Shown here one piece after another: positions 1 to 58,560 of a stretch of DNA of 58,560 nt (position 1 is the first letter of the stretch; each line of letters begins with the position of its first letter). A model generated the notes under the pieces. The model had not been told where the DNA came from, ran no database searches, and saw only the letters and a program-made list of their open reading frames with translations. The position numbers and the translations under genes are program-made. Source of the DNA: Saprospiraceae bacterium (GTDB taxonomy: Bacteria > Bacteroidota > Bacteroidia > Chitinophagales > Saprospiraceae). The stretch lies in the NCBI GenBank assembly GCA_015490715.1, contig WFXH01000063.1, positions 1 through 58,560 on the forward strand, given 5' to 3'.

Positions 1-99
1 CGGAGGAGAGTGCTTTCATTGGTGACGTTCCTCTTGTACTTCGCTCAAATTCGCTCCGGGCTTTTTGATCAATAGTAGAAGGAGACCCATCACCCAAAT

Positions 100-114
100 G
101 CTTCGATCCGAAGC
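100..114. repeat. small perfect hairpin in the left-edge non-coding segment
   Basis: GCTTCG, a 3-nt loop and CGAAGC form a perfect 6-bp stem upstream of the multihaem cytochrome gene. The first 208 bases hold no ORF I can support and no clear TAnnTTTG box. The hairpin could end an upstream transcript, but no T-run follows it. Confidence 0.3.
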
Positions 115-208
115 ACGACCTTATTCTCAATTTTGTGGATACCAAATAATATATCCCATGCGTTGATGCAATATCGTGAGCCTGTTGTGGCACATAACGC
201 TTCGCTGA

Positions 209-1306
209 ATGAGAGTGGTGCTTTCCTACATTCGATGCTGGCAGGTATTCCTCATACATATTGTGTGTACCAGTTGGGCCTATAGTCAGCATCCACATGG
301 GGAGGATTTTGCGATGGACTGCCGGCTCTGTCACCATACGGAGAGCTGGGCGATCACGCCATCGTACTGGCAGGAGCGGAGCCTGGCCTACTTGCGCGCT
401 TTGCGTAAGGGCGAAGACACCGACAGCATGTTCCTCCATCAGACGACGGGGTTTGCGCTAACGGGTCAGCACCGCGAAATCGACTGTAGGGCCTGTCACG
501 CATCCTTGGTGTTTGCCGATGATCGGGGCAAGGAGTGCATCGACTGCCACCGAGACGTTCATCAGATGACCACGGTGTCGGACTGTTCCACCTGTCACGA
601 CACGCGCTCCTGGCTCATCGACGATGTCGCCCCCTTACACGAGCGCGTGGGGTTTGCCCTCACCGGTGTCCACGCTGTCGAAGATTGCACTGCATGCCAT
701 CAATCGCAGACCCACTTGCGCTTCGATCCCATCGGCAATGAGTGCATCGCCTGTCATCGGCAGGACTATCTCGCCACCACATCACCCAACCACGTCGAGC
801 TACAGTACTCCACCAACTGCATGGACTGCCATAATATCGAAACACCGGGCTGGACCATCGACGGGAGCAACCACTTCTTCTTCCCGCTCACAGGTGCTCA
901 CGACATAACAGACTGTACCCAGTGTCACCAAGTGCCCAATTTTTCCAACATCTCGAGTGCCTGCATCAGCTGTCACAATGACGAGCGCAAAGACCTCGAC
1001 GAGATCAATCACTTGGCACGCAATTTTCCCACCGACTGCGCCCTCTGTCACAGCATAGAGCCCGGATGGCCCACTCATAAATACCGCGCGCACGACGGCG
1101 ATTACTTCCCCATCTTCCGCGGCGAACACAAGGGAGAGTGGTCCTCCTGTCACGAATGCCACATCGATCGCGACGATTTCAAAGTATTCAGTTGTATCGA
1201 CTGCCACGAACACAGTGATCCAGTCGATCTCGCTGACGAACACGACGATGTCAAAAACTACCGATACGAAAGTCGCGCTTGCCTGGAGTGTCATTCAGAC
1301 CCCTGA
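209..1306 (+). CDS. multihaem (13 CXXCH) c-type cytochrome, exported
   Basis: The 365-residue product starts with a hydrophobic export signal (about residues 1-26) ending near WAYS. It then carries thirteen CXXCH haem-attachment motifs, from CRLCH at 38-42 to CLECH at 358-362. Several repeats share the form 'GFALTGQH/GVH...C..CH', typical of periplasmic or extracellular multihaem electron-transfer proteins. Each Cys-Xaa-Xaa-Cys-His should bind one covalent haem c after export. No catalytic signature (nitrite reductase, hydroxylamine oxidoreductase) is evident, so an electron-wire or storage role is inferred. The next two genes on the same strand encode a probable outer-membrane barrel and an OB-fold lipoprotein of a type often found beside such cytochromes. 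The redox partner is unknown. Confidence 0.9.
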   Translation: MRVVLSYIRCWQVFLIHIVCTSWAYSQHPHGEDFAMDCRLCHHTESWAITPSYWQERSLAYLRALRKGEDTDSMFLHQTTGFALTGQHREIDCRACHASLVFADDRGKECIDCHRDVHQMTTVSDCSTCHDTRSWLIDDVAPLHERVGFALTGVHAVEDCTACHQSQTHLRFDPIGNECIACHRQDYLATTSPNHVELQYSTNCMDCHNIETPGWTIDGSNHFFFPLTGAHDITDCTQCHQVPNFSNISSACISCHNDERKDLDEINHLARNFPTDCALCHSIEPGWPTHKYRAHDGDYFPIFRGEHKGEWSSCHECHIDRDDFKVFSCIDCHEHSDPVDLADEHDDVKNYRYESRACLECHSDP

Positions 1307-1327
1307 TTAAATTTACAATCCACCCAT

Positions 1328-2953
1328 ATGTACCGAGGAGGAGTTGAAAGAGAAATAAACGTTGCAAAGGCTTGGATGCTCGTATTCCTCATCCTCGGCA
1401 TCTACTCCACACTGTATGCACAACACCGTGGCGATGTGCAATATGCGACCGTTACGCATATCACTTCAAAACACGTCTACGTACGCCTTACTGCTCCCTC
1501 TGCCATTCGAGCAGGCGACACGCTCTGGAAGGCATCTACTCCCTGTTTGGTCGTCCTCCGCTCTTCGAGCATGTCGTGCCTCACGCGCGCCTTAGGGGCT
1601 TGCCACCTACAGTTAGGAGACACCGTTTACTATTTTATACCTTCCGTCCAATCGATGGCCCCCTCTTCCCCTTCAGTGCGCGATACTAACGGGGTGAGTG
1701 TCGATAACCCGCTCCAGCCTACCAAAAAGGAGGCTTCGGGTACAAAGCGACGAAGGGTGTTTTCGCTGTACATGCGGCACAGCTTGACCGACGATGCACA
1801 GTACAGCACGCTTACTTCTGAGTGGCGACACATGTACAGCTATCGCCTTGCTCTTGCCGTAGAGCACCCCTTCCACTTACCCATGGGCCTCGATGTGCAG
1901 CTGTATTACCGACATCCACGAGGGTATGCTTCTGTGGTGAGTGCTCTTCGCATTCACCACCTCGCTCTGCATTATAATCCTCGGGCTTCGACATCTATTT
2001 ACTTTGGACGCAATCTGCGCGCCTGGCAGGGAGATGCAGGGCCCATCGATGGCATTGCCATTGAAGAGCGCTTTGGGCAGTGGACCTTTGGTCTGACGGC
2101 GGGTTTTCACTCCTCGCCATTGGATTTTGGTTGGAGCAGTCTGCACCACAGCTACGGCGCGTACTTCAAACACCAGTGGCGCAGCCACAACATCGCATCG
2201 ACGACCTCCATCGGTTGGATCGACACGCGCTATGGTGGTCGGCTGGATCGAAGGTATTTCTCCTTTGCGCACCATTTTATACCCTCAAAGACTTGGAGAA
2301 TCCGCCTCAGGGGGACCATAGATGCCCCTCAAATTCGCAACGGCACGCGCATCGATCGGCCCTACTTTACTAATGCGCAGTTCGATATGCAATACCACCC
2401 TTGGCGATGGCTGAGAGCTTCAGTAGGTGCTTTTCGCCGTACAAGGCCCCTGTACCTCTATTCGTATGAAGACCTATTGGACGATTTTGTTGAGCGCAAC
2501 ACATCGGTATGGGGCCTGTACACGCGTATGTATGCCTCCTGGCCCTTCTTGCGCCTTGCATTGGGTTATTCCCGCCGAATCCATCGCGATGGGTCCGCTT
2601 CGCATTATACGGCGCAAATTACCTTTCCCAAAGTGCTACTTTTCCATGGGCGTTTGAGCTATATCTTCACCGACAGCTATTCCTCCTATTTACGCATGCG
2701 CGGTCATACCGTACATTATCGGCAGCCCCTGTTTGGCATGCGATGGTCGTGGCAGCTCTATGTTCGCAGTGTCGACTATCGGTTTCGGCGACTGGTGTAC
2801 ACACACCGTTCGTGGGTCGTCGGCACAGGCCTGTCCATACCGCTGTACGCCTTCGGCCAGCTCGATGGGTACGTCGAAGGGACGCAGCATACCACCTACC
2901 GCCAATTCCGTTATTATCTTCGCCTGACGAAACGCATACGGATCCAACGTTGA
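1328..2953 (+). CDS. probable outer-membrane beta-barrel protein downstream of multihaem cytochrome
   Basis: This 541-residue exported protein has a signal peptide (MLVFLILGIYSTLYAQ). ATG 1376, at the start of that segment, is a plausible alternative start, because the first 16 residues are polar. A short N-terminal region (about 35-105) is followed by a long stretch of alternating aromatic/polar strands rich in Tyr, Arg and His, as expected for an outer-membrane barrel. The last residues (YLRLTKRIRIQR) do not end in the usual aromatic. It lies 21 nt after the multihaem cytochrome gene, so the two are probably co-transcribed. A pore that holds or passes electrons to the cytochrome is an inference from this pairing. 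I do not recognise a named family. Two copies of the 12-mer motif lie inside the gene. Confidence 0.75.
   Translation: MYRGGVEREINVAKAWMLVFLILGIYSTLYAQHRGDVQYATVTHITSKHVYVRLTAPSAIRAGDTLWKASTPCLVVLRSSSMSCLTRALGACHLQLGDTVYYFIPSVQSMAPSSPSVRDTNGVSVDNPLQPTKKEASGTKRRRVFSLYMRHSLTDDAQYSTLTSEWRHMYSYRLALAVEHPFHLPMGLDVQLYYRHPRGYASVVSALRIHHLALHYNPRASTSIYFGRNLRAWQGDAGPIDGIAIEERFGQWTFGLTAGFHSSPLDFGWSSLHHSYGAYFKHQWRSHNIASTTSIGWIDTRYGGRLDRRYFSFAHHFIPSKTWRIRLRGTIDAPQIRNGTRIDRPYFTNAQFDMQYHPWRWLRASVGAFRRTRPLYLYSYEDLLDDFVERNTSVWGLYTRMYASWPFLRLALGYSRRIHRDGSASHYTAQITFPKVLLFHGRLSYIFTDSYSSYLRMRGHTVHYRQPLFGMRWSWQLYVRSVDYRFRRLVYTHRSWVVGTGLSIPLYAFGQLDGYVEGTQHTTYRQFRYYLRLTKRIRIQR
1629..1640 (-). repeat. GTATRAAATNGT 12-mer (intragenic)
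   Basis: Plus strand reads ACTATTTTATAC, an exact reverse-complement match to the dispersed motif, inside the barrel gene. Confidence 0.7.
2271..2282 (-). repeat. GTATRAAATNGT 12-mer (intragenic)
   Basis: Plus strand reads ACCATTTTATAC inside the barrel gene; an exact motif match on the minus strand. Confidence 0.75.
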
Positions 2954-2990
2954 TGGCCTGCAGCAACAACCATTTTTTATATTCGTTACG

Positions 2991-3026
2991 GTATAAAATA
3001 GTAAATTTTTAAAGGTATGAAATCGT
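2991..3026 (+). repeat. two direct GTATRAAATNGT 12-mers before and over the OB-fold lipoprotein start
   Basis: GTATAAAATAGT (2991-3002) and GTATGAAATCGT (3015-3026) are exact matches in direct orientation, 24 nt apart start to start. The second contains the ATG at 3017 used by the lipoprotein gene. An imperfect inverted copy, AACCATTTTTTATA, lies just upstream near 2969-2982. Confidence 0.75.
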
Positions 3027-3847
3027 ACTACTACTTTGTTTTCATAACGTTTCTCACGGTTGCTTGCAACAGTCGCCCCAAGGTTGTAGAAGCAGTAGAC
3101 AATGCCCAAGGGAAGGCACCATCGGCCTTTCAACCCGGCCAGTCGGTCATTCTCGGCCAAGCGCAAAGCTCCCCACCAGTGTCAAATGCGGTCAGCAAGG
3201 ATATTCATCAGGTGACTGTACAGGAGGTCTTGCCCACAGAGCGCTATGTCTATCTGCGCGTCCGCGAGGGGAAGAAGGACTATTGGATAGCTACGCGCAA
3301 GCAACAAGTGGAAAAGGGCAAGCGCTACTTCTTCAAAGGGGGCCTGCTCAAGCTCGGATTTTACAGCACGGAGTACAACCGCACATTCGACACCCTCTAC
3401 CTCGTGTCGACCATTGTGCCGGCCGATCACCCCATGACGATGGCGGGGGCTGCAGCTGGAACTGCGCCCGCCTCAAGTACACCGCAAAAAAGCACCTCGC
3501 CCACTGCGGGGACGACGACCATAGAGCTCCCCAAATCGCCCATACACGTCGAGGGTTCTACAGCAATTGCCGACATCGTCAAGCATCCCAAACAATACGC
3601 CGACACCGAAGTGCAAGTATCCGGGGTAGTCACCAAGGTCAATCCCAACATCATGGGACGCAACTGGATCCACATCAACGACGGGACGATGAAAAACTTC
3701 GACCTCGTCGTCACGTCCAAGGACTTTGCTCCTCCGGGCCACACAGCGACCTTTAAAGGCACCGTCCGACTCGACCGCGATTTTGGAGCGGGGTATTACT
3801 ACAAAATCCTCATCGAAGACGCCAGCCTGGTCAGCCTACAACATTAA
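3017..3847 (+). CDS. lipoprotein with C-terminal bacterial OB-fold (NrfJ/YdeI-like)
   Basis: The lipoprotein signal MKSYYYFVFITFLTVAC places the lipobox LTVAC with the acylated Cys at residue 17. The middle (about 55-130) resembles a small SH3-like beta domain. After a Pro/Ser/Thr-rich linker, the C-terminal 100 residues form an OB-fold with the hallmark segment PNIMGRNWIHINDG (210-223) followed by beta strands. That motif is common in NrfJ/YdeI-type periplasmic OB proteins encoded beside multihaem cytochromes, which fits the two genes upstream. Its molecular role is not established. The start codon lies inside a copy of the dispersed 12-mer. The ATG gives a well-proportioned lipoprotein signal, so the start is secure. 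Confidence 0.8.
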   Translation: MKSYYYFVFITFLTVACNSRPKVVEAVDNAQGKAPSAFQPGQSVILGQAQSSPPVSNAVSKDIHQVTVQEVLPTERYVYLRVREGKKDYWIATRKQQVEKGKRYFFKGGLLKLGFYSTEYNRTFDTLYLVSTIVPADHPMTMAGAAAGTAPASSTPQKSTSPTAGTTTIELPKSPIHVEGSTAIADIVKHPKQYADTEVQVSGVVTKVNPNIMGRNWIHINDGTMKNFDLVVTSKDFAPPGHTATFKGTVRLDRDFGAGYYYKILIEDASLVSLQH

Positions 3848-3913
3848 AATGAAGCGTTTTATCCCGACAAAACTGTTTTAAAAAAGTCCAGCTATCAAGA
3901 GCACCGCTTTTTA

Positions 3914-3921
3914 TACATTTG
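3914..3921 (+). promoter_or_regulatory. Bacteroidota -7 box (TACATTTG) for mgsA
   Basis: TACATTTG matches TAnnTTTG and sits 18 nt before the chosen ATG at 3940. This placement argues against the upstream TTG at 3919 as the start, since that codon overlaps the box. Confidence 0.6.
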
Positions 3922-3939
3922 CCTATAAATTGTAATGCC

Positions 3940-4350
3940 ATGGACCATGCCCATCAATACGAGATTGCTCTCGTAGCCCACGATGGCAAAAAGCCCGAAA
4001 TGGTGCGCTTTATCATGCAGTACCACCATCTCCTCAAGCGCAAGAACATTCGGCTGATTGCCACGGGCAACACCGGGCGCTATATCAAAGAGAGCGGCCT
4101 GGAAGTACAATGCGTGAAGTCGGGTCCCTACGGTGGGGATGCGCAAATTGCAGCGCGCGTCGTCGAGGGAAAAACCCACATGGTCATCTTCTTTCGCGAC
4201 CCCCTGGATAAGCACCCCCACGAACCCGACATCTTTATGCTCATGCGGCTGTGCGACGTGCACGACGTGCCCCTGGCTACCAATCCGGCCACCGCGCGAT
4301 TGCTCTTCGAAAGTGTACTCAAGCTCAGCCGCAACAAGTCTCGGCCCTAA
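3940..4350 (+). CDS. mgsA: methylglyoxal synthase
   Basis: This cytosolic enzyme converts dihydroxyacetone phosphate to methylglyoxal and phosphate, a bypass of lower glycolysis when phosphate is short. The 136-residue product is nearly full family length and carries the diagnostic elements. These are AHDGKK (His14), the phosphate loop ATGNTGRY (41-48), GGDAQ with the catalytic-base Asp67, and PHEPD with His94, matching Asp71 and His98 of the E. coli enzyme. The C-terminal TNPATARLLF segment is also conserved. The start at 3940 gives MDHAHQYEIALVAHD. An upstream TTG at 3919 would overlap the promoter box. The flanking genes suggest no shared pathway, so it is probably a single-gene transcript. 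Confidence 0.95.
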   Translation: MDHAHQYEIALVAHDGKKPEMVRFIMQYHHLLKRKNIRLIATGNTGRYIKESGLEVQCVKSGPYGGDAQIAARVVEGKTHMVIFFRDPLDKHPHEPDIFMLMRLCDVHDVPLATNPATARLLFESVLKLSRNKSRP

Positions 4351-4448
4351 TCTATCCTTCCTTCCTCCAAAGGAGAACCTCTCCCCGTCCACCCTTACAT
4401 ATGAAAAAATTTCCATACATCGTTACAATAGCGGCAAATCCTTAAACA

Positions 4449-4997
4449 ATGACCCTGCGTTTTCTTTCCCCATGGTGGCTCCTGCTGTCGATGCCACATT
4501 TTTTTTCTCTCCATGCCCAACCATTTCACACCAACGCGCGTATAGAAGACAGGGCATTTGATCAGGTGGTACGGAAATACCTGCAATTTACCGTGCCGGT
4601 GATCGATGTCGACAGTCTGTACCGGCTCATGCACAGCAACGTGGAAGACATCTACATACTCGACGCGCGCGCAAAGGAAGAATACGAAGTCAGTCGCATT
4701 CCCCATGCACAGTACATTGGTTACCCTCGCATCGACGAGGACGTTTTGAGCCATATACCCAAAGACAGCAAGATCATCGTCTACTGCTCCATCGGCTATC
4801 GCAGCGAAAAAATCGGAGAGCAGCTGTGCCAGATGGGCTACCGACGCGTATACAATCTCTACGGCAGCATCTTCGAGTGGGTCAATCGGGGCTATCCCGT
4901 CGTCGACAGTCGCGGCGATACCGTGCGCCGTGTACACACTTACAACCGAAAGTGGAGCCGTTGGGTATTAAACACTGCATATGAAAAGGTGTATTGA
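4449..4997 (+). CDS. exported rhodanese-domain protein
   Basis: This 182-residue protein has an N-terminal export signal ending near LHAQ (residues 1-24). One rhodanese domain follows: LDARAKEEYEVSRIPHAQYI (71-90) and the active-site loop CSIGYRSEK with catalytic Cys113. The six-residue loop CSIGYR is that of sulfurtransferases and single-domain rhodaneses, which carry persulfide sulfur on the Cys. Export to the periplasm distinguishes it from the cytosolic thiosulfate sulfurtransferases, and the physiological acceptor is unknown. The C-terminal tail (about 165-182, basic and aromatic) extends past the domain. A good hairpin terminator lies about 180 nt downstream. Confidence 0.85.
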   Translation: MTLRFLSPWWLLLSMPHFFSLHAQPFHTNARIEDRAFDQVVRKYLQFTVPVIDVDSLYRLMHSNVEDIYILDARAKEEYEVSRIPHAQYIGYPRIDEDVLSHIPKDSKIIVYCSIGYRSEKIGEQLCQMGYRRVYNLYGSIFEWVNRGYPVVDSRGDTVRRVHTYNRKWSRWVLNTAYEKVY

Positions 4998-5056
4998 CAC
5001 AATTAGTCACGATTTTCGACACTTTAGACCTTCCCTCCACAATTTGACCATTCGTT

Positions 5057-5068
5057 ACATAAAATGGT
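5057..5068 (+). repeat. near-match (10/12) to the dispersed 12-mer
   Basis: ACATAAAATGGT differs from the consensus at two positions, in the spacer after the rhodanese gene. Confidence 0.4.
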
Positions 5069-5175
5069 GTGTTGGTCGAAAAAGTGCTACAACTCGTACA
5101 ATTTTAGAAGAACATGTGCACGACACACTTTTAACTTAGCTTCGTTATCAACCTGTACTTAGTCTTGATCTAAGG

Positions 5176-5212
5176 AGCAAATCCGGTGGAAGCGCCGGAT
5201 TTGCTTTCTTAT
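5176..5212 (+). terminator. intrinsic terminator-like hairpin between convergent genes
   Basis: AGCAAATCCGG (5176-5186) and CCGGATTTGCT (5195-5205) form a perfect 11-bp stem with an 8-nt loop, followed on the plus strand by the T-rich TTCTTATTT. It lies between the rhodanese gene (plus) and the FAH-family gene (minus), whose stop codon is at 5209-5211. It best serves the plus-strand transcript. Confidence 0.75.
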
Positions 5213-5823
5213 TTGATCTCCGTGCGCAACACACGACGCCCGAGAAAATACCCTTCCAAGACATCTCCGATCTGGACGGGCCCTACCCCTGGAGGGGTGC
5301 CCGTGAAGAGCATGTCTCCAATGTGTAAGGTAAAATACTGCGACACATAGCTAATGAGTGCTGGGATATCCCACAGCATGTCGGATAATTGGGCCTGCTG
5401 GACGACTGTGTCGTTTTTGCGAAGCTCGAAATGCCACTGGTCGGGAGGGAGATGGATTTTTTCGATCGGTATCCATCGGCCTATTGCTGCAGAGTGATCC
5501 CAGCCTTTGGCGATTTCCCACGGCAGTCCCTTGTTCTTGAGTGCGCGTTGGAGATCCCGTGCCGTAAAATCAATGCCCACCGTCACGGCATCGTAATAGC
5601 GATGCGCAAAACACGGGTCGATGCACTTGCCGAGCCTTGAAATGCGCAATACGAGCTCACCTTCGTAGTGCAACTCCTCAGTAAAATCCGGATAGTACAG
5701 CGGTCGATCTTTTATGAGCAAGGCCGTCGATGGCTTGAGGAAAACCACGGGTTGGTCGGGTACTTCATTGCCCAACTCGCGGGCGTGTTTGGCGTAATTG
5801 CGTCCAATGCAAATGATTTTCAT
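5209..5823 (-). CDS. fumarylacetoacetate hydrolase (FAH) family protein, YcgM-like
   Basis: This small single-domain FAH fold has 204 residues. The metal-binding acidic cluster is visible in TEELHYEGELVL (E54, E56) and in VGIDFTARDLQ (Asp85). The catalytic-loop Lys lies in PWEIAKGWD, and the GTPPGVGP loop near the C-terminus is conserved. Members of this size class cleave C-C bonds of acylpyruvates or decarboxylate oxaloacetate with Mg2+, and sequence alone cannot separate these activities. The N-terminus MKIICIGRNYAKHA is the standard start of the family, so the ATG is secure. It is convergent with the rhodanese gene, with no operon partner. Confidence 0.9.
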   Translation of the reverse strand: MKIICIGRNYAKHARELGNEVPDQPVVFLKPSTALLIKDRPLYYPDFTEELHYEGELVLRISRLGKCIDPCFAHRYYDAVTVGIDFTARDLQRALKNKGLPWEIAKGWDHSAAIGRWIPIEKIHLPPDQWHFELRKNDTVVQQAQLSDMLWDIPALISYVSQYFTLHIGDMLFTGTPPGVGPVQIGDVLEGYFLGRRVLRTEIK

Positions 5824-5837
5824 AGAGTTGGCTGTAT

Positions 5838-6254
5838 TTACTCACCCCTTAAATACGCTGATATACTGCTTTTCAGGAATAGCCCAAAACCCATGCCATG
5901 AAGCTTTAAGGAAGGATTTTTCACTTCCCCATATTTGATGGAATACCACGTGGTAAAAAGGTGGGTATGAACATGTTTAGTAATCACAGCTCTCTTGAAT
6001 ATTTTCCTGTATAAAATACCGATGCAAAGCCGCCTGTTTCGCTTTAAAAATAGGGTCTCTACTCTTGCCAATCCCAATACATCCTCACTGGTTAACATTA
6101 GATAAAGCAATTTACAATATTGGTCCACAAAGCGTGTAGTATAGTCTATCCGTGTATGGAAGATAAAGCCACCGTGCTTTCGGCGTATGAAAAACAAAAA
6201 AAACTCCAATTGTAAGAGGTATTGCCATAGGGCATTGCGGTAAGCCTTAGACAC
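5838..6254 (-). CDS. hypothetical protein, doubtful (AT-rich patch)
   Basis: An open frame of 138 codons starts at GTG 6254 and is rich in aromatic and basic residues (LLQLEFFLFFIRRKHGGF). I recognise no family. The frame stays open for seven codons upstream of the GTG before a stop, without an ATG. Base composition here is visibly more AT-rich than in neighbouring genes. It could be a degraded gene fragment or chance. Confidence 0.25.
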   Translation of the reverse strand: MSKAYRNALWQYLLQLEFFLFFIRRKHGGFIFHTRIDYTTRFVDQYCKLLYLMLTSEDVLGLARVETLFLKRNRRLCIGILYRKIFKRAVITKHVHTHLFTTWYSIKYGEVKNPSLKLHGMGFGLFLKSSISAYLRGE

Positions 6255-6503
6255 ATCTACTTCGAACGAAAGGCTTCATTTAAGCGCGGCGAACCGAGAG
6301 ATTCCGAATAGTGTGTTGTGAAAACATCACAACCCACCTGCCAGCACAGTAATTAAAAAATCTCAAAACCCATAGTGTACTTGCAAATCGCACGCAATAG
6401 AATATGCATTGCTACCAACAACGAATACCCTTTGCTCTCTTGTTAGCCCTCCTGAATAGAAAAAAACAATTGCAATTTCCATTTGCAATAAGTCTAAATT
6501 TAG
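6255..6503. other. AT-rich intergenic stretch without a supported gene
   Basis: Nothing clear is present: no promoter box of the TAnnTTTG type and no strong hairpin. A minus-strand open frame at 6363-6617 overlaps the Cys-rich ORF and has no family resemblance I can defend. Confidence 0.4.
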
Positions 6504-7097
6504 ATGCTCGACTATGATTATATTTTTTTTATTATCTTTGTCTGGGTATGCTTTAGCGATGCAAATAATGTAATTGTAGCGTTTATCGTGTTTGACAATT
6601 TTCACGCTGTGCCCCATGATGACGGGGGTTGTGATTCACTCCTTTTAGCGTGGAAAACACTTGCAGATAATGGCGACACTGCTACTTTAAAAGGTGAAAT
6701 GATTAAGTTCAGAAAAAAGGCGCGTGATGCAGTGGAATGGATGGAAATGGAAAGGTATGTTACTACTTTTAAAACGGTATTTAAATGTAGTAACAAAGAC
6801 TATTTTACATATACTGAATTCTATGAAAAGGCATGTGTTAAATGGTGTGTAAGGTTTATTTCCTTCCCTTTTGATGGGGACCCTTTACAATTTAATTGGT
6901 GGTACTCTATACCATGTGGTTCCTTATGCTGTCGAAAAACCACACAATACTGCTGGGACGACAACCAGCAAAAGGTAGTGAAAAAGGAATCTGTCGTGGA
7001 ACCAGTTGATGGCAATTGCAAAGAGACAAGCGTAAAGTGTAAGAGTGGATACTTAGAGCTTCCCTGCTTTGGGCTTTGCAATGTGTATTATTTTTGA
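6504..7097 (+). CDS. Cys-rich, probably secreted protein of unknown function; N-terminus possibly frameshifted
   Basis: The 197-codon frame has a polar middle and a Cys-rich C-terminal half with about eleven cysteines (motifs KACVKWC, PCGSLCC, PCFGLC), typical of disulfide-stabilised secreted proteins. The in-frame N-terminus (MLDYDYIFFIIFVWVCFS) is a poor signal peptide. In another frame, ATG 6514 gives MIIFFLLSLSGYALAMQIM, an excellent signal peptide ending in ALA, which stops at once. A T8 run at 6523-6530 is nearby. Either a single-base indel has split the gene or the true N-terminus is misread. AT content is higher than in the surroundings. No family is recognised. Confidence 0.5.
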   Translation: MLDYDYIFFIIFVWVCFSDANNVIVAFIVFDNFHAVPHDDGGCDSLLLAWKTLADNGDTATLKGEMIKFRKKARDAVEWMEMERYVTTFKTVFKCSNKDYFTYTEFYEKACVKWCVRFISFPFDGDPLQFNWWYSIPCGSLCCRKTTQYCWDDNQQKVVKKESVVEPVDGNCKETSVKCKSGYLELPCFGLCNVYYF

Positions 7098-7152
7098 GCA
7101 TAATCACAAACGCCTTAAGAGATATGGCTTACTGTATTAAATCGCAAAAAGT

Positions 7153-8733
7153 ATGAAAAGAGTCCTGTTTATCTGGTTGATTATCGCCGCAGTTCAGCTC
7201 AGAGCCCAGATCGAAGAGCACGCCATCCGTTTTGTGGACTACACTCCGGAGTGGATTCACATCGTCGTCGACTCATCGTACATTGGTGTGCCGGGGTACA
7301 ACGGTGTACATCATATTTACAGCTCAATTTACCAGACCATTATCACGGACGATGCCATTTATAAGACCTATATCAACCACAAGGAACGATGGCAGGGCGG
7401 ACTGGTTGAAAAAGTGGATCTCGCCACGGGTAAGACCCTCTGGTCAACCCCCTTTGATCTACGCACCTCGGACGAGCGGGAGTTGCCCCAAGAGCAATAT
7501 CTCGATGAGGAGGGCAATGTCGTGGTACTGGGATTCCGCGCGACGCAACCACCGATATTTCATATATGGTCGGAAGGGACTTTTATGCGGCGGACGTACG
7601 ACGGCACCACCGGGGCCCTCATTGACCATCGCTACGGCGATAAAAGGGATAGCACCGCAGCACGGATATCTTGGGTACCTGTATGGCCTGCCGTACGAAT
7701 ATTCCCGGTATATACCAATAATTTTTTATATATCTTTAATGATGGAAGTGTAAAATTTGATTACGTCCTAATGGAAGAGGATGGAACCACCATACGCGAT
7801 ACGACTTATAGAGCACCAGAAGCAATATATTCAAGGGCTTCGAGCGTTAATATTATCCGCATTGATCCCGACACGTTTTTGGTACTATTTCACAATATCA
7901 AATTCGACAGTGGCCGGTTTATTAAAGATTCCTTTTTGTTGCAGGCGCATTATTACGACGCAGGGTGGAATCGCGTCCGCACCGTTGATCTCAAGGATAA
8001 AGTAGCGCCGGCACTGAAGTTTTTGCTCCATTCAAAAGACGGAGATATCTATAATGTTTTACGCGTCGATGGGGATTCTCCAACCGATAACAGCAACCTG
8101 CTCTTTGATAGCCAGTGGAATCTCATCGGGGAAATCCCCTGGATATCCAGTTTTAATACATCCCGCACGCGGTTTACCCGACTGAAGACAGAACAGGCTT
8201 ATCTATTCGTGGTTACAACGAAGAATCCATCCCGGATGATGTTTTACAAGGCGGACTTCCAGGGCAATATTACCCATTTACGCACCTTGGAGATGCTGAC
8301 GCCCATTGTAAGGCTGGAAAGCGTACACGCACTGGACGATGGCGACATCATCCTCGTGTGTCGCGTCTTTTACAAGACCAGTAAAGACTCCGAAAACCCA
8401 GAATATCGGCAAATCAATCTCCTACGCATCGACGGAAGGGACATCGGCTTGACGACCACTACATCGGATAAACCGTCGATGAAAACCGCAGCCTATCAAA
8501 TTCTGGAAAATCCCATACAGCAGCGAGAGATACGCCTGTCGTTCCATGTGCCTTTTAGCGGTCAGGTAATCCTTTCAGACGTCCGAGGGAAAAAGGTTTG
8601 CACCTATTTCCTCGACGGTGTCAAAGAGGCCACGCTCAATGTCGAGAGCTTAACGGGAGGTATCTACTTCATTCGACCCCTTGCAGAATCCACGCAGTAT
8701 GAGACAATGAAAATCGTGATTCCTCCGCGGTGA
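7153..8733 (+). CDS. secreted protein with putative type IX secretion C-terminal sorting domain
   Basis: This 526-residue protein begins with a clear signal peptide (MKRVLFIWLIIAAVQLRAQ). A long repetitive beta-rich region follows (about 25-440), possibly a propeller. The last 75 residues resemble a type A T9SS sorting domain: NPIQQREIRLSFHV, then VILSDVRGKKV, then LTGGIYFIRP, ending TMKIVIPP. Such domains direct passage across the outer membrane through the T9SS and are then removed. The function of the body is unknown. It lies just downstream of the Cys-rich ORF on the same strand, with no promoter box that I can recognise. Confidence 0.75.
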   Translation: MKRVLFIWLIIAAVQLRAQIEEHAIRFVDYTPEWIHIVVDSSYIGVPGYNGVHHIYSSIYQTIITDDAIYKTYINHKERWQGGLVEKVDLATGKTLWSTPFDLRTSDERELPQEQYLDEEGNVVVLGFRATQPPIFHIWSEGTFMRRTYDGTTGALIDHRYGDKRDSTAARISWVPVWPAVRIFPVYTNNFLYIFNDGSVKFDYVLMEEDGTTIRDTTYRAPEAIYSRASSVNIIRIDPDTFLVLFHNIKFDSGRFIKDSFLLQAHYYDAGWNRVRTVDLKDKVAPALKFLLHSKDGDIYNVLRVDGDSPTDNSNLLFDSQWNLIGEIPWISSFNTSRTRFTRLKTEQAYLFVVTTKNPSRMMFYKADFQGNITHLRTLEMLTPIVRLESVHALDDGDIILVCRVFYKTSKDSENPEYRQINLLRIDGRDIGLTTTTSDKPSMKTAAYQILENPIQQREIRLSFHVPFSGQVILSDVRGKKVCTYFLDGVKEATLNVESLTGGIYFIRPLAESTQYETMKIVIPPR

Positions 8734-8770
8734 TGAGGAGCACAGGCACGGTGCGCGAGGGTAAGGGTGT

Positions 8771-8791
8771 TCAGTGCCGTTGAGGCACTGA
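8771..8791. terminator. hairpin between convergent genes (T9SS cargo and nadC)
   Basis: TCAGTGCC, a 5-nt loop and GGCACTGA form a perfect 8-bp stem between the stop codons of the two convergent genes. There is no T-run on either side, so its terminator role is uncertain. Confidence 0.45.
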
Positions 8792-8803
8792 GAAAGGGCT
8801 GCA

Positions 8804-9658
8804 TTAGGATATCTCAATGCGGAAATGCATATCCAGCGCTCGGACGGAATGGGTCAGGCTTCCGGATGAAATGTAATCCACGCCTGTGAGGGCATAAGCG
8901 CGTACATTTCCCGGGTGAATGCCTCCGGAGGCTTCCGTTTCAAAGCGTCCGTCGACGAGTTGGACGGCTTGCCGCAACGCCGGTGGATCGAAATTGTCCA
9001 ACAAAATGCGATCGACTCCGCCGCATTGTAGTACTTCTTCCAGCTCATCGAAGTTGCGCACTTCGATGGTGATGGGAAGCTCCAATCCCATGTGCGCCCT
9101 ATGGCGATGTACCGCTTCGATGGCTTGTCGGGTACTACCACAGAGGTCGATGTGGTTGTTTTTGATAAAATAGCGGTCGTACAGTCCCATGCGGTAGTTT
9201 TGTCCTCCACCAATGCGCACGGCCCACTTGGCCAAATGGCGATGGAGGGGCAATACTTTTCGCGTATCGAGCAAGACGACCCCTGTATCGCGTATGGCAT
9301 CGACCATGCGCCGTACCTGCGTGGCGATGCCACTCATGTACTGCACGACGTTGAGCATGGTGCGCTCCCCTGTCAGGAGTGTTCGGGCATCACTGCGGAC
9401 ACACATGATAGCCGTCCCGGGCCGAACAGCATCGCCGTCGCGCACACGTGGTTCCACGATGGCATTTGCATCGATCGTCTTCCAGAACTGTTCGGCAAAG
9501 GCCACGCCGGCCACCACGCCCTCCTGTTTTGCAATCCACCAGCCTCTGGCATGCAAAGACGGCGGCACGATAGCTTCCGTCGTCACGTCACCAGTGCCGA
9601 CATCTTCGCGCAGGGCTGCGCGAATATAGCGGTCTACGATTTCATACATCCCATCCAT
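8804..9658 (-). CDS. nadC: nicotinate-nucleotide pyrophosphorylase (carboxylating), QPRTase
   Basis: The enzyme converts quinolinate and PRPP to nicotinate mononucleotide, CO2 and PPi in de novo NAD synthesis. The 284-residue product matches family length. Signature segments are REDVGTGDVTT near the N-terminus, GERTMLNVVQYMSGIAT, LDTRKVLPLHR, KWAVRIGGGQNYRMGLYD, IKNNHI and the C-terminal EASGGI(H)PGNVR and VDYISSGSLTHS. The LDTRK motif has Val where Thr is more usual (LDTRKT). Three starts are possible (GTG 9661, ATG 9658, ATG 9649), and I chose ATG 9658. nadA and nadB are not adjacent. A copy of the dispersed 12-mer covers codons 4-8. Confidence 0.95.
   Translation of the reverse strand: MDGMYEIVDRYIRAALREDVGTGDVTTEAIVPPSLHARGWWIAKQEGVVAGVAFAEQFWKTIDANAIVEPRVRDGDAVRPGTAIMCVRSDARTLLTGERTMLNVVQYMSGIATQVRRMVDAIRDTGVVLLDTRKVLPLHRHLAKWAVRIGGGQNYRMGLYDRYFIKNNHIDLCGSTRQAIEAVHRHRAHMGLELPITIEVRNFDELEEVLQCGGVDRILLDNFDPPALRQAVQLVDGRFETEASGGIHPGNVRAYALTGVDYISSGSLTHSVRALDMHFRIEIS
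9636..9647 (-). repeat. GTATRAAATNGT 12-mer over the start region of nadC
   Basis: Plus strand reads ACGATTTCATAC. On the minus strand GTATGAAATCGT encodes part of MYEIVD at the N-terminus of nadC. Confidence 0.75.
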
Positions 9659-9847
9659 CACGTCTCATCGACTTTGTGCGTCGACCGCGAAGGTACGACC
9701 ACTACGCCATAGGACACCTTTGACACCGAGTCCTGACTGGGATTATCTCATGAAATGCTTGCTCATTGTACAAAGCACGTGTGCCGTCCTTCGATCATCA
9801 TGTAGAAATGCCGTAACTTTACCCTTCGATTTAAATCCTCGAAGGTC

Positions 9848-11215
9848 ATGTCGAAAGTAGAAGTCGTACTTCCCAAATTGGGTGAAAGCATTATAGAGGC
9901 GACCATATTGAAGTGGCTTAAAAAGCCGGGCGACAAGGTGGAGGCCGATGAGACCTTGCTCGAAATCGCTACCGACAAGGTCGATTCGGAGGTGCCCGCA
10001 CCCGTGTCGGGCACCTTGGTCGAAACGCGGTACAAGGAGGGCGATGTGGTACCGGTGGGAGCGGTCATTGCCATTATTGAGAGCGAGGTGGCCGAAGAAG
10101 AAGCTCCCATCTCCGAAACACCCGTAGCCACCACACCCGAAGTAAGCCCAACACCTACCCAAGCAGAACTCGTCGAGCAACCCACTGCGGTCGCCAACGC
10201 AGAAGGGAGCAAGATACCCAAGCGTGGTCCCAGCGGACGATTTTATTCGCCCCTCGTGCGGAATATCGCCGCAAAGGAAGGTATTTCGCTTGACGAACTC
10301 GAACAGATTCCCGGCACGGGTAAGGAGGGGAGGGTGACCAAAAAAGATATCTTGCAGTACCTCGAACAAAAGAAACAAGCTGTACAGGCCCCACAGACCA
10401 AAGTCGAACCCACACCTTCCGCACCAACTCCAACACCGCAGGCGCAGCCCTCCGTTCAAGCAACGCCTACAGAGCAAGAGCTCGCTACAGTCCAGTCGTA
10501 CAACGGCGATGTGGAAATCATCGAAATGGACCGCATGCGCCAGCTCATCGCCAAGCACATGGCAGAGTCGTGGCACACTATTCCCCGAGTCACCTCCTTC
10601 GTAGAGGTCGACGTCACAAAAATCTGGAAGTGGCGCCAACAGATCAAAGACCAATTCCAGAAAAAATACGGTGTGAAGTTGACCTTTACGCCTATCTTCT
10701 TCCAAGCCACGGCCCAGGCCCTGCGCGACTTTCCGCGAATCAACTCGTCGATCGACGGCACCAAGATCATCATCCACAAGCGCATACACATCGGCATGGC
10801 CACGGCCTTGCCCGATGGCAACCTCATCGTACCCGTCATCAAAGATGCCGACCAGCTCAATCTCGTCGGCCTTGCCCACCGCGTCAACGACCTCGCCTCA
10901 AGAGCTCGGGCGGGCAAGCTCCAACCCGATGAGATCCAAGGTGGTACCTTTACGATCACCAACGTGGGATCCTACGGAGATCTCTGCGGGACGCCCATCA
11001 TCAACCCGCCGCAAACCGCCATCCTCGGAACGGGATTGATCCGCAAAGTGCCCGCCGTCATCGAAACTCCCGAGGGTGATACCATCGGCATACGGTACAA
11101 AATGTTCCTCTGCCTGTCGTACGACCATCGCGTCATCGACGGCTACCTCGGCGGCTCGTTCGCCAACAGGGTAAAACATTACCTCGAACATTTCAATACA
11201 GACCAAGCCGTTTAA
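9848..11215 (+). CDS. 2-oxo acid dehydrogenase E2 component (dihydrolipoamide acyltransferase)
   Basis: This is the core acyltransferase of a pyruvate, 2-oxoglutarate or branched-chain oxo acid dehydrogenase complex; the sequence does not decide which. Three parts are clear in its 455 residues. The lipoyl domain (1-80) has the lipoylated Lys44 in EIATDKVDSEVP. The E3/E1-binding domain (about 135-175) reads YSPLVRNIAAKEGISLDEL. The catalytic domain (about 225-455) ends with HRVIDG (His427, Asp431). Pro/Ala/Thr-rich linkers join them. E1 and E3 genes are not adjacent. It heads a tight run of same-strand genes, with the next gene starting 4 nt after the stop. Confidence 0.92.
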   Translation: MSKVEVVLPKLGESIIEATILKWLKKPGDKVEADETLLEIATDKVDSEVPAPVSGTLVETRYKEGDVVPVGAVIAIIESEVAEEEAPISETPVATTPEVSPTPTQAELVEQPTAVANAEGSKIPKRGPSGRFYSPLVRNIAAKEGISLDELEQIPGTGKEGRVTKKDILQYLEQKKQAVQAPQTKVEPTPSAPTPTPQAQPSVQATPTEQELATVQSYNGDVEIIEMDRMRQLIAKHMAESWHTIPRVTSFVEVDVTKIWKWRQQIKDQFQKKYGVKLTFTPIFFQATAQALRDFPRINSSIDGTKIIIHKRIHIGMATALPDGNLIVPVIKDADQLNLVGLAHRVNDLASRARAGKLQPDEIQGGTFTITNVGSYGDLCGTPIINPPQTAILGTGLIRKVPAVIETPEGDTIGIRYKMFLCLSYDHRVIDGYLGGSFANRVKHYLEHFNTDQAV

Positions 11216-11219
11216 ATGC

Positions 11220-13328
11220 ATGCACCGCCATTCTACCGTGCTGCGCCTTGCCATCGGCATGATGAGCATCTACCTGCTCAGTAACTGTGCTTCCCAAGAT
11301 CCTTTTTTGCGCAAGGCCCGCTCGACAAGCCATTCCAACCCGGCACAAGCCCTGCGCAATTACAGCATCGCCATACGCCAAGATCCCCAAAACCAACGCA
11401 CGGCCGAGGAGGGTTCCGCAGTAGCATTGCGCTTCGGAAGACCCGATAGCGTCGTGCAATGGCTCTCGATAGAAGATGAGTTCGGCAAAGGCCTTTCCGA
11501 CAGAGCGCTGTTGTATTTAGCAGATGCCTATTTGATCAACTCCAAACCACAAAAGGCCATTCCCCTCTTAAAACAACTTCTTCGCAAGGAAAAGCTCGCC
11601 GATTCATTGCGCTTAAGAGCAGAACAACTGCTCATTTGGGCCGAAAATGCCCTTTGGGCCTTGGAGGCTCCCCCCGTCGCCTTGGTTCAACCGCTCGACA
11701 GTCCCGCCAACAGCCCCTTTGACGAGTGGGGCAGCATCCTCTCACCGTTCACCCTGCGCTGGTATTTCACACGTGCCCGTCCGCCACAAGCCATACGCCA
11801 CCACCCCCACCCCCCAAAGCGTCAATACGCCATTCTCTACAGTGAAGGCCACAACAATCACCAAAATCCCGTCGTACAACCGCTCACCCCGTATTTCGAC
11901 TACCAAGTGCAATGGCTTGCCCTCCTCGACATCGCCGCCGACGGCACCGCACTGTGGTACTACAAAGGACACACCCCGCGACAGGGAGTTATTTATCACC
12001 TGCCCTACGACGAACTACACGACTCCGTGCACACTACCTTAGGCATACATCTGCCTGGATTTCATGCCCAGAAAGGTCTCTGCGTGATCGGCGACTCACT
12101 CGTGATCTACGCCTCCGACGTATCGGGAGGCTACGGCGGATACGATCTCTACCTGATGCGAAAGCAAGGAGATCAATGGTCGAAGCCCATCCATTTAGGC
12201 CCTCCTATCAACACGCCCATGGACGAAGTGACACCATTTTATCACGCCAAAAGCGGAATGCTTTATTTCTCCTCCAACCGACGGGAGAGCTACGGCCATC
12301 TGGATGTGTTTCGAGTCGAGTTTGACGCTCGACATTCCACCTGGGGAGCCGTCCAACACCTGGCCATGCCCGTCAACAGCACAGCCGACGACCTGTTTTT
12401 CCGCCTCTACGACGACGGACTCACCGCCTCCCTCACTTCCAATCGCCCCTCTACATTCGGGGGCTTAGACCTCTATAAAATACTCTTCAACGAACCCCAA
12501 TACGACGTTGATCAGCCTTCCATCATCCCGCTCTTCGCGGGGCGAGCTTCCTCTACCGACTCCTTGCCCATGCCACCAGGTGATAACCCCTCTGCAACGC
12601 AAAATACCTTGTCCCTCCTACCCGTCCCTTTGAAAAACACGAAAATCGTCAGCGACAGCCCCTTTGTCGCACCGCTTAAGACCATCATCACCCTCTTACA
12701 CCGATATCCCCACACGCGCATCTATGTCCGCAGCTATGTCTACAGCCAAGACGACGAGGTCGACAACCAGCGTCGATCTTTTGAAATTGCAGAGCGCATT
12801 CGCAAGTTTCTAAACGAGCGCGGCATTGCCGACAGCAGTATCATCACACAGGGATTCGGCAGTCATCGCCCCGCAGGAAAGTTCCACACCAGTGGATCAA
12901 ACAAGGCGGATACTGTTGTCGCTCGGATCGAGTGGTATCTCTATCCCCCACCGACGGAGGACTCAATGCCCGATAACACCGAGACTACCCCTGGGGACAA
13001 CATTTCACAGCCTTACTTTAAGATTGCCCTGCCTCCTCACACCCAAGACGCCCCTCTTGCGAGACTCGTCCACGCTTCCAATTACGGCCTCATCGAACGC
13101 ATCGGCGACACCCCGAAACCCGATGCTCTCATCGGCATGTTTTTCTCTTATAAAAAGGCAAAATCGTGGTTAAAAAAATTGCAATCGATCTATCCGAAGT
13201 ATCCTTCCCAATGGGAAATTTTGCCGTATTTTAAAGGGCGCCGTTTATCGCGGTATGAAATCGTGCTCCTCAAAGAGCAATTCCCAGAATTAAATGCGTA
13301 CTTTGCGCACCAGTTAAGAGCAAGGTGA
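11220..13328 (+). CDS. PorE-like lipoprotein: repeat/PD40 region, OmpA domain, SPOR-like tail
   Basis: The 702-residue lipoprotein has lipobox LLSNC with Cys23. The N-terminal 130 residues look like TPR helices. The region around 200-400 has WD40-like PD40 repeats (YASDVSGGYGGYDLYLM, YFSSNRRESYGHLDVF, LTSNRPSTFGGLDLY). An OmpA-type peptidoglycan-binding domain (about 470-580) contains NQRRSFEIAERIRKFL. The C-terminal 65 residues (YKKAKSWLKKLQSIYPKYP) resemble a SPOR or tail domain. This order is that of PorE, which anchors the type IX secretion machine to peptidoglycan, though many Bacteroidota carry paralogues with other roles. It overlaps the methyltransferase start by one base (TGATG), implying translational coupling. 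Confidence 0.75.
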   Translation: MHRHSTVLRLAIGMMSIYLLSNCASQDPFLRKARSTSHSNPAQALRNYSIAIRQDPQNQRTAEEGSAVALRFGRPDSVVQWLSIEDEFGKGLSDRALLYLADAYLINSKPQKAIPLLKQLLRKEKLADSLRLRAEQLLIWAENALWALEAPPVALVQPLDSPANSPFDEWGSILSPFTLRWYFTRARPPQAIRHHPHPPKRQYAILYSEGHNNHQNPVVQPLTPYFDYQVQWLALLDIAADGTALWYYKGHTPRQGVIYHLPYDELHDSVHTTLGIHLPGFHAQKGLCVIGDSLVIYASDVSGGYGGYDLYLMRKQGDQWSKPIHLGPPINTPMDEVTPFYHAKSGMLYFSSNRRESYGHLDVFRVEFDARHSTWGAVQHLAMPVNSTADDLFFRLYDDGLTASLTSNRPSTFGGLDLYKILFNEPQYDVDQPSIIPLFAGRASSTDSLPMPPGDNPSATQNTLSLLPVPLKNTKIVSDSPFVAPLKTIITLLHRYPHTRIYVRSYVYSQDDEVDNQRRSFEIAERIRKFLNERGIADSSIITQGFGSHRPAGKFHTSGSNKADTVVARIEWYLYPPPTEDSMPDNTETTPGDNISQPYFKIALPPHTQDAPLARLVHASNYGLIERIGDTPKPDALIGMFFSYKKAKSWLKKLQSIYPKYPSQWEILPYFKGRRLSRYEIVLLKEQFPELNAYFAHQLRAR
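13253..13264 (+). repeat. GTATRAAATNGT 12-mer (intragenic)
   Basis: GTATGAAATCGT, an exact match near the 3' end of the PorE-like gene (RYEIVLL). Confidence 0.75.
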
Positions 13329-13894
13329 TGAATTACTACCAATTTCTCAAAAACAGCATTCGGCACATTCGCACTACGGGCACAATCACGCGAAGCTCGC
13401 GCACGACCTGCAAGATGATGATACGCAACGTAGACTTTGGCAGGGGACGCTACTTCGTCGAGCTCGGCGGAGGCGACGGTGTCATGACCCGATACATCTT
13501 GCGCGCCATGCATCCCGACGCAAAGTTGATGACCTTTGAGATCAACCCCGATTTTGTCCGTGCATTGCATAAAATCGATGACCCTCGCCTCATCGTCATC
13601 TCCGACCAGGCCCAAAAGCTCCCCCATTACTTAAAAGTGCATCGCTTTCCCCATGCCGATGCGATTATTTCCTCCTTGCCCTTGCTGGTCATTCCGTCCG
13701 ACGAGCGCACGGCCATCGTCCAGGCATGCCGCGAATCCCTGCGCCCGGGAGGCACCTTTAGCCAAATACACTACAGCCCTACATTAAAAAATTTTTACGG
13801 CTACATCTTCGGCAACGTCGAGATGAAATTCGTACTGCTCAATTTGCCACCGGCGTTTATCATGTACTGCCAAAAAAACCACGAACATGTTTGA
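13328..13894 (+). CDS. class I SAM-dependent methyltransferase, phospholipid N-methyltransferase-like
   Basis: This 188-residue protein has a Rossmann methyltransferase core. Motif I is VELGGGDGVMTRYIL, an acidic residue ends strand beta-2 (TFEINPDF), and ADAIISSLPLLVIP stands at the motif IV position. The SSLPL segment and the N-terminal FLKNSIRHIRTTGTITRSS resemble PmtA-type phospholipid N-methyltransferases, which also share the rRNA adenine dimethylase fold. The substrate is unproven. The ATG at 13328 overlaps the upstream TGA by one base, while a GTG one codon earlier is less likely. The 3' end overlaps the aminopeptidase gene by 8 nt. Confidence 0.8.
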   Translation: MNYYQFLKNSIRHIRTTGTITRSSRTTCKMMIRNVDFGRGRYFVELGGGDGVMTRYILRAMHPDAKLMTFEINPDFVRALHKIDDPRLIVISDQAQKLPHYLKVHRFPHADAIISSLPLLVIPSDERTAIVQACRESLRPGGTFSQIHYSPTLKNFYGYIFGNVEMKFVLLNLPPAFIMYCQKNHEHV

Positions 13895-14951
13895 AATTGA
13901 TATTCCCAAGCTCCGACAGTGTTGTAGTACGCCCGGCCCACCTGGTTATGAGCATCGCATACGAAAGCTGCTTACCCAGTGGCTTGAGCCTCACGTCGAC
14001 GAACTCTATACCGACAATATCGGCAATCTCATCACCCACATACGTGGTCGGGACTCGTCGAGGCGCGTGGCACTGGCCGCCCATATGGATGAAATCGGCT
14101 TTATCGTCCACCACATCGACGAAGAGGGCTTTGTGCGCTTTTATCCCTTAGGAGGTTTTGATCCCAAGACACTCACCGCACAGCGCGTCATCATCCACGG
14201 ACGAGAAGATATCCTCGGTGTCATGGGCACCAAGCCCATCCATCTGATGCGCGAAGAAGAGCGCAAACAATTGCCCAAAATCGAAGACTACTTCATCGAC
14301 ACGGGCCGAAAACGCGACGATCTCCTCCAATACATCGCCGTGGGAGATCCCATCACGCGCGAGCGCGATCTGGTCGAAATGGGAGACTGCATCAATGCCA
14401 AAAGTCTCGACAACCGCCTATCGGTCTATATCCTCACCGAAGTACTGACCAGGCTGGCCGAGACCGAGCCTCCGTATGATGTGTACGGTATCTTCACCGT
14501 GCAAGAAGAGCTCGGCTTGCGCGGGGCCTACACCGCGGCCCACAGCATCAATCCCGACTTCGTCCTCAACCTCGACGTGACGATCGCCTTCGATGTGCCC
14601 GGCGCCCAGCCTCACGAATACGGCACGCGCCTTGGCCACGGCGTAGCCATCAAGATCATGGATGCCACCGTCGTCAGCGATCCGCGCATGGTGCGCTTTT
14701 TACGACAGACAGCCGAAAAACACCAAATCCCACACCAAGACGAACTTCTCCCCAAAGGCGGGACAGACACCGGCCCCCTTCAACGCGCCGGCCGCTCCGG
14801 CGCCATCTCAGGAGCACTGTCCATCCCCACCCGACACCTCCACCAAGTTATCGAAACAGCCCATAAAAAAGATATCCTACACACTATGCAGCTCCTTTAC
14901 CATGCCGCTCTCGAGATACACAACCACCCATGGGCAGACGACCCCTTCTGA
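13887..14951 (+). CDS. M42 family metallopeptidase (glutamyl/deblocking aminopeptidase type)
   Basis: The 354-residue product is full length for M42 di-metal aminopeptidases, which form cytosolic dodecamers that trim peptides. Metal and catalytic residues are visible in order: AAHMDEIGF (His and catalytic Asp), AKSLDNR (bridging Asp), TVQEELGLRGA (catalytic Glu and metal Glu), LNLDVT (Asp) and PTRHLHQV (His). The family's PDZ-like insertion lies between residues 70 and 165. These enzymes have often been misnamed endoglucanase M. The start at 13887 (MFEIDIPKLRQCCSTPGPPG) fits the family and overlaps the methyltransferase stop, so translation is probably coupled. Confidence 0.93.
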   Translation: MFEIDIPKLRQCCSTPGPPGYEHRIRKLLTQWLEPHVDELYTDNIGNLITHIRGRDSSRRVALAAHMDEIGFIVHHIDEEGFVRFYPLGGFDPKTLTAQRVIIHGREDILGVMGTKPIHLMREEERKQLPKIEDYFIDTGRKRDDLLQYIAVGDPITRERDLVEMGDCINAKSLDNRLSVYILTEVLTRLAETEPPYDVYGIFTVQEELGLRGAYTAAHSINPDFVLNLDVTIAFDVPGAQPHEYGTRLGHGVAIKIMDATVVSDPRMVRFLRQTAEKHQIPHQDELLPKGGTDTGPLQRAGRSGAISGALSIPTRHLHQVIETAHKKDILHTMQLLYHAALEIHNHPWADDPF

Positions 14952-15019
14952 CGGTCTCCTCTGTGACCTCCATCACCGTTCGCACTGCCCACGACAACCC
15001 ATCATCGCCCGTAGGCGTT

Positions 15020-15478
15020 ATGATGTATGAAATCGTTGATACAAAAAAATATCGGGATATGAGCTACTACATCGCGACGACCATCAAGGACAAGTGGAGC
15101 TTCGACGAAGCCATCGAAAAAACAACACAGGCGCTGAAAGAAGAAGGCTTCGGAGTGTTGACCGAAATCGACGTCAAAGCTACGCTGAAGAAAAAACTCG
15201 ATGTCGATTACTACAACTACAAAATTCTCGGTGCGTGCAACCCACCCTTTGCGCATAAAGCTCTGCAGGCTGAAGATAAAATCGGCGTAATGCTGCCCTG
15301 CAACGTCATCGTCCAAGAAAAAACTCCGGGCACCATCGAGATCTCCGCAGTGGATCCTCTGGCATCCATGCAAGCCATCGACAACCCAGCCCTTGCCGAT
15401 ATCGCGCAACAAGTCAAGGAAAAACTCCAACGCGTCATCCAAAGCTTAGAGCAAGCCGCTGTCCACACGGTATCGTAG
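15020..15478 (+). CDS. DUF302 family protein
   Basis: The conserved DUF302 core is clear: the segment around EEGFGVLTEIDVKATL, KILGACNPPFAHKAL and the hydrophobic LPCNVIVQE. The structure is a small alpha/beta fold, and the function is not established. Starts at ATG 15020/15023 give MMYEIVDTKKYRDM. The family consensus would also fit ATG 15059 (MSYYIATTIKDKW), which I cannot exclude. It follows the M42 gene by 68 nt on the same strand. The first codons contain a copy of the dispersed 12-mer. Confidence 0.85.
   Translation: MMYEIVDTKKYRDMSYYIATTIKDKWSFDEAIEKTTQALKEEGFGVLTEIDVKATLKKKLDVDYYNYKILGACNPPFAHKALQAEDKIGVMLPCNVIVQEKTPGTIEISAVDPLASMQAIDNPALADIAQQVKEKLQRVIQSLEQAAVHTVS
15025..15036 (+). 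repeat. GTATRAAATNGT 12-mer over the start region of the DUF302 gene
   Basis: GTATGAAATCGT, an exact match; it encodes YEIV directly after the start Met codons. Confidence 0.75.
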
Positions 15479-15564
15479 ACCTTCTCCGAATTATCGGCAT
15501 TCTGTCCCGCGGCTGGATACACCATAGAGCAGTTCCGAGGCGTTTCATTCCCAAATATTTTACC

Positions 15565-15572
15565 TACTTTTG
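15565..15572 (+). promoter_or_regulatory. -7 box (TACTTTTG) for the Wzz-like gene
   Basis: TACTTTTG lies 20 nt before ATG 15593 and matches TAnnTTTG. No convincing -33 TTG is present. Confidence 0.55.
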
Positions 15573-15592
15573 TCCAGCCATAGACAGGATGT

Positions 15593-16714
15593 ATGAATAG
15601 CCCGACCAACTTACTCGAACTCATTGCAGTCCTGTACAAATGGCGCTGGCCTATCATCATACTGACCTTTAGTGCAGGCCTTATCAGTGCCATCATTGCC
15701 CTGACGCTGCCAAATTACTACCGCGCCACCACGACCTTCTACGCTGCTTCGCCCGACTTGAGCAAGCCCGGCCGCATCTTCGGCTATTCCTCTTTTGATA
15801 TCAACTACTACGGCACTCGTGTCGATGTCGACCGACTGCTCACCATCGGCTACTCCGAAGAAATCGCCAACTTCCTCATCGACTCCTTTGAATTGTACAA
15901 ACACTACGACATCGACCCCAACTCGCCCAAGGGGAAATTTCGTGTCAAAAACAAAATCGCCGACCACTACAAGATCAAAAAGACCAAGTACGGCGCTATC
16001 GAACTCAGTGTCGACGACAAAGACAAATACCTCGCCGCCGAAATGGCCAACGCTGCCCGCGACAAAATCGACCAAATCGCTCGCGAGCTGCTCCGCAAAA
16101 GCCAGGAAAAACTCCTCGCCACCTACGAACGCAACATCCGCGAGCGCGAGGCCTTCCTCCAACAACTCGACGACTCCCTGCGCAACCTGCGCATCAAATA
16201 TGGCGTCTTCGACCCCAAAAGCCAAGGCGAAATCCTCGCCCAACTCATCACCGAAACCGAATCCAAACTCGTCGAGCTCACTACCAGTCTCAACCACCTG
16301 AAAAACAATCCCAATACACCCCCCGACACCATCATCCTCTTACAAGCGCGCGTCAAAGGCCTCAAAAAAAAGTTTGACGAGCTCACCTCCCCCCATACCA
16401 AAAGCCTCTTCAACCTGGTCAAATTCAATCAGGGCAAAGGCCTCATCGATCACCTCCAACACATCTACGATATCAATATCAACCAAATCGGTTTGGACCG
16501 CCTGCGCTACGAGCAAATCAAGAGCGTTTACGAAAACCCCATTCCCGCCATCCACCTCGTCGAAGACGCGACACCACCCACCGTCAAAAGCCGTCCCAAC
16601 CGCTTGCTCATAGTCCTGATGAGCATGGCGGTGACCTTCGTGTTGAGTATCATGATCGTGCTCTTTATCGAATCCTATCGCCATGTGGACTGGAAAGGCG
16701 TTTTCAAAAGCTAA
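15593..16714 (+). CDS. Wzz-type polysaccharide chain-length determinant protein
   Basis: This 373-residue inner-membrane protein has one transmembrane helix near residues 18-42 (WPIIILTFSAGLISAIIALT) and another near 338-362. Between them is a large, charged, coiled-coil-rich periplasmic domain (about 165-300). A Pro-rich segment (ATPPTVKSRPNR) precedes the second helix, as in Wzz/PCP proteins. They set the length of O-antigen or exopolysaccharide chains by acting with a Wzy polymerase. The next gene, overlapping it by 32 nt, encodes a Wzy/WaaL-like protein, which supports the role. No kinase domain is fused and no glycosyltransferases lie nearby. Confidence 0.85.
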   Translation: MNSPTNLLELIAVLYKWRWPIIILTFSAGLISAIIALTLPNYYRATTTFYAASPDLSKPGRIFGYSSFDINYYGTRVDVDRLLTIGYSEEIANFLIDSFELYKHYDIDPNSPKGKFRVKNKIADHYKIKKTKYGAIELSVDDKDKYLAAEMANAARDKIDQIARELLRKSQEKLLATYERNIREREAFLQQLDDSLRNLRIKYGVFDPKSQGEILAQLITETESKLVELTTSLNHLKNNPNTPPDTIILLQARVKGLKKKFDELTSPHTKSLFNLVKFNQGKGLIDHLQHIYDININQIGLDRLRYEQIKSVYENPIPAIHLVEDATPPTVKSRPNRLLIVLMSMAVTFVLSIMIVLFIESYRHVDWKGVFKS

Positions 16715-18137
16715 TCCACTGGCCAAGCCCTTCCACCTCCTCAGCGCGATTGTCCTCGCCATCCTCATCCTAACCCTGATCACCAAGACGTGGATACTGC
16801 TCGCCCTGCCCTTTGCTGCAGCATTTCTCTATATCGTCGTCATCTATCCCAAGACCTTGAACTACTTGCTCTGGGCCAGTTTGCCCATCTCTTTTCCCCT
16901 GGGGCTGCCAAACGGCTGGAAAGTCGATGTACCCGCCGAACCTCTTTTGCTGATCATCATGGCAATTCTCATCGCCTATGGTATTTACAAGTGGTACTCC
17001 ATTCCAGCCGCTTACCTGCTCCATCCCATTAGCCTCCTGCTGCTATTCTCATACCTTTGGATGTGGGTGACAGTCTTGCCCGCCGAACACAGAGATGTGG
17101 CTGTCAAGTTTGCCCTCGCAAAGACCTGGTACTTGTTTGGATTCTACATTGGCGCGCTCTATTTCATACATACCTTAAAAGACATCGACACCATACTCAG
17201 ATTTTTGATCACAGTAGCGGCCTTTACCATCGTGTATACTCTTGTGCGTCATGCCCAAGAGGGGTTCAGCTACGTCGCATCCAACATGGCACCTAATCCT
17301 TTCTACAAAAACCACGTCGATTACGCCACCCACCTCGCCGTGATCGTTCCGTTTGTGTGGTACTACTTGCGCACCCATTCACCTCGTCATATCCTCACCA
17401 GCGCCTGGTGGCACCTTGTCGCGCTGCTCTTCATCGTCGGCATTGCCCTCTCATACACCCGCGCGGCTTACGTCGCTCTCCTTCTCATGCCTTTTAGCTA
17501 TGTCGTCATCCGCTGGAGAGCCATGCAGTATTTCCTCATGCTCGGCGTACTCTTCACACTCGGTCTCATCGCCTTCTTAGCTACCAACAACCGCTACCTC
17601 GACTATGCACCGCAATACGAAAAGACAATTGCCCATCGCGATTTCCTCGAACTACTCGAAGCCACACCGCGCGGTCAAGACCTCTCCACAATGGAGCGCG
17701 TCCATCGCTGGATCGCGGGGTTTTACATGATGCGCGACCGACCACTGTTTGGATTTGGCCCAAATAACTTCTATGAGAGCTACAAGCCCTATACCGTTTC
17801 CGCCTTCCACACCTATGTGAGCCACAACCCAGAGCAGTCGGGTATCCACAATTATTTCCTGCTACTCGCCGTCGAACAGGGCATCCCCGCCATGCTGCTG
17901 TTTATTGCACTGTGTTTTTACACCCTCATGCGGCTCCAACAGCTCTATCACAGCCTATCGTCTGGGGCGGGACGCACCTTTGTCATGAGCGCAGCGCTCT
18001 CCCTGACAGGTATCCTCGCCATCTTACTCATCAACGACATGATCGAGACCATCAAAATCGGCCCGTTCTTCTTCTTTATCCTGGCCAGCGTACTCCTGTT
18101 GGAAATCAAGAAGATTCATTCCAGTATAAAATCGTAG
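16683..18137 (+). CDS. O-antigen ligase/polymerase family membrane protein (WaaL/Wzy type)
   Basis: The 484-residue product has about ten to twelve hydrophobic helices and one large periplasmic loop (about 310-390). The loop contains the family signature: RDRPLFGFGPNNFYESY, then SHNPEQSGIHNYFLLLAVEQGIPA with the conserved His. Such proteins polymerise polysaccharide repeats or ligate them to a lipid carrier core, and the two cannot be separated here. The start lies inside the 3' end of the Wzz-like gene (32-nt overlap, different frame), indicating a two-gene transcript. It ends 9 nt from the convergent RNase Z gene. Confidence 0.85.
   Translation: MWTGKAFSKANPLAKPFHLLSAIVLAILILTLITKTWILLALPFAAAFLYIVVIYPKTLNYLLWASLPISFPLGLPNGWKVDVPAEPLLLIIMAILIAYGIYKWYSIPAAYLLHPISLLLLFSYLWMWVTVLPAEHRDVAVKFALAKTWYLFGFYIGALYFIHTLKDIDTILRFLITVAAFTIVYTLVRHAQEGFSYVASNMAPNPFYKNHVDYATHLAVIVPFVWYYLRTHSPRHILTSAWWHLVALLFIVGIALSYTRAAYVALLLMPFSYVVIRWRAMQYFLMLGVLFTLGLIAFLATNNRYLDYAPQYEKTIAHRDFLELLEATPRGQDLSTMERVHRWIAGFYMMRDRPLFGFGPNNFYESYKPYTVSAFHTYVSHNPEQSGIHNYFLLLAVEQGIPAMLLFIALCFYTLMRLQQLYHSLSSGAGRTFVMSAALSLTGILAILLINDMIETIKIGPFFFFILASVLLLEIKKIHSSIKS
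18124..18135 (+). repeat. GTATRAAATNGT 12-mer at the 3' end of the O-antigen ligase-like gene
   Basis: GTATAAAATCGT is an exact match covering the last sense codons and entering the stop codon. Confidence 0.75.
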
Positions 18138-18146
18138 TCCGTCTCA

Positions 18147-19079
18147 TCAACCAGGGACGGGGAGCGATTTGAGCTTATACACTTCTCCCTCACGAGCGAG
18201 ATAGCTCTCGGGGAAAATCGCTCTTGCCTCCTCTAAGAAGGGAGTTAGATCCCGATATCGAGAAGAAAAATGCCCCAACAACAACTTCCCTACGCAGGCT
18301 TGGCGCGCAACCGTTGCCGCATCGGCTGCGGTCGAATGCATGCGCCGAGACGCTTCTTCTTGCTTTTCGCGCAAAAAGGTCGCCTCGTGATAGAGCCATT
18401 GCACCCCCTTTATCCACTCCGCCAGCTGTAGGAAATACCGCGTATCCGAACAATAGGCATACGAGCGCGGCATCCAATCCCCACGCACGAACACCTCATG
18501 TGCGATTCGCTGGCCCGATGGATCCGTCCAATCCGCCCCCATTGCTATGGCGGACCGATCCTCTGGCGGCACCCCATACCGCTCCAACATCGCTACATCA
18601 AGCCGACGCGGAAAGGCCTTTTCCTCAAACAAAAAACCGTAGGTAGGCACCTTGTGCTCTAAGGGAAAAGCCGCCATGCGAAAATACTTGCCCTCGAGTA
18701 TCCACTCCTTTTGCCGTAGGTCCAACTCAACAAACTCAAGTGTGTATTGCAATTCCGAACCCGTATGCGATAAAAAACCCTCAATCATCACCTGTATCGA
18801 ACGCGGCCCGATAATCCGAAGCGGATGTTTCCTCCCCAGCAGATTGGAAGTAGTGAGTACGGCGGGTAAACCAAATACATGGTCGCCGTGCAAGTGACTG
18901 ATACAAACCCAATCGATCTTGAGCAAACTCTCGCCATAGCGCAAGAGCTGCAAAAGGGCTCCCTCTCCACAATCGATCATGATGCGTGTATCCCCAAGAT
19001 GAAGGATTTGACTACTCGGATAGCGCCCGTGGGCAGGTATCGCAGAGTTGGCTCCCAAAATGCGCAAAGTCCACTCCAT
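18147..19079 (-). CDS. rnz: ribonuclease Z (tRNA 3' endonuclease)
   Basis: This metallo-beta-lactamase-fold endonuclease removes the 3' trailer from tRNA precursors. The 310-residue product matches short-form RNase Z. The zinc-binding motif SHLHGDH is at residues 61-67. Further ligands lie in YCSDTRY and LGHFSSRY, and the start ILGANSAIPAHGRYPSS is typical of the family. The ATG at 19079 is 9 nt after the stop of the STAS gene on the same strand, so the two are probably one transcript. Confidence 0.93.
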   Translation of the reverse strand: MEWTLRILGANSAIPAHGRYPSSQILHLGDTRIMIDCGEGALLQLLRYGESLLKIDWVCISHLHGDHVFGLPAVLTTSNLLGRKHPLRIIGPRSIQVMIEGFLSHTGSELQYTLEFVELDLRQKEWILEGKYFRMAAFPLEHKVPTYGFLFEEKAFPRRLDVAMLERYGVPPEDRSAIAMGADWTDPSGQRIAHEVFVRGDWMPRSYAYCSDTRYFLQLAEWIKGVQWLYHEATFLREKQEEASRRMHSTAADAATVARQACVGKLLLGHFSSRYRDLTPFLEEARAIFPESYLAREGEVYKLKSLPVPG

Positions 19080-19088
19080 AAAGACAGC

Positions 19089-19442
19089 CTACGCATCATC
19101 GCTCTCGACCATTTCAGCAAGAGCCGTATCGAGATCAGGTACGATGGTCAGCACATCATCCAGTTTTGAAATCTCAATCAAGCGACGCACGGGCTCGGCC
19201 TTCACACCGATCAAAAACATACCCCCTCGATCCCTCCACAAGCGATACCCCGTCAAGATAGCACTCAACCCCGATGAGTCGATGTACTCCACCGCTCCCA
19301 AATCGATCACCAAATAGCGCTGCGGATCTTGAAAAAGATAGACTAACAGCGATTTGAGCTCCGCCGCATTGGCCGTATTTAAATTTTTTTCGTTGATAGT
19401 TAATAAAATATACTTGTCGCTTTTTTCTAATGCGTATTCCAT
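19089..19442 (-). CDS. STAS-domain anti-sigma factor antagonist
   Basis: This single STAS domain of 117 residues resembles SpoIIAA/RsbV. The phosphorylatable site is in VEYIDSSGLSAIL (Ser56). Such proteins bind and neutralise an anti-sigma kinase when unphosphorylated. No partner kinase or phosphatase lies nearby. I chose ATG 19442 because the domain starts there and a minus-strand -7 box sits 35 nt upstream; the frame runs open further but encodes nothing domain-like. It is followed by rnz. Confidence 0.85.
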   Translation of the reverse strand: MEYALEKSDKYILLTINEKNLNTANAAELKSLLVYLFQDPQRYLVIDLGAVEYIDSSGLSAILTGYRLWRDRGGMFLIGVKAEPVRRLIEISKLDDVLTIVPDLDTALAEMVESDDA

Positions 19443-19476
19443 CCAAATAAAGTTTTCTTTAGCGTAATAAACGCCG

Positions 19477-19484
19477 CAAAGGTA
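19477..19484 (-). promoter_or_regulatory. -7 box (TACCTTTG) for the STAS-rnz transcript
   Basis: Plus-strand CAAAGGTA reads TACCTTTG on the minus strand, 35 nt before the chosen STAS start. Confidence 0.6.
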
Positions 19485-19635
19485 GCGTATATTGACCATA
19501 TACGAGATGTTGTACAAGAAAGCACCACACCACTCATGCAAAACTGCCTTGCACATCTCAAACCACCAATTGGTGAAAAACCGCACACTGTGCACAACTA
19601 TGCTGTGTCTCAACTGTTATTAATAGGGAAAAATT

Positions 19636-19643
19636 TAAATTTG
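19636..19643 (+). promoter_or_regulatory. -7 box (TAAATTTG) for clpC
   Basis: TAAATTTG matches TAnnTTTG 26 nt before clpC ATG 19670. A partial 12-mer, GTATAAAATGCC, follows at 19649-19660. Confidence 0.5.
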
Positions 19644-19669
19644 CGCTGGTATAAAATGCCCAATACTGT

Positions 19670-22225
19670 ATGAGGCTACAAAACTTTTCAAACGAAGTCC
19701 ATCAGATCATCAACAAGAGCCGAGAATGGGCCATCCATACCGAGAGCCCAGAGCTCTATGTAGAGCATCTCATCCTGGGAATCCTCTATGTGGAAGACAA
19801 CATCGCTCGCTCCGTATTGATGAACTTCGTCGATCTCGACGAACTGGAAGATCGCGTCATCGAGCAAATACAGCTGCGCAATAAGACTAATCGCAAGCGA
19901 AGAAAAGAGCTCGACGATAGCGATGAAATCACCCTCAATAACGATACGTACCGCGTGTTGATGATGAGCCACTTGGAAAACAAACTCCAGCAGCGCAACG
20001 AGATCCACTCCGATGTATTGCTCCTCACCATCTTGCGCAACAAGGACCTGCCCATCACCAAATTGCTCAACTCCTTCGACATCACATACGAAAACTTCAA
20101 GAACATCTTGCACTACGTCTTGCAAGATCAGGAGTACGATGTCTACGACGAAGAGGTCGACCCCATAGAGATGAGCTATGAGCACCCCTCCGAGGAAGGG
20201 TCCGAGTCTTCTTCACATGGCCGAAGAGATCCCAAAAAGAAATCAGACACCCCCACATTGGACAACTACGGGCGCGATATCACCCAACTTGCCGCAGAAG
20301 GGCGCTTGGATCCTATCATCGGCCGTGAAAAGGAAATCGAACGCGTGTGCCAAATCCTCAGCCGCAGAAAGAAAAACAACCCCGTACTCATCGGCGAGCC
20401 CGGCGTGGGTAAGACTGCCATCGTCGAGGGTCTGGCCTTGCGCATCGTCGAAAAAAAGGTCTCCCGAGCCCTCTTCAACAAACGCATCGTCATGCTCGAC
20501 ATGGCCGCACTGGTGGCCGGTACCAAGTATCGCGGCCAGTTTGAAGAGCGTATGAAGGCCATCATGAACGAACTCGAAAACACGCGCGACATCATCCTCT
20601 TTATCGACGAAATCCACACCATTGTCGGCGCGGGGGGTGCCACCGGATCACTCGACGCCTCCAACATCTTCAAACCCGCCTTGGCACGGGGCGACCTCCA
20701 GTGCATCGGTGCCTCCACCTTAGACGAATACCGCCAATACATCGAAAAAGACGGCGCCCTCGAACGCCGCTTCCAAAAAGTCATCGTCGACCCCGCTACC
20801 CCCGAAGAAACACTCAACATCCTGAAAAATATCGTCGGCCGCTACGAAGACTACCACAACGTGCGCTACTCCGAAGAAGCCATTAAAGCATGCGTCCATC
20901 TCAGCGACCGCTACATCACCGACCGATACCTGCCCGACAAAGCCATCGACGTACTCGACGAAGTCGGCGCACGCGTCCATCTCAAGAATATCAAAGTACC
21001 CAAATCCATCGAAGATCTCGAACGCGAAATCGAACGCGTCCACGAGCTGAAGGATAAAATGGTACGCGCCCAGAAATTCGAACAGGCAGCGGCCTATCGC
21101 GATAAGGAAAACGAACTCAAAAAACAACTCGAAATCGCCCGCAAGCGCTGGGAAGAAGAAGTCAAATCCATACGCTACCCCGTCACCGAAGAAGACGTCG
21201 CCGAAGTCGTCTCCATGATCACGGGCATACCTCTGCGCAAAATCGCCCAGTCCGAGAGCAAAAAGCTCGTCCACATGGCCGAAGACCTGCGCAAAGAAGT
21301 CATCGGCCAAGACGAAGCCATCGCCAAAATCGTGCGGGCAATTCAACGCAACCGCGTCGGCCTCAAAGATCCCAAGCGGCCCATAGGCTCCTTCATCTTC
21401 TTAGGACCCACCGGCGTCGGCAAAACCGAATTGGCCAAAGCTCTCGCCCGATACCTCTTCAACACCGAAGAAGCCCTCATACGCATCGACATGAGCGAAT
21501 ACATGGAGAAGTTTTCCGTCACACGCCTCATCGGCGCTCCTCCAGGCTATGTCGGCTATGAAGAAGGCGGCCAACTCACCGAAAAAGTGCGACGACGACC
21601 CTATAGCGTCATCCTCCTCGACGAAATCGAAAAAGCACACCCAGAAGTGTACAACATACTTCTCCAAGTACTCGACGAAGGCCAACTCACCGACGGCACT
21701 GGCCGACGCATCGACTTTAAAAATACCATCATCATCATGACCTCCAACATCGGCGTGCGCGAACTCGAGAGTTTCGGCCAAGGTGTCGGATTCGCCACCC
21801 GATCCAAAAAAGCCGACACCGACAAACACGCCAAAGCCACCATCGAAAAAGCCCTCAAAAAGACCTTCACCCCAGAATTCCTCAACCGCATCGACGATAT
21901 CATCATCTTCAATAGCCTCACCCAAGAACACATCTTCAAAATCATCGACCTTGCCCTCGAAAAACTCATCCAGCGTCTCAAAAACATGAACTACTCCCTC
22001 GTCGTCGACGACAAAGCCAAAGAATTTATCGCCAAAAAAGGCTACGACCCCAAATACGGCGCCCGACACCTACACCGCGCCATCCAAAAATACATCGAAG
22101 ACCCACTGGCAGAGTATATCCTCAAAAACAACCCCAAAGAAGGTACAGAATTTGTTGCTACCTTTGACAGCGAAAAAAATGCAGTGCAAATCACCACAAG
22201 CAAAGAAGCAACAACCACAACCTGA
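19670..22225 (+). CDS. clpC: ClpC-type AAA+ unfoldase, ATP-binding subunit of Clp protease
   Basis: The 851-residue hexameric unfoldase feeds proteins to ClpP. Domains in order are the Clp N repeats (1-150), AAA-1 with Walker A GEPGVGKT (about 242-249), and a UVR/M segment (about 455-495, ERVHELKDKMVRAQKFEQAAAYRDKE, given in overlapping parts). AAA-2 follows with GPTGVGKT (about 579-586), then the ClpB D2-small domain. The UVR segment and short middle region mark it as ClpC rather than ClpB. infC follows 36 nt downstream in the same frame without a convincing promoter, suggesting read-through into the translation operon. No ClpP gene is in the window. Confidence 0.95.
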   Translation: MRLQNFSNEVHQIINKSREWAIHTESPELYVEHLILGILYVEDNIARSVLMNFVDLDELEDRVIEQIQLRNKTNRKRRKELDDSDEITLNNDTYRVLMMSHLENKLQQRNEIHSDVLLLTILRNKDLPITKLLNSFDITYENFKNILHYVLQDQEYDVYDEEVDPIEMSYEHPSEEGSESSSHGRRDPKKKSDTPTLDNYGRDITQLAAEGRLDPIIGREKEIERVCQILSRRKKNNPVLIGEPGVGKTAIVEGLALRIVEKKVSRALFNKRIVMLDMAALVAGTKYRGQFEERMKAIMNELENTRDIILFIDEIHTIVGAGGATGSLDASNIFKPALARGDLQCIGASTLDEYRQYIEKDGALERRFQKVIVDPATPEETLNILKNIVGRYEDYHNVRYSEEAIKACVHLSDRYITDRYLPDKAIDVLDEVGARVHLKNIKVPKSIEDLEREIERVHELKDKMVRAQKFEQAAAYRDKENELKKQLEIARKRWEEEVKSIRYPVTEEDVAEVVSMITGIPLRKIAQSESKKLVHMAEDLRKEVIGQDEAIAKIVRAIQRNRVGLKDPKRPIGSFIFLGPTGVGKTELAKALARYLFNTEEALIRIDMSEYMEKFSVTRLIGAPPGYVGYEEGGQLTEKVRRRPYSVILLDEIEKAHPEVYNILLQVLDEGQLTDGTGRRIDFKNTIIIMTSNIGVRELESFGQGVGFATRSKKADTDKHAKATIEKALKKTFTPEFLNRIDDIIIFNSLTQEHIFKIIDLALEKLIQRLKNMNYSLVVDDKAKEFIAKKGYDPKYGARHLHRAIQKYIEDPLAEYILKNNPKEGTEFVATFDSEKNAVQITTSKEATTTT

Positions 22226-22261
22226 TCTGTACCTTTAACCGAACTAAAAAATATCGCAGGA

Positions 22262-22864
22262 TTGATACGTAGAAGGAAACGCCAAAAAACCAAAGTCAAA
22301 GACCCAAAAGCCGATCTGATCTATAACCACAAAATCAAAGCCCCCGAACTTCGATTGGTCGGGGATAACCTCGACGAAATTAGCGAAGTAGCAGGGTACA
22401 ACGTCACCAACGGCATCTACAACACCCGTACGCTCCAACAGTGGGCAGACGAGCTCGACAAAGACCTCATCGTTATCGCCCCCAAAGCCGACCCCCCAGT
22501 GGCCAAAATCATGGACCTCAACAAGTACCTCTACGAACAAAAAAAGCGCAAGCAAGCTCAAAAGAGCCATAGCGCCAAAACCGTCGTCAAAGAGCTGCGC
22601 TTCGGCCCCAACACCGACGAACACGACTTCGAATTTAAGGTCAATCACGCCCGCAAATTCCTCGAAGAGGGCAACAAAGTGCGCGCCTATGTCCAATTTA
22701 AAGGCCGCACCATCATCTTTAAAGAAAACGGCGAACTCCTCCTACTGCGCTTCGCCAAAGCCCTCGAAGATATCGGCACCATCGAATCCCTCCCCCAAAT
22801 GAAGGGCAACCGCCGCATGGTCATCACCATCATGCCCAAGAAAAAAGGCAAAAAATCCTCCTGA
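22262..22864 (+). CDS. infC: translation initiation factor IF-3 (TTG start)
   Basis: IF-3 binds the 30S subunit, keeps subunits apart and proofreads the start codon. The 200-residue product has the N-domain (IKAPELRLVGDN), a basic linker (QKKRKQAQKSHSAKTV) and the C-domain (KELRFGPNTDEHDFEFKVNHARKFL, overlapping parts). The only plausible start is TTG 22262: no ATG lies in frame between the clpC stop and codon 80 or so. Rare start codons on infC are known elsewhere to allow self-repression by IF-3, so the same control is likely here. rpmI and rplT follow, the conserved infC-rpmI-rplT order. Confidence 0.95.
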   Translation: MIRRRKRQKTKVKDPKADLIYNHKIKAPELRLVGDNLDEISEVAGYNVTNGIYNTRTLQQWADELDKDLIVIAPKADPPVAKIMDLNKYLYEQKKRKQAQKSHSAKTVVKELRFGPNTDEHDFEFKVNHARKFLEEGNKVRAYVQFKGRTIIFKENGELLLLRFAKALEDIGTIESLPQMKGNRRMVITIMPKKKGKKSS

Positions 22865-22892
22865 CCACCACGCGACATTGCAAGATATTCCG

Positions 22893-22900
22893 TACCTTTG
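22893..22900 (+). promoter_or_regulatory. -7 box (TACCTTTG) ahead of rpmI
   Basis: TACCTTTG matches the consensus 24 nt before the rpmI ATG, suggesting an extra promoter for the ribosomal protein pair within the operon. Confidence 0.6.
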
Positions 22901-22924
22901 CACCTCGTTAAATCGTAGTGTACG

Positions 22925-23119
22925 ATGCCAAAGGTCAAAACACATTCTGGCGCCAAAAAGCGCTTCAAAGTGTCGGCCTCCGGTAAAATACGCCACCGAA
23001 AGGCCAATACCTCACACTTGATGCGCAAAAAATCCAAAAAGACCAAGCGCCACTTGCGCATCAAAGGGGAAGTCTCCAAAGCAGACAAACCCAATGTCAA
23101 ACGCCTCCTCAACCTCTAA
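22925..23119 (+). CDS. rpmI: 50S ribosomal protein L35
   Basis: A very basic 64-residue protein with the L35 signature PKVKTHSGAKKRFKVSASGK and the following RHRKANTSH segment. It sits 60 nt after infC and 19 nt before rplT, in the conserved three-gene order. It is a component of the large subunit. Length and N-terminus match the family. Confidence 0.97.
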   Translation: MPKVKTHSGAKKRFKVSASGKIRHRKANTSHLMRKKSKKTKRHLRIKGEVSKADKPNVKRLLNL

Positions 23120-23138
23120 CACGCAAAACCTCTGAGCC

Positions 23139-23486
23139 ATGCCAAGAGCAACCAACTCCGTAGCAAGCCGGCGCAGGCGAAAGAAAATACTCAAAATGGC
23201 CAAGGGCTACTTCGGAGCCCGCAAAAATGTCTATACCGTCGCCAAAAATGCCGTCGAAAAGGCACTCCTCTACGCCTACCGCGATCGCAAGGCGCGCAAA
23301 CGCGACTTACGAAGACTCTGGATCGTCCGAATCAACGCCGCAGCAAGACAACACGGCATGAGCTACAACCAATTTATCCACGCCCTCCAACAACACAATA
23401 TCCAGCTCAACCGCAAAGTGCTGGCCGACCTCGCCGCCAACCATCCCAATACCTTTAAGGCCATCGTTGACAAAGTCAACAGCTAA
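23139..23486 (+). CDS. rplT: 50S ribosomal protein L20
   Basis: The 115-residue L20 has a basic, extended N-terminus ([20 protein letters not shown]) followed by the globular domain with [18 protein letters not shown] and the C-terminal [18 protein letters not shown]. It is an early-assembly protein of the large subunit that binds 23S rRNA. In other bacteria L20 represses this operon; no leader structure is obvious here. It is the last gene of infC-rpmI-rplT. Confidence 0.97.
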
Positions 23487-23492
23487 CAATCC

Positions 23493-23540
23493 GCTCACGC
23501 TCGTGAGCACCACTCCCCATTTTCCCCAAAGCGGAAAACT
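23493..23540 (+). terminator. two small hairpins after rplT
   Basis: GCTCAC-GCTC-GTGAGC (23493-23508) and the imperfect pair TTTTCC / GGAAAA (about 23520-23538) lie between rplT and the deaminase gene. A clear T-run is missing, so termination may be weak. Confidence 0.35.
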
Positions 23541-23583
23541 GGTACGGTTTATGCCTTCACCCTCCTAAGGCAAGCCCTAATCA

Positions 23584-24585
23584 ATGGCAATGGACAACTG
23601 GATACGGTCCCTCCCCAAAGTGGATCTCCACGTGCACCTCGAAGGTACCATCGAGCCCGAAACGCTCCTCTACCTCGCCGAAAAAAACAAAGTCGTCCTC
23701 CCCTGGACGACCGTCGAAGCCGTCCAGCAAGCCTACGCCTTTCAAGACCTGGCAGACTTTTTACAGATCTATCACCAATGCACCCAAGTGCTGCGAAACG
23801 CTGAAGATTTCTACTACATCACCCTCCAATACATCCGGCGCTCTGCCGCCGAAAACACCTTCCACAGCGACGTCTTCATCGATCCCCAAACCCATCGAGA
23901 CAAGGGCATCCACCTCGAAGCCATGATGGACGGCATCACCGCTGCCCTCCGCGAAGGAGCCCGCCAATACGATTATTCCATGGGTTTTATCCTCTGCTTT
24001 TTACGCCACCGCCCGCAAAGAGAAGCGCTCGAAATCCTCCACAGCTTAGGCCCTACCCGAGCTCACTTCTCTGCCATAGGCCTCGCTGCCAAAGAACTCG
24101 GCTATCCGCCCCATCTCTTTATTGATGTGTATAAAACGGCACACGCCATGGGACTGTACTGCACGGCCCATGCTGGGGAAGAGGGTCCCGCATCCTACGT
24201 ACGCTCTGCGCTCTTCGACCTCAAAGTCCACCGTATCGACCACGGCAACGCCATCGTCGACGACCCCACATTGATCGATTACGTGCGCTCGCAATCCATA
24301 CCCCTGACAATGTGCCCCCTCTCTAACCGCGCCCTCCACATCGTCGATGATCTATCCCAACACCCCGCTACCGCTCTGCTCAATGACGGCGTGTGCGTGA
24401 CGATCAACTCCGATGATCCCGCCTTCTTCGGAGGCTATATGACGGAAAATCTCTCGGCCATGGTCGAACACGCTCAGTGGTCAAAGAATGAAATCGCAAA
24501 AGTGCTCCACCATGCCATCGACCACGCACTGATGCCCGACCACCGCAAGCAATCCCTGCGCCATCGCTTAACCCAAGCCCTATAA
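23584..24585 (+). CDS. adenine deaminase of the adenosine-deaminase family (Aah1-like subgroup)
   Basis: This zinc hydrolase has 333 residues. Metal ligands are HVHLEGT (His16, His18), AHAGEEGP and the late NSDDPAFFGGY. The VHRIDHGNA segment and TMCPLSN are also present. Several subgroup markers point to adenine rather than adenosine as substrate: the DPQTHRDKGI segment, CFLRH, the GEEGP extension and FFGGY. It would turn adenine into hypoxanthine for purine salvage. Adenosine deaminase is the alternative. It stands alone, with a hairpin just after its stop. Confidence 0.85.
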   Translation: MAMDNWIRSLPKVDLHVHLEGTIEPETLLYLAEKNKVVLPWTTVEAVQQAYAFQDLADFLQIYHQCTQVLRNAEDFYYITLQYIRRSAAENTFHSDVFIDPQTHRDKGIHLEAMMDGITAALREGARQYDYSMGFILCFLRHRPQREALEILHSLGPTRAHFSAIGLAAKELGYPPHLFIDVYKTAHAMGLYCTAHAGEEGPASYVRSALFDLKVHRIDHGNAIVDDPTLIDYVRSQSIPLTMCPLSNRALHIVDDLSQHPATALLNDGVCVTINSDDPAFFGGYMTENLSAMVEHAQWSKNEIAKVLHHAIDHALMPDHRKQSLRHRLTQAL

Positions 24586-24587
24586 AA

Positions 24588-24626
24588 TACGAAAGCGAAA
24601 TAACTGGGCAGTTATTTCGCTTCGTA
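24588..24626 (+). terminator. long hairpin after the adenine deaminase gene
   Basis: TACGA-A-AGCGAAATAACT pairs with AGTTATTTCGCT-TCGTA around a GGGC loop: 17 paired positions with one bulged A. No T-run follows, so it may act as a 3'-end stabiliser or factor-assisted terminator. Confidence 0.6.
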
Positions 24627-24689
24627 AAGTTGGGACAAAACAAAACCTAAAACATTACTATGAGAGTGACTCTTTGATGTCGGATTTCG

Positions 24690-24697
24690 TATCTTTG
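24690..24697 (+). promoter_or_regulatory. -7 box (TATCTTTG) ahead of the structured RNA candidate
   Basis: TATCTTTG matches TAnnTTTG; a start a few bases downstream would begin at the base of the compound hairpin at 24700. Confidence 0.55.
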
Positions 24698-24699
24698 CC

Positions 24700-24905
24700 G
24701 TTCGGAAATCCTGCGAGGAACGGCAGAGTACTGATGAGGCTACACATTTTCGACACTCTGCACGCATTCCTCGCAGCCCGAACCATTTTACAAGCCAAAT
24801 TTTGAACCGCCTCGGTTCGCTGTACCGAATACTTACTTTTAAGTATTCATTTGCAAAGTTCCCCCTATCCGCATTTCAAAAAATCAGGGTATTCCCTGAT
24901 TTTTT
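24700..24905 (+). ncRNA. candidate structured non-coding RNA, about 200 nt
   Basis: From the -7 box to a terminator the segment folds into successive stems. The first is a compound hairpin: GTTCGG/CCGAAC (24700-24705 with 24778-24783), CTGCGAGGAA/TTCCTCGCAG (24711-24720 with 24767-24776) and GCAGAGT/ACTCTGC (24723-24729 with 24755-24761), with a 25-nt loop. Then come GAACCG/CGGTTC (24804-24818) and GAATACTT/AAGTATTC (24827-24848). Last is a perfect 12-bp stem, AAAAAATCAGGG/CCCTGATTTTTT (24878-24905). Overall size is near that of 6S RNA, but I see no decisive family motif. It could also be the leader of the downstream gene. Confidence 0.5.
24878..24905. terminator. bidirectional intrinsic terminator
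   Basis: A perfect 12-bp stem with a TATT loop has A6 on one side and T6 on the other, the classic symmetric Rho-independent terminator. It would end the RNA candidate on the plus strand. Confidence 0.75.
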
Positions 24906-24990
24906 CACCTTTTAGTTGTTTTATGCAACTATCTGCTCGCCTTACGGCTACCTCTGCTCCTTCCACGGCGGTCTGCCGCGTATCAATCGC

Positions 24991-24998
24991 TATTTTTG
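24991..24998 (+). promoter_or_regulatory. -7 box (TATTTTTG) for the isoprenylcysteine methyltransferase-like gene
   Basis: TATTTTTG lies 20 nt before ATG 25019 and supports that start over the longer open frame beginning at 24851. Confidence 0.55.
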
Positions 24999-25018
24999 CC
25001 GCAACATTTAATCATCAC

Positions 25019-25741
25019 ATGGATCTCATCTCTCGGTGCATACATACCGGCCAATGGCTCTTCCGCCACCGCAGTTACTTGCCGCTGCTGATCATCGTGC
25101 CTGGGCTCTTCATCTACACGTATACCGATTATACCGTTCTGCCAATAAAGGAGAGCACATACGAGTGGTTTTGTGTGGCCGTGGGTTTGCTCGGCCTCGG
25201 CATACGCGTGTGGACGATTGGCTATGCCCCTGCCGGGACCTCTGGGCGCAACACCCAAGAGCAAATAGCCGATCGCCTCAACACGGAAGGGCCCTATTCT
25301 GTGGTGCGCCACCCGCTATACCTCGGCAACTTCTTCATGTGGATCGCCGTAGCACTCTGGATTGGTCACCTGTACTTTCTCATCATCACTGTACTGGTCT
25401 TTTGGTTGTACTACGAACGCATCATGGTTGCCGAAGAGGCCTTTCTTCGTCAGCGCTTCGGCCAACAATTTTATCAATGGGCAAAAAGCACGCCTGCATT
25501 CTTCCCGTGTTCCCTCAAGATCAAGAGTAGCCCCTCTACCTTCCAATGGCGCAAAGTCATCTATCAGGAGAGCAACGGACTTGCGGCACTGTTCCTCTTA
25601 TTCGCCCTACTGGATGGGATCGGTGCACAAATTCAGCACCCCTACCATCCGCGTCCCAATAATGTCCTCTACCTGCTCGCGGCACTGTCGTTGCTCCTTC
25701 TCATCGGCCGAAAAATCGCCTTGAAGCGTCCTCCTTCGTAA
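25019..25741 (+). CDS. isoprenylcysteine carboxyl methyltransferase (ICMT)-like membrane protein
   Basis: This 240-residue protein has several membrane helices (YLPLLIIVPGLFIYTY, FCVAVGLLGLGIRVW and others). Its core resembles the ICMT/PEMT family of membrane methyltransferases: NTEGPYSVVRHPLYLGNFFM (the RHPxY motif) followed by YYERIMVAEEAFLRQRFG. Bacterial members methylate unknown, probably lipid or small-molecule, substrates with SAM. Two more hydrophobic helices close the protein. I place the start at ATG 25019 because of the -7 box 20 nt upstream and because the preceding open frame crosses a strong terminator. Confidence 0.8.
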   Translation: MDLISRCIHTGQWLFRHRSYLPLLIIVPGLFIYTYTDYTVLPIKESTYEWFCVAVGLLGLGIRVWTIGYAPAGTSGRNTQEQIADRLNTEGPYSVVRHPLYLGNFFMWIAVALWIGHLYFLIITVLVFWLYYERIMVAEEAFLRQRFGQQFYQWAKSTPAFFPCSLKIKSSPSTFQWRKVIYQESNGLAALFLLFALLDGIGAQIQHPYHPRPNNVLYLLAALSLLLLIGRKIALKRPPS

Positions 25742-25789
25742 AATGGTGTATGTGGGAGCCAACGCGCATCACTAAGAGGATAAAAGACA

Positions 25790-25830
25790 ACCATTTCATA
25801 CATATAATAAATCAGCAGGTATGAAATGGC
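25790..25830. repeat. inverted pair of the dispersed 12-mer forming a hairpin
   Basis: ACCATTTCATAC (25790-25801, exact on the minus strand) and GTATGAAATGGC (25819-25830, one mismatch) are inverted around a 17-nt loop. Pairing extends outward to ACA/TGT. It lies downstream of the ICMT-like gene, where a transcript end is expected. Confidence 0.8.
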
Positions 25831-25974
25831 TGTTCTAACATCTCCAAAGTACCCTCAATCTTTCACTTCACAATTGCTCTTCCCTCGGATAGGTGTATTG
25901 ATTTTGGTTAGGTGGGGGTCGTGCCCTATGCCCATTCGCAATGGGAAGGCTGTTTGGTCGTTGTATCATTGTAG

Positions 25975-25990
25975 CAGATGAAAATCTGCA
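25975..25990 (+). other. small hairpin at the start of the peptide-binding lipoprotein gene
   Basis: GCAGAT-GAAA-ATCTGC is a perfect 6-bp stem with a GAAA tetraloop. It encloses ATG 25978 and might mask it, which would favour ATG 26008. Confidence 0.4.
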
Positions 25991-27771
25991 CGTCAAAGCC
26001 ATATCCCATGAACAGTGCATTTTGCAATGCAGGGGCTGGTCTGCGACGATGGGTAGGGGCACTTTGCGCGATTGCAATCGTGCTGGGAGGATGCCGCTCG
26101 CCGTCGTCGAATCGCAGCGGTGAGGATCAGGTTTTGGAGCTGCGCTTGGCTTCGGAGCCGGATCGCATCCACCCGATGCTGTCGCGGCGAAGTGTGTCGA
26201 CCTTGGTTGAGCGCCAGATTTTCCTGCCGCTCATGCAATTTCACCCACGCGACTTGTCGCTCGTACCCGTACTGCTCGAAACAGCACCAGCAATAACCGA
26301 CGACACCATTGAGGGAAGACCACTCTGGCGATACACCATGCGATTACGCCCCTCCGCCCAATGGCAAGATGGCACACCAGTCACGGGGTACGATTACCTC
26401 TTCACGATCAAGGCAGCGCTCAATCCCCTCTTGCAAAACAACCAATGGCGGCGCTACGCCGAAGTCATCGACAGCGTGCAGATCGACTCGGCCGACCCGA
26501 AACACTTCCACGTATGGGTCCAGCCCGGCTTGTTTAGCTACATCATCGCCTGCAACCTCGAACTGTACCCCGAACACTATTACGACTCAGCCCATCTCTT
26601 GCGCCCGTATGCCCTTCGCGCATTGAAGCAGCTTGACGACAGTGGGGATACAGTCCTCAAGACCTTTGCCCATCGCTTCAGTGCTTCTCGGCTGTCTCGA
26701 AAACCGATGGGCTGCGGTCCGTTCTACCTCGATGAGTGGATACCGCAGCACCGCATTACCTTGCAGCGCGTCCCACAATGGTGGGGGCAACACCTCGAAG
26801 ATGAAGTGGACATCTTCCGCGTCAATCCCACTGCGCTCGTGTTTCACATCATTGAGGATGAAATCTCCGCTGTCGAACTGCTCAAACAGGGGAAGCTGCA
26901 CATCGTGTACGACATCTCCCCCGGGCTGTTTGTCCGTCTTAAAGGGGCCAAATCATCGGAGGTAAAGACCTTTACGCCTACGGCCATGCGCTATTACTAC
27001 GTCGTAATCAACAATCGGCATCTCATCCTTCGAAATCGGGATGTGCGTCGGGCTTTGGCGCACTGTGTCGATGTGCATGCCTTTATCGACTACGCCTTGG
27101 AGGGGCTGGGGATACCCGTCACAGGGCCGATACATCCCACCAAACCCTATGCACTTCGCCTTCCATCCATTGCGATGGATCTCGAGCAGGCTCGGCGGCT
27201 CTTACACAAGAGTGGCTGGAAAGATAGCGATGGTGATGGGATACGCGATTCGCTGATCCACGGTCGGCGTCGCAAGTTGGTTTTGGACTTGTGGATCACG
27301 GGGAGTGAAACATCTCGCAAGTTTGCGTTGACACTTAAGCAAAACGCCGCAAAAGCGGGGATCGATATCGACATCCGCCAAAGTCGATTGCGCGACATCC
27401 TCCAGCGGATCTATAATGGCGACTTTGCCCTTGCGCCACTCTCTATTCGCCAATCCCCTGGCCTGGACGAGCTCGGCAATACGTGGCACAGCCGACACTG
27501 GCCACCACACGGAAAAAACTTCTGTTACTACAGCAATCCACAAGTCGATGTCTGGCTGGACTCCCTACACCTCGTGCGCGATACAACTTCCCTGTATCGA
27601 CTGTACGACAACATCCAGCGCGCGATCTACGACGACCAGCCCGCCGTCTTTTTAGCCGCACCGCAAGAGCGAATAGCCGTGCACAGGTATGTAGAGCTAT
27701 CCCAAACGCCAATTCCGCCGGGTTTTTATCTCAATTGGACAAAATTGCATACCTTCGTCGAGCATCAATAG
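25978..27771 (+). CDS. ABC transporter substrate-binding lipoprotein (SBP_bac_5, peptide/nickel type)
   Basis: The product is a periplasmic-side solute receptor of the oligopeptide family, 597 residues from this ATG or 587 from ATG 26008. The latter gives a better-sized signal. The lipobox VLGGC precedes the mature Cys. Family landmarks include LVERQIFLPLMQFHPRD, LRPSAQWQDGTPVTGYDYLF, the RDVRRALAHCVD segment and a C-terminal LWITGSE..RKFALTLKQNAAKAG region. No permease or ATPase genes adjoin it. This is common for Bacteroidota members, which may serve a distant transporter. SCP2 follows 24 nt downstream. Confidence 0.88.
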   Translation: MKICTSKPYPMNSAFCNAGAGLRRWVGALCAIAIVLGGCRSPSSNRSGEDQVLELRLASEPDRIHPMLSRRSVSTLVERQIFLPLMQFHPRDLSLVPVLLETAPAITDDTIEGRPLWRYTMRLRPSAQWQDGTPVTGYDYLFTIKAALNPLLQNNQWRRYAEVIDSVQIDSADPKHFHVWVQPGLFSYIIACNLELYPEHYYDSAHLLRPYALRALKQLDDSGDTVLKTFAHRFSASRLSRKPMGCGPFYLDEWIPQHRITLQRVPQWWGQHLEDEVDIFRVNPTALVFHIIEDEISAVELLKQGKLHIVYDISPGLFVRLKGAKSSEVKTFTPTAMRYYYVVINNRHLILRNRDVRRALAHCVDVHAFIDYALEGLGIPVTGPIHPTKPYALRLPSIAMDLEQARRLLHKSGWKDSDGDGIRDSLIHGRRRKLVLDLWITGSETSRKFALTLKQNAAKAGIDIDIRQSRLRDILQRIYNGDFALAPLSIRQSPGLDELGNTWHSRHWPPHGKNFCYYSNPQVDVWLDSLHLVRDTTSLYRLYDNIQRAIYDDQPAVFLAAPQERIAVHRYVELSQTPIPPGFYLNWTKLHTFVEHQ

Positions 27772-27795
27772 AGGAAAATCCTAAATGCGCATGGA

Positions 27796-28113
27796 ATGAC
27801 AGCAAGAGAATTCTTTGAATCCCTACCCGACAAGATCAACGCCGATGCAGTCAAAGATATGCAGACGGTCTTTCACTTCGACCTTTCGGGTGAGGGAGGA
27901 GGACAATACACCCTTCGCCTCCAGGATGGTCAGTTGAGCATCGAAGAGGGCCTCCAAGGCGAAGCCAAATGCGTGGTACGCAGTTCCGCAGAAGACTTTA
28001 TGGCCCTGGTCACAGGCAAACTCAATCCGATGATGGCCATGATGACGGGCAAGGTAAAGATCAGCAACCCGGCTGAAATGGTCAAATACGCCAAACTCTT
28101 CGGCCTGATGTAG
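27796..28113 (+). CDS. SCP2 sterol-binding domain protein
   Basis: This single-domain, 105-residue protein has the SCP2 fold. An N-terminal helix (REFFESLPDKIN) is followed by beta strands (VFHFDLSGEGGGQYTLRL). The C-terminal signature is CVVRSSAEDFMALVTGKLNP, with the MMTGKVKI strand and NPAEMVKYAKLF helix. It forms a hydrophobic pocket that binds lipids or acyl chains; the ligand is unknown. It lies 24 nt after the peptide-binding lipoprotein gene on the same strand, convergent with selD. Confidence 0.88.
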   Translation: MTAREFFESLPDKINADAVKDMQTVFHFDLSGEGGGQYTLRLQDGQLSIEEGLQGEAKCVVRSSAEDFMALVTGKLNPMMAMMTGKVKISNPAEMVKYAKLFGLM

Positions 28114-28130
28114 GCCGATAAGGGAGCTTC

Positions 28131-29174
28131 TCATCCCTCTATGCGAATACGCGGTCGGCCTTCGACGTGGGCCTCGATGGTACCGATGTGCCAGACCTGT
28201 TGGCCGTGTTGGGTGTTGACCTGGAGAAATTCGTCAACGCCTTCAGGGGCTACGGTGACGAGCAGTCCGCCGCTCGTCTGCGGATCGCAAAGCAGGCGCA
28301 CCTGCATCTCTGTCAAGGGGGGCAGGTATTGGCGGTAGCTGTCGTAATTTTTAGCTGTGTTGCCGGGCTGGATGCCGGCTTCGAGGTAAGGATCAATGCC
28401 CTCTATGCGCGGTATCTTCTGCCAGTAGATCTGGGCAGCCACTTCCGAATGGCGGCATATTTCGAGGAGGTGGCCAACCAGGCCAAAGCCCGTCACGTCG
28501 GTCATGGCATGGACACTTGTAAGAGCCCCATAGTGGCGGCCCATGGCATTGAGCGTAGTCATTAACTCCACTACTTTATGCACGATATCGGGCGTCGCGC
28601 GCTTGCGCTTGATGGCCGTAGTCAGCACGCCAATGCCCAGCGGTTTGGTCAAGAAAATGTGGTCGCCCACCTGGGCCCCGCTATTGGTCTTGACGTGACT
28701 GCGCGGGGCTCTGCCGGTCACAGCCAATCCGTAGAAGGGTTCCGGTGCGTCGATGCTGTGCCCTCCTGCCAGGGGAATGCCCGCCTTCCGACAACTCCAC
28801 AGCGCACCCCTGATGACTTCCGAAGCCAGCTCGATGGGCAGCTTCTTTATCGGCCATCCGAGTATCGAGATCGCCATCATCGGGGTACCGCCCATGGCAT
28901 AGATATCGCTCAAGGCATTCGCCGCTGCAATACGCCCAAAGTCGTAAGGATCGTCTACAATGGGCATAAAAAAATCAGTCGTGGATATGACGACTTCGCG
29001 CTCATCCCACCGCATGACGGCAGCATCATCGCCCGTATGTGTGCCGACGAGCAGCTGACCATTGGTCGGCGCAAAACCCACACTTTGAAGCATCTGCTCT
29101 AAGGAGGCAGGTGCAATCTTGCATCCACATCCCGCACCATGGCTGTACTCCGTCAGACGTATTTTATCGGTCAT
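28131..29174 (-). CDS. selD: selenide, water dikinase (selenophosphate synthetase), Cys form
   Basis: SelD makes selenophosphate from selenide and ATP, the selenium donor for tRNA and selenoproteins. The 347-residue product has the N-terminal active-site segment YSHGAGCGCKI, with Cys16 in place of selenocysteine and Lys19. The metal/ATP-binding segments are GDDAAVM, TTDFF, NALSDIYAMGGTP and AGGHSID, and the C-terminal DPQTSGGL loop closes it. It lies 37 nt downstream of selU on the same strand. Use of selenium for 2-selenouridine in tRNA is the obvious job; no selA or selB is visible here. Confidence 0.95.
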   Translation of the reverse strand: MTDKIRLTEYSHGAGCGCKIAPASLEQMLQSVGFAPTNGQLLVGTHTGDDAAVMRWDEREVVISTTDFFMPIVDDPYDFGRIAAANALSDIYAMGGTPMMAISILGWPIKKLPIELASEVIRGALWSCRKAGIPLAGGHSIDAPEPFYGLAVTGRAPRSHVKTNSGAQVGDHIFLTKPLGIGVLTTAIKRKRATPDIVHKVVELMTTLNAMGRHYGALTSVHAMTDVTGFGLVGHLLEICRHSEVAAQIYWQKIPRIEGIDPYLEAGIQPGNTAKNYDSYRQYLPPLTEMQVRLLCDPQTSGGLLVTVAPEGVDEFLQVNTQHGQQVWHIGTIEAHVEGRPRIRIEG

Positions 29175-29193
29175 GTTTGGCTGTTTTTTTTGC

Positions 29194-29205
29194 GTATGAA
29201 ATGGT
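29194..29205 (+). repeat. GTATRAAATNGT 12-mer between selU and selD
   Basis: GTATGAAATGGT, an exact match, lies on the strand opposite the two genes, in their 37-nt spacer. Confidence 0.75.
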
Positions 29206-29211
29206 GGTTCT

Positions 29212-30294
29212 TCATTCGATCGGCGCCCTGTGGTTTTGCTGTTTCACCTCTAACCGCTGACCAAGCTCCATCTGTTTTATACTTTTTAACTGCTGGGCAA
29301 TTTCAATCATTGGCTCCTCATTGACGTTGTGAAGGATCCGGATGGGATTAGGAGCATGGTCGCGCGCGTAGGTATACGTCTTATCGTAGTAATGGAGGGC
29401 AATTTGGGCAGCGCGGTGGTAATCGTCCTGGTGGAGGGCATCTAAAGCCTGACGATAGCGCAGGTCGCCGAGGCGCTTTCGTATCTTATCAAAGGCTGCG
29501 ATGAGTTCTTCTTTTGGAGCTCGGGCGTATTCGGCCACCAACGTCTCAACACGCCGATGCAGAGGTACCTCGAGGTCGATGCGAGGGGCATTCTGCATCT
29601 TTTGCCAAAGGATTTCGGGTATGGGCACTTTTCCGATTTGACGGCTCTCGGCTTCTACCCATATGGGTTTGGAGAGGTCCATTTTGGCGAGATGGTAGTA
29701 GATTTCATTAAAAAAGTGTTCGCCGCTGGGTTGGTCGGGGAGGAGGAGATGGCCAAAGGCCGAGCCGCGGTGGTGTGCCAAAGCTTCCAAATCGAGTACC
29801 TGCTCGCCGAGTTGTTGGAGATGATGAAGTATCTGGGTCTTACCGCTCCCTGTTTTGCCGCCCAGCACGATGAGCTGGAGCGGCATGTCTTCAAGGCGTC
29901 GGGTCATGGCGCGCCGAATAGCCTTGTACCCGCCTTCTACGACGACGACCGGCAAAGAGAGGAGCGAGAGCAACCACGCCATGCTCCGACTACGCATTCC
30001 GCCACGCCAACAATACATCCAGAGCGTCCGACAATCCTTCCACTCCAGTGCACGTTCTAACCAGTCCCTCATCTTAGGAGCGACGATCGACACGCCTTCG
30101 ATGAGGGCAGCTTCGCGGCCGCGTTGTTTGTAGAGTATTCCGACGATTTTGCGCTCTTCATCACTGAAGAGGGGGAAAGATACTGCAGTGGGTATATGCC
30201 CATGGCGGTATTCGGAAGGGCTGCGCACATCGAGGATCCGCTCGGTCTGCGCGGGATAGCGATCGAGAAAATCGTCCGCGCTGCAGTATCTCAT
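29212..30294 (-). CDS. selU: tRNA 2-selenouridine synthase
   Basis: The enzyme (also mnmH/ybbB) replaces sulfur of 2-thiouridine at tRNA position 34 with selenium, via geranylation. The 360-residue product has a rhodanese domain (1-125) with the catalytic Cys95 in MYCWRGGMRS. A P-loop domain follows, with Walker A GGKTGSGKT (145-153) and the conserved LDLEALAHHRGSAFG. It is immediately upstream of selD, the donor enzyme, which supports the function. The N-terminus RYCSADDFLDRYPAQTERILDVRSP in overlapping parts fits the family, so the start is secure. Confidence 0.93.
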   Translation of the reverse strand: MRYCSADDFLDRYPAQTERILDVRSPSEYRHGHIPTAVSFPLFSDEERKIVGILYKQRGREAALIEGVSIVAPKMRDWLERALEWKDCRTLWMYCWRGGMRSRSMAWLLSLLSLPVVVVEGGYKAIRRAMTRRLEDMPLQLIVLGGKTGSGKTQILHHLQQLGEQVLDLEALAHHRGSAFGHLLLPDQPSGEHFFNEIYYHLAKMDLSKPIWVEAESRQIGKVPIPEILWQKMQNAPRIDLEVPLHRRVETLVAEYARAPKEELIAAFDKIRKRLGDLRYRQALDALHQDDYHRAAQIALHYYDKTYTYARDHAPNPIRILHNVNEEPMIEIAQQLKSIKQMELGQRLEVKQQNHRAPIE

Positions 30295-30345
30295 GGTTGT
30301 GTTTGTTCTAAAGTGCCCTACGGCACCATCATTACAACGCGCAAG

Positions 30346-30816
30346 CTACATGGGCGGTTTGATCATCGGCAGCTTGGCGAGCTCTTCTTCTTCTTTGGTC
30401 ACGCTAAAGGCACCGAGAAAGCCTCCGCTGGCCTTGGCAATCTGTAGGGCAAAGGTGCGCCAGCTCTTGTACAATTCCGAAGCCGTAGCAATATCGAGTT
30501 TGGCCAGCACATCGTTGAGCTGGGCAAGCTTTTCGCTAAAATACGCGATGCGTTGATCATAATCTTCAGGAGCCTCGGAGAGCAAATCTTTGATGCGCTG
30601 GTCCATGATGGCTGCAGCATCGGCGTAGATTTCGTGGAGGGGATTGTCTTTGAGATAGCTGCGGATATACGTGAGCTTTTCTGCAAATTGTATCTCTTTA
30701 TCGTCAATAGAGCCATCTGCACTGGCTATGAGCAAGGTAATATAGGGCAATGCATCGATGAGGAGCTGTTTTTCTTGCTCTGTCAGATGTGCAAACGGAT
30801 TGGGTTTTGCATGCAT
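30346..30816 (-). CDS. TerB-like helical protein
   Basis: This 156-residue all-alpha protein contains, near its N-terminus, PYITLLIASADGSIDDKEI followed by the QFAEKLTYIRSYL helix. The segment is characteristic of TerB/DjlA-type metal-binding helical domains. The rest is helical (about 75-140). The function is unknown, although TerB relatives are linked to tellurite and stress response. I chose ATG 30816 (MHAKPNPFAHLTEQEK). The frame is open to 30873, but those codons look non-coding. It lies between tRNA-Met and selU on the same strand. Confidence 0.7.
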   Translation of the reverse strand: MHAKPNPFAHLTEQEKQLLIDALPYITLLIASADGSIDDKEIQFAEKLTYIRSYLKDNPLHEIYADAAAIMDQRIKDLLSEAPEDYDQRIAYFSEKLAQLNDVLAKLDIATASELYKSWRTFALQIAKASGGFLGAFSVTKEEEELAKLPMIKPPM

Positions 30817-30893
30817 TGGGCTTCGGTATTTTCCTTTTTGCTCGTGCTCATGTTTCGCTTGAGCTCCACACACTTTGTCGGAGCGGGTCCCTG

Positions 30894-30967
30894 TAGCGTG
30901 GGAGGGACTTGAACCCTCGACCTCAGGATTATGAATCCTGCGCTCTAACCAGCTGAGCTACCACGCC
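30894..30967 (-). tRNA. tRNA-Met (anticodon CAT), elongator type
   Basis: The minus strand reads as a full cloverleaf: acceptor GGCGTGG / CCACGCT, D-arm GCTCAGCTGGTTAGAGC, anticodon arm CAGGA-TTCATAA-TCCTG and T-arm GAGGGTTCAAGTCCCTC. G1 faces U72. The initiator-type run of three G-C pairs in the anticodon stem is absent, so elongator Met is favoured. CAT could also be an Ile tRNA read after lysidine modification. CCA is not encoded. Confidence 0.93.
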
Positions 30968-30975
30968 AAGCCTAT

Positions 30976-31734
30976 TTACTCGCTCTCTTCTTTGGCGAAG
31001 AGGGCCTCTTCGTCGACCAGTACGCGCCCACAATGCTCGCAGGTGATGATCTGCCGCATGATTTTGACATCGAGTTGTACCTGAGGAGGCAATTTGTAAT
31101 GACATCCACCACAGGCTCCCCGATCGATGGTCACAACGGCAAGCTTGTTCTTATAGCGCTCTTTAACGCGGTCGTAGGCGCGCAAGAGCCGATCATCGAT
31201 CTTTTTGCGAGCTTTTTCGATTTTCTTGAGTAAGCGCTCTTGGTCCTTTTCGGTCTTCTCAATGATCTTGTCGAGCTCGAGGCGTTTCTTTTCGAGGATC
31301 TTCTTGTTTTCTTCGATGCGCGCATTGACTTCCTCCAGCTCTCGCTCGACGATGGAGTATTGTTGAAAATACTCGTCGTGTCGCTTTTTAGCTGTCTCCA
31401 ACTCGAGCTCCATGAGTTCTATTTCCTTGAGGAGCGTATTGTACTCTCGGTTATTCTTGACCTTGTTGATCTTTTCTTCATATTTGGCTTTGGTCAATCG
31501 GCTCTCTTCCATACGGCGCTCGTAGTGGAGCACTTCTTCGCGTAACTCTTTGAGCTTTTCATTGAGCTTGTCGCGGCGCGTCTCTAAGCCGCTGATTTCA
31601 TCTTCGAGATCTTGCACTTCCATGGGCAAGGTGCCCTTGAGGACCTCAATTTCATTATAGGCATTGTCGATTTGTTGAAGCTCGTACAGCTCCATGAGCT
31701 TTTCACGAACGGTGAGTTCTGCAGTTTGCGCCAT
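30976..31734 (-). CDS. coiled-coil protein with C-terminal C4 zinc ribbon (CdsZ/zf-RING_7 family)
   Basis: The 252-residue protein is almost wholly coiled coil (about 10-200). Its C-terminal zinc ribbon has CGGC and CEHCG pairs separated by the conserved HYKLPPQVQLDVKIMRQI segment. This is the widespread family of predicted nucleic-acid-associated proteins (TIGR/COG1579 type). The role is unproven. A -7 box inside the end of the upstream nif3-like gene suggests its own promoter. tRNA-Met follows within 10 nt. Confidence 0.88.
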   Translation of the reverse strand: MAQTAELTVREKLMELYELQQIDNAYNEIEVLKGTLPMEVQDLEDEISGLETRRDKLNEKLKELREEVLHYERRMEESRLTKAKYEEKINKVKNNREYNTLLKEIELMELELETAKKRHDEYFQQYSIVERELEEVNARIEENKKILEKKRLELDKIIEKTEKDQERLLKKIEKARKKIDDRLLRAYDRVKERYKNKLAVVTIDRGACGGCHYKLPPQVQLDVKIMRQIITCEHCGRVLVDEEALFAKEESE

Positions 31735-31749
31735 AATGCCGTCAGCTTT

Positions 31750-32562
31750 TCAGAGATAGTGCACCGGATTGGTGACATGCCTGGTCACGTGGCACGCAAA
31801 GGTAGTAAATTTTTCCCTTATCATTTCTTTTAACAGCTCCATGGTAAATTGTTCACTCTCATAGTGGCCGATATCGACGATGACGATCTTGCCGTCGGCA
31901 ATAAAAAACTCGTGGTACTTAAAATCCGCCGAAATATACATCTGGGCTCCCGCTTGAATGGCGGTGCGCAGTAAAAAACTACCCGCTCCCCCGCAAAGGG
32001 CAACGATACGGAGCGGCTCCTCGGGTAAAGCCGTGTGTTTGAGACAAGCTACTCGCATCGTCTTTTTGACCTTGTGGAGAAAGTCCTCAAAGGGCATGGG
32101 CTCGGGAAGCTCACCAATGAGCCCCGTACCGATGAGCTCTGGGGGGCAATCGTACGCCACATCGGCTGGTGGAGCCTTGGGCTGCAGTGCCCGATAGTTG
32201 ACCACTCCGAGCATTTCGGCTATGCGCGTATTGACCCCGCGCATGAGCGTATTGTCCAAATTGGTGTGTATAGCATAGATGGCGATATCGTGTTTGATCG
32301 CCAGGGCGATGCACCGTTGGATGTAGTTTTCGCCCGTGAGACGCTTAATCCCTTGAAAGATCAGGGGATGATGGCTGACGATGAGATTACAGCCCCTTTC
32401 GATGGCTTCCGACACGACGGCTTCCGTCACATCCAGACAAATCAACACGCCCTGTATCTCGCGGGAGGCATCGCCTATAATGAGTCCGCTGTTGTCGTAC
32501 GACTCTTGGAGCGAAAGTGGAGCAATGTGTTCCAAATAATCGGTCAACTCTTTTATGCGCAT
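31750..32562 (-). CDS. Nif3-like dinuclear metal-centre hexameric protein
   Basis: The 270-residue product is the compact form of the Nif3/YbgI family, without the PII-like insertion frequent in Bacteroidota. Metal-binding residues are in IVSHHPLIF (His64, His65), the HTNLDNT segment (about 98-104) and the late DIGHYESEQ. Related proteins include GTP cyclohydrolase 1 type 2 homologues, but a physiological reaction is not settled. It overlaps the rfaE2 gene by 10 nt on the same strand. Confidence 0.9.
   Translation of the reverse strand: MRIKELTDYLEHIAPLSLQESYDNSGLIIGDASREIQGVLICLDVTEAVVSEAIERGCNLIVSHHPLIFQGIKRLTGENYIQRCIALAIKHDIAIYAIHTNLDNTLMRGVNTRIAEMLGVVNYRALQPKAPPADVAYDCPPELIGTGLIGELPEPMPFEDFLHKVKKTMRVACLKHTALPEEPLRIVALCGGAGSFLLRTAIQAGAQMYISADFKYHEFFIADGKIVIVDIGHYESEQFTMELLKEMIREKFTTFACHVTRHVTNPVHYL
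31797..31804 (-). promoter_or_regulatory. -7 box (TACCTTTG) inside the end of the nif3-like gene
   Basis: Plus-strand CAAAGGTA reads TACCTTTG on the minus strand, 62 nt before the zinc-ribbon gene start at 31734. Confidence 0.45.
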
Positions 32563-33053
32563 CGATCGATGATTTGCTCAATGATGCTGCTGCTCGAATA
32601 CCCCTCCTCGAGGTCGACAAAGTGCACCGAGCCTCCTCGGGCTTGGACCAGCTCTGCTCCCACTACCTCTTTACCCTGCCAATCGGCTCCCTTGATGAGC
32701 ACATCGGGCTCTAACGCGCGTATCAACCGTTCCGGCGTCGGCTCATCAAAGACGACGACCATATCGACGGGCAGCAGAGCAGCTACCGCCAGGGCACGAC
32801 TGTGTTGATCTACCACCGGTCGGCATCCACCCTTGATCTGCCGAATAGAGCGATCACTGTTGAGGCCGACAATGAGGACATCTCCATAGGCCTTGGCCTG
32901 TCCCAACAGCTTGATGTGCCCCGCATGGAGGAGGTCAAAACAGCCGTTGGTAAAGATGATCTTGCGCCCCTTGAGCCGCTCGCCGCGCACTCTTCGTTGG
33001 GCCTCCTCAACATCTACGATTCTTCGCTGAATCAATGCATACATATCCGTCAT
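32553..33053 (-). CDS. rfaE2: D-glycero-beta-D-manno-heptose 1-phosphate adenylyltransferase (RfaE2/HldE C-terminal type)
   Basis: This nucleotidyltransferase of 166 residues has the family motif FTNGCFDLLHAGHI (HxGH at 43-46) and the late YSSSSIIEQI segment, like the cytidylyltransferase domain of HldE. It would activate heptose 1-phosphate for ADP-heptose synthesis, used in the LPS core. The kinase half is not fused and is not nearby, as in split RfaE1/RfaE2 organisms. ATG 33053 overlaps the upstream stop (ATGA), so it is translationally coupled. The frame is open further upstream but lies within the flippase gene. Confidence 0.88.
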   Translation of the reverse strand: MTDMYALIQRRIVDVEEAQRRVRGERLKGRKIIFTNGCFDLLHAGHIKLLGQAKAYGDVLIVGLNSDRSIRQIKGGCRPVVDQHSRALAVAALLPVDMVVVFDEPTPERLIRALEPDVLIKGADWQGKEVVGAELVQARGGSVHFVDLEEGYSSSSIIEQIIDRCA

Positions 33054-34090
33054 GGCTCCGTAAGGGATTTTGTCTGTTTCCATCCAAAATAGGCCAGTGC
33101 AATGAGTCCGAAGAGGACATTGCAAAAGATCTGCACCGAAAAGAAGTTGATCATCGAATAGCTAAAGGCCGATATTTCGTCGATGCCGTAGTGCTTTAAG
33201 GCCTGCATCACCATAAAATGGAAAGAGCCCATCCCGCCAGGGAAAGGCGCAATCATCCCCAATGCACCAAAATCAAAGGTCACAAAGGCCTCTTTGGGTC
33301 CGAGATGATGCGTCGGCTCATAACTGAGCAGACAAAACCACATCATCAGAAAATACATCGCCCATATGCCCAAGGTGTACATTACAAACCGCACAGGCCT
33401 TTCGATATGTCGCAAACTGAGCATGGCTCGAAAAAATTTCGTAGCTCGCTGTCGGAATGTGCGTATCAACTTCCACTTTCTCCACTGGTGATGCGTCAGC
33501 ACGATGACCAACAGCAGCGATCCGGCTGCTAGTCCCGTCATACCATCCAGCCGGCCAAACAATGCCTCGAAGCCGTACATAAGCCACTGCATCAACGCAT
33601 CAAATTCGAGCCACAGGCCGAAGAGCAGAAAGATTCCCAACATCAACAGATCCAAAATGCGGTCGGTCACTGTGGTACCAAGTGTGACCTCTATGGGTAT
33701 GTGATCCATGCGTGCCACTGCCCCGGCGCGCACAATTTCACCCACACGAGGCAGTCCGAGATTGGCAAAATACCCGAGCATGATCCCGTAAAAGGCACTC
33801 CAAAAGCGCAGGCGATAGCCCATCGGCCGAATGAGCATCTGCCAGCGCCATGCGCGCAGCACATTGCTCCACATAAAGGCCACCAGCACCATCACCAACC
33901 AGAAGAAGTCGACCGATGTGAAATCGGTCCAAAGCCTTTGCCACAGACGACAAGAGTCGTCCGACAGTCCCATCTCGGCACATTGCAGCGCATAGCTCTT
34001 GCTCAACCTGCGGTAGAGCCATAGGAGAATACCTGCTCCGGCCCCGGTGAAGAGGACAAAAATTGCCGCTTTATGCAGTGCGGATTTCAA
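33050..34090 (-). CDS. flippase-like membrane protein (LPG synthase TM / UPF0104 family)
   Basis: This 346-residue multispanning protein has about eight helices. Family landmarks are [36 protein letters not shown] with the conserved LPRxGE motif, [17 protein letters not shown] and the C-terminal [18 protein letters not shown]. It corresponds to the membrane part of lysylphosphatidylglycerol synthases, also found alone as a putative lipid flippase. The substrate is unknown. It overlaps panD by 20 nt and rfaE2 by 4 nt, so it sits in the middle of a tight operon. Confidence 0.88.
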
Positions 34091-34451
34091 GGTCTGCTGG
34101 CTTCTTTACGATGCGATTGTGCTTGTCTACGTGGACCACCACTGGCCGATATTGCTGCATCTCTTCCTCTGTCATTAATGCATAGGAGATGATAATAATG
34201 GTATCGCCCACCACGGCCTTTCTCGCCGCCGGCCCGTTGAGGCATATTACCCCACTGTTTCGTCGTCCCGGGATGACATAGGTCTCAAAGCGCTCGCCGT
34301 TGTCGACATTGACCACCTGCACGCGCTCTCCATTCTTCAGATCGGCCGCCTCCATCAAGGCTTCATCGATTGTGATGCTGCCCTCGTAGTGCAATTCGGC
34401 CTCAGTGACAGTAGCACGATGTATCTTACTCTTAAACATCCATCGCATCAT
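34071..34451 (-). CDS. panD: aspartate 1-decarboxylase (pyruvoyl enzyme)
   Basis: The enzyme makes beta-alanine from aspartate for pantothenate and CoA synthesis. The proenzyme self-cleaves at Gly24-Ser25 in [10 protein letters not shown] to form the pyruvoyl group. Starting at ATG 34451, this site has exactly the numbering of E. coli PanD, which supports the start. Other landmarks are [30 protein letters not shown] (Pro where Ala is usual) and [11 protein letters not shown] minus-strand -7 box ends only 5-6 nt before the ATG, so the mRNA may be leaderless. It heads the operon with the flippase-like gene. Confidence 0.94.
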
Positions 34452-34456
34452 GGCCA

Positions 34457-34464
34457 CAAAGTTA
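34457..34464 (-). promoter_or_regulatory. -7 box (TAACTTTG) abutting the panD start
   Basis: Plus-strand CAAAGTTA reads TAACTTTG on the minus strand. Its last base lies 5 nt before the start codon, leaving almost no leader. Confidence 0.5.
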
Positions 34465-34532
34465 TTTCATTTTATACAATGCTCCGTTTTTTAAATAGTT
34501 CATCCCCCTCCTCCCGACATCGACAGGCGATT

Positions 34533-34540
34533 TGTAGCTT
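34533..34540 (+). promoter_or_regulatory. -7 box (TAGCTTTG) for purH
   Basis: TAGCTTTG matches the consensus 22 nt before purH ATG 34563. Confidence 0.6.
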
Positions 34541-34562
34541 TGCACCCAAAGCCCACCATTTT

Positions 34563-36107
34563 ATGAAGCAAAAAATCCAAACCGCTCTCCTCTCCGTATA
34601 CGACAAGGGTCAACTCGACGAAATTGCCCACATGCTGTTTCGCAAAGGCATTCGGATCATTGCCACAGGCGGAACGGCCGATGCCTTGGCGGCCATGGGC
34701 ATTCCCTTTCGACGCGTTGAGGAGCTGACGGGCTTTCCCTCCATCCTCGATGGACGAGTGAAGACCCTTCACCCCATCATCTTTGGGGGACTCCTGGCCC
34801 GACGCGAAGAGGCACACCTACGACAAATCGACAAATACCGCATCCCCCTCATCGACTTGGTCGTGGTTGACCTCTACCCCTTCGAAGAGACCCTTCGCCG
34901 CACCACCGACGAAGGCGAAATCATCGAAAAGATCGATATCGGCGGAATCGCCTTGATCCGCGCAGCAGCGAAAAATTTCCACTACGTCGCGGTCATCCCC
35001 AGTAGGGAGGAATATCCCACGCTGATGGATATTCTCCAAACCCATGATGCCACCACCACCCTTGAAATGCGCAAGACACTGGCTGCCAAGGCCTTTCGAA
35101 TTAGCTCCCAGTACGACGCCCTCATTGCCCGCTACCTCGAAGGGGGACGACCCGATGACGCCGATGTCTTTTGGAGCAAATGCGCCCTCCCAACCGATGC
35201 AGCAAATACCATCCTGCGCTACGGCGAAAACCCCCATCAGCGAGCTACCTTTTTTGGTCGTCTGTATGAAATCGTGCACCAGCTCCACGGCAAGCCCCTT
35301 TCGTACAACAACCTGCTCGACATCGACGCAGCCATGGGTATCATGGCCGACCTCGGCACGGAGCAACCTGCCTTCGCCATCGTCAAGCACACCAATCCCT
35401 GCGGAGTAGCGCGCAGAGCGACAATCCATGAAGCCTGGAAGGCAGCCCTTGCAGGAGATCCCGTTTCGGCCTTTGGCGGCATCCTGATCAGCAACCGCCC
35501 CGTCGACCTCCCTCTTGCCCAACACATCGATGCACAATTTTACGAAGTGCTGATCGCCCCCTCCTTTGAAGAAGAAGCGCTGGCACTGCTCCAGCACCGA
35601 AAAAAGCGCATCCTCCTGCGCTACAGCCACCTGCCGGCACCGACACATCTCCTGCGCAGCTGTATGGAAGGCGTACTCTGCCAGACACCAGACAGCTACG
35701 TCTTTGATCGCTCCGGAGTTGAAATTGTCACCCAACGAGCACCTGACGAACGCGCATGGCGCGATATGAAGCTGGCCGACATCTGTGTCAAACACCTCAA
35801 ATCCAACGCCATCGCCGTCGTCAAAGACGACCAGCTCATCGGTATGGGATGCGGCCAGCCCTCGCGCATCGACGCGTGCAAACAAGCCATCGACAAGGCA
35901 CACCACTACGGCTTCGATACGAGCGGAGCCGTACTTGCCTCTGATGCGTTTTTCCCCTTTGATGATTGCGTGCGCTTAGCCCACCAGGCCGGCATCCGCA
36001 CCATCGTACAGCCCGGCGGCTCCATCCGCGACAAAGACAGCATCGACTTTTGCAATGCCCACGATATGTGCATGGTCTTCACCCACCATCGGCACTTTCG
36101 CCATTAG
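34563..36107 (+). CDS. purH: bifunctional AICAR formyltransferase / IMP cyclohydrolase
   Basis: The enzyme catalyses the last two steps of de novo IMP synthesis. The 514-residue product has the N-terminal cyclohydrolase domain: LLSVYDKGQLDEIA, IIATGGTADAL, LTGFPSILDGRVKTLHP, VDLYPFE and IDIGGIALIRAAAKN. The C-terminal formyltransferase domain follows: LRYGENPHQRATFF, IVKHTNPCGVA, DPVSAFGGIL and SDAFFPFDDCV. The start is ATG 34563 (MKQKIQTALLSVYDKG), 22 nt after a -7 box, although the frame is open upstream to 34389. It is convergent with mlaF, 9 nt apart. Confidence 0.96.
   Translation: MKQKIQTALLSVYDKGQLDEIAHMLFRKGIRIIATGGTADALAAMGIPFRRVEELTGFPSILDGRVKTLHPIIFGGLLARREEAHLRQIDKYRIPLIDLVVVDLYPFEETLRRTTDEGEIIEKIDIGGIALIRAAAKNFHYVAVIPSREEYPTLMDILQTHDATTTLEMRKTLAAKAFRISSQYDALIARYLEGGRPDDADVFWSKCALPTDAANTILRYGENPHQRATFFGRLYEIVHQLHGKPLSYNNLLDIDAAMGIMADLGTEQPAFAIVKHTNPCGVARRATIHEAWKAALAGDPVSAFGGILISNRPVDLPLAQHIDAQFYEVLIAPSFEEEALALLQHRKKRILLRYSHLPAPTHLLRSCMEGVLCQTPDSYVFDRSGVEIVTQRAPDERAWRDMKLADICVKHLKSNAIAVVKDDQLIGMGCGQPSRIDACKQAIDKAHHYGFDTSGAVLASDAFFPFDDCVRLAHQAGIRTIVQPGGSIRDKDSIDFCNAHDMCMVFTHHRHFRH
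35264..35275 (+). repeat. GTATRAAATNGT 12-mer (in purH)
   Basis: GTATGAAATCGT, an exact match encoding LYEIVH within purH. Confidence 0.75.
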
Positions 36108-36116
36108 ACCGCGACA

Positions 36117-36884
36117 CTACTCCTCACAGCGCAATGCACGCTCGCGCAATCCCTTCAAAAAGGGCGAAGCAAAAATGAAATTGAGGATGGTCTCATCCTT
36201 TGAGTACAAGATTTCATCCTTGGTGCCCTGCCAGGCGATGCGCCCCCCCTGGAGGAGCAAGATGGTATCGCCGATTTGCATGACAGAATTCATGTCGTGG
36301 GTGTTGATGACGGTGGTGATGTCGTACTTGCGTGTGATCTCCGATATCAACTGGTCGATGATCAGCGCTGTCTTGGGATCCAGACCGCTGTTGGGCTCGT
36401 CGCAAAAGAGATAGCGCGGATTCATCACAATGGCGCGAGCAATGGCGACGCGCTTTTGCATGCCACCACTCAACTCTGAGGGATACTTGTGTAAGACGTC
36501 GTCGAGCTCGACTTTTTCCAGTACCTCCTGCACGCGCTTGCGCTTCTCCCCCATCGTCATCGACGTAAACATATCGAGCGGAAAGCGAATGTTTTCCTCC
36601 ACCGTCCACGAGTCGAAGAGTGCCCCACCCTGAAACAACATGCCGATCTGCATGCGCAACTTGCGCAAGGCACTGCGCCCCAGCGACAAAAAATCCACCT
36701 CATCGTAATAGATGCGCCCCCGATCGGGACGAAGCAGCCCCACCATGATCTTCAACAATACAGTCTTACCCGCACCACTGCGGCCGATGATGAGATTGGT
36801 CTTGCCCCTGTGAAAGGTGCTTGTAATGTCTTCCAACACCCGCTTATCTCCAAAAGACTTGTATATGTGCTCGATGCGAATCAT
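36117..36884 (-). CDS. mlaF: ABC transporter ATPase of the Mla/Ttg2 phospholipid system (MlaF-like)
   Basis: The 255-residue ATPase has Walker A GRSGAGKT, signature LSGGMQKRVAIARAI, Walker B YLFCDEP with NSGLDPKT, and the switch His in THDMNSVMQIGD. The paired MlaE-like permease gene upstream overlaps it by 4 nt (ATGA), identifying the Mla/Ttg2 family. This family moves phospholipids between inner and outer membranes to keep outer-membrane asymmetry. The MCE-domain gene (mlaD) usually next in line is absent: the following gene is the convergent purH. Confidence 0.9.
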   Translation of the reverse strand: MIRIEHIYKSFGDKRVLEDITSTFHRGKTNLIIGRSGAGKTVLLKIMVGLLRPDRGRIYYDEVDFLSLGRSALRKLRMQIGMLFQGGALFDSWTVEENIRFPLDMFTSMTMGEKRKRVQEVLEKVELDDVLHKYPSELSGGMQKRVAIARAIVMNPRYLFCDEPNSGLDPKTALIIDQLISEITRKYDITTVINTHDMNSVMQIGDTILLLQGGRIAWQGTKDEILYSKDETILNFIFASPFLKGLRERALRCEE

Positions 36885-37639
36885 GTCATGATCACAGCTA
36901 TGACGTAATCTGCAATGAGTATGGCCACATCACTAAAGACGACAGCCCTCGTGCTGGCACGACCGAGCTCTATACTCCCCGTGCCCACAAAATATCCCTG
37001 ATAGGCCGATATCGTCGTGAGCAAGAAGGCAAAGACCACCGCCTTGACCAACATGATGAAGACATTGTACGGCTCAAAAAAGGAGTGCAACCCCAAGATA
37101 TACTCGCTCGCCGTAAAGAGATTGCCCCATATACTGGTGTAAAATCCCCCGACGATGCTGACCCCCGCCGAGATGACGACCAACATGGGTATGACCAATA
37201 GCGCCGCCACCAGCCGCGGCCACACCAAAAAAGCCACCGTATTGACCCCCATGACCTCCATGGCATCGATGATCTCCTTCTGCCGCATGCCCCCGATCTC
37301 TGTGGCAATATTGGCGCCCACTTTGCCCGCCAACAACATGCACGTAAAGGTGGGCGCCAGCTCGATAATCGACATGTCGCGCACGATGTAGCCGATATAG
37401 TAATTTGGCACAAAAGTGCCCGATATCTGGTACGAAAACTGCACCGCCGTCACCGCCCCGAAAAACACCGAAATGATAAACACCACTGGTAACGAACCAA
37501 TGCCGATGGCATCCGCCTGTCGAATAGCCTCGCGGTAATACACACTCCACTTTTCGGGACGCGAAGCCAGCATCCACATCCACTGACACCACTGACCCAG
37601 CTGAAAGAAAAAGTGCTCGATAATCCTCGCGATGTTCAT
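36881..37639 (-). CDS. mlaE: ABC transporter permease of the Mla/Ttg2 phospholipid system (MlaE-like)
   Basis: The 252-residue permease has five or so helices and the family landmarks GSLPVVFIISVFFGAVTAVQ, ELAPTFTCMLLAGKVGANIATEIG (overlapping parts), the conserved EVMGVNT and LVWPRLVAALLVIP. It works with MlaF. The start is ATG 37639 (MNIARIIEHFFFQLGQ). A -7 box ends only 5 nt upstream, so the longer frame to 37669 would start before transcription, and the message may be leaderless. A second partner carrying the MCE domain should be elsewhere in the genome. Confidence 0.9.
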   Translation of the reverse strand: MNIARIIEHFFFQLGQWCQWMWMLASRPEKWSVYYREAIRQADAIGIGSLPVVFIISVFFGAVTAVQFSYQISGTFVPNYYIGYIVRDMSIIELAPTFTCMLLAGKVGANIATEIGGMRQKEIIDAMEVMGVNTVAFLVWPRLVAALLVIPMLVVISAGVSIVGGFYTSIWGNLFTASEYILGLHSFFEPYNVFIMLVKAVVFAFLLTTISAYQGYFVGTGSIELGRASTRAVVFSDVAILIADYVIAVIMT

Positions 37640-37644
37640 GGCTA

Positions 37645-37652
37645 CAAAAGTA
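37645..37652 (-). promoter_or_regulatory. -7 box (TACTTTTG) abutting the mlaE start
   Basis: Plus-strand CAAAAGTA reads TACTTTTG on the minus strand, ending about 5 nt before ATG 37639. Confidence 0.5.
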
Positions 37653-37705
37653 GAGATTTTTTGTCTCAATAACTCCCGACCATCCGATCACATCCGCTAT
37701 CCACC

Positions 37706-37719
37706 CCGCTACGTAGCGG
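37706..37719. promoter_or_regulatory. perfect 14-bp palindrome between divergent mlaE and ileS promoters
   Basis: CCGCTACGTAGCGG is fully palindromic and lies between the two divergent -7 boxes, closer to the ileS one (12 nt). It could be a dimeric repressor site or the stem of a leader hairpin. No regulator is nearby. Confidence 0.4.
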
Positions 37720-37731
37720 TGCGAAATAGCG

Positions 37732-37739
37732 TATATTTG
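37732..37739 (+). promoter_or_regulatory. -7 box (TATATTTG) for ileS
   Basis: TATATTTG matches the consensus 33 nt before ATG 37773. Confidence 0.6.
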
Positions 37740-37772
37740 CGTTTTTAATTGCAGATCAAAAGATCAACCAGC

Positions 37773-40700
37773 ATGTACAGAGAATATACCGCTCTCGATC
37801 TTCCCAAAATCGACGAAGAAATCCTTCAATTCTGGAATGCCCACGACATCTTTCGCAAGAGCATCGAAACGCGCCCCGAAGACCGCCGCTTCGTGTTTTA
37901 CGAAGGCCCCCCTTCGGCCAACGGCATGCCCGGCATCCATCACGTCATGGCCCGCACGATTAAAGACCTCATCTGTCGCTTCCAAACTATGAAGGGCAAG
38001 CGCGTCGAGCGCAAAGGTGGGTGGGACACCCACGGCCTGCCCGTCGAGCTCACCGTCGAAAAGGAACTCGGCATCACCAAAAAAGACATCGGCAAGCGCA
38101 TCTCCATCGAAGAATACAATCGACACTGCCGCAATACCGTCATGCGATACAAGGCCCAGTGGGACAAACTCACCCAGATGATGGGCTACTGGGTCGACCT
38201 CGAACACCCCTACATCACCTTCGACAACGATTACATCGAATCCGTCTGGTGGCTCCTCAAACAGCTCTACGACAAAGGACTCCTCTACAAGGGCTACACC
38301 ATCCAGCCCTATTCTCCCGCAGCAGGTACGGGATTGAGCTCGCACGAACTCAACCTGCCCGGTTGCTATCGCGAAGTGGTCGACGTGTCGGTCGTGGCAC
38401 AATTTGAAGTATTGCGCGATGAGCGATCGGCTTTTTTGTATGAAATGGTGCAACGCGGCAATGTCTACCTGCTGGCATGGACCACCACGCCGTGGACACT
38501 ACCCTCCAATACCGCACTGGCCGTAGGCGAAGACATTGACTATGCCCTGATAGCTACGTACAACCCCTACACCCTCCAGCCCGTCAACGTCATCCTCGCC
38601 GAAGAAACCCTCTATCGCTGGTTAAAACCCGAACAGCAAAAACTCCCCTGGATCGACGACCCCTCACTCTTGAAGGATAAAAAGCCGCACGAATTGCCCA
38701 TGCGCGTCCTCCACGTACTCAAAGGCTCCCAGCTGGTCGGACTGCGCTACAAGCAGCTCTTGCCCTACGTCCAACCCCAGGAGGGCAAGGCCTTCATCGT
38801 AGTGGCCGGCGACTTTGTCACCACCGACGAAGGCACCGGCATCGTCCACATCGCCCCATCCTTCGGCGCTGACGATATGCGCATGGCCAAAAAATACGGC
38901 CTGGCTGCCCTCACCCTGGTCGACAAAGAGGGCAAATTTGTCGACGAAATGGGCGAATTTGCCGGCCGCTACGTCAAAGACTACAAAAACGAAGGCCCCA
39001 ATTACCGCGATGTCAACGTCGACATTGCCGTCAAACTCAAAAAGGAAAACAAGGCCTTTGCCGTTCAAAAATACCGACACAACTACCCGCACTGTTGGCG
39101 CACCGATAAACCCATCCTTTACTATCCGCTCGACTCGTGGTTTGTCCGCACCTCCTCGGTCAAAGACAAGCTCGTCGCCCTCAATCGAAAAATCAACTGG
39201 AAGCCCCCCTCAACCGGCACTGGGCGGTTTGAAAACTGGCTGGCCAATCTGCAAGACTGGAACCTCTCGCGTTCGCGCTTCTGGGGCATCCCCCTTCCCA
39301 TCTGGCATACCGATGATTATAGCTACATGCGCTGCATCGGCTCAGTGGCCGAACTTAAAGAGGAAATCGAAAAGGCCAACCACGTGCTCGGACTCAACCA
39401 GAGCGTACCCGAAGACCTACACCGCCCCTACATCGATCAAATTGTGCTCGTATCCGACGACGGTAGGCCCATGCGCCGTGAGGAAGACCTCATCGACGTG
39501 TGGTTCGACAGCGGCTCGATGCCCTACGCCCAATGGCACTATCCCTTCGAAAATCGCGACAAATTCGAACAACACTTCCCCGCCGACTTCATCGCTGAAG
39601 GCGTCGACCAGACGAGAGGCTGGTTTTTTACCCTCCACGCAATCGCAGGCATGGTGTTCGACAGCGTGGCTTTTAAAAACGTCATCGCCAACGGCCTGGT
39701 GCTCGATCGGGCAGGACAAAAGATGTCCAAGCGCCTGGGCAACGTCGTCGACCCCTTCGAAACCATCCAAACCTACGGCGCCGACGCTACCCGATGGTAC
39801 ATGATTTCCAACGCACCACCTTGGGAAAACCTCAAATTCGACATCGCCGGCATCCAGGAAGTGCAGCGAAAGTTTTTCGGTACCCTCTACAACACCTACA
39901 GCTTCTTTGCCCTCTACGCCAATATCGACGGCTTCACTTACGACCACGACGACGTGCCCTACGACCAGCGCCCCGAACTCGATCGGTGGATCCTCTCACT
40001 GCTCCAAAATCTCATCATTAAGACCCACGACGCCTACGCCGATTACGACCCTACACCCGCAGCGCGTGCCATCCAGCACTTCGTCATCGACCATTTGAGC
40101 AACTGGTACGTGCGTCTCAGCAGGCGCCGATTCTGGAAGGGCGAAAAAGATGCCCAATCTACCGACAAACGCTCCGCCTATCAGACCCTCTATACCTGCC
40201 TCATCACCGTATCCAAACTCATGGCTCCCATCGCGCCCTTCTTCGCCGAATGGCTCTACCGCAACCTCAACGAAGTCACGAAAAAAGAACCCTACCTATC
40301 GGTCCATCTGGCCTACTACCCCCAACCCCAACATCTATGGATCGACACCGACCTCGAACGACGCATGGACTACGCCCAACGCATCTCCTCTATGGTACTG
40401 TCCCTGCGTAAAAAGGCCAAAGTGCGCGTGCGCCAACCCCTGCGCAAAATCCTCATCCCCATCACCCGCCCCGGCCTCGATGACGACATCCGACAGGTCG
40501 AAGACATCATCCGCTCCGAAGTCAATGTCAAACAAATCGAATACATCCCCGCGCAGAACGATTTCATACAAAAACAAATCAAACCCAACTATAAAACCCT
40601 CGGGCCCCGTCTGGGCAAGAAAATGAAAGCCGCTGCCGCACAAATCCAAAAGCTCCCCCCAGAAGTGATTGCCCAGCTCGAACAAGGTCGGCCCCATACC

Positions 40701-41108
40701 ATCGACCTCGAAGGTGAATCCCTCGAACTCCACCCCGATGACGTCATCATCACCGCCGTCGACATCCCCGGCTGGAGCGTCACCACCGACGGCGAGCTCA
40801 CCGTAGCCTTAGACCTCGAAATCGACCCCCGCCTCGAAGCAGAAGGCCTGGCACGCGACATCATCAACCGCATCCAAAACCTCCGCAAACAACTCCAACT
40901 CGACGTAACCGAAAAGATCGAAGTCTACATCGCCGCCCACCCGCAAATCGAAAAAGCCATCGAGTGGTTTGGTGACTACATCGCCAACGAAGTGCTCGCC
41001 CAAGCCATCCACCTCGTACCAGAGGTCAAAGAGGGCTACGACATAGAACTGCCCTCCAATATCCACACCCGCATCCGCATCGCACGACTCGTACAATCAC
41101 ATCAATAA
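37773..41108 (+). CDS. ileS: isoleucyl-tRNA synthetase (long, eukaryote-like form)
   Basis: The 1111-residue class I synthetase charges tRNA-Ile. The N-terminal YEGPPSANGMPGIHHV carries the HIGH-equivalent (53-58). RKGGWDTHGLPVE begins the connective region. The editing domain occupies roughly 190-400, and KMSKRLGN (about 650) is the second catalytic motif. An anticodon-binding helical domain and a long C-terminal extension follow, as in the eukaryote-like IleRS of Bacteroidota, which is associated with mupirocin insensitivity in other lineages. I chose ATG 37773, since the eight upstream codons are not conserved in style. Two copies of the 12-mer lie within the gene. Confidence 0.96.
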   Translation: MYREYTALDLPKIDEEILQFWNAHDIFRKSIETRPEDRRFVFYEGPPSANGMPGIHHVMARTIKDLICRFQTMKGKRVERKGGWDTHGLPVELTVEKELGITKKDIGKRISIEEYNRHCRNTVMRYKAQWDKLTQMMGYWVDLEHPYITFDNDYIESVWWLLKQLYDKGLLYKGYTIQPYSPAAGTGLSSHELNLPGCYREVVDVSVVAQFEVLRDERSAFLYEMVQRGNVYLLAWTTTPWTLPSNTALAVGEDIDYALIATYNPYTLQPVNVILAEETLYRWLKPEQQKLPWIDDPSLLKDKKPHELPMRVLHVLKGSQLVGLRYKQLLPYVQPQEGKAFIVVAGDFVTTDEGTGIVHIAPSFGADDMRMAKKYGLAALTLVDKEGKFVDEMGEFAGRYVKDYKNEGPNYRDVNVDIAVKLKKENKAFAVQKYRHNYPHCWRTDKPILYYPLDSWFVRTSSVKDKLVALNRKINWKPPSTGTGRFENWLANLQDWNLSRSRFWGIPLPIWHTDDYSYMRCIGSVAELKEEIEKANHVLGLNQSVPEDLHRPYIDQIVLVSDDGRPMRREEDLIDVWFDSGSMPYAQWHYPFENRDKFEQHFPADFIAEGVDQTRGWFFTLHAIAGMVFDSVAFKNVIANGLVLDRAGQKMSKRLGNVVDPFETIQTYGADATRWYMISNAPPWENLKFDIAGIQEVQRKFFGTLYNTYSFFALYANIDGFTYDHDDVPYDQRPELDRWILSLLQNLIIKTHDAYADYDPTPAARAIQHFVIDHLSNWYVRLSRRRFWKGEKDAQSTDKRSAYQTLYTCLITVSKLMAPIAPFFAEWLYRNLNEVTKKEPYLSVHLAYYPQPQHLWIDTDLERRMDYAQRISSMVLSLRKKAKVRVRQPLRKILIPITRPGLDDDIRQVEDIIRSEVNVKQIEYIPAQNDFIQKQIKPNYKTLGPRLGKKMKAAAAQIQKLPPEVIAQLEQGRPHTIDLEGESLELHPDDVIITAVDIPGWSVTTDGELTVALDLEIDPRLEAEGLARDIINRIQNLRKQLQLDVTEKIEVYIAAHPQIEKAIEWFGDYIANEVLAQAIHLVPEVKEGYDIELPSNIHTRIRIARLVQSHQ
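38438..38449 (+). repeat. GTATRAAATNGT 12-mer (in ileS)
   Basis: GTATGAAATGGT, an exact match encoding LYEMVQ. Confidence 0.75.
40558..40569 (-). repeat. GTATRAAATNGT 12-mer (in ileS)
   Basis: Plus strand reads ACGATTTCATAC; an exact match on the minus strand. Confidence 0.75.
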
Positions 41109-41165
41109 TTGCAGACGATAAATGTCGATGTGACAAATGTCATTTTTGCAAAACGCTCGTATCCA

Positions 41166-41173
41166 TACCTTTG
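41166..41173 (+). promoter_or_regulatory. -7 box (TACCTTTG) for the cytochrome c gene
   Basis: TACCTTTG lies 20 nt before ATG 41193, which supports that start rather than the open frame from 41109. Confidence 0.65.
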
Positions 41174-41190
41174 CCACAAAATTCTCTTTC

Positions 41191-41202
41191 GTATGAAACC
41201 GT
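41191..41202 (+). repeat. near-match (11/12) to the dispersed 12-mer over a start codon
   Basis: GTATGAAACCGT differs from the consensus by one base and contains the ATG of the cytochrome c gene. Confidence 0.5.
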
Positions 41203-41942
41203 ATACCATACATATTCTCTGGCTGGTGTTCATCGGTGCACTACTCACCAGCACCGTCCTTCACGCCCAAAACGAAGAAGGCAAAAAACTCTTCAAATCC
41301 TATTGCGCAGCCTGCCATAAAATGGATCAAAAACTCGTCGGCCCTCCTCTGCAAGGCGTCGTCCAAAAATGGGAAGAGGCCGGCGAAGGCGATTTGCTCG
41401 TCGAGTGGATCAAAAACCCCGAAGCCCTCTACAAAAGCGGTAAATCCAAAATGGCCAAAGCCGCCTGGGACCTCACCCCCACCATGATGACCCCCACCCC
41501 CGGCATCACCGACGAACAAATCCACCTCATCATCGACTACCTCAAAAACTGGAAGCCCAAAGAAAAACCCGCCGCCACAACAGCTGCCCCATCGACGACC
41601 ACCACCAAAGTCACCGTCGTCGAAAACAAAACCATGACCAAACTCCTATTCGTCTCGCTGCTCATACTCACCGCCATCATCCTCATCGGCATCATCGTCC
41701 TCTTTAAAATACTGTACAACCTGCTCCCCAAAAACATATCGACCACCCATCAATGGACCATTCCTCTCCTGTTGAGCTTCGGCCTGAGTGCTTCCCCCTC
41801 ACGTGCAGCTACTCCAATGCTCAGCTGGCTCGACCAAGTGAGCCGCGTAGAGGTCTACATCCTGCTCGCCATCGACATCGTCCTACTCTTGACCTTGCTG
41901 TACCTCTGGTCAATGCTCAAAAAATACCTGCAAGAAAAGTAA
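41193..41942 (+). CDS. membrane-anchored monohaem cytochrome c
   Basis: The 249-residue protein has an export signal (residues 1-26, ending VLHAQ). A class I cytochrome c domain (about 27-120) carries CAACH at 38-42 and candidate axial Met residues in LTPTMMTPTPG. A Thr/Ala/Pro linker (about 125-145) leads to a transmembrane helix (LLFVSLLILTAIILIGIIVL). A second short hydrophobic C-terminal helix (VYILLAIDIVLLLTLLYLW) follows. It is probably a periplasm-facing electron carrier tied to the membrane. No oxidase or bc1 genes adjoin it, so the partner is unknown. Confidence 0.85.
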   Translation: MKPYTIHILWLVFIGALLTSTVLHAQNEEGKKLFKSYCAACHKMDQKLVGPPLQGVVQKWEEAGEGDLLVEWIKNPEALYKSGKSKMAKAAWDLTPTMMTPTPGITDEQIHLIIDYLKNWKPKEKPAATTAAPSTTTTKVTVVENKTMTKLLFVSLLILTAIILIGIIVLFKILYNLLPKNISTTHQWTIPLLLSFGLSASPSRAATPMLSWLDQVSRVEVYILLAIDIVLLLTLLYLWSMLKKYLQEK

Positions 41943-42000
41943 GGACATACTCCGCAAGCTGAAAGACCAACCAGATTTGAGCACATGCAGTTATAAGCAA

Positions 42001-42026
42001 GTATAAAATTGTGCGTATAAAATCGT
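42001..42026 (+). repeat. tandem pair of GTATRAAATNGT 12-mers
   Basis: GTATAAAATTGT (42001-42012) and GTATAAAATCGT (42015-42026) are exact direct copies, 14 nt start to start, in the spacer between the cytochrome c and TlpA-like genes. Confidence 0.8.
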
Positions 42027-42145
42027 TCGCCCCACCGAAAATTTTGTCAAGGTGAGTGACTCCCCAGATGTGAGAGAATTCTCCACTCAAAGCGTACTTG
42101 TCAAGGACATTTTTCGTTGGTAATGCGTACGAAAGTGTACTGCTT

Positions 42146-43576
42146 ATGAGCTGGTATTGCCTCGCATTAGGAGTTGTCCTTAGCCTCAGCTTACCTCTTC
42201 ACAGTCTACTTGCACAATCCCCAGAGGGCTACCGCATCGAAGTAGAGGTAGACTACTATCCCAACGACACCCTCATCCTGGGGTATTACTACGGTCGGGG
42301 TTCGTACGCCAAAGACACTGCTCTCAAGGTCAATGGCCGATTCGTCTTTGAAGACACCACTTCCTTGCCCCAGGGATTGTATTTCCTCCTCACGCGCCCC
42401 AACAACAACTTCGTACAATTTGTCGTGGGCAAACAACAGCACTTCTCTATCCGTACCGATTATCGCTATCTACAGGATTCCATACAGGTCGTCGGTAGTC
42501 GCGAAAGCGCTATTCTCTTAGAGTATTCGCGATTCTTAAAACAAATGAGCCAACAGGCCAATGTCTACCGCGAAAAACTCAACTCGCTCATCCTCTCCGA
42601 AGAGGAAAAGGAGCCCTATCGTCGAAAGCTCGACAGCCTGGACCGCGTCGTTCGCCAATACCAGGACAGAATCAAGAAGCAATACCCCCACTCATTGACC
42701 GCCTCCATCATCCGCATCCACTGGGAGCCCACTCCGCCCACCTTCGAATATATCCAGGACTCCGCTGCGCGCCAGGAAGCCCAATTTTGGTACTACAAGC
42801 GCCATTACTTCGACAGCATCCATCCCTTCGACGATCGACTCATCTACACGCCCTTCCTACACGAAAAGATCACCCGCTACGTCGAACGCCTCACCGTACA
42901 AATCCCCGACTCCATCATCAAATCCGTCGATCAAGTACTCCACCTCTTTCCTCCCACCTCGGAGAGCTTCCGCTACTTTCTGCCCTACTTTCTCAACCAC
43001 TACAGCCAATCGCGCTACATCGGTGCCGATGCCGTCGTCGTCCACCTCGTCAATCAGTACTACGCCAAAGGCCTGGCTCCCTGGATGAAAGACGAAGACC
43101 TCCAAAAGCTCATCGCCGAAGCCAAAAGCCTCGAACCTACCCTCATCGGCAAAAAGGCACCCGACATCACCGTATACGACTCGCTCCATCGCCCCATCCG
43201 CCTGTACGATATCCGAACGCCCTATACCATACTGGTGTTTTGGTCGCCCGATTGCGGTCACTGCAAAAAAGCCCTGCCCAAACTCGAAAGCTGGTATGCC
43301 CACTATCCCGAAAAAGACTCCATCACCGTGCTGGCCGTCTGTACAAAACTCCTCGACAAAGAGCCCCACTGCTGGAAAATGGTCCGCGAAAAACACTTCA
43401 CCCAGCTCCTCTACGCCAGCGATAAATTCCTTCAATCCAAGTTTGCCGCCAAATACCACGTCAACGTCACACCGAAGATCTTCATACTCGACAAAGACAA
43501 GAAAATCGTCATCAAAGACATCGCCGTCGAACAGCTCGACGAGGTCATGAAGAAGATCAAAACCCTCCACCCTTGA
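42146..43576 (+). CDS. TlpA-like thioredoxin-fold protein with DUF4369-type N-terminal domain
   Basis: This 476-residue exported protein has a signal ending near SLLAQ. An N-terminal beta domain (about 30-130) is of the DUF4369 type common in Bacteroidota thioredoxin-like proteins. A helical middle region (about 140-320) follows. The C-terminal thioredoxin domain (about 330-476) has active-site CGHC (Cys370, Cys373) in WSPDCGHCKKALP and the conserved cis-Pro segment VNVTPKIFILD. It probably reduces or isomerises disulfides in the periplasm, possibly of apo-cytochromes. I chose ATG 42146. The gene overlaps the RsmI-like start (TTGA). Confidence 0.85.
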   Translation: MSWYCLALGVVLSLSLPLHSLLAQSPEGYRIEVEVDYYPNDTLILGYYYGRGSYAKDTALKVNGRFVFEDTTSLPQGLYFLLTRPNNNFVQFVVGKQQHFSIRTDYRYLQDSIQVVGSRESAILLEYSRFLKQMSQQANVYREKLNSLILSEEEKEPYRRKLDSLDRVVRQYQDRIKKQYPHSLTASIIRIHWEPTPPTFEYIQDSAARQEAQFWYYKRHYFDSIHPFDDRLIYTPFLHEKITRYVERLTVQIPDSIIKSVDQVLHLFPPTSESFRYFLPYFLNHYSQSRYIGADAVVVHLVNQYYAKGLAPWMKDEDLQKLIAEAKSLEPTLIGKKAPDITVYDSLHRPIRLYDIRTPYTILVFWSPDCGHCKKALPKLESWYAHYPEKDSITVLAVCTKLLDKEPHCWKMVREKHFTQLLYASDKFLQSKFAAKYHVNVTPKIFILDKDKKIVIKDIAVEQLDEVMKKIKTLHP

Positions 43577-44295
43577 CACCGCACTCGCCAGGCACACTCT
43601 ACCTTCTCCCCACACCAATAGGGGAAGAAGGCGTAGAAGACTATGCCCCCTCTACACTCCGTGTACTACACGGCTTGCGCCATTTCATCGTCGAAAATGC
43701 GCGCACCGCACGACGCTGGCTACGCCATTTGGGACACCCCCTTTCGCCACGCCAACTCGAGTTCTATGAAATGCCCAAACACGCCGATGTGCCCTACGAT
43801 CAACTCCTCACCCCCTGCCTCCAAGGTATCGACATGGGTGTACTCTCCGAAGCAGGCATGCCGACCATTGCCGATCCCGCCGACGCCTTGGTGCGCACCG
43901 CTCATCGCCTCAACGTGCCCGTCCTTCCCCTGTGCGGCCCCTCCGCCATCTGCAGCGCCATCGCCGCAAGCGGCCTCAACGGCCAAAACTTCCACTTCGT
44001 GGGATACCTGCCCAGAGAATCTACCCAACTGATTAAAACGCTCAAAACCCTCGAACACCAAAGCCATCGCACATCAACCGCCTACTATTTCATGGAGACC
44101 CCCTACCGAAGCCTCAAACTCTACCACATCGCCCTTCAACACCTTCGCCCCCACACCCTCTTCTACATAGCCGCTGCCCTTCACACCGCGACACCACTCA
44201 TCCGCTGCACCACCATTCAGCATTGGAAAAGCCACGCCCCACCACCCCTCCAGCGCGTCCCCGCCATCTTCGGCCTGTGGACACCAAACAGCTGA
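43573..44295 (+). CDS. tetrapyrrole-methylase-fold SAM methyltransferase (RsmI-like)
   Basis: The 240-residue protein resembles RsmI, which 2'-O-methylates C1402 of 16S rRNA. It has the N-terminal GTLYLLPTPIGEEG, the LSEAGMPTIADPA segment matching RsmI SDAGTPxISDPG, and PLCGPSAICSAIAASGLNGQNFHFVGYLPR (quoted in overlapping parts). It belongs to a short Bacteroidota subgroup in which NI.G of canonical RsmI is PIGEEG, so the exact target is less certain. The start is TTG 43573, overlapping the upstream stop; no ATG fits before the conserved region. Confidence 0.8.
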   Translation: MTPHSPGTLYLLPTPIGEEGVEDYAPSTLRVLHGLRHFIVENARTARRWLRHLGHPLSPRQLEFYEMPKHADVPYDQLLTPCLQGIDMGVLSEAGMPTIADPADALVRTAHRLNVPVLPLCGPSAICSAIAASGLNGQNFHFVGYLPRESTQLIKTLKTLEHQSHRTSTAYYFMETPYRSLKLYHIALQHLRPHTLFYIAAALHTATPLIRCTTIQHWKSHAPPPLQRVPAIFGLWTPNS

Positions 44296-44303
44296 GACCA
44301 CCA

Positions 44304-44345
44304 ACCATTTCATACATTAAAAATTTTAGTCATGTATAAAATGGT
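44304..44345. repeat. inverted pair of exact 12-mers forming a hairpin
   Basis: ACCATTTCATAC (44304-44315) and GTATAAAATGGT (44334-44345) face each other across 18 nt, with pairing extended to ATACAT/ATGTAT and one G-T pair. The pair follows the RsmI-like gene stop by 9 nt, a transcript-end position. Confidence 0.85.
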
Positions 44346-44386
44346 GATTGATCACATTTTACACAATCGCATACCCAAAAAAGGCT

Positions 44387-44394
44387 TATCTTTG
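44387..44394 (+). promoter_or_regulatory. -7 box (TATCTTTG) for the small membrane protein gene
   Basis: TATCTTTG matches TAnnTTTG 15 nt before ATG 44410. Confidence 0.6.
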
Positions 44395-44409
44395 CCCCGT
44401 GGAACCAAA

Positions 44410-44592
44410 ATGCAAGACATGAACGCAGCCAAAACACATGGGACAAATCCCTGGAGGAAAGTGCACTGGTCGGCCGAACTTTGGTTGTGCCTTTTTCTGG
44501 CTTTCATTGGTCTGGCGGGGGCCTTGTACCTCTTGCGCTTTGGTCAGGAGGGCATGGTTCATCACATACCATCGATGTATTGGCCGCGATGA
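44410..44592 (+). CDS. small single-span membrane protein, unknown function
   Basis: The 60-residue protein has a polar N-terminus (MQDMNAAKTHGTNPWRKVHW), one transmembrane helix (LWLCLFLAFIGLAGALYLL) and a short tail ending SMYWPR. A good -7 box 15 nt upstream supports ATG 44410 over the longer open frame from 44332, which would run through the inverted repeat. No family is recognised. It precedes cysS by 55 nt on the same strand. Confidence 0.6.
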   Translation: MQDMNAAKTHGTNPWRKVHWSAELWLCLFLAFIGLAGALYLLRFGQEGMVHHIPSMYWPR

Positions 44593-44647
44593 GTGGGGAG
44601 TGGCAAGGTGAATTGGCGTAACTTAGCGCCGCACAAATCCAATTTGC

Positions 44648-46159
44648 ATGTCGACACACACTTTAATGGTCTACAATAGCTTGACGCGCTCCAAGGAGGT
44701 GTTCCAACCCATCCACCCCGGGCACGTGGGCATGTATGTCTGCGGCCCAACGGTGTACAACGACGTACACCTCGGCAACGTGCGGAGCTTTGTGAGCTTT
44801 GACGTGATCTACCGATTCCTCAAGTACTTAGGCTATCGCGTGCGCTACGTGCGCAACATTACGGATGTGGGTCACCTTCTGGACGACGGCGAAGACCGCA
44901 TATCCAGGCGCGCGCGCATCGAAAAGCTCGAGCCCCTCGAAATCGTCCAAAAATACACCGTCCGCTTCCACGAAATGATGCGCATCTTCAACAACCTCTC
45001 TCCCGACATCGAGCCGCGAGCCACCGCCCACATCATCGAGCAGATTGAAATGGTGCAGCAAATCTTGGATAACGGCTTTGCCTATGTGTCCAACGGCTCT
45101 GTGTACTTCGACATACAGGCTTATCTTCAGAAGCACCCCGATTACGGCCGGCTCTCTGGCCGCAAACTCGAAGAGCTCTTAGCCGTCACAAGGGAAGAAC
45201 TCAAAGGCGTCGAAGACAAAAAACACCCCGCCGACTTTGCCCTGTGGATGAAAGCCTCGCCCGAGCACATCATGCGATGGAGAGCTCCCTGGTCGGTGGG
45301 CTTTCCCGGCTGGCATCTGGAGTGTTCGGTGATGAGCACTAAGTACCTCGGAGATACCTTTGACATCCACGGCGGGGGCAACGATTTGAAATTTCCCCAC
45401 CACGAAAACGAAATCGCCCAAAACAAAGCGGCCAAAGGCGTCGAGCCCGCCAAGTACTGGCTACACACCAACATGCTACTGATGCACGGCCGCAAGATGT
45501 CCAAGAGCGAGGGCAATACCATCACCCCTTACGAATTGCTCAGCGGCACCTCCCCCCACATCTCTCGTGCCTATAGCGCCATGGCCATTCGGTTCTTCTT
45601 CTTGCAGAGCCATTACCGCTCGACCGTAGACATCAGCGACGAAGCCCTACAGGCAGCCTCGCGGGGCTACCGACGACTCATGGAGGGTATCCGCACCGCT
45701 GAAAAGATCCAGCCCCACCCCAATGCCTCCGACGACACCTCATCCCCACTGGACGAGGAGCTACAGCAACTGTGTGATGCCGCCCTCCGAGAAATGCTCG
45801 ACGATTTTAATACCCCGCGGACCATCGCCACCCTCTTCGAACTGACCAACCGCACCAATGCTCTCTATCACGGCAAGATCCCTCTCGAAACCGTGCGCCC
45901 TCAAACCATCGATCGCGTACGCCGTACGCTCCGCGATTTTGCCTTCGACATCCTCGGCCTAAAAGACGAAACTACGACCAGCGCCTCTTCCCAACTCCTC
46001 ACGAAGGTGATGGACATCCTCTTAGATTTACGCCATCAGGCCCGACGCGAGAAAAACTACGCACTGGCAGACCTCATCCGCCAGCGACTCGCCGAGGCAG
46101 GCATCCAGCTCCAAGACGGTCCCGACGGCACCACCTGGACGACTTCCGAAAGCCAATAA
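44648..46159 (+). CDS. cysS: cysteinyl-tRNA synthetase
   Basis: The 503-residue class I synthetase charges tRNA-Cys. It has MYVCGPTVYNDVHLGNVRS with the HIGH-equivalent HLGN and the zinc ligand Cys32. GWHLECSVMSTKYLG and the HHENEIAQ segment supply the other zinc ligands. KMSKSEGN lies near residue 284, and the helical C-terminal domain is complete. Length is normal for the family. The SurA-like lipoprotein gene starts 6 nt after its stop, implying one transcript. Confidence 0.96.
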   Translation: MSTHTLMVYNSLTRSKEVFQPIHPGHVGMYVCGPTVYNDVHLGNVRSFVSFDVIYRFLKYLGYRVRYVRNITDVGHLLDDGEDRISRRARIEKLEPLEIVQKYTVRFHEMMRIFNNLSPDIEPRATAHIIEQIEMVQQILDNGFAYVSNGSVYFDIQAYLQKHPDYGRLSGRKLEELLAVTREELKGVEDKKHPADFALWMKASPEHIMRWRAPWSVGFPGWHLECSVMSTKYLGDTFDIHGGGNDLKFPHHENEIAQNKAAKGVEPAKYWLHTNMLLMHGRKMSKSEGNTITPYELLSGTSPHISRAYSAMAIRFFFLQSHYRSTVDISDEALQAASRGYRRLMEGIRTAEKIQPHPNASDDTSSPLDEELQQLCDAALREMLDDFNTPRTIATLFELTNRTNALYHGKIPLETVRPQTIDRVRRTLRDFAFDILGLKDETTTSASSQLLTKVMDILLDLRHQARREKNYALADLIRQRLAEAGIQLQDGPDGTTWTTSESQ

Positions 46160-46165
46160 AATACT

Positions 46166-47035
46166 ATGGCAGGCCTCATCAGGCAATGGATAGGAATCAC
46201 TTCCGTAATAGCCCTTCTGGGATTATCCTCCTTGATGGGATGCCGTACAAAGGGCGATACCCAGAGCCGAAGACACCGTCCCCTGGTTCAACTCCACGAC
46301 CAAACACTCACTGCAGCCCAACTCCACGCTCTCGGCATCGACACGACAGACTCCATCATGACAAGGCACTATATCCAGCGATGGGCTATAGAGCGCCTCA
46401 TCGCCCAAGAGGCCGAAGACAAACTCCCCCCCGAAAAACTCCATCAAATTCGTCAGCTCGTGGAAGAATACCGCTACAGCCTCCTCCGCAATGCCATGGA
46501 AGAACACATCGCCCATATCCGCCTCGACACCCAGGTTACCGATGAAGAATGCCGCAACTATTACCAACAGCGCAAGGAGAGCTTTCAACTCCAAGATACC
46601 ATCCTACAGCTTCGCATGCTGCGCATTCCTCACGACAAACGCCTGCCGCGTCGATGGCGCACCTTGCTCAGCAGCAAGTATCCCGTAGACATCCAAAACC
46701 TCAAAGAGTGGTGCAATATCCACAGACTCCAATGCGCCCTCAACGACAGCACCTGGTACGAATGGCACTACATTAAACACACTTTGCCCTCCAAATTCAA
46801 ACCCACCAAAGCCCGCATCGGGCAAGTGTTGCGCTATCAGGATAAAAATTATCGATATCTCCTCTATATCAAAGATTTCCAGGTACCCGGCGACACCCCA
46901 CCCTTCCAGTACGTCCTGCCAGAAATCAAAGCGCGCATCCTCTACGAACGCAAAGACAAACTCATCTCCCAATACGAGCAACAACTCCTACAACGCGCGC
47001 TCCAATCGGGACAGCTCAAATGGCATGCGCACTGA
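46166..47035 (+). CDS. lipoprotein resembling a SurA-type chaperone without its PPIase domain
   Basis: The 289-residue lipoprotein has lipobox SSLMGC (Cys26). The region after it (about 45-150) is helical, with LAPPEKLHQIRQLVEEYRYSLL-like periplasmic chaperone character and TDEECRNYYQQRKESFQL, a segment usual just before parvulin domains. No parvulin signature follows. The full SurA gene is 115 nt downstream, and small SurA-like partners occur in this position in other Bacteroidota. A role in outer-membrane protein folding is inferred from both. It is probably co-transcribed with cysS. Confidence 0.65.
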   Translation: MAGLIRQWIGITSVIALLGLSSLMGCRTKGDTQSRRHRPLVQLHDQTLTAAQLHALGIDTTDSIMTRHYIQRWAIERLIAQEAEDKLPPEKLHQIRQLVEEYRYSLLRNAMEEHIAHIRLDTQVTDEECRNYYQQRKESFQLQDTILQLRMLRIPHDKRLPRRWRTLLSSKYPVDIQNLKEWCNIHRLQCALNDSTWYEWHYIKHTLPSKFKPTKARIGQVLRYQDKNYRYLLYIKDFQVPGDTPPFQYVLPEIKARILYERKDKLISQYEQQLLQRALQSGQLKWHAH

Positions 47036-47123
47036 TCAGACTAATGCGCGACCCAGCCTGGAGGATTGTTGTAACTTTGAGCGCTTTTTCCACCATGCAT
47101 ATGCTGCAACAATGTCTACGCGT

Positions 47124-47131
47124 TAGATTTG
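47124..47131 (+). promoter_or_regulatory. -7 box (TAGATTTG) for surA
   Basis: TAGATTTG lies 19 nt before ATG 47151. A second box, TAACTTTG, is at 47072-47079. Confidence 0.6.
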
Positions 47132-47150
47132 CATTACTTAGCTATATAAA

Positions 47151-48506
47151 ATGAGATCGAAACCACCGCGGATGATGAAAATGAGCTTTGGATTGCTTTT
47201 ACTCTGTAGCGCCTTCACTATGGCGTATAGTCAGCAAATTGTAGAAAAAGTCATCGCCGAAGTGGGTAGTGAGGTGATCAGCCTGGCGGAATTAAAAGAA
47301 CACGTCTCTGTATTGCGTTCGCGTAGCTTAGAGGTGCCCGAAAATGCCGAGTGCATCATACTGGAAAATCTCCTCATCGACCGACTGCTGGTCCACCAGG
47401 CCAAGCTCGACTCGATCGAAGTATCCGACGAAGAGATCGAAGAACAACTCGAAGGGAGAATTAACCACATCCTCGCCCTGATGGATTACGACGAAAAGCG
47501 CTTTGAAGACTATTACGGAATGAGCGTGCGCGATGTCAAAGAGCGCTTCCGCGAGGACATTCGCAATCAAATACTGGCCCAGCGCATGCGGGCCAAAATT
47601 CTCGAAAACGTCCACGTCACCCCTTCCGAAGTCGTTGCCTTCTTCTGCTCCCTTCCTCCCGATAGCATCCCCTACTTCAACATGCAAGTTGAAGTAGCCG
47701 AGCTCGCCGTTAAGGTACAACCCAACGACAGCGCAAAGTCGAAGGCGCGCGCCACCGCCGAACTCCTTCGCCAGCGCATCCTCAACGGAGAGGACTTTGC
47801 GCAATTAGCCAAGCAATACTCCGACGACCTCAGCTCCGCCGCTCGCGGCGGCGATCTCGGCTGGGTCAAGCGCGGCACCTTCGTGCCCGAATTCGAAGCT
47901 GCTGCCTTCAACCTCCAGCCCGGCGAACTGTCCCAAGTCGTCGAAACCGAATTCGGATACCACATCATCCAACTCCTCCAACGCAGAGGCGAACTCATCC
48001 ACGTGCGCCACATCCTCATCCGCCCCATCGTCGACGAAAGCGATGTCGTACGGACCGAACACCTGCTCGACTCCCTGCGCACCCTCATCCTCCTCGACAG
48101 CATCAGCTTTGAAGCAGCCGTCAAAAAATACGGCGACAAATCCCACCCCGCCTACTACAGCGGTGGTGTGCTCATCAACCCCCGCGACGGAAGCACCATC
48201 TGGGATGTGGCCGACCTCGAAACCGATGTCTATTTCACCATCGACTCCATGGATCCCGGCGAAATTTCCTCCCCCATCCGCTATACCGGCCCACGCGACG
48301 ATACCTATGTCAAAATCATCCGATTGCTCTCCCGAGTTCCACCCCACCAGGCCAACCTCCAGCAAGATTTCGATAGAATCCAAGACATGGTCAAACAAAA
48401 ACGCCAAAACGAATACCTCCACAAATGGCTCGATGAAAAAATCCACCAAACCCACATCTACCTCGACCCCAATTACCGCCATTGCCCTAACCTTCATCTC
48501 TATTAA
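47151..48506 (+). CDS. surA: SurA-like periplasmic peptidyl-prolyl isomerase / chaperone
   Basis: The 451-residue exported protein has a signal ending AYSQ. Its N-terminal chaperone domain (about 30-170) reads [20 protein letters not shown] and [19 protein letters not shown]. Two parvulin modules follow. The first (about 185-280) has [36 protein letters not shown] and [10 protein letters not shown] (quoted in parts). The second (about 280-385) is more divergent ([13 protein letters not shown]). SurA escorts outer-membrane barrel proteins across the periplasm. ATG 47151 or 47172 could start it. Confidence 0.92.
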
Positions 48507-48581
48507 CACCGCCCCTCGACCAACCACACCTACCCCCATAACCGGGCGGTGCAAGCCTTATATTATTCCCCTCCAAATACG

Positions 48582-48589
48582 TAACTTTG
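48582..48589 (+). promoter_or_regulatory. -7 box (TAACTTTG) for mutS
   Basis: TAACTTTG matches the consensus 25 nt before mutS ATG 48614. Confidence 0.6.
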
Positions 48590-48613
48590 TATGTTTAAGC
48601 GACAAACGCAGCG

Positions 48614-51265
48614 ATGGCGACCGTATCTTCAAAGCAAAAGACCACTCCCTTAATGGAGCAATACTTTGCCCTCAAGGCAAAGTACAAAGATGCCATCTTG
48701 CTCTTCCGCGTCGGAGACTTTTATGAAACCTTTGGCGAAGATGCCATCAAAACCTCCAAAGCCCTCGGCATCGTCCTGACCAATCGCAACAACGGCACTT
48801 CCAAAATCGAACTGGCCGGCTTTCCCCATCACGCCCTCGACACCTACCTGCCCCGACTCATTAAAGCCGGCTACCGCGTCGCCATCTGCGAACAACTCGA
48901 AAAGCCCTCTCCCAACAAAAAGCTCGTCAAGCGCGGCATCACCGAAGTCGTCACGCCGGGAATCACCTTTTCCGAACAGCTCCTCGAACACCGCTCCAAC
49001 AACTTCCTGGCCTCCCTCTACTTCCACCCCAACGGCAAGACCATCGGCATCGCCTTCGTCGATGTCTCGACAGGAGAATTCCTCGTCAGCGAAGGAGACC
49101 GCCTTTATATCGAAAAACTCCTCAAGAGCTTCCAGCCCTCCGAAGTGCTCTTCGCCAAAACCGAACGCGACCACATCCAACACTGGCTCAAAGACCAGTT
49201 TTTTTACTATGCCCTCGACCCATGGATCTACACCTTAGACTACGCTCGCGAAAAACTCCTCCAGCAATTTCAGGTACACAGCCTCAAAGGCTTCGGTATT
49301 GAGGAGATGAAAGCGGCACAAATAGCAGCAGGAGCCGCCATCGAATACCTCGACCAGACCCAAAACAAAGGCCTGCGCCACATCAATCGCATACAGCGCA
49401 TCGACGCACAGGAATACATGTGGCTCGACCAATTCAGCATCCGCAATCTCGAACTCATTCAAAGCCAACATCCCTCGGGCAAGTCCCTCCTCGACATCAT
49501 GGACTGCTGCATCACCCCGATGGGCAGCCGCACACTCAAGCGATGGCTCCTCATGCCCCTCATCGACCTAACGGCCCTGCGCCAACGCCACGACATCGTC
49601 GAATACCTCATCCACAACGAGACGACCTTCCAGCTCCTCAATGAAAACCTCCGCCGCATCGGCGACCTCGAACGCCTGTGTGCCCGCATTCCTCAGCAGA
49701 GACTCTCCCCAAGAGACGCCATGCAGCTCAAACGATCGCTCGATGCCATCGTACCCATCAAAGAGTCCCTCCTCCAATGCGGTCACCCCGCCCTCCAACA
49801 CTACGCCGACCAACTCCACACATGCGACGAATTGCGCCAGCGCATCCAAGCCCAGCTCATTGACGACCCTCCACCCAACACCAATAAGGCCAACTTCACT
49901 CGAAGCGGCTTCAATGAAGAGCTCGACCGCCTCCGCCACCTCATCCGCCACAGCAAAGAAGCCCTCCAATCCATCCTCCAGCGTGAAATCCAGCGCACCG
50001 GCATCCAAAATCTCAAAATCGGCTTCAACAACGTCTTCGGCTACTACTTCGAAGTCACCAACAAATTTAAAAACCGAGTACCCTCCCACTGGGTGCGCAA
50101 ACAAACCCTCACACAGGCCGAACGCTACATCTCCGACGAACTCAAACAACTCGAAGAAACCATCCTCGGCGCCGAAGAAAAAATCCTCCAACTGGAAGAA
50201 TCGCTCTTCCATCAACTGCTCGAGCTCCTCCAAGACTACATCGATATCATCCAGCAAAATGCCCGCACGCTGGCTACCCTCGACTGCCTGCGCTGCTTTG
50301 CCGAAATCGCCACAAAGTACAAGTACACCCGCCCTGAGATGGATTCCAGTTTTGTCATCGACATCAAAGGCGGCCGACATCCCGTCGTCGAACGCACCCT
50401 CCCCCCCTCCGAACCCTACATCCCCAACGACGTCTACCTCGATCGCGATCACCAGCAAATCCTCATGATCACGGGGCCCAACATGTCGGGCAAATCCGCC
50501 CTCCTCCGCCAAACCGCCCTCATCGTCATCATGGCACAAATCGGTAGCTTTGTGCCCGCCGAAAGTGCGCGCATCGGCATCGTCGATAAAATCTTTACAC
50601 GCGTCGGTGCCTCCGACAATATCAGCTCCGGCGAATCGACCTTCATGGTGGAAATGAACGAGACCGCCTCCATCATGCACAACATCACCGACCGAAGTCT
50701 CGTTCTCCTCGACGAAATCGGCCGCGGCACCAGCACCTACGACGGCATCTCCATCGCCTGGGCCATTGCCGAATACCTCCACGACAACCCCCACGCCAAA
50801 CCCAAAACCCTCTTCGCCACCCACTACCACGAGCTCAACGCCCTCGCCGACCAACACCCGCGCATCAAAAACTTCAACGTGGCCGTCAAAGAGAGCAATG
50901 GTAAAATCATCTTTCTGCGCAAACTCCAACCCGGCGGAAGCAACCACAGCTTCGGAATACACGTCGCTAAACTGGCCGGCATGCCCCCCGAAATCGTCCT
51001 CCGCGCCCGCGAAATCCTCCATCAACTCGAAAGCACCCACCTGCCAAACTCCTCCCAACCCACTCAAAACACCCCCACCGGGTCCATACGCAATTACATG
51101 CAACGCGACATCCAACTCCAGCTCTTTCAAGCCGCCGACCCCATCGGCGAAAAGCTCAAAGCTGCACTCCGCCAACTCGACCCCAACACCATGACCCCCA
51201 TCGAGTGCATGCTCAAACTCGTCGAACTGCGCAAACTCCTCCAGGACGACCATGAAACGCCATAA
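48614..51265 (+). CDS. mutS: DNA mismatch repair protein MutS
   Basis: The 883-residue mismatch sensor has the N-terminal mismatch-binding domain with the Phe-x-Glu motif in RVGDFYETFGEDAI. The connector, lever and clamp follow. The ATPase has Walker A GPNMSGKSALLRQ (about 620), ESTFMVEMNETASI, LLDEIGRGTSTYDG and the FATHYHEL His loop. The C-terminal dimer helix is present. It is a MutS1 in length and domain order. It has its own -7 box, and the PepSY gene starts 14 nt before its end. Confidence 0.96.
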   Translation: MATVSSKQKTTPLMEQYFALKAKYKDAILLFRVGDFYETFGEDAIKTSKALGIVLTNRNNGTSKIELAGFPHHALDTYLPRLIKAGYRVAICEQLEKPSPNKKLVKRGITEVVTPGITFSEQLLEHRSNNFLASLYFHPNGKTIGIAFVDVSTGEFLVSEGDRLYIEKLLKSFQPSEVLFAKTERDHIQHWLKDQFFYYALDPWIYTLDYAREKLLQQFQVHSLKGFGIEEMKAAQIAAGAAIEYLDQTQNKGLRHINRIQRIDAQEYMWLDQFSIRNLELIQSQHPSGKSLLDIMDCCITPMGSRTLKRWLLMPLIDLTALRQRHDIVEYLIHNETTFQLLNENLRRIGDLERLCARIPQQRLSPRDAMQLKRSLDAIVPIKESLLQCGHPALQHYADQLHTCDELRQRIQAQLIDDPPPNTNKANFTRSGFNEELDRLRHLIRHSKEALQSILQREIQRTGIQNLKIGFNNVFGYYFEVTNKFKNRVPSHWVRKQTLTQAERYISDELKQLEETILGAEEKILQLEESLFHQLLELLQDYIDIIQQNARTLATLDCLRCFAEIATKYKYTRPEMDSSFVIDIKGGRHPVVERTLPPSEPYIPNDVYLDRDHQQILMITGPNMSGKSALLRQTALIVIMAQIGSFVPAESARIGIVDKIFTRVGASDNISSGESTFMVEMNETASIMHNITDRSLVLLDEIGRGTSTYDGISIAWAIAEYLHDNPHAKPKTLFATHYHELNALADQHPRIKNFNVAVKESNGKIIFLRKLQPGGSNHSFGIHVAKLAGMPPEIVLRAREILHQLESTHLPNSSQPTQNTPTGSIRNYMQRDIQLQLFQAADPIGEKLKAALRQLDPNTMTPIECMLKLVELRKLLQDDHETP

Positions 51266-51995
51266 GCTGCACCATTTCATACGCAAAATACACCGATACG
51301 CCGGCCTCTTCCTCGGCATCCAGCTGATCCTGTGGACCGCCGGAGGAATCTACTTCAGCTGGACCCAGCTCCCACAAATCCGCGGCGAACACCTCATCCG
51401 CCCTCAACCGTTCCACCATCCCTTACCAAAGTCGCTCGTCCCGATCGACTCGGCCATCAAACGCCTTCCTCCATCCTCTCAAATTGCACGCGTCATCCTA
51501 CAACCCTGCCCCTATGGCTGGTGCTACCTCATCCAGACCACGACGGGAACACCCCTCCTCCTCGATGCACACACCGCCAAACCTCTCCCTCCCCTCGATA
51601 GCAGTACCGCCATCCAAATAGCCAAGGCGTATTTCCTACCCGAGGCCAAAGTACATCGCGTACGATACATCGACTCCTCCGACGTACACCGATACCCCGA
51701 ATACCGCGAACGACCACTCCCAGCCTGGCGCATCCAATTCGACCATCCCGAACACCCTGCCCTGTACATCAACACCCACACCCACGCGCTCGAAGTCGTA
51801 CGCACCCGTCCATGGCGCATCTTCGACTTTATGTGGATGCTTCACACCATGGACTATCGCACCCGCGACAACTTTAACAACCCACTCCTGCGCATCACCG
51901 CACTCTCCACGCTATTGTTCGTCTTAACGGGCTTTGTGCTCTGGTACCTCAGCTCGCCCACCTTGCGCAAATGGCGCAAGCGCTACCTCCGCTGA
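51252..51995 (+). CDS. PepSY-associated transmembrane protein
   Basis: The 247-residue protein has an N-terminal helix (HRYAGLFLGIQLILWTAGGIY in overlapping parts) with the family's HFIRKIHRYAGL start. The periplasmic region contains a PepSY-like segment (STAIQIAKAYF to EHPALYINTHTHALE). The C-terminal WRIFDFMWMLHTMDYR motif precedes a second helix. Relatives accompany iron or copper uptake and reductase genes, but none are here. Its start overlaps mutS by 14 nt. A copy of the 12-mer covers codons 7-10 or so. Confidence 0.85.
   Translation: MKRHKLHHFIRKIHRYAGLFLGIQLILWTAGGIYFSWTQLPQIRGEHLIRPQPFHHPLPKSLVPIDSAIKRLPPSSQIARVILQPCPYGWCYLIQTTTGTPLLLDAHTAKPLPPLDSSTAIQIAKAYFLPEAKVHRVRYIDSSDVHRYPEYRERPLPAWRIQFDHPEHPALYINTHTHALEVVRTRPWRIFDFMWMLHTMDYRTRDNFNNPLLRITALSTLLFVLTGFVLWYLSSPTLRKWRKRYLR
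51271..51282 (-). repeat. GTATRAAATNGT 12-mer at the start of the PepSY gene
   Basis: Plus strand reads ACCATTTCATAC; an exact match on the minus strand encoding HHFIR of the PepSY protein. Confidence 0.75.
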
Positions 51996-52166
51996 ACACC
52001 AACCATCACCTAATACACTCTTATCCACACCACAACGGCGAGTAGGGCACCATTGGTAATGCCGAAATTATCAAAAATCGACAAAGAAAACTCCCCCTGT
52101 GGCAATAATCGATAATGAAGTGCCTTTCAAAGGCCCCACCTTTGTCGTAAACAAAACCACAAGGCC

Positions 52167-52430
52167 ATGTCAAACCAAACGCACGCCTTTACACCGAACC
52201 ACACCATTCTACGACACCAACAGGCATCAACGGCAAGTGTTGCTTCTCCATCTCACCCCGTGTCCGCACGAGAAGTAGAACAGTACCTCGACTGCGGTCA
52301 ATTCCCCTACACTCCGTCACACCTGCAGGGCAATATCGAGCGCTTTGTCGGATATCTCCAGGTACCCGTAGGCCTAGCTGGCCCGATACGCCCTACCCCG
52401 GCATTGCCGTTTGGTTGGCGCGATGGATGA
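52167..52430 (+). pseudogene. 5' remnant of an HMG-CoA reductase gene (inferred)
   Basis: An 87-codon frame ends with GNIERFVGYLQVPVGLAGPI, which closely resembles the start of the catalytic part of HMG-CoA reductase (NIExxIGxxxVPVGxAGPL). The sequence then breaks off. The substrate-binding ATTEG region, the NADPH site and the catalytic His are all missing here. It is therefore probably a truncated relic. In another frame the same DNA runs into a possible acetyltransferase fragment. Confidence 0.5.
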
Positions 52431-52618
52431 CCTGTACAGCGCGCACACACGGCTTTCGCTCCATCTTACACGCCCTCATTCGCTCAGACAGCCCCTCCCT
52501 CAATGCCTCCCGACACTTCGCCCAATACACCTATGCCCGATATGCCCTCTACGGTCTCCGCTTGGACGAACACCGCATACCACCTCTACCTACCATAGCA
52601 AAAACCACTGCGCCATGA
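52395..52618 (+). pseudogene. possible 3' remnant of a GNAT-type acetyltransferase gene
   Basis: The frame overlapping the HMG-CoA reductase relic reads THGFRSILHALIRSDSPSLN, then ASRHFAQYTYARYALYGLRL. This resembles the C-terminal beta-alpha of GNAT acetyltransferases (Gfr.i.a.i..dN..Sl...). It has no proper start. Together with the upstream relic it suggests one deletion joined two genes. The assignment is tentative. Confidence 0.3.
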
Positions 52619-54216
52619 AGCGAATACACCCCATCCACACCAAAGCTCCGTCAGCTTATCCGTATGAAATGGAAGATGCACGCATCAATGTTGCAAGCCT
52701 TTTCGTCCACACCGCCAGGAGCTATCCCGATCGGACGGCCCTCATTCAAGGTAGTAAAGCCATCCGCTATGGCGAGCTTTTCCGTCAGGTCCAAGAAGCG
52801 GCAGCGTACTTTGCAAAAAGAGATATCGGACCGGGCGATCGCGTCCTCCTGCTCCTACCGCCGGGCGTAGCCCTGTACCGCACCGCGTTGGCTCTGCTCT
52901 ATGTTGGCGCCGCGGTGGTCATCATCGACCACCGCGGCGCACGCAAGCACTTCTCCCATTGCGTCGAAAGGGCCCAATGCCGGGCTATGGTCGTCTCACC
53001 CAAATACCTCCCTCTACGCTGGCTGTACCCGTCCCTACGACGCATACCTATGCTGCTGCGTACTCACGGGCGCATCAGGAACACCAATTTCTCCATGCGC
53101 ACTGTCCCTCCCGACACTCCCGCTATCCTCACCTTTACCACCGGCAGTGCAGGCCGCCCAAAGGCCTCTTCGCGCAGCCACGACTTCTTGTTCCGACAAT
53201 TCGAAGTGCTGCACCAGCTCACACAGGCGCGCCCAACAGACGTCGTCATGACCAACCTGCCCATGATTGCGTTTTTTCATCTCGCTGTCGGCGCCACTTG
53301 CGTGCTTCCTCCTACCTCGCTCCAACGCACTGCTCCCAAAATCACCCCTTGGATACCCTTACTTCATCGCCATCGCGTCTGCCGACTCATTGCCGCGCCC
53401 TCCTATGTGACCGCCCTCTGTCGATACCTTCGAAAAAACAATATCCACCTCCCACACCTCCGAGAAGTCTACACCGGCGGAGGCCCGGTATTCCCCTCCA
53501 TGGCCCAAACATTCCTGCAAGACCTTCCGCAGGCATCAATCACCGTGGTCTACGGCTCCACCGAAGTCGAGCCCATCAGCACCATTACTGTCCAACAGCT
53601 CCTCACACAGGTTGAGACCAACGAGATCGGCCTGCCGGCCGGCGAAGTACACCCCGACCTCCAGGTCGCCGTCATCCCCACCGATGCGCCTCTTCGCACA
53701 CACTACACCATCGACGAGTGGCGCACCCTGCAATGCAGTGATGGCCAAATTGGAGAGATCGTCGTCGCTGGCCCTCACGTGCTGACCACCTACTTCAACA
53801 GCCCCGAGGCCTTTCACCGCAATAAAATCGTCGTCGACGGTACCATCTGGCACCGTACGGGCGATAGCGGATACCTAAAAGGTCGCCAGCTCTTTTTAAC
53901 GGGCAGAGTCCGGCAAATCATCCGATACAAGGGCCATACCCTCTACCCATTCTACATCGAACGCCTCCTCGACGCCCACCCGGCTGTCGAACGCGGCACC
54001 CTCCTCCACATCGACCAACACCTGATCCTGGCTGTCCAATACCGTCCCGGCTGGGAATATGACGCATTTAATACCGCGCAAATACCCCATGACCTACTCC
54101 TCCCCGTGCGCAAAATGCCCATGGATCCGCGCCACCACAGCAAGATCGACTACGACGCCCTCCAAGAGATGACCCACCAACTCCTGAAAAGCTCCGCTAA
54201 CCCACTGTTGAAATAG
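52615..54216 (+). CDS. AMP-forming acyl-CoA synthetase / fatty-acid ligase family protein (OleC-like clade)
   Basis: This 533-residue adenylate-forming enzyme has the P-loop LTFTTGSAGRPKASSRSH, VYTGGGPVFPSM, the YGSTEVEPIS motif with the conserved Glu, and WHRTGDSGYLKGRQLFLTGR. The C-terminal MPMDPRHHSKIDY holds the catalytic Lys and is like the end of OleC and related ligases rather than ordinary acyl-CoA synthetases. It would activate a fatty or beta-hydroxy acid as an AMP ester; the product is unknown. ATG 52615 was chosen because the frame upstream of it is not domain-like. Confidence 0.8.
   Translation: MKRIHPIHTKAPSAYPYEMEDARINVASLFVHTARSYPDRTALIQGSKAIRYGELFRQVQEAAAYFAKRDIGPGDRVLLLLPPGVALYRTALALLYVGAAVVIIDHRGARKHFSHCVERAQCRAMVVSPKYLPLRWLYPSLRRIPMLLRTHGRIRNTNFSMRTVPPDTPAILTFTTGSAGRPKASSRSHDFLFRQFEVLHQLTQARPTDVVMTNLPMIAFFHLAVGATCVLPPTSLQRTAPKITPWIPLLHRHRVCRLIAAPSYVTALCRYLRKNNIHLPHLREVYTGGGPVFPSMAQTFLQDLPQASITVVYGSTEVEPISTITVQQLLTQVETNEIGLPAGEVHPDLQVAVIPTDAPLRTHYTIDEWRTLQCSDGQIGEIVVAGPHVLTTYFNSPEAFHRNKIVVDGTIWHRTGDSGYLKGRQLFLTGRVRQIIRYKGHTLYPFYIERLLDAHPAVERGTLLHIDQHLILAVQYRPGWEYDAFNTAQIPHDLLLPVRKMPMDPRHHSKIDYDALQEMTHQLLKSSANPLLK
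52662..52673 (+). repeat. near-match (11/12) to the dispersed 12-mer
   Basis: GTATGAAATGGA is one base off the consensus, within codons 16-20 of the ligase. Confidence 0.5.
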
Positions 54217-54355
54217 TGCAGCCCCCGGATCTCTCCGCCCTCACCGATCGTGAAATGAGCGGTGACTGTGAATGAAGAGCCGATGGAGAAAGGTCTCGTC
54301 AACTAAGGATGAATACTCCATAGATCATCTATCTCCACATTTTTTCTAAAATAAT

Positions 54356-54363
54356 TAATTTTG
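54356..54363 (+). promoter_or_regulatory. -7 box (TAATTTTG) for the ImmA/DUF4411 module
   Basis: TAATTTTG matches TAnnTTTG 17 nt before ATG 54381. Confidence 0.55.
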
Positions 54364-54380
54364 GAAGGCAAAGATTCGTG

Positions 54381-55542
54381 ATGAGCATCGTTCGTGTCTC
54401 GATTCAGCCGCAAGTTCTTCAGTGGGCCCGTCGACGATCTGGTTTTACTACGGAAGCTCTTAGAAAAAGATTTCCAAAATTCGAGCTATGGGAGAAAGGT
54501 TTAGCACAGCCAACCTTCAAACAATTGGAAAAATTGGCCTCAACTTTACATATCCCTTTAGGATTTTTCTTTCTGCAATCTCCCACCAGAGGAGCATCTT
54601 CCCATCCCTGATTACCGCACAAATACCGTCTCTGAATACACTACTCCAAGTCTTGAGCTATTGCACACCATTTACCAATGCCAACAAAGACAAGAATGGT
54701 ATCGCTTCCATGTATTGTCTCAAAAGGGCACCTCTTTATCCTTTGTGGGCACCGCATCTCTGTCCTCCCCCCCCGAAGTAGTTGCAAACGATATTCGTAA
54801 TCAGCTCCATTTGGATATTCACCATAGAAAAAGAATGACTTCATGGTCGACTGCGCTTCTTGATTTTATTGACCAAGTGGAAAAGACAGGTATTTTGGTC
54901 ATGATGAACAGTGTAGTGGGCAACAACAATCATCGACCATTAAATCCGAATGAGTTTCGGGGATTTGCTTTAGTGGATGACATAGCACCGCTTATATTTA
55001 TCAATGGTGCAGACACGATCGCTGCTAAGTTGTTTACCTTAGCGCACGAACTGGCACACATCTGGTTGGGACAAAGTGGAATATCGAATCCACAGTTGAA
55101 TAAGACCCCCAATGTCAAAATCGAACGTTGGTGTAACCAGGTTGCTGCTGAAATCTTAGTACCATTAACCGCAATAAAAAAAGAATACAACCCCCACAAC
55201 TCGATAAATGACGAAATCAATCGATTGGCACACCTTTTTAAAGTTAGTACAATCGTCATTCTCATACGATTATACGATGAAAAAATGATCAGCAAGAAAA
55301 CATTTAAAAATATATATCAACGAGAGCTCCGAAAGTGGCAATCCTTCAAACAACACAAAAAGCAACATAGAGGAGGCAATTTTTACTATAACCTCTCCCG
55401 CAAAGTCAGCAAGCGTTTTGCGCTCGCGCTCATTCATAGCACTCTTGAAGGCCATACACTATACCGAGATGCGTACAACCTACTTGGAATTTCAAAATTC
55501 AAAACTTTTCAAAGTTTTGCGCAAACCTTAGGACTTGAATGA
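54381..55542 (+). pseudogene. XRE-type HTH / ImmA-IrrE metallopeptidase, split by a one-base frameshift
   Basis: The N-terminal frame (54381-54611) encodes an XRE-like region: VLQWARRRSGFTTEAL, WEKGLAQPTFKQLEKLA, PLGFFFLQSP. The family continuation, PPEEHLPIPDYRTNTVSEY, appears at once in the next frame. Removing one C from the CCC at 54582-54584 joins the two. The second frame runs to 55542 and contains the zinc site LAHELAHIWLG and WCNQVAAEILVP. Intact relatives are antitoxin or regulator partners of DUF4411 toxins, and DUF4411 is the next gene (ATGA overlap). The region is more AT-rich than its surroundings, which suggests transfer. It is an inactivated gene or an assembly error. Confidence 0.8.
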
Positions 55543-56040
55543 TCAGGTACCTTTTGGATTCCAATGTCTTTATCCAGGCAAAAAACCATCACTATGGACT
55601 TGACTTCTGCCCAGCCTTTTGGGACTGGCTGATTTATGCAAATACTAAAGGTGCTATTTATAGTATTGAAAAAGTGAAAGAGGAACTTACAGCAGGTGAC
55701 GACGAGTTGGCAACCTGGGCTAAATCCTTAAATGAAAGAATTCTTCCTACCCATTGATTCACGCATCACCCAAGCAATGAGTAAGGTGAGCAGCTGGGTC
55801 GATCAAAATTATGAGATGGGGGCAAAAAACAACTTTTTTGAGACTGCCGATTATTACCTTATTTCCTGCGTCCTTGCACATGGCTTTACAATTGCCACCC
55901 ATGAAAAATTCACGACCTCGACCTTTAAGATCAAAATCCCCAACGTTTGCAAAGGGCTGTGCATACCATGCCTTTCTCCCTTTGAAATGCTCCGACGTCA
56001 AAAAGTGCGTTTTATACTACAATTATCCAATGGTCTTTAA
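55539..56040 (+). pseudogene. DUF4411 (PIN-like toxin) gene, split by a one-base frameshift
   Basis: The first frame (55539-55757) gives YLLDSNVFIQAKNHHYGLDF and CPAFWDWLIYANTKGAIYSI, then EKVKEELTAGDDELATWAK: the complete start of a DUF4411 protein. The second frame (55732-56040) supplies the rest: FFLPIDSRITQAMSKVSSWV, ETADYYLISCVLAHGFTIAT and KIKIPNVCKGL. Dropping one A from the AAA at 55735-55737 restores one frame of about 166 residues. DUF4411 proteins carry a PIN-like acidic nuclease core (LLDSN, ETADYYL). It overlaps the ImmA gene by 4 nt. As with that gene, decay or a sequence error is possible. Confidence 0.8.
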
Positions 56041-56344
56041 CACCACCACCCATTGGTCCTATTTTCGATCTATTCCCGAAACAAGGCATATGTCTGCTCA
56101 GCTGTATAGTTAGCAAAAAGTACACCGCAGTTTTATAGCAGCAGAACAATTTCACTTATCTTGCCCAGTCAATCGGCATATTTCTCACCATTTTACCCCT
56201 CTCCATACTCCTATTCTTTTTCACTGATCTGTATAAAATGGTGCTTCTGATGTGCAGCGATACGACAGAGACGCGCACTGGGGGCCTCAACAACCATTTT
56301 ATACCCCCAATAATCGAGTACAACAGCTTCAAGCTCTCCTTCCC
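56041..56344. other. gene-free spacer carrying an inverted 12-mer pair
   Basis: About 300 nt between the frameshifted DUF4411 gene and the convergent symporter gene. Apart from the 12-mer pair at 56231-56304 and a partial copy near 56188 (CACCATTTTACC), I see no ORF, promoter box or clear terminator. Confidence 0.6.
56231..56304. repeat. inverted pair of exact 12-mers (50-nt loop)
   Basis: GTATAAAATGGT (56231-56242) and ACCATTTTATAC (56293-56304) are perfect inverted copies around 50 nt, between convergent genes. The loop has weak internal pairing. Confidence 0.8.
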
Positions 56345-57685
56345 TTAGTCCGCGGGAGTGCTCTTCTTTTTTGGATAGTGGTCCCACCAGTGTTTGGGGC
56401 GTGGTGGGCCGAGCTTGCCGACCGACTTGGCGACGATCATGGCCACTGTGGCATCGCCTGAGATATTGATCACCGTGCGCAACATATCCAAGGGGCGGTC
56501 GACGGCGAAGATCAGCGCTAAGCCAATGGCGAGCTTGTCGGCGGGCAAGCCGATGGCTTCCAACACGATGACGAGCATGATCATGCCCGCTCCCGGCACC
56601 GCCGCACTCCCTATCGAGGCAAGGGTGGCTGTCAGGATGATGGTTAGCTGGTCCTGAAACGTCAGGTCAAAGGCCAACACCTGCGCAATAAACACTGCCG
56701 CCACGGCTTGATACAGACTCGTTCCGTCCATATTGACTGTAGCCCCCACAGGGCAGACAAAACTCGCCACCTCGCCCTCCACGCCAAGATGTTCTTCCAC
56801 CCGCTCCATCGTCACGGGCAGGGTAGCCGCACTCGAACTCGTCGAAAAGGCCAACAACTGCGCAGGTGCAATCCCGCGCAAAAACTGCACGGGCCGAATA
56901 CCCGTCACCACGTAATTCAACACCAAATAAAAGCCCAACATCACAGCCAATCCCAGCACCACCGTCAGGGCATACCACGCCAATGCTGAAAACAGCGATG
57001 GATCTTGCGTCTCTGCTATCAACGCCGCCAGCAGGGCAAACACCGCATACGGCGCAATCAACATGATGAGGTCGACCATCTTCATCACCAGCTCGTTGAG
57101 ACTATCGAAAAAATCCTTCAAGGGCCGCTGATGTTGCTCATCCAACATTAGCAGTGCTATGCCAAAAAAGATGGCAAAAAAGATGACCTGCAACATGTTG
57201 CGATTGTCTGAGGCCGCCGAAAAGAAATTTTCCGGCACCAAATCGACGAAAAATTGCAGCGGGCCACGCTCCTTCGCCTTATGGGCAGCTTCCACCTTTG
57301 TCGATGCTTCCGCCTCGTACTGACTCGATATCCGTTCGATGACCTCGCTTTTGACAGTCGTACCCGGCTTAATCACATTGACCATCAATAGACCAATTGT
57401 GATGGCCACCACCGTGGTGAAGATGTAGAGCACAACCGTTCGGCCCCCTATCTTCGAAAACTTCGCCAGGTCCTGAAGATCCGACACTCCCTTGATGAGC
57501 GAAGCGATGATGAGCGGAATGGCGATGAGCTTTAAGAGCCGTATAAAAATAGTACCGACCGGCTTGATCCAATCGCTCACCAACGTCGGCCCCCACGACA
57601 CCGCACTCATCAACACACCAAAGACGATACCCGCGGCCATGCCGATCAATATCTGCCAGTGCAACTCCAATTGCGTAAACTTCAT
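56345..57685 (-). CDS. dicarboxylate/amino acid:cation symporter (DAACS family, GltP/DctA-like)
   Basis: The 446-residue protein has eight membrane helices plus two re-entrant hairpins. Family landmarks are the serine-rich loop AFSTSSSAATLPVTMERVEE, PVGATVNMDGTSLY (NMDGT, cation and substrate binding) and the second hairpin SIGSAAVPGAGMIML. RPLDMLRTVINISGDATVAM (DxxRT...D) forms the substrate site. It carries glutamate, aspartate or C4-dicarboxylates with sodium ions or protons; the Arg of the DxxRT motif is the residue that binds acidic side chains in relatives with that specificity. The start at 57685 is secure (MKFTQLELHWQILIGM). Confidence 0.93.
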   Translation of the reverse strand: MKFTQLELHWQILIGMAAGIVFGVLMSAVSWGPTLVSDWIKPVGTIFIRLLKLIAIPLIIASLIKGVSDLQDLAKFSKIGGRTVVLYIFTTVVAITIGLLMVNVIKPGTTVKSEVIERISSQYEAEASTKVEAAHKAKERGPLQFFVDLVPENFFSAASDNRNMLQVIFFAIFFGIALLMLDEQHQRPLKDFFDSLNELVMKMVDLIMLIAPYAVFALLAALIAETQDPSLFSALAWYALTVVLGLAVMLGFYLVLNYVVTGIRPVQFLRGIAPAQLLAFSTSSSAATLPVTMERVEEHLGVEGEVASFVCPVGATVNMDGTSLYQAVAAVFIAQVLAFDLTFQDQLTIILTATLASIGSAAVPGAGMIMLVIVLEAIGLPADKLAIGLALIFAVDRPLDMLRTVINISGDATVAMIVAKSVGKLGPPRPKHWWDHYPKKKSTPAD

Positions 57686-57812
57686 CGTCTCGCCGTTTGC
57701 CCGCTACAATGATACGCAATTTCAAGCACACGATGCCATCGTACACGTGGCCCAAATACCCGTGTAGCTCGGATTAAGAATCCTCCGTATGGAAATACCG
57801 CGATGACGCCTC

Positions 57813-58560
57813 TTAGAACGTGAGGTGGTAGGTCAGCAAAAACTGCTGGATGACGTTGACGGTGCGGCCATAGCCCGACACACCACCCACGGCATTGGCA
57901 TCGGTGAGCTGATTGATCTTGTCGTAATCGTAGAAGAGATCGACTTTCAACTGCAAGCTGAGGTTTTTGACCACCTCTACGCCAAAGGTGTTGAGCCAGA
58001 TGACGTCGACGCGCTCGGGATTGCGCAGATAATTGCTGAACAAGGAGAGCGAAGTGGTGTAGCCCACTCGATCCATGAGCTTGGTGACGTAATTGACCTT
58101 GACATTGGCCCCCAGGTCAAAGCGCGATTGTTGGCCGTCTTCGAAGCCCCACACATTCTGTCCGTCGTCGGTCTTCAGCGCAGCTATTTCCCGATCGGCG
58201 ACATAGAAAAACTTGCCCGTCACAGGCGAGAGATAAATCTGAAAATTGCTCGACTTTTCGTATTTCATGCCGACTCCGAAGATGAATTCCCCCGGCGACA
58301 AAAACTTCGAGCGCAGCTGCGTCTGAAAAGCCGATACGGGAGTGATGTAGTACTTGCCGTTATTGCCCTGATACGACGACAATAATTGCGTCAACACCAT
58401 CAGGTCCGCGCTATACGACCACGGCGACGTTTCCGACATCTTATAGGCCAGATTGGAGCCCAATGTGAGCAGGTCAATGCTCTTTTCAAAGGGCTGGCGC
58501 TGATCTGAACCTACAGCGACGACTCCAGAACCAAAGCGCTGCACGCTGAGATTGACGTTA
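57813..58560 (-). CDS. DUF3078-type outer-membrane beta-barrel protein (partial, 5' end beyond window)
   Basis: The frame stays open to the right edge of the window, so the start and signal peptide lie outside; a GTG at 58544 is not the likely start. The 248 visible residues alternate polar and hydrophobic strands (LLTLGSNLAYKMSETSPWSY, RFDLGANVKVNYVTKL, QLKVDLFYDYDKINQL). They end in LLTYHLTF, with a terminal Phe as in outer-membrane barrels. It resembles the Bacteroidota DUF3078 family, whose function is unknown. It lies 127 nt upstream of the symporter gene on the same strand. Confidence 0.75.
   Translation of the reverse strand, partial: NVNLSVQRFGSGVVAVGSDQRQPFEKSIDLLTLGSNLAYKMSETSPWSYSADLMVLTQLLSSYQGNNGKYYITPVSAFQTQLRSKFLSPGEFIFGVGMKYEKSSNFQIYLSPVTGKFFYVADREIAALKTDDGQNVWGFEDGQQSRFDLGANVKVNYVTKLMDRVGYTTSLSLFSNYLRNPERVDVIWLNTFGVEVVKNLSLQLKVDLFYDYDKINQLTDANAVGGVSGYGRTVNVIQQFLLTYHLTF

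Follow-up and report, generated by a model that had tools for sequence, protein, structure and literature searches.

A candidate small RNA in a Saprospiraceae genome: an intergenic locus, structured and apparently non-coding, that has a promoter box and a terminator of its own

The window analysed here is a 58,560-nucleotide stretch of contig WFXH01000063.1 (C63) from a Saprospiraceae genome of 2.45 Mb that is 98.6% complete (G000). The intergenic region under study lies between an adenosine deaminase gene (23584-24585; PF00962) and a methyltransferase gene on the plus strand (ATG 25019 to 25741; PF04191/PF04140), and a second species of the same genus (G001) carries this locus at 91% identity. 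Just 3' of the deaminase stop codon is a plus-strand hairpin (24586-24630; fold z -7.27) that is unchanged in G001, followed by an unstructured upstream promoter region (24627-24689; fold z -0.18) that is near-identical there. A perfect inverted repeat, AGAGT-G-ACTCT, lies in this region of the window (24663-24673), upstream of the -7 box; it is unchanged in G001 and is possibly an operator site, or else a chance occurrence. The -7 box itself, TATCTTTG (24690-24697, plus strand), matches the consensus TAnnTTTG and is also unchanged.

Downstream of the box, a compound hairpin (24700-24783) is composed of three nested stems of 6, 9 and 7 bp with internal loops and a 25-nt apical loop, and its helices carry no substitution in G001. 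Stem 1 pairs GTTCGG (24700-24705) with CCGAAC (24778-24783), stem 2 pairs CTGCGAGGA (24711-24719) with TCCTCGCAG (24768-24776), and stem 3 pairs GCAGAGT (24723-24729) with ACTCTGC (24755-24761). Within the apical loop, the unpaired segment GATGAGGCTACACA (24733-24746) is a candidate pairing region; it is identical in G001, unlike nearby positions of the loop, which vary. A second candidate pairing region is the mostly unpaired linker at 24784-24801, likewise unchanged. Two small hairpins follow, one of 6 bp (24804-24818; mean pair probability 0.963) and one of 9 bp (24827-24848; 0.974), before an intrinsic terminator, A6-TCAGGG-TATT-CCCTGA-T6 (24878-24905), with 12 bp including the A/T pairs and no change in G001. 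A separate -7 box, TATTTTTG (24991-24998), lies outside this block, is conserved in G001 and is probably the box of the methyltransferase gene. The intervening spacer, otherwise fast-diverging, contains a 6-bp stem, TAGTTG/CAACTA (24913-24931 of the window), which is kept in G001 with a changed loop. The promoter box, nested stems, two further hairpins and A6/T6 terminator named in a preliminary description of this DNA were thus all recovered.

A TAnnTTTG box is a weak signal when taken alone (33 occurrences in the window against 23.8 expected by chance). TATCTTTG fits the Bacteroidota sigma-A consensus and ends 2 nt before the main hairpin. In Flavobacterium psychrophilum the box sits at -12 to -5 (PMC9723704). 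By that spacing, transcription would start near 24702 and yield an RNA of about 204 nt. The -33 TTTG is absent at the expected place, the nearest one ending 13 nt before the TATCTTTG box, which counts against a small RNA transcribed from here. At the other end, the 24878-24905 terminator was missing from the plus-strand list of a simple terminator scan, an omission probably due to the T run lying inside the stem. This terminator is symmetric and could act both ways, leaving the strand unfixed.

The plus-strand fold of the 211 nt from 24698 to 24908 is far more stable than expected (-69.8 kcal/mol vs -39.6 for shuffled sequences, sd 4.2; z -7.22), and none of 200 shuffles was as stable. The plus strand of the whole window was scanned in 584 segments of 200 nt, taken every 100 nt and each compared with 25 shuffles. 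The segment from 24801, which contains the terminator and the two small hairpins without the 84-nt hairpin, ranked first (z -6.9, the next being -4.4), and the one from 24701, which contains the main hairpin with the terminator cut, ranked ninth (z -3.3). For an RNA starting at 24702, stems 2 and 3, the 6-bp and 9-bp hairpins and the terminator were predicted with probabilities of 0.956-0.996, the terminator itself at 0.956 and with no competing fold in 24702-24905. Of the six pairs of stem 1, four would remain, with a mean probability as low as 0.41, which again counts against the small RNA.

Comparison of the two species showed 15 differences in the 320 positions of 24586-24905, with a single one (at 24683) in 24586-24689. 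The spacer at 24906-25018 differs at 22 of 113 positions and by one inserted base, and the neighbouring genes also differ more than the block does (deaminase, 99 of 999 positions; methyltransferase, 80 of 720). All 14 substitutions in 24698-24905 fall outside the 98 helix nucleotides. When adjoining substitutions were merged into nine events, random placement avoided the helices in a fraction of 0.00165 of trials. Loops that change while helices stay are what a structured RNA would predict, on either strand, and are distinct from covariation. Two observations count against the small RNA here: with 10 differences in 80 positions, 24704-24783 taken whole is not more conserved than coding DNA, its loops changing while its helices stay; and an altered internal-loop pair beside stem 3 is not compensated in register, the predicted G001 pairing sliding to new partners. 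The preliminary description had proposed compensatory changes as a check; G001 holds the one homologue found, its helices are unchanged, and no covariation can be read from two sequences.

The locus has a narrow distribution. Among 60 genomes, blastn retrieved it only in G000 itself and G001, and a covariance model built from these two sequences (R1) found it in the same two of 298 family genomes only. R1 also gave weak matches in seven more genomes and at a second place in G001 (16-19.3 bits, E 0.18-0.91). With laxer filters, a search of 35 genomes (G000, G001 and 33 near relatives) again retrieved the locus in these two only, with weak matches in two genomes (16.4 and 18.3 bits) and at the same second place in G001. 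Ten weak R1 places were rescored, and the best three, read as alignments, lack the conserved loop and look like chance matches. The only relative of the adenosine deaminase found in the named collection, a protein 92% identical to it, is encoded on JALWKB010000067.1, from a Saprospiraceae MAG. The nearest genus found, by both deaminase and IF-3, is that of G065, where another reading frame begins a few bases past the deaminase gene (locus L035). Neither L035 nor the locus of rplT in that genome (L065) gave an R1 match at E 1. By reading only, L065:2920-3190 contains a TACTTTTG box after rplT, then a long spacer and a queA-like gene.

A repeat family or mobile element was considered and ruled out: the locus occurs once in G000, its other blastn matches being its own inverted repeats, and searches of phage and plasmid collections gave no match to it at E 1e-5. 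The preliminary description had named a known repeat family as grounds for discarding a new small RNA; matches to known repeat or RNA families were looked for and none was found. Its proposed search against Rfam returned only chance matches (E 1.1-6.5), far below the cut-off.

The same description had likened the locus to 6S RNA, and the search for 6S RNAs in the family led to a result of its own. RF00013 reached its cut-off in none of 40 genomes and in 4 of 14 controls; for RF01685 (6S-Flavo) the figures were none of 60 genomes and none of 14 controls. These genome-wide Rfam searches are weak proof of absence. RF01685 also gave 22 sub-threshold places. Of these, 13 loci were examined and three that share motifs were picked by eye (38, 35 and 25.9 bits with RF01685), the other examined loci lacking these motifs. 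Of 39 Saprospiraceae genomes, a covariance model built from these three (R2) matched 21, the three source genomes among them, with E values no higher than 2.4e-6; two of the 39 had weak matches only, and 16 had none at E 5. The 21-sequence alignment covaries: 92.2% of its cells are paired, both sides have changed in 18 of 24 pairs, no shuffle out of 500 scored as high on any one of the five measures, and slid controls had far lower values. The alignment was fitted to the structure, though, which favours this result. A long closing stem is predicted in the folds of L008, L012 and L096. A model built from all 21 RNAs (R3) gave strong matches in 6 of 29 genomes (three used in the model and three new) and weak ones in four. 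The 6S-like loci are L007:1501-1649(-), L008:1501-1635(-), L012:1501-1634(+), L094-L111 and L116-L118. A covarying 6S-like RNA is therefore present in many Saprospiraceae, below the Rfam 6S-Flavo cut-off where tested. R3 had no match at E 10 in G000 or G001, nor in G065 and G165, both from the nearest genus; in each of these four, 113 of the first-look candidates were scored. The branch with G000 and G001 may have lost 6S RNA, or its 6S RNA may be too diverged to see. With a 6S-like RNA present in many Saprospiraceae and not found in several others, the loss or replacement of 6S in Bacteroidota becomes testable.

Could the structured block itself be a diverged 6S RNA? Its length is similar, and no other 6S was found in G000 or G001 (113 of 177 and 113 of 191 first-look R3 candidates scored, respectively). 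We nevertheless consider this highly improbable. No Rfam 6S family (RF00013, RF01685) matches 24500-25100 at E 10, and with filters off this segment scores at most 6.4 bits with R2 and 5 bits with R3, whereas members of the Saprospiraceae 6S-like family score 33 to 146 bits with R2. 6S RNA is defined by a closing stem that joins both ends around a large central bubble. The candidate has in common with 6S-Flavo RNA (RF01685) and the Saprospiraceae 6S-like RNA its length class and a long imperfect stem, but differs from them in matching no model and in having neither an end-closing stem nor a large central bubble: the 5' hairpin of 24702-24905 closes on itself after 84 nt, and only about 2.6 pairs are expected between the first 80 and the last 74 nt. 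The proposed likeness to 6S RNA was thus not borne out by any Rfam or custom model or by the architecture, and the candidate is not a member of the Saprospiraceae 6S-like family. We give very little credence to the conjecture that, in a branch of Saprospiraceae where the 6S-like RNA was not found, a genus-specific structured RNA assumed a housekeeping function such as the control of RNA polymerase. A short coding gene is just as hard to reconcile with the data. A 42-aa plus-strand frame over the main hairpin (from ATG 24677, or 23 aa from an internal ATG) is open in both species, as are two further frames, one of 37 aa on the plus strand (24802-24915) and one of 46 aa on the minus strand (24658-24798). 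Yet the nine changed codons of the 42-aa frame are all non-synonymous, whereas the deaminase gene has 58 synonymous and 28 non-synonymous ones; the corresponding values are 1 and 3 for 24802-24915 and 0 and 8 for 24658-24798. A 51-aa minus-strand frame (24612-24767) shows 4 of each, but its ATG is lost in G001. The 42-aa frame has no Pfam match, and its start would be upstream of the promoter box. The short frames were rejected on these codon changes, making a coding explanation extremely unlikely; the earlier view that no open reading frame explains the locus holds, in that no frame shows protein-type conservation between the two genomes compared.

The remaining alternatives concern which transcript the structure belongs to. 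The adenosine deaminase mRNA may include the block as its 3' UTR, possibly with processing into a stable fragment. The block is conserved from directly after the deaminase stop codon, and the post-stop hairpin (24588-24626) has AAGTTGGG as its plus-strand tail, without a T run; since this hairpin lacks a plus-strand T tail, transcription may run on to 24905. Against this stands the -7 box, perfect and conserved, whose position 2 nt ahead of the main hairpin is that expected for an independent start, and we find a 3' UTR rather unlikely. The T-rich tail of the post-stop hairpin is on the minus strand, the only strand on which the simple scan calls a terminator there (24623-24592), and a minus-strand RNA could run from about 24850 down to 24592 and end at it. 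Such an RNA would account for the high conservation of 24586-24689. Moreover, fold stability on the minus strand comes close to that of the plus strand for the block as a whole (z -5.75) and slightly exceeds it for the 84-nt hairpin taken alone (z -6.06 against -5.15), and a one-mismatch box, GAACTTTG, lies on the minus strand at 24861. However, the minus strand has no perfect TAnnTTTG box from the one at 22085 to the next at 27852, while a perfect one on the plus strand abuts the hairpin, and the 211 nt as a whole have the better z on the plus strand, so that a minus-strand RNA appears unlikely. A leader or attenuator acting in cis on the methyltransferase gene would be on the right strand, with a terminator between the structure and the gene. 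The preliminary description had judged a leader RNA less likely, and we consider it very unlikely: the gene has its own conserved TATTTTTG box beyond a diverged spacer, and the terminator is predicted with high probability and without a competing fold.

We favour, by a little better than an even chance, an independent non-coding small RNA of about 204 nt encoded in the intergenic region on the plus strand (24702-24905), whose transcription, strand and ends we infer from the box and the terminator. Transcription would proceed from the TATCTTTG box, starting near 24702, to the A6/T6 terminator at 24905. The hairpins would protect both ends of the RNA and display its unpaired conserved segments, namely GAUGAGGCUACACA in the apical loop and the linker at 24784-24801. 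These segments might base-pair with target mRNAs without Hfq, a role that we put forward tentatively. No Hfq match was detected in G000 or G001 (none in the six genomes searched; the control was positive in 5 of 14). Bacteroides is said to be without obvious Hfq and ProQ (PMC7366714), and the Hfq result for G000 and G001 resembles this.

An intergenic RNA with a start site and an intrinsic terminator is a usual form in Bacteroidota (PMC7366714, PMC9723704). Nine of 11 tested candidates of Bacteroides thetaiotaomicron were confirmed by Northern blot, eight of them with a start site and an intrinsic terminator (PMC7366714). For the new independent transcripts reported in F. psychrophilum, the median length is 176 bp, and coding potential is typically lacking (PMC9723704). 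The candidate resembles intergenic small RNAs of Bacteroidota, such as GibS of B. thetaiotaomicron and the independent Rfp transcripts of F. psychrophilum, in its intergenic location, TAnnTTTG-type promoter box, intrinsic terminator, shortness and narrow distribution, a likeness of features (PMC7366714, PMC9723704). In contrast to its strong 5' compound hairpin, several B. thetaiotaomicron small RNAs are described as rather unstructured (PMC7366714). The preliminary reading is supported in that the intergenic locus is structured, appears non-coding, has a promoter box and a terminator of its own and is separate from the methyltransferase gene, and the small RNA stands as a well-supported candidate, not yet proven as a transcript. 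If transcribed, it would be a strongly folded small RNA seen in one uncultured genus, among genomes in which no Hfq was found (0 of 6).

Bacteroidales-1 RNA (RF01693) is also a non-coding RNA candidate of Bacteroidota, and the locus has no Rfam match to it at E 10. We take it to lie preferentially near rplT, which by reading is presumably the second gene upstream of the locus. Elsewhere in the window, on the minus strand (28131-30294), a selenophosphate-synthase-like gene adjoins a rhodanese/selenouridine-synthase-like gene, a pair that, from reading of the translations only, suggests tRNA selenouridine modification.
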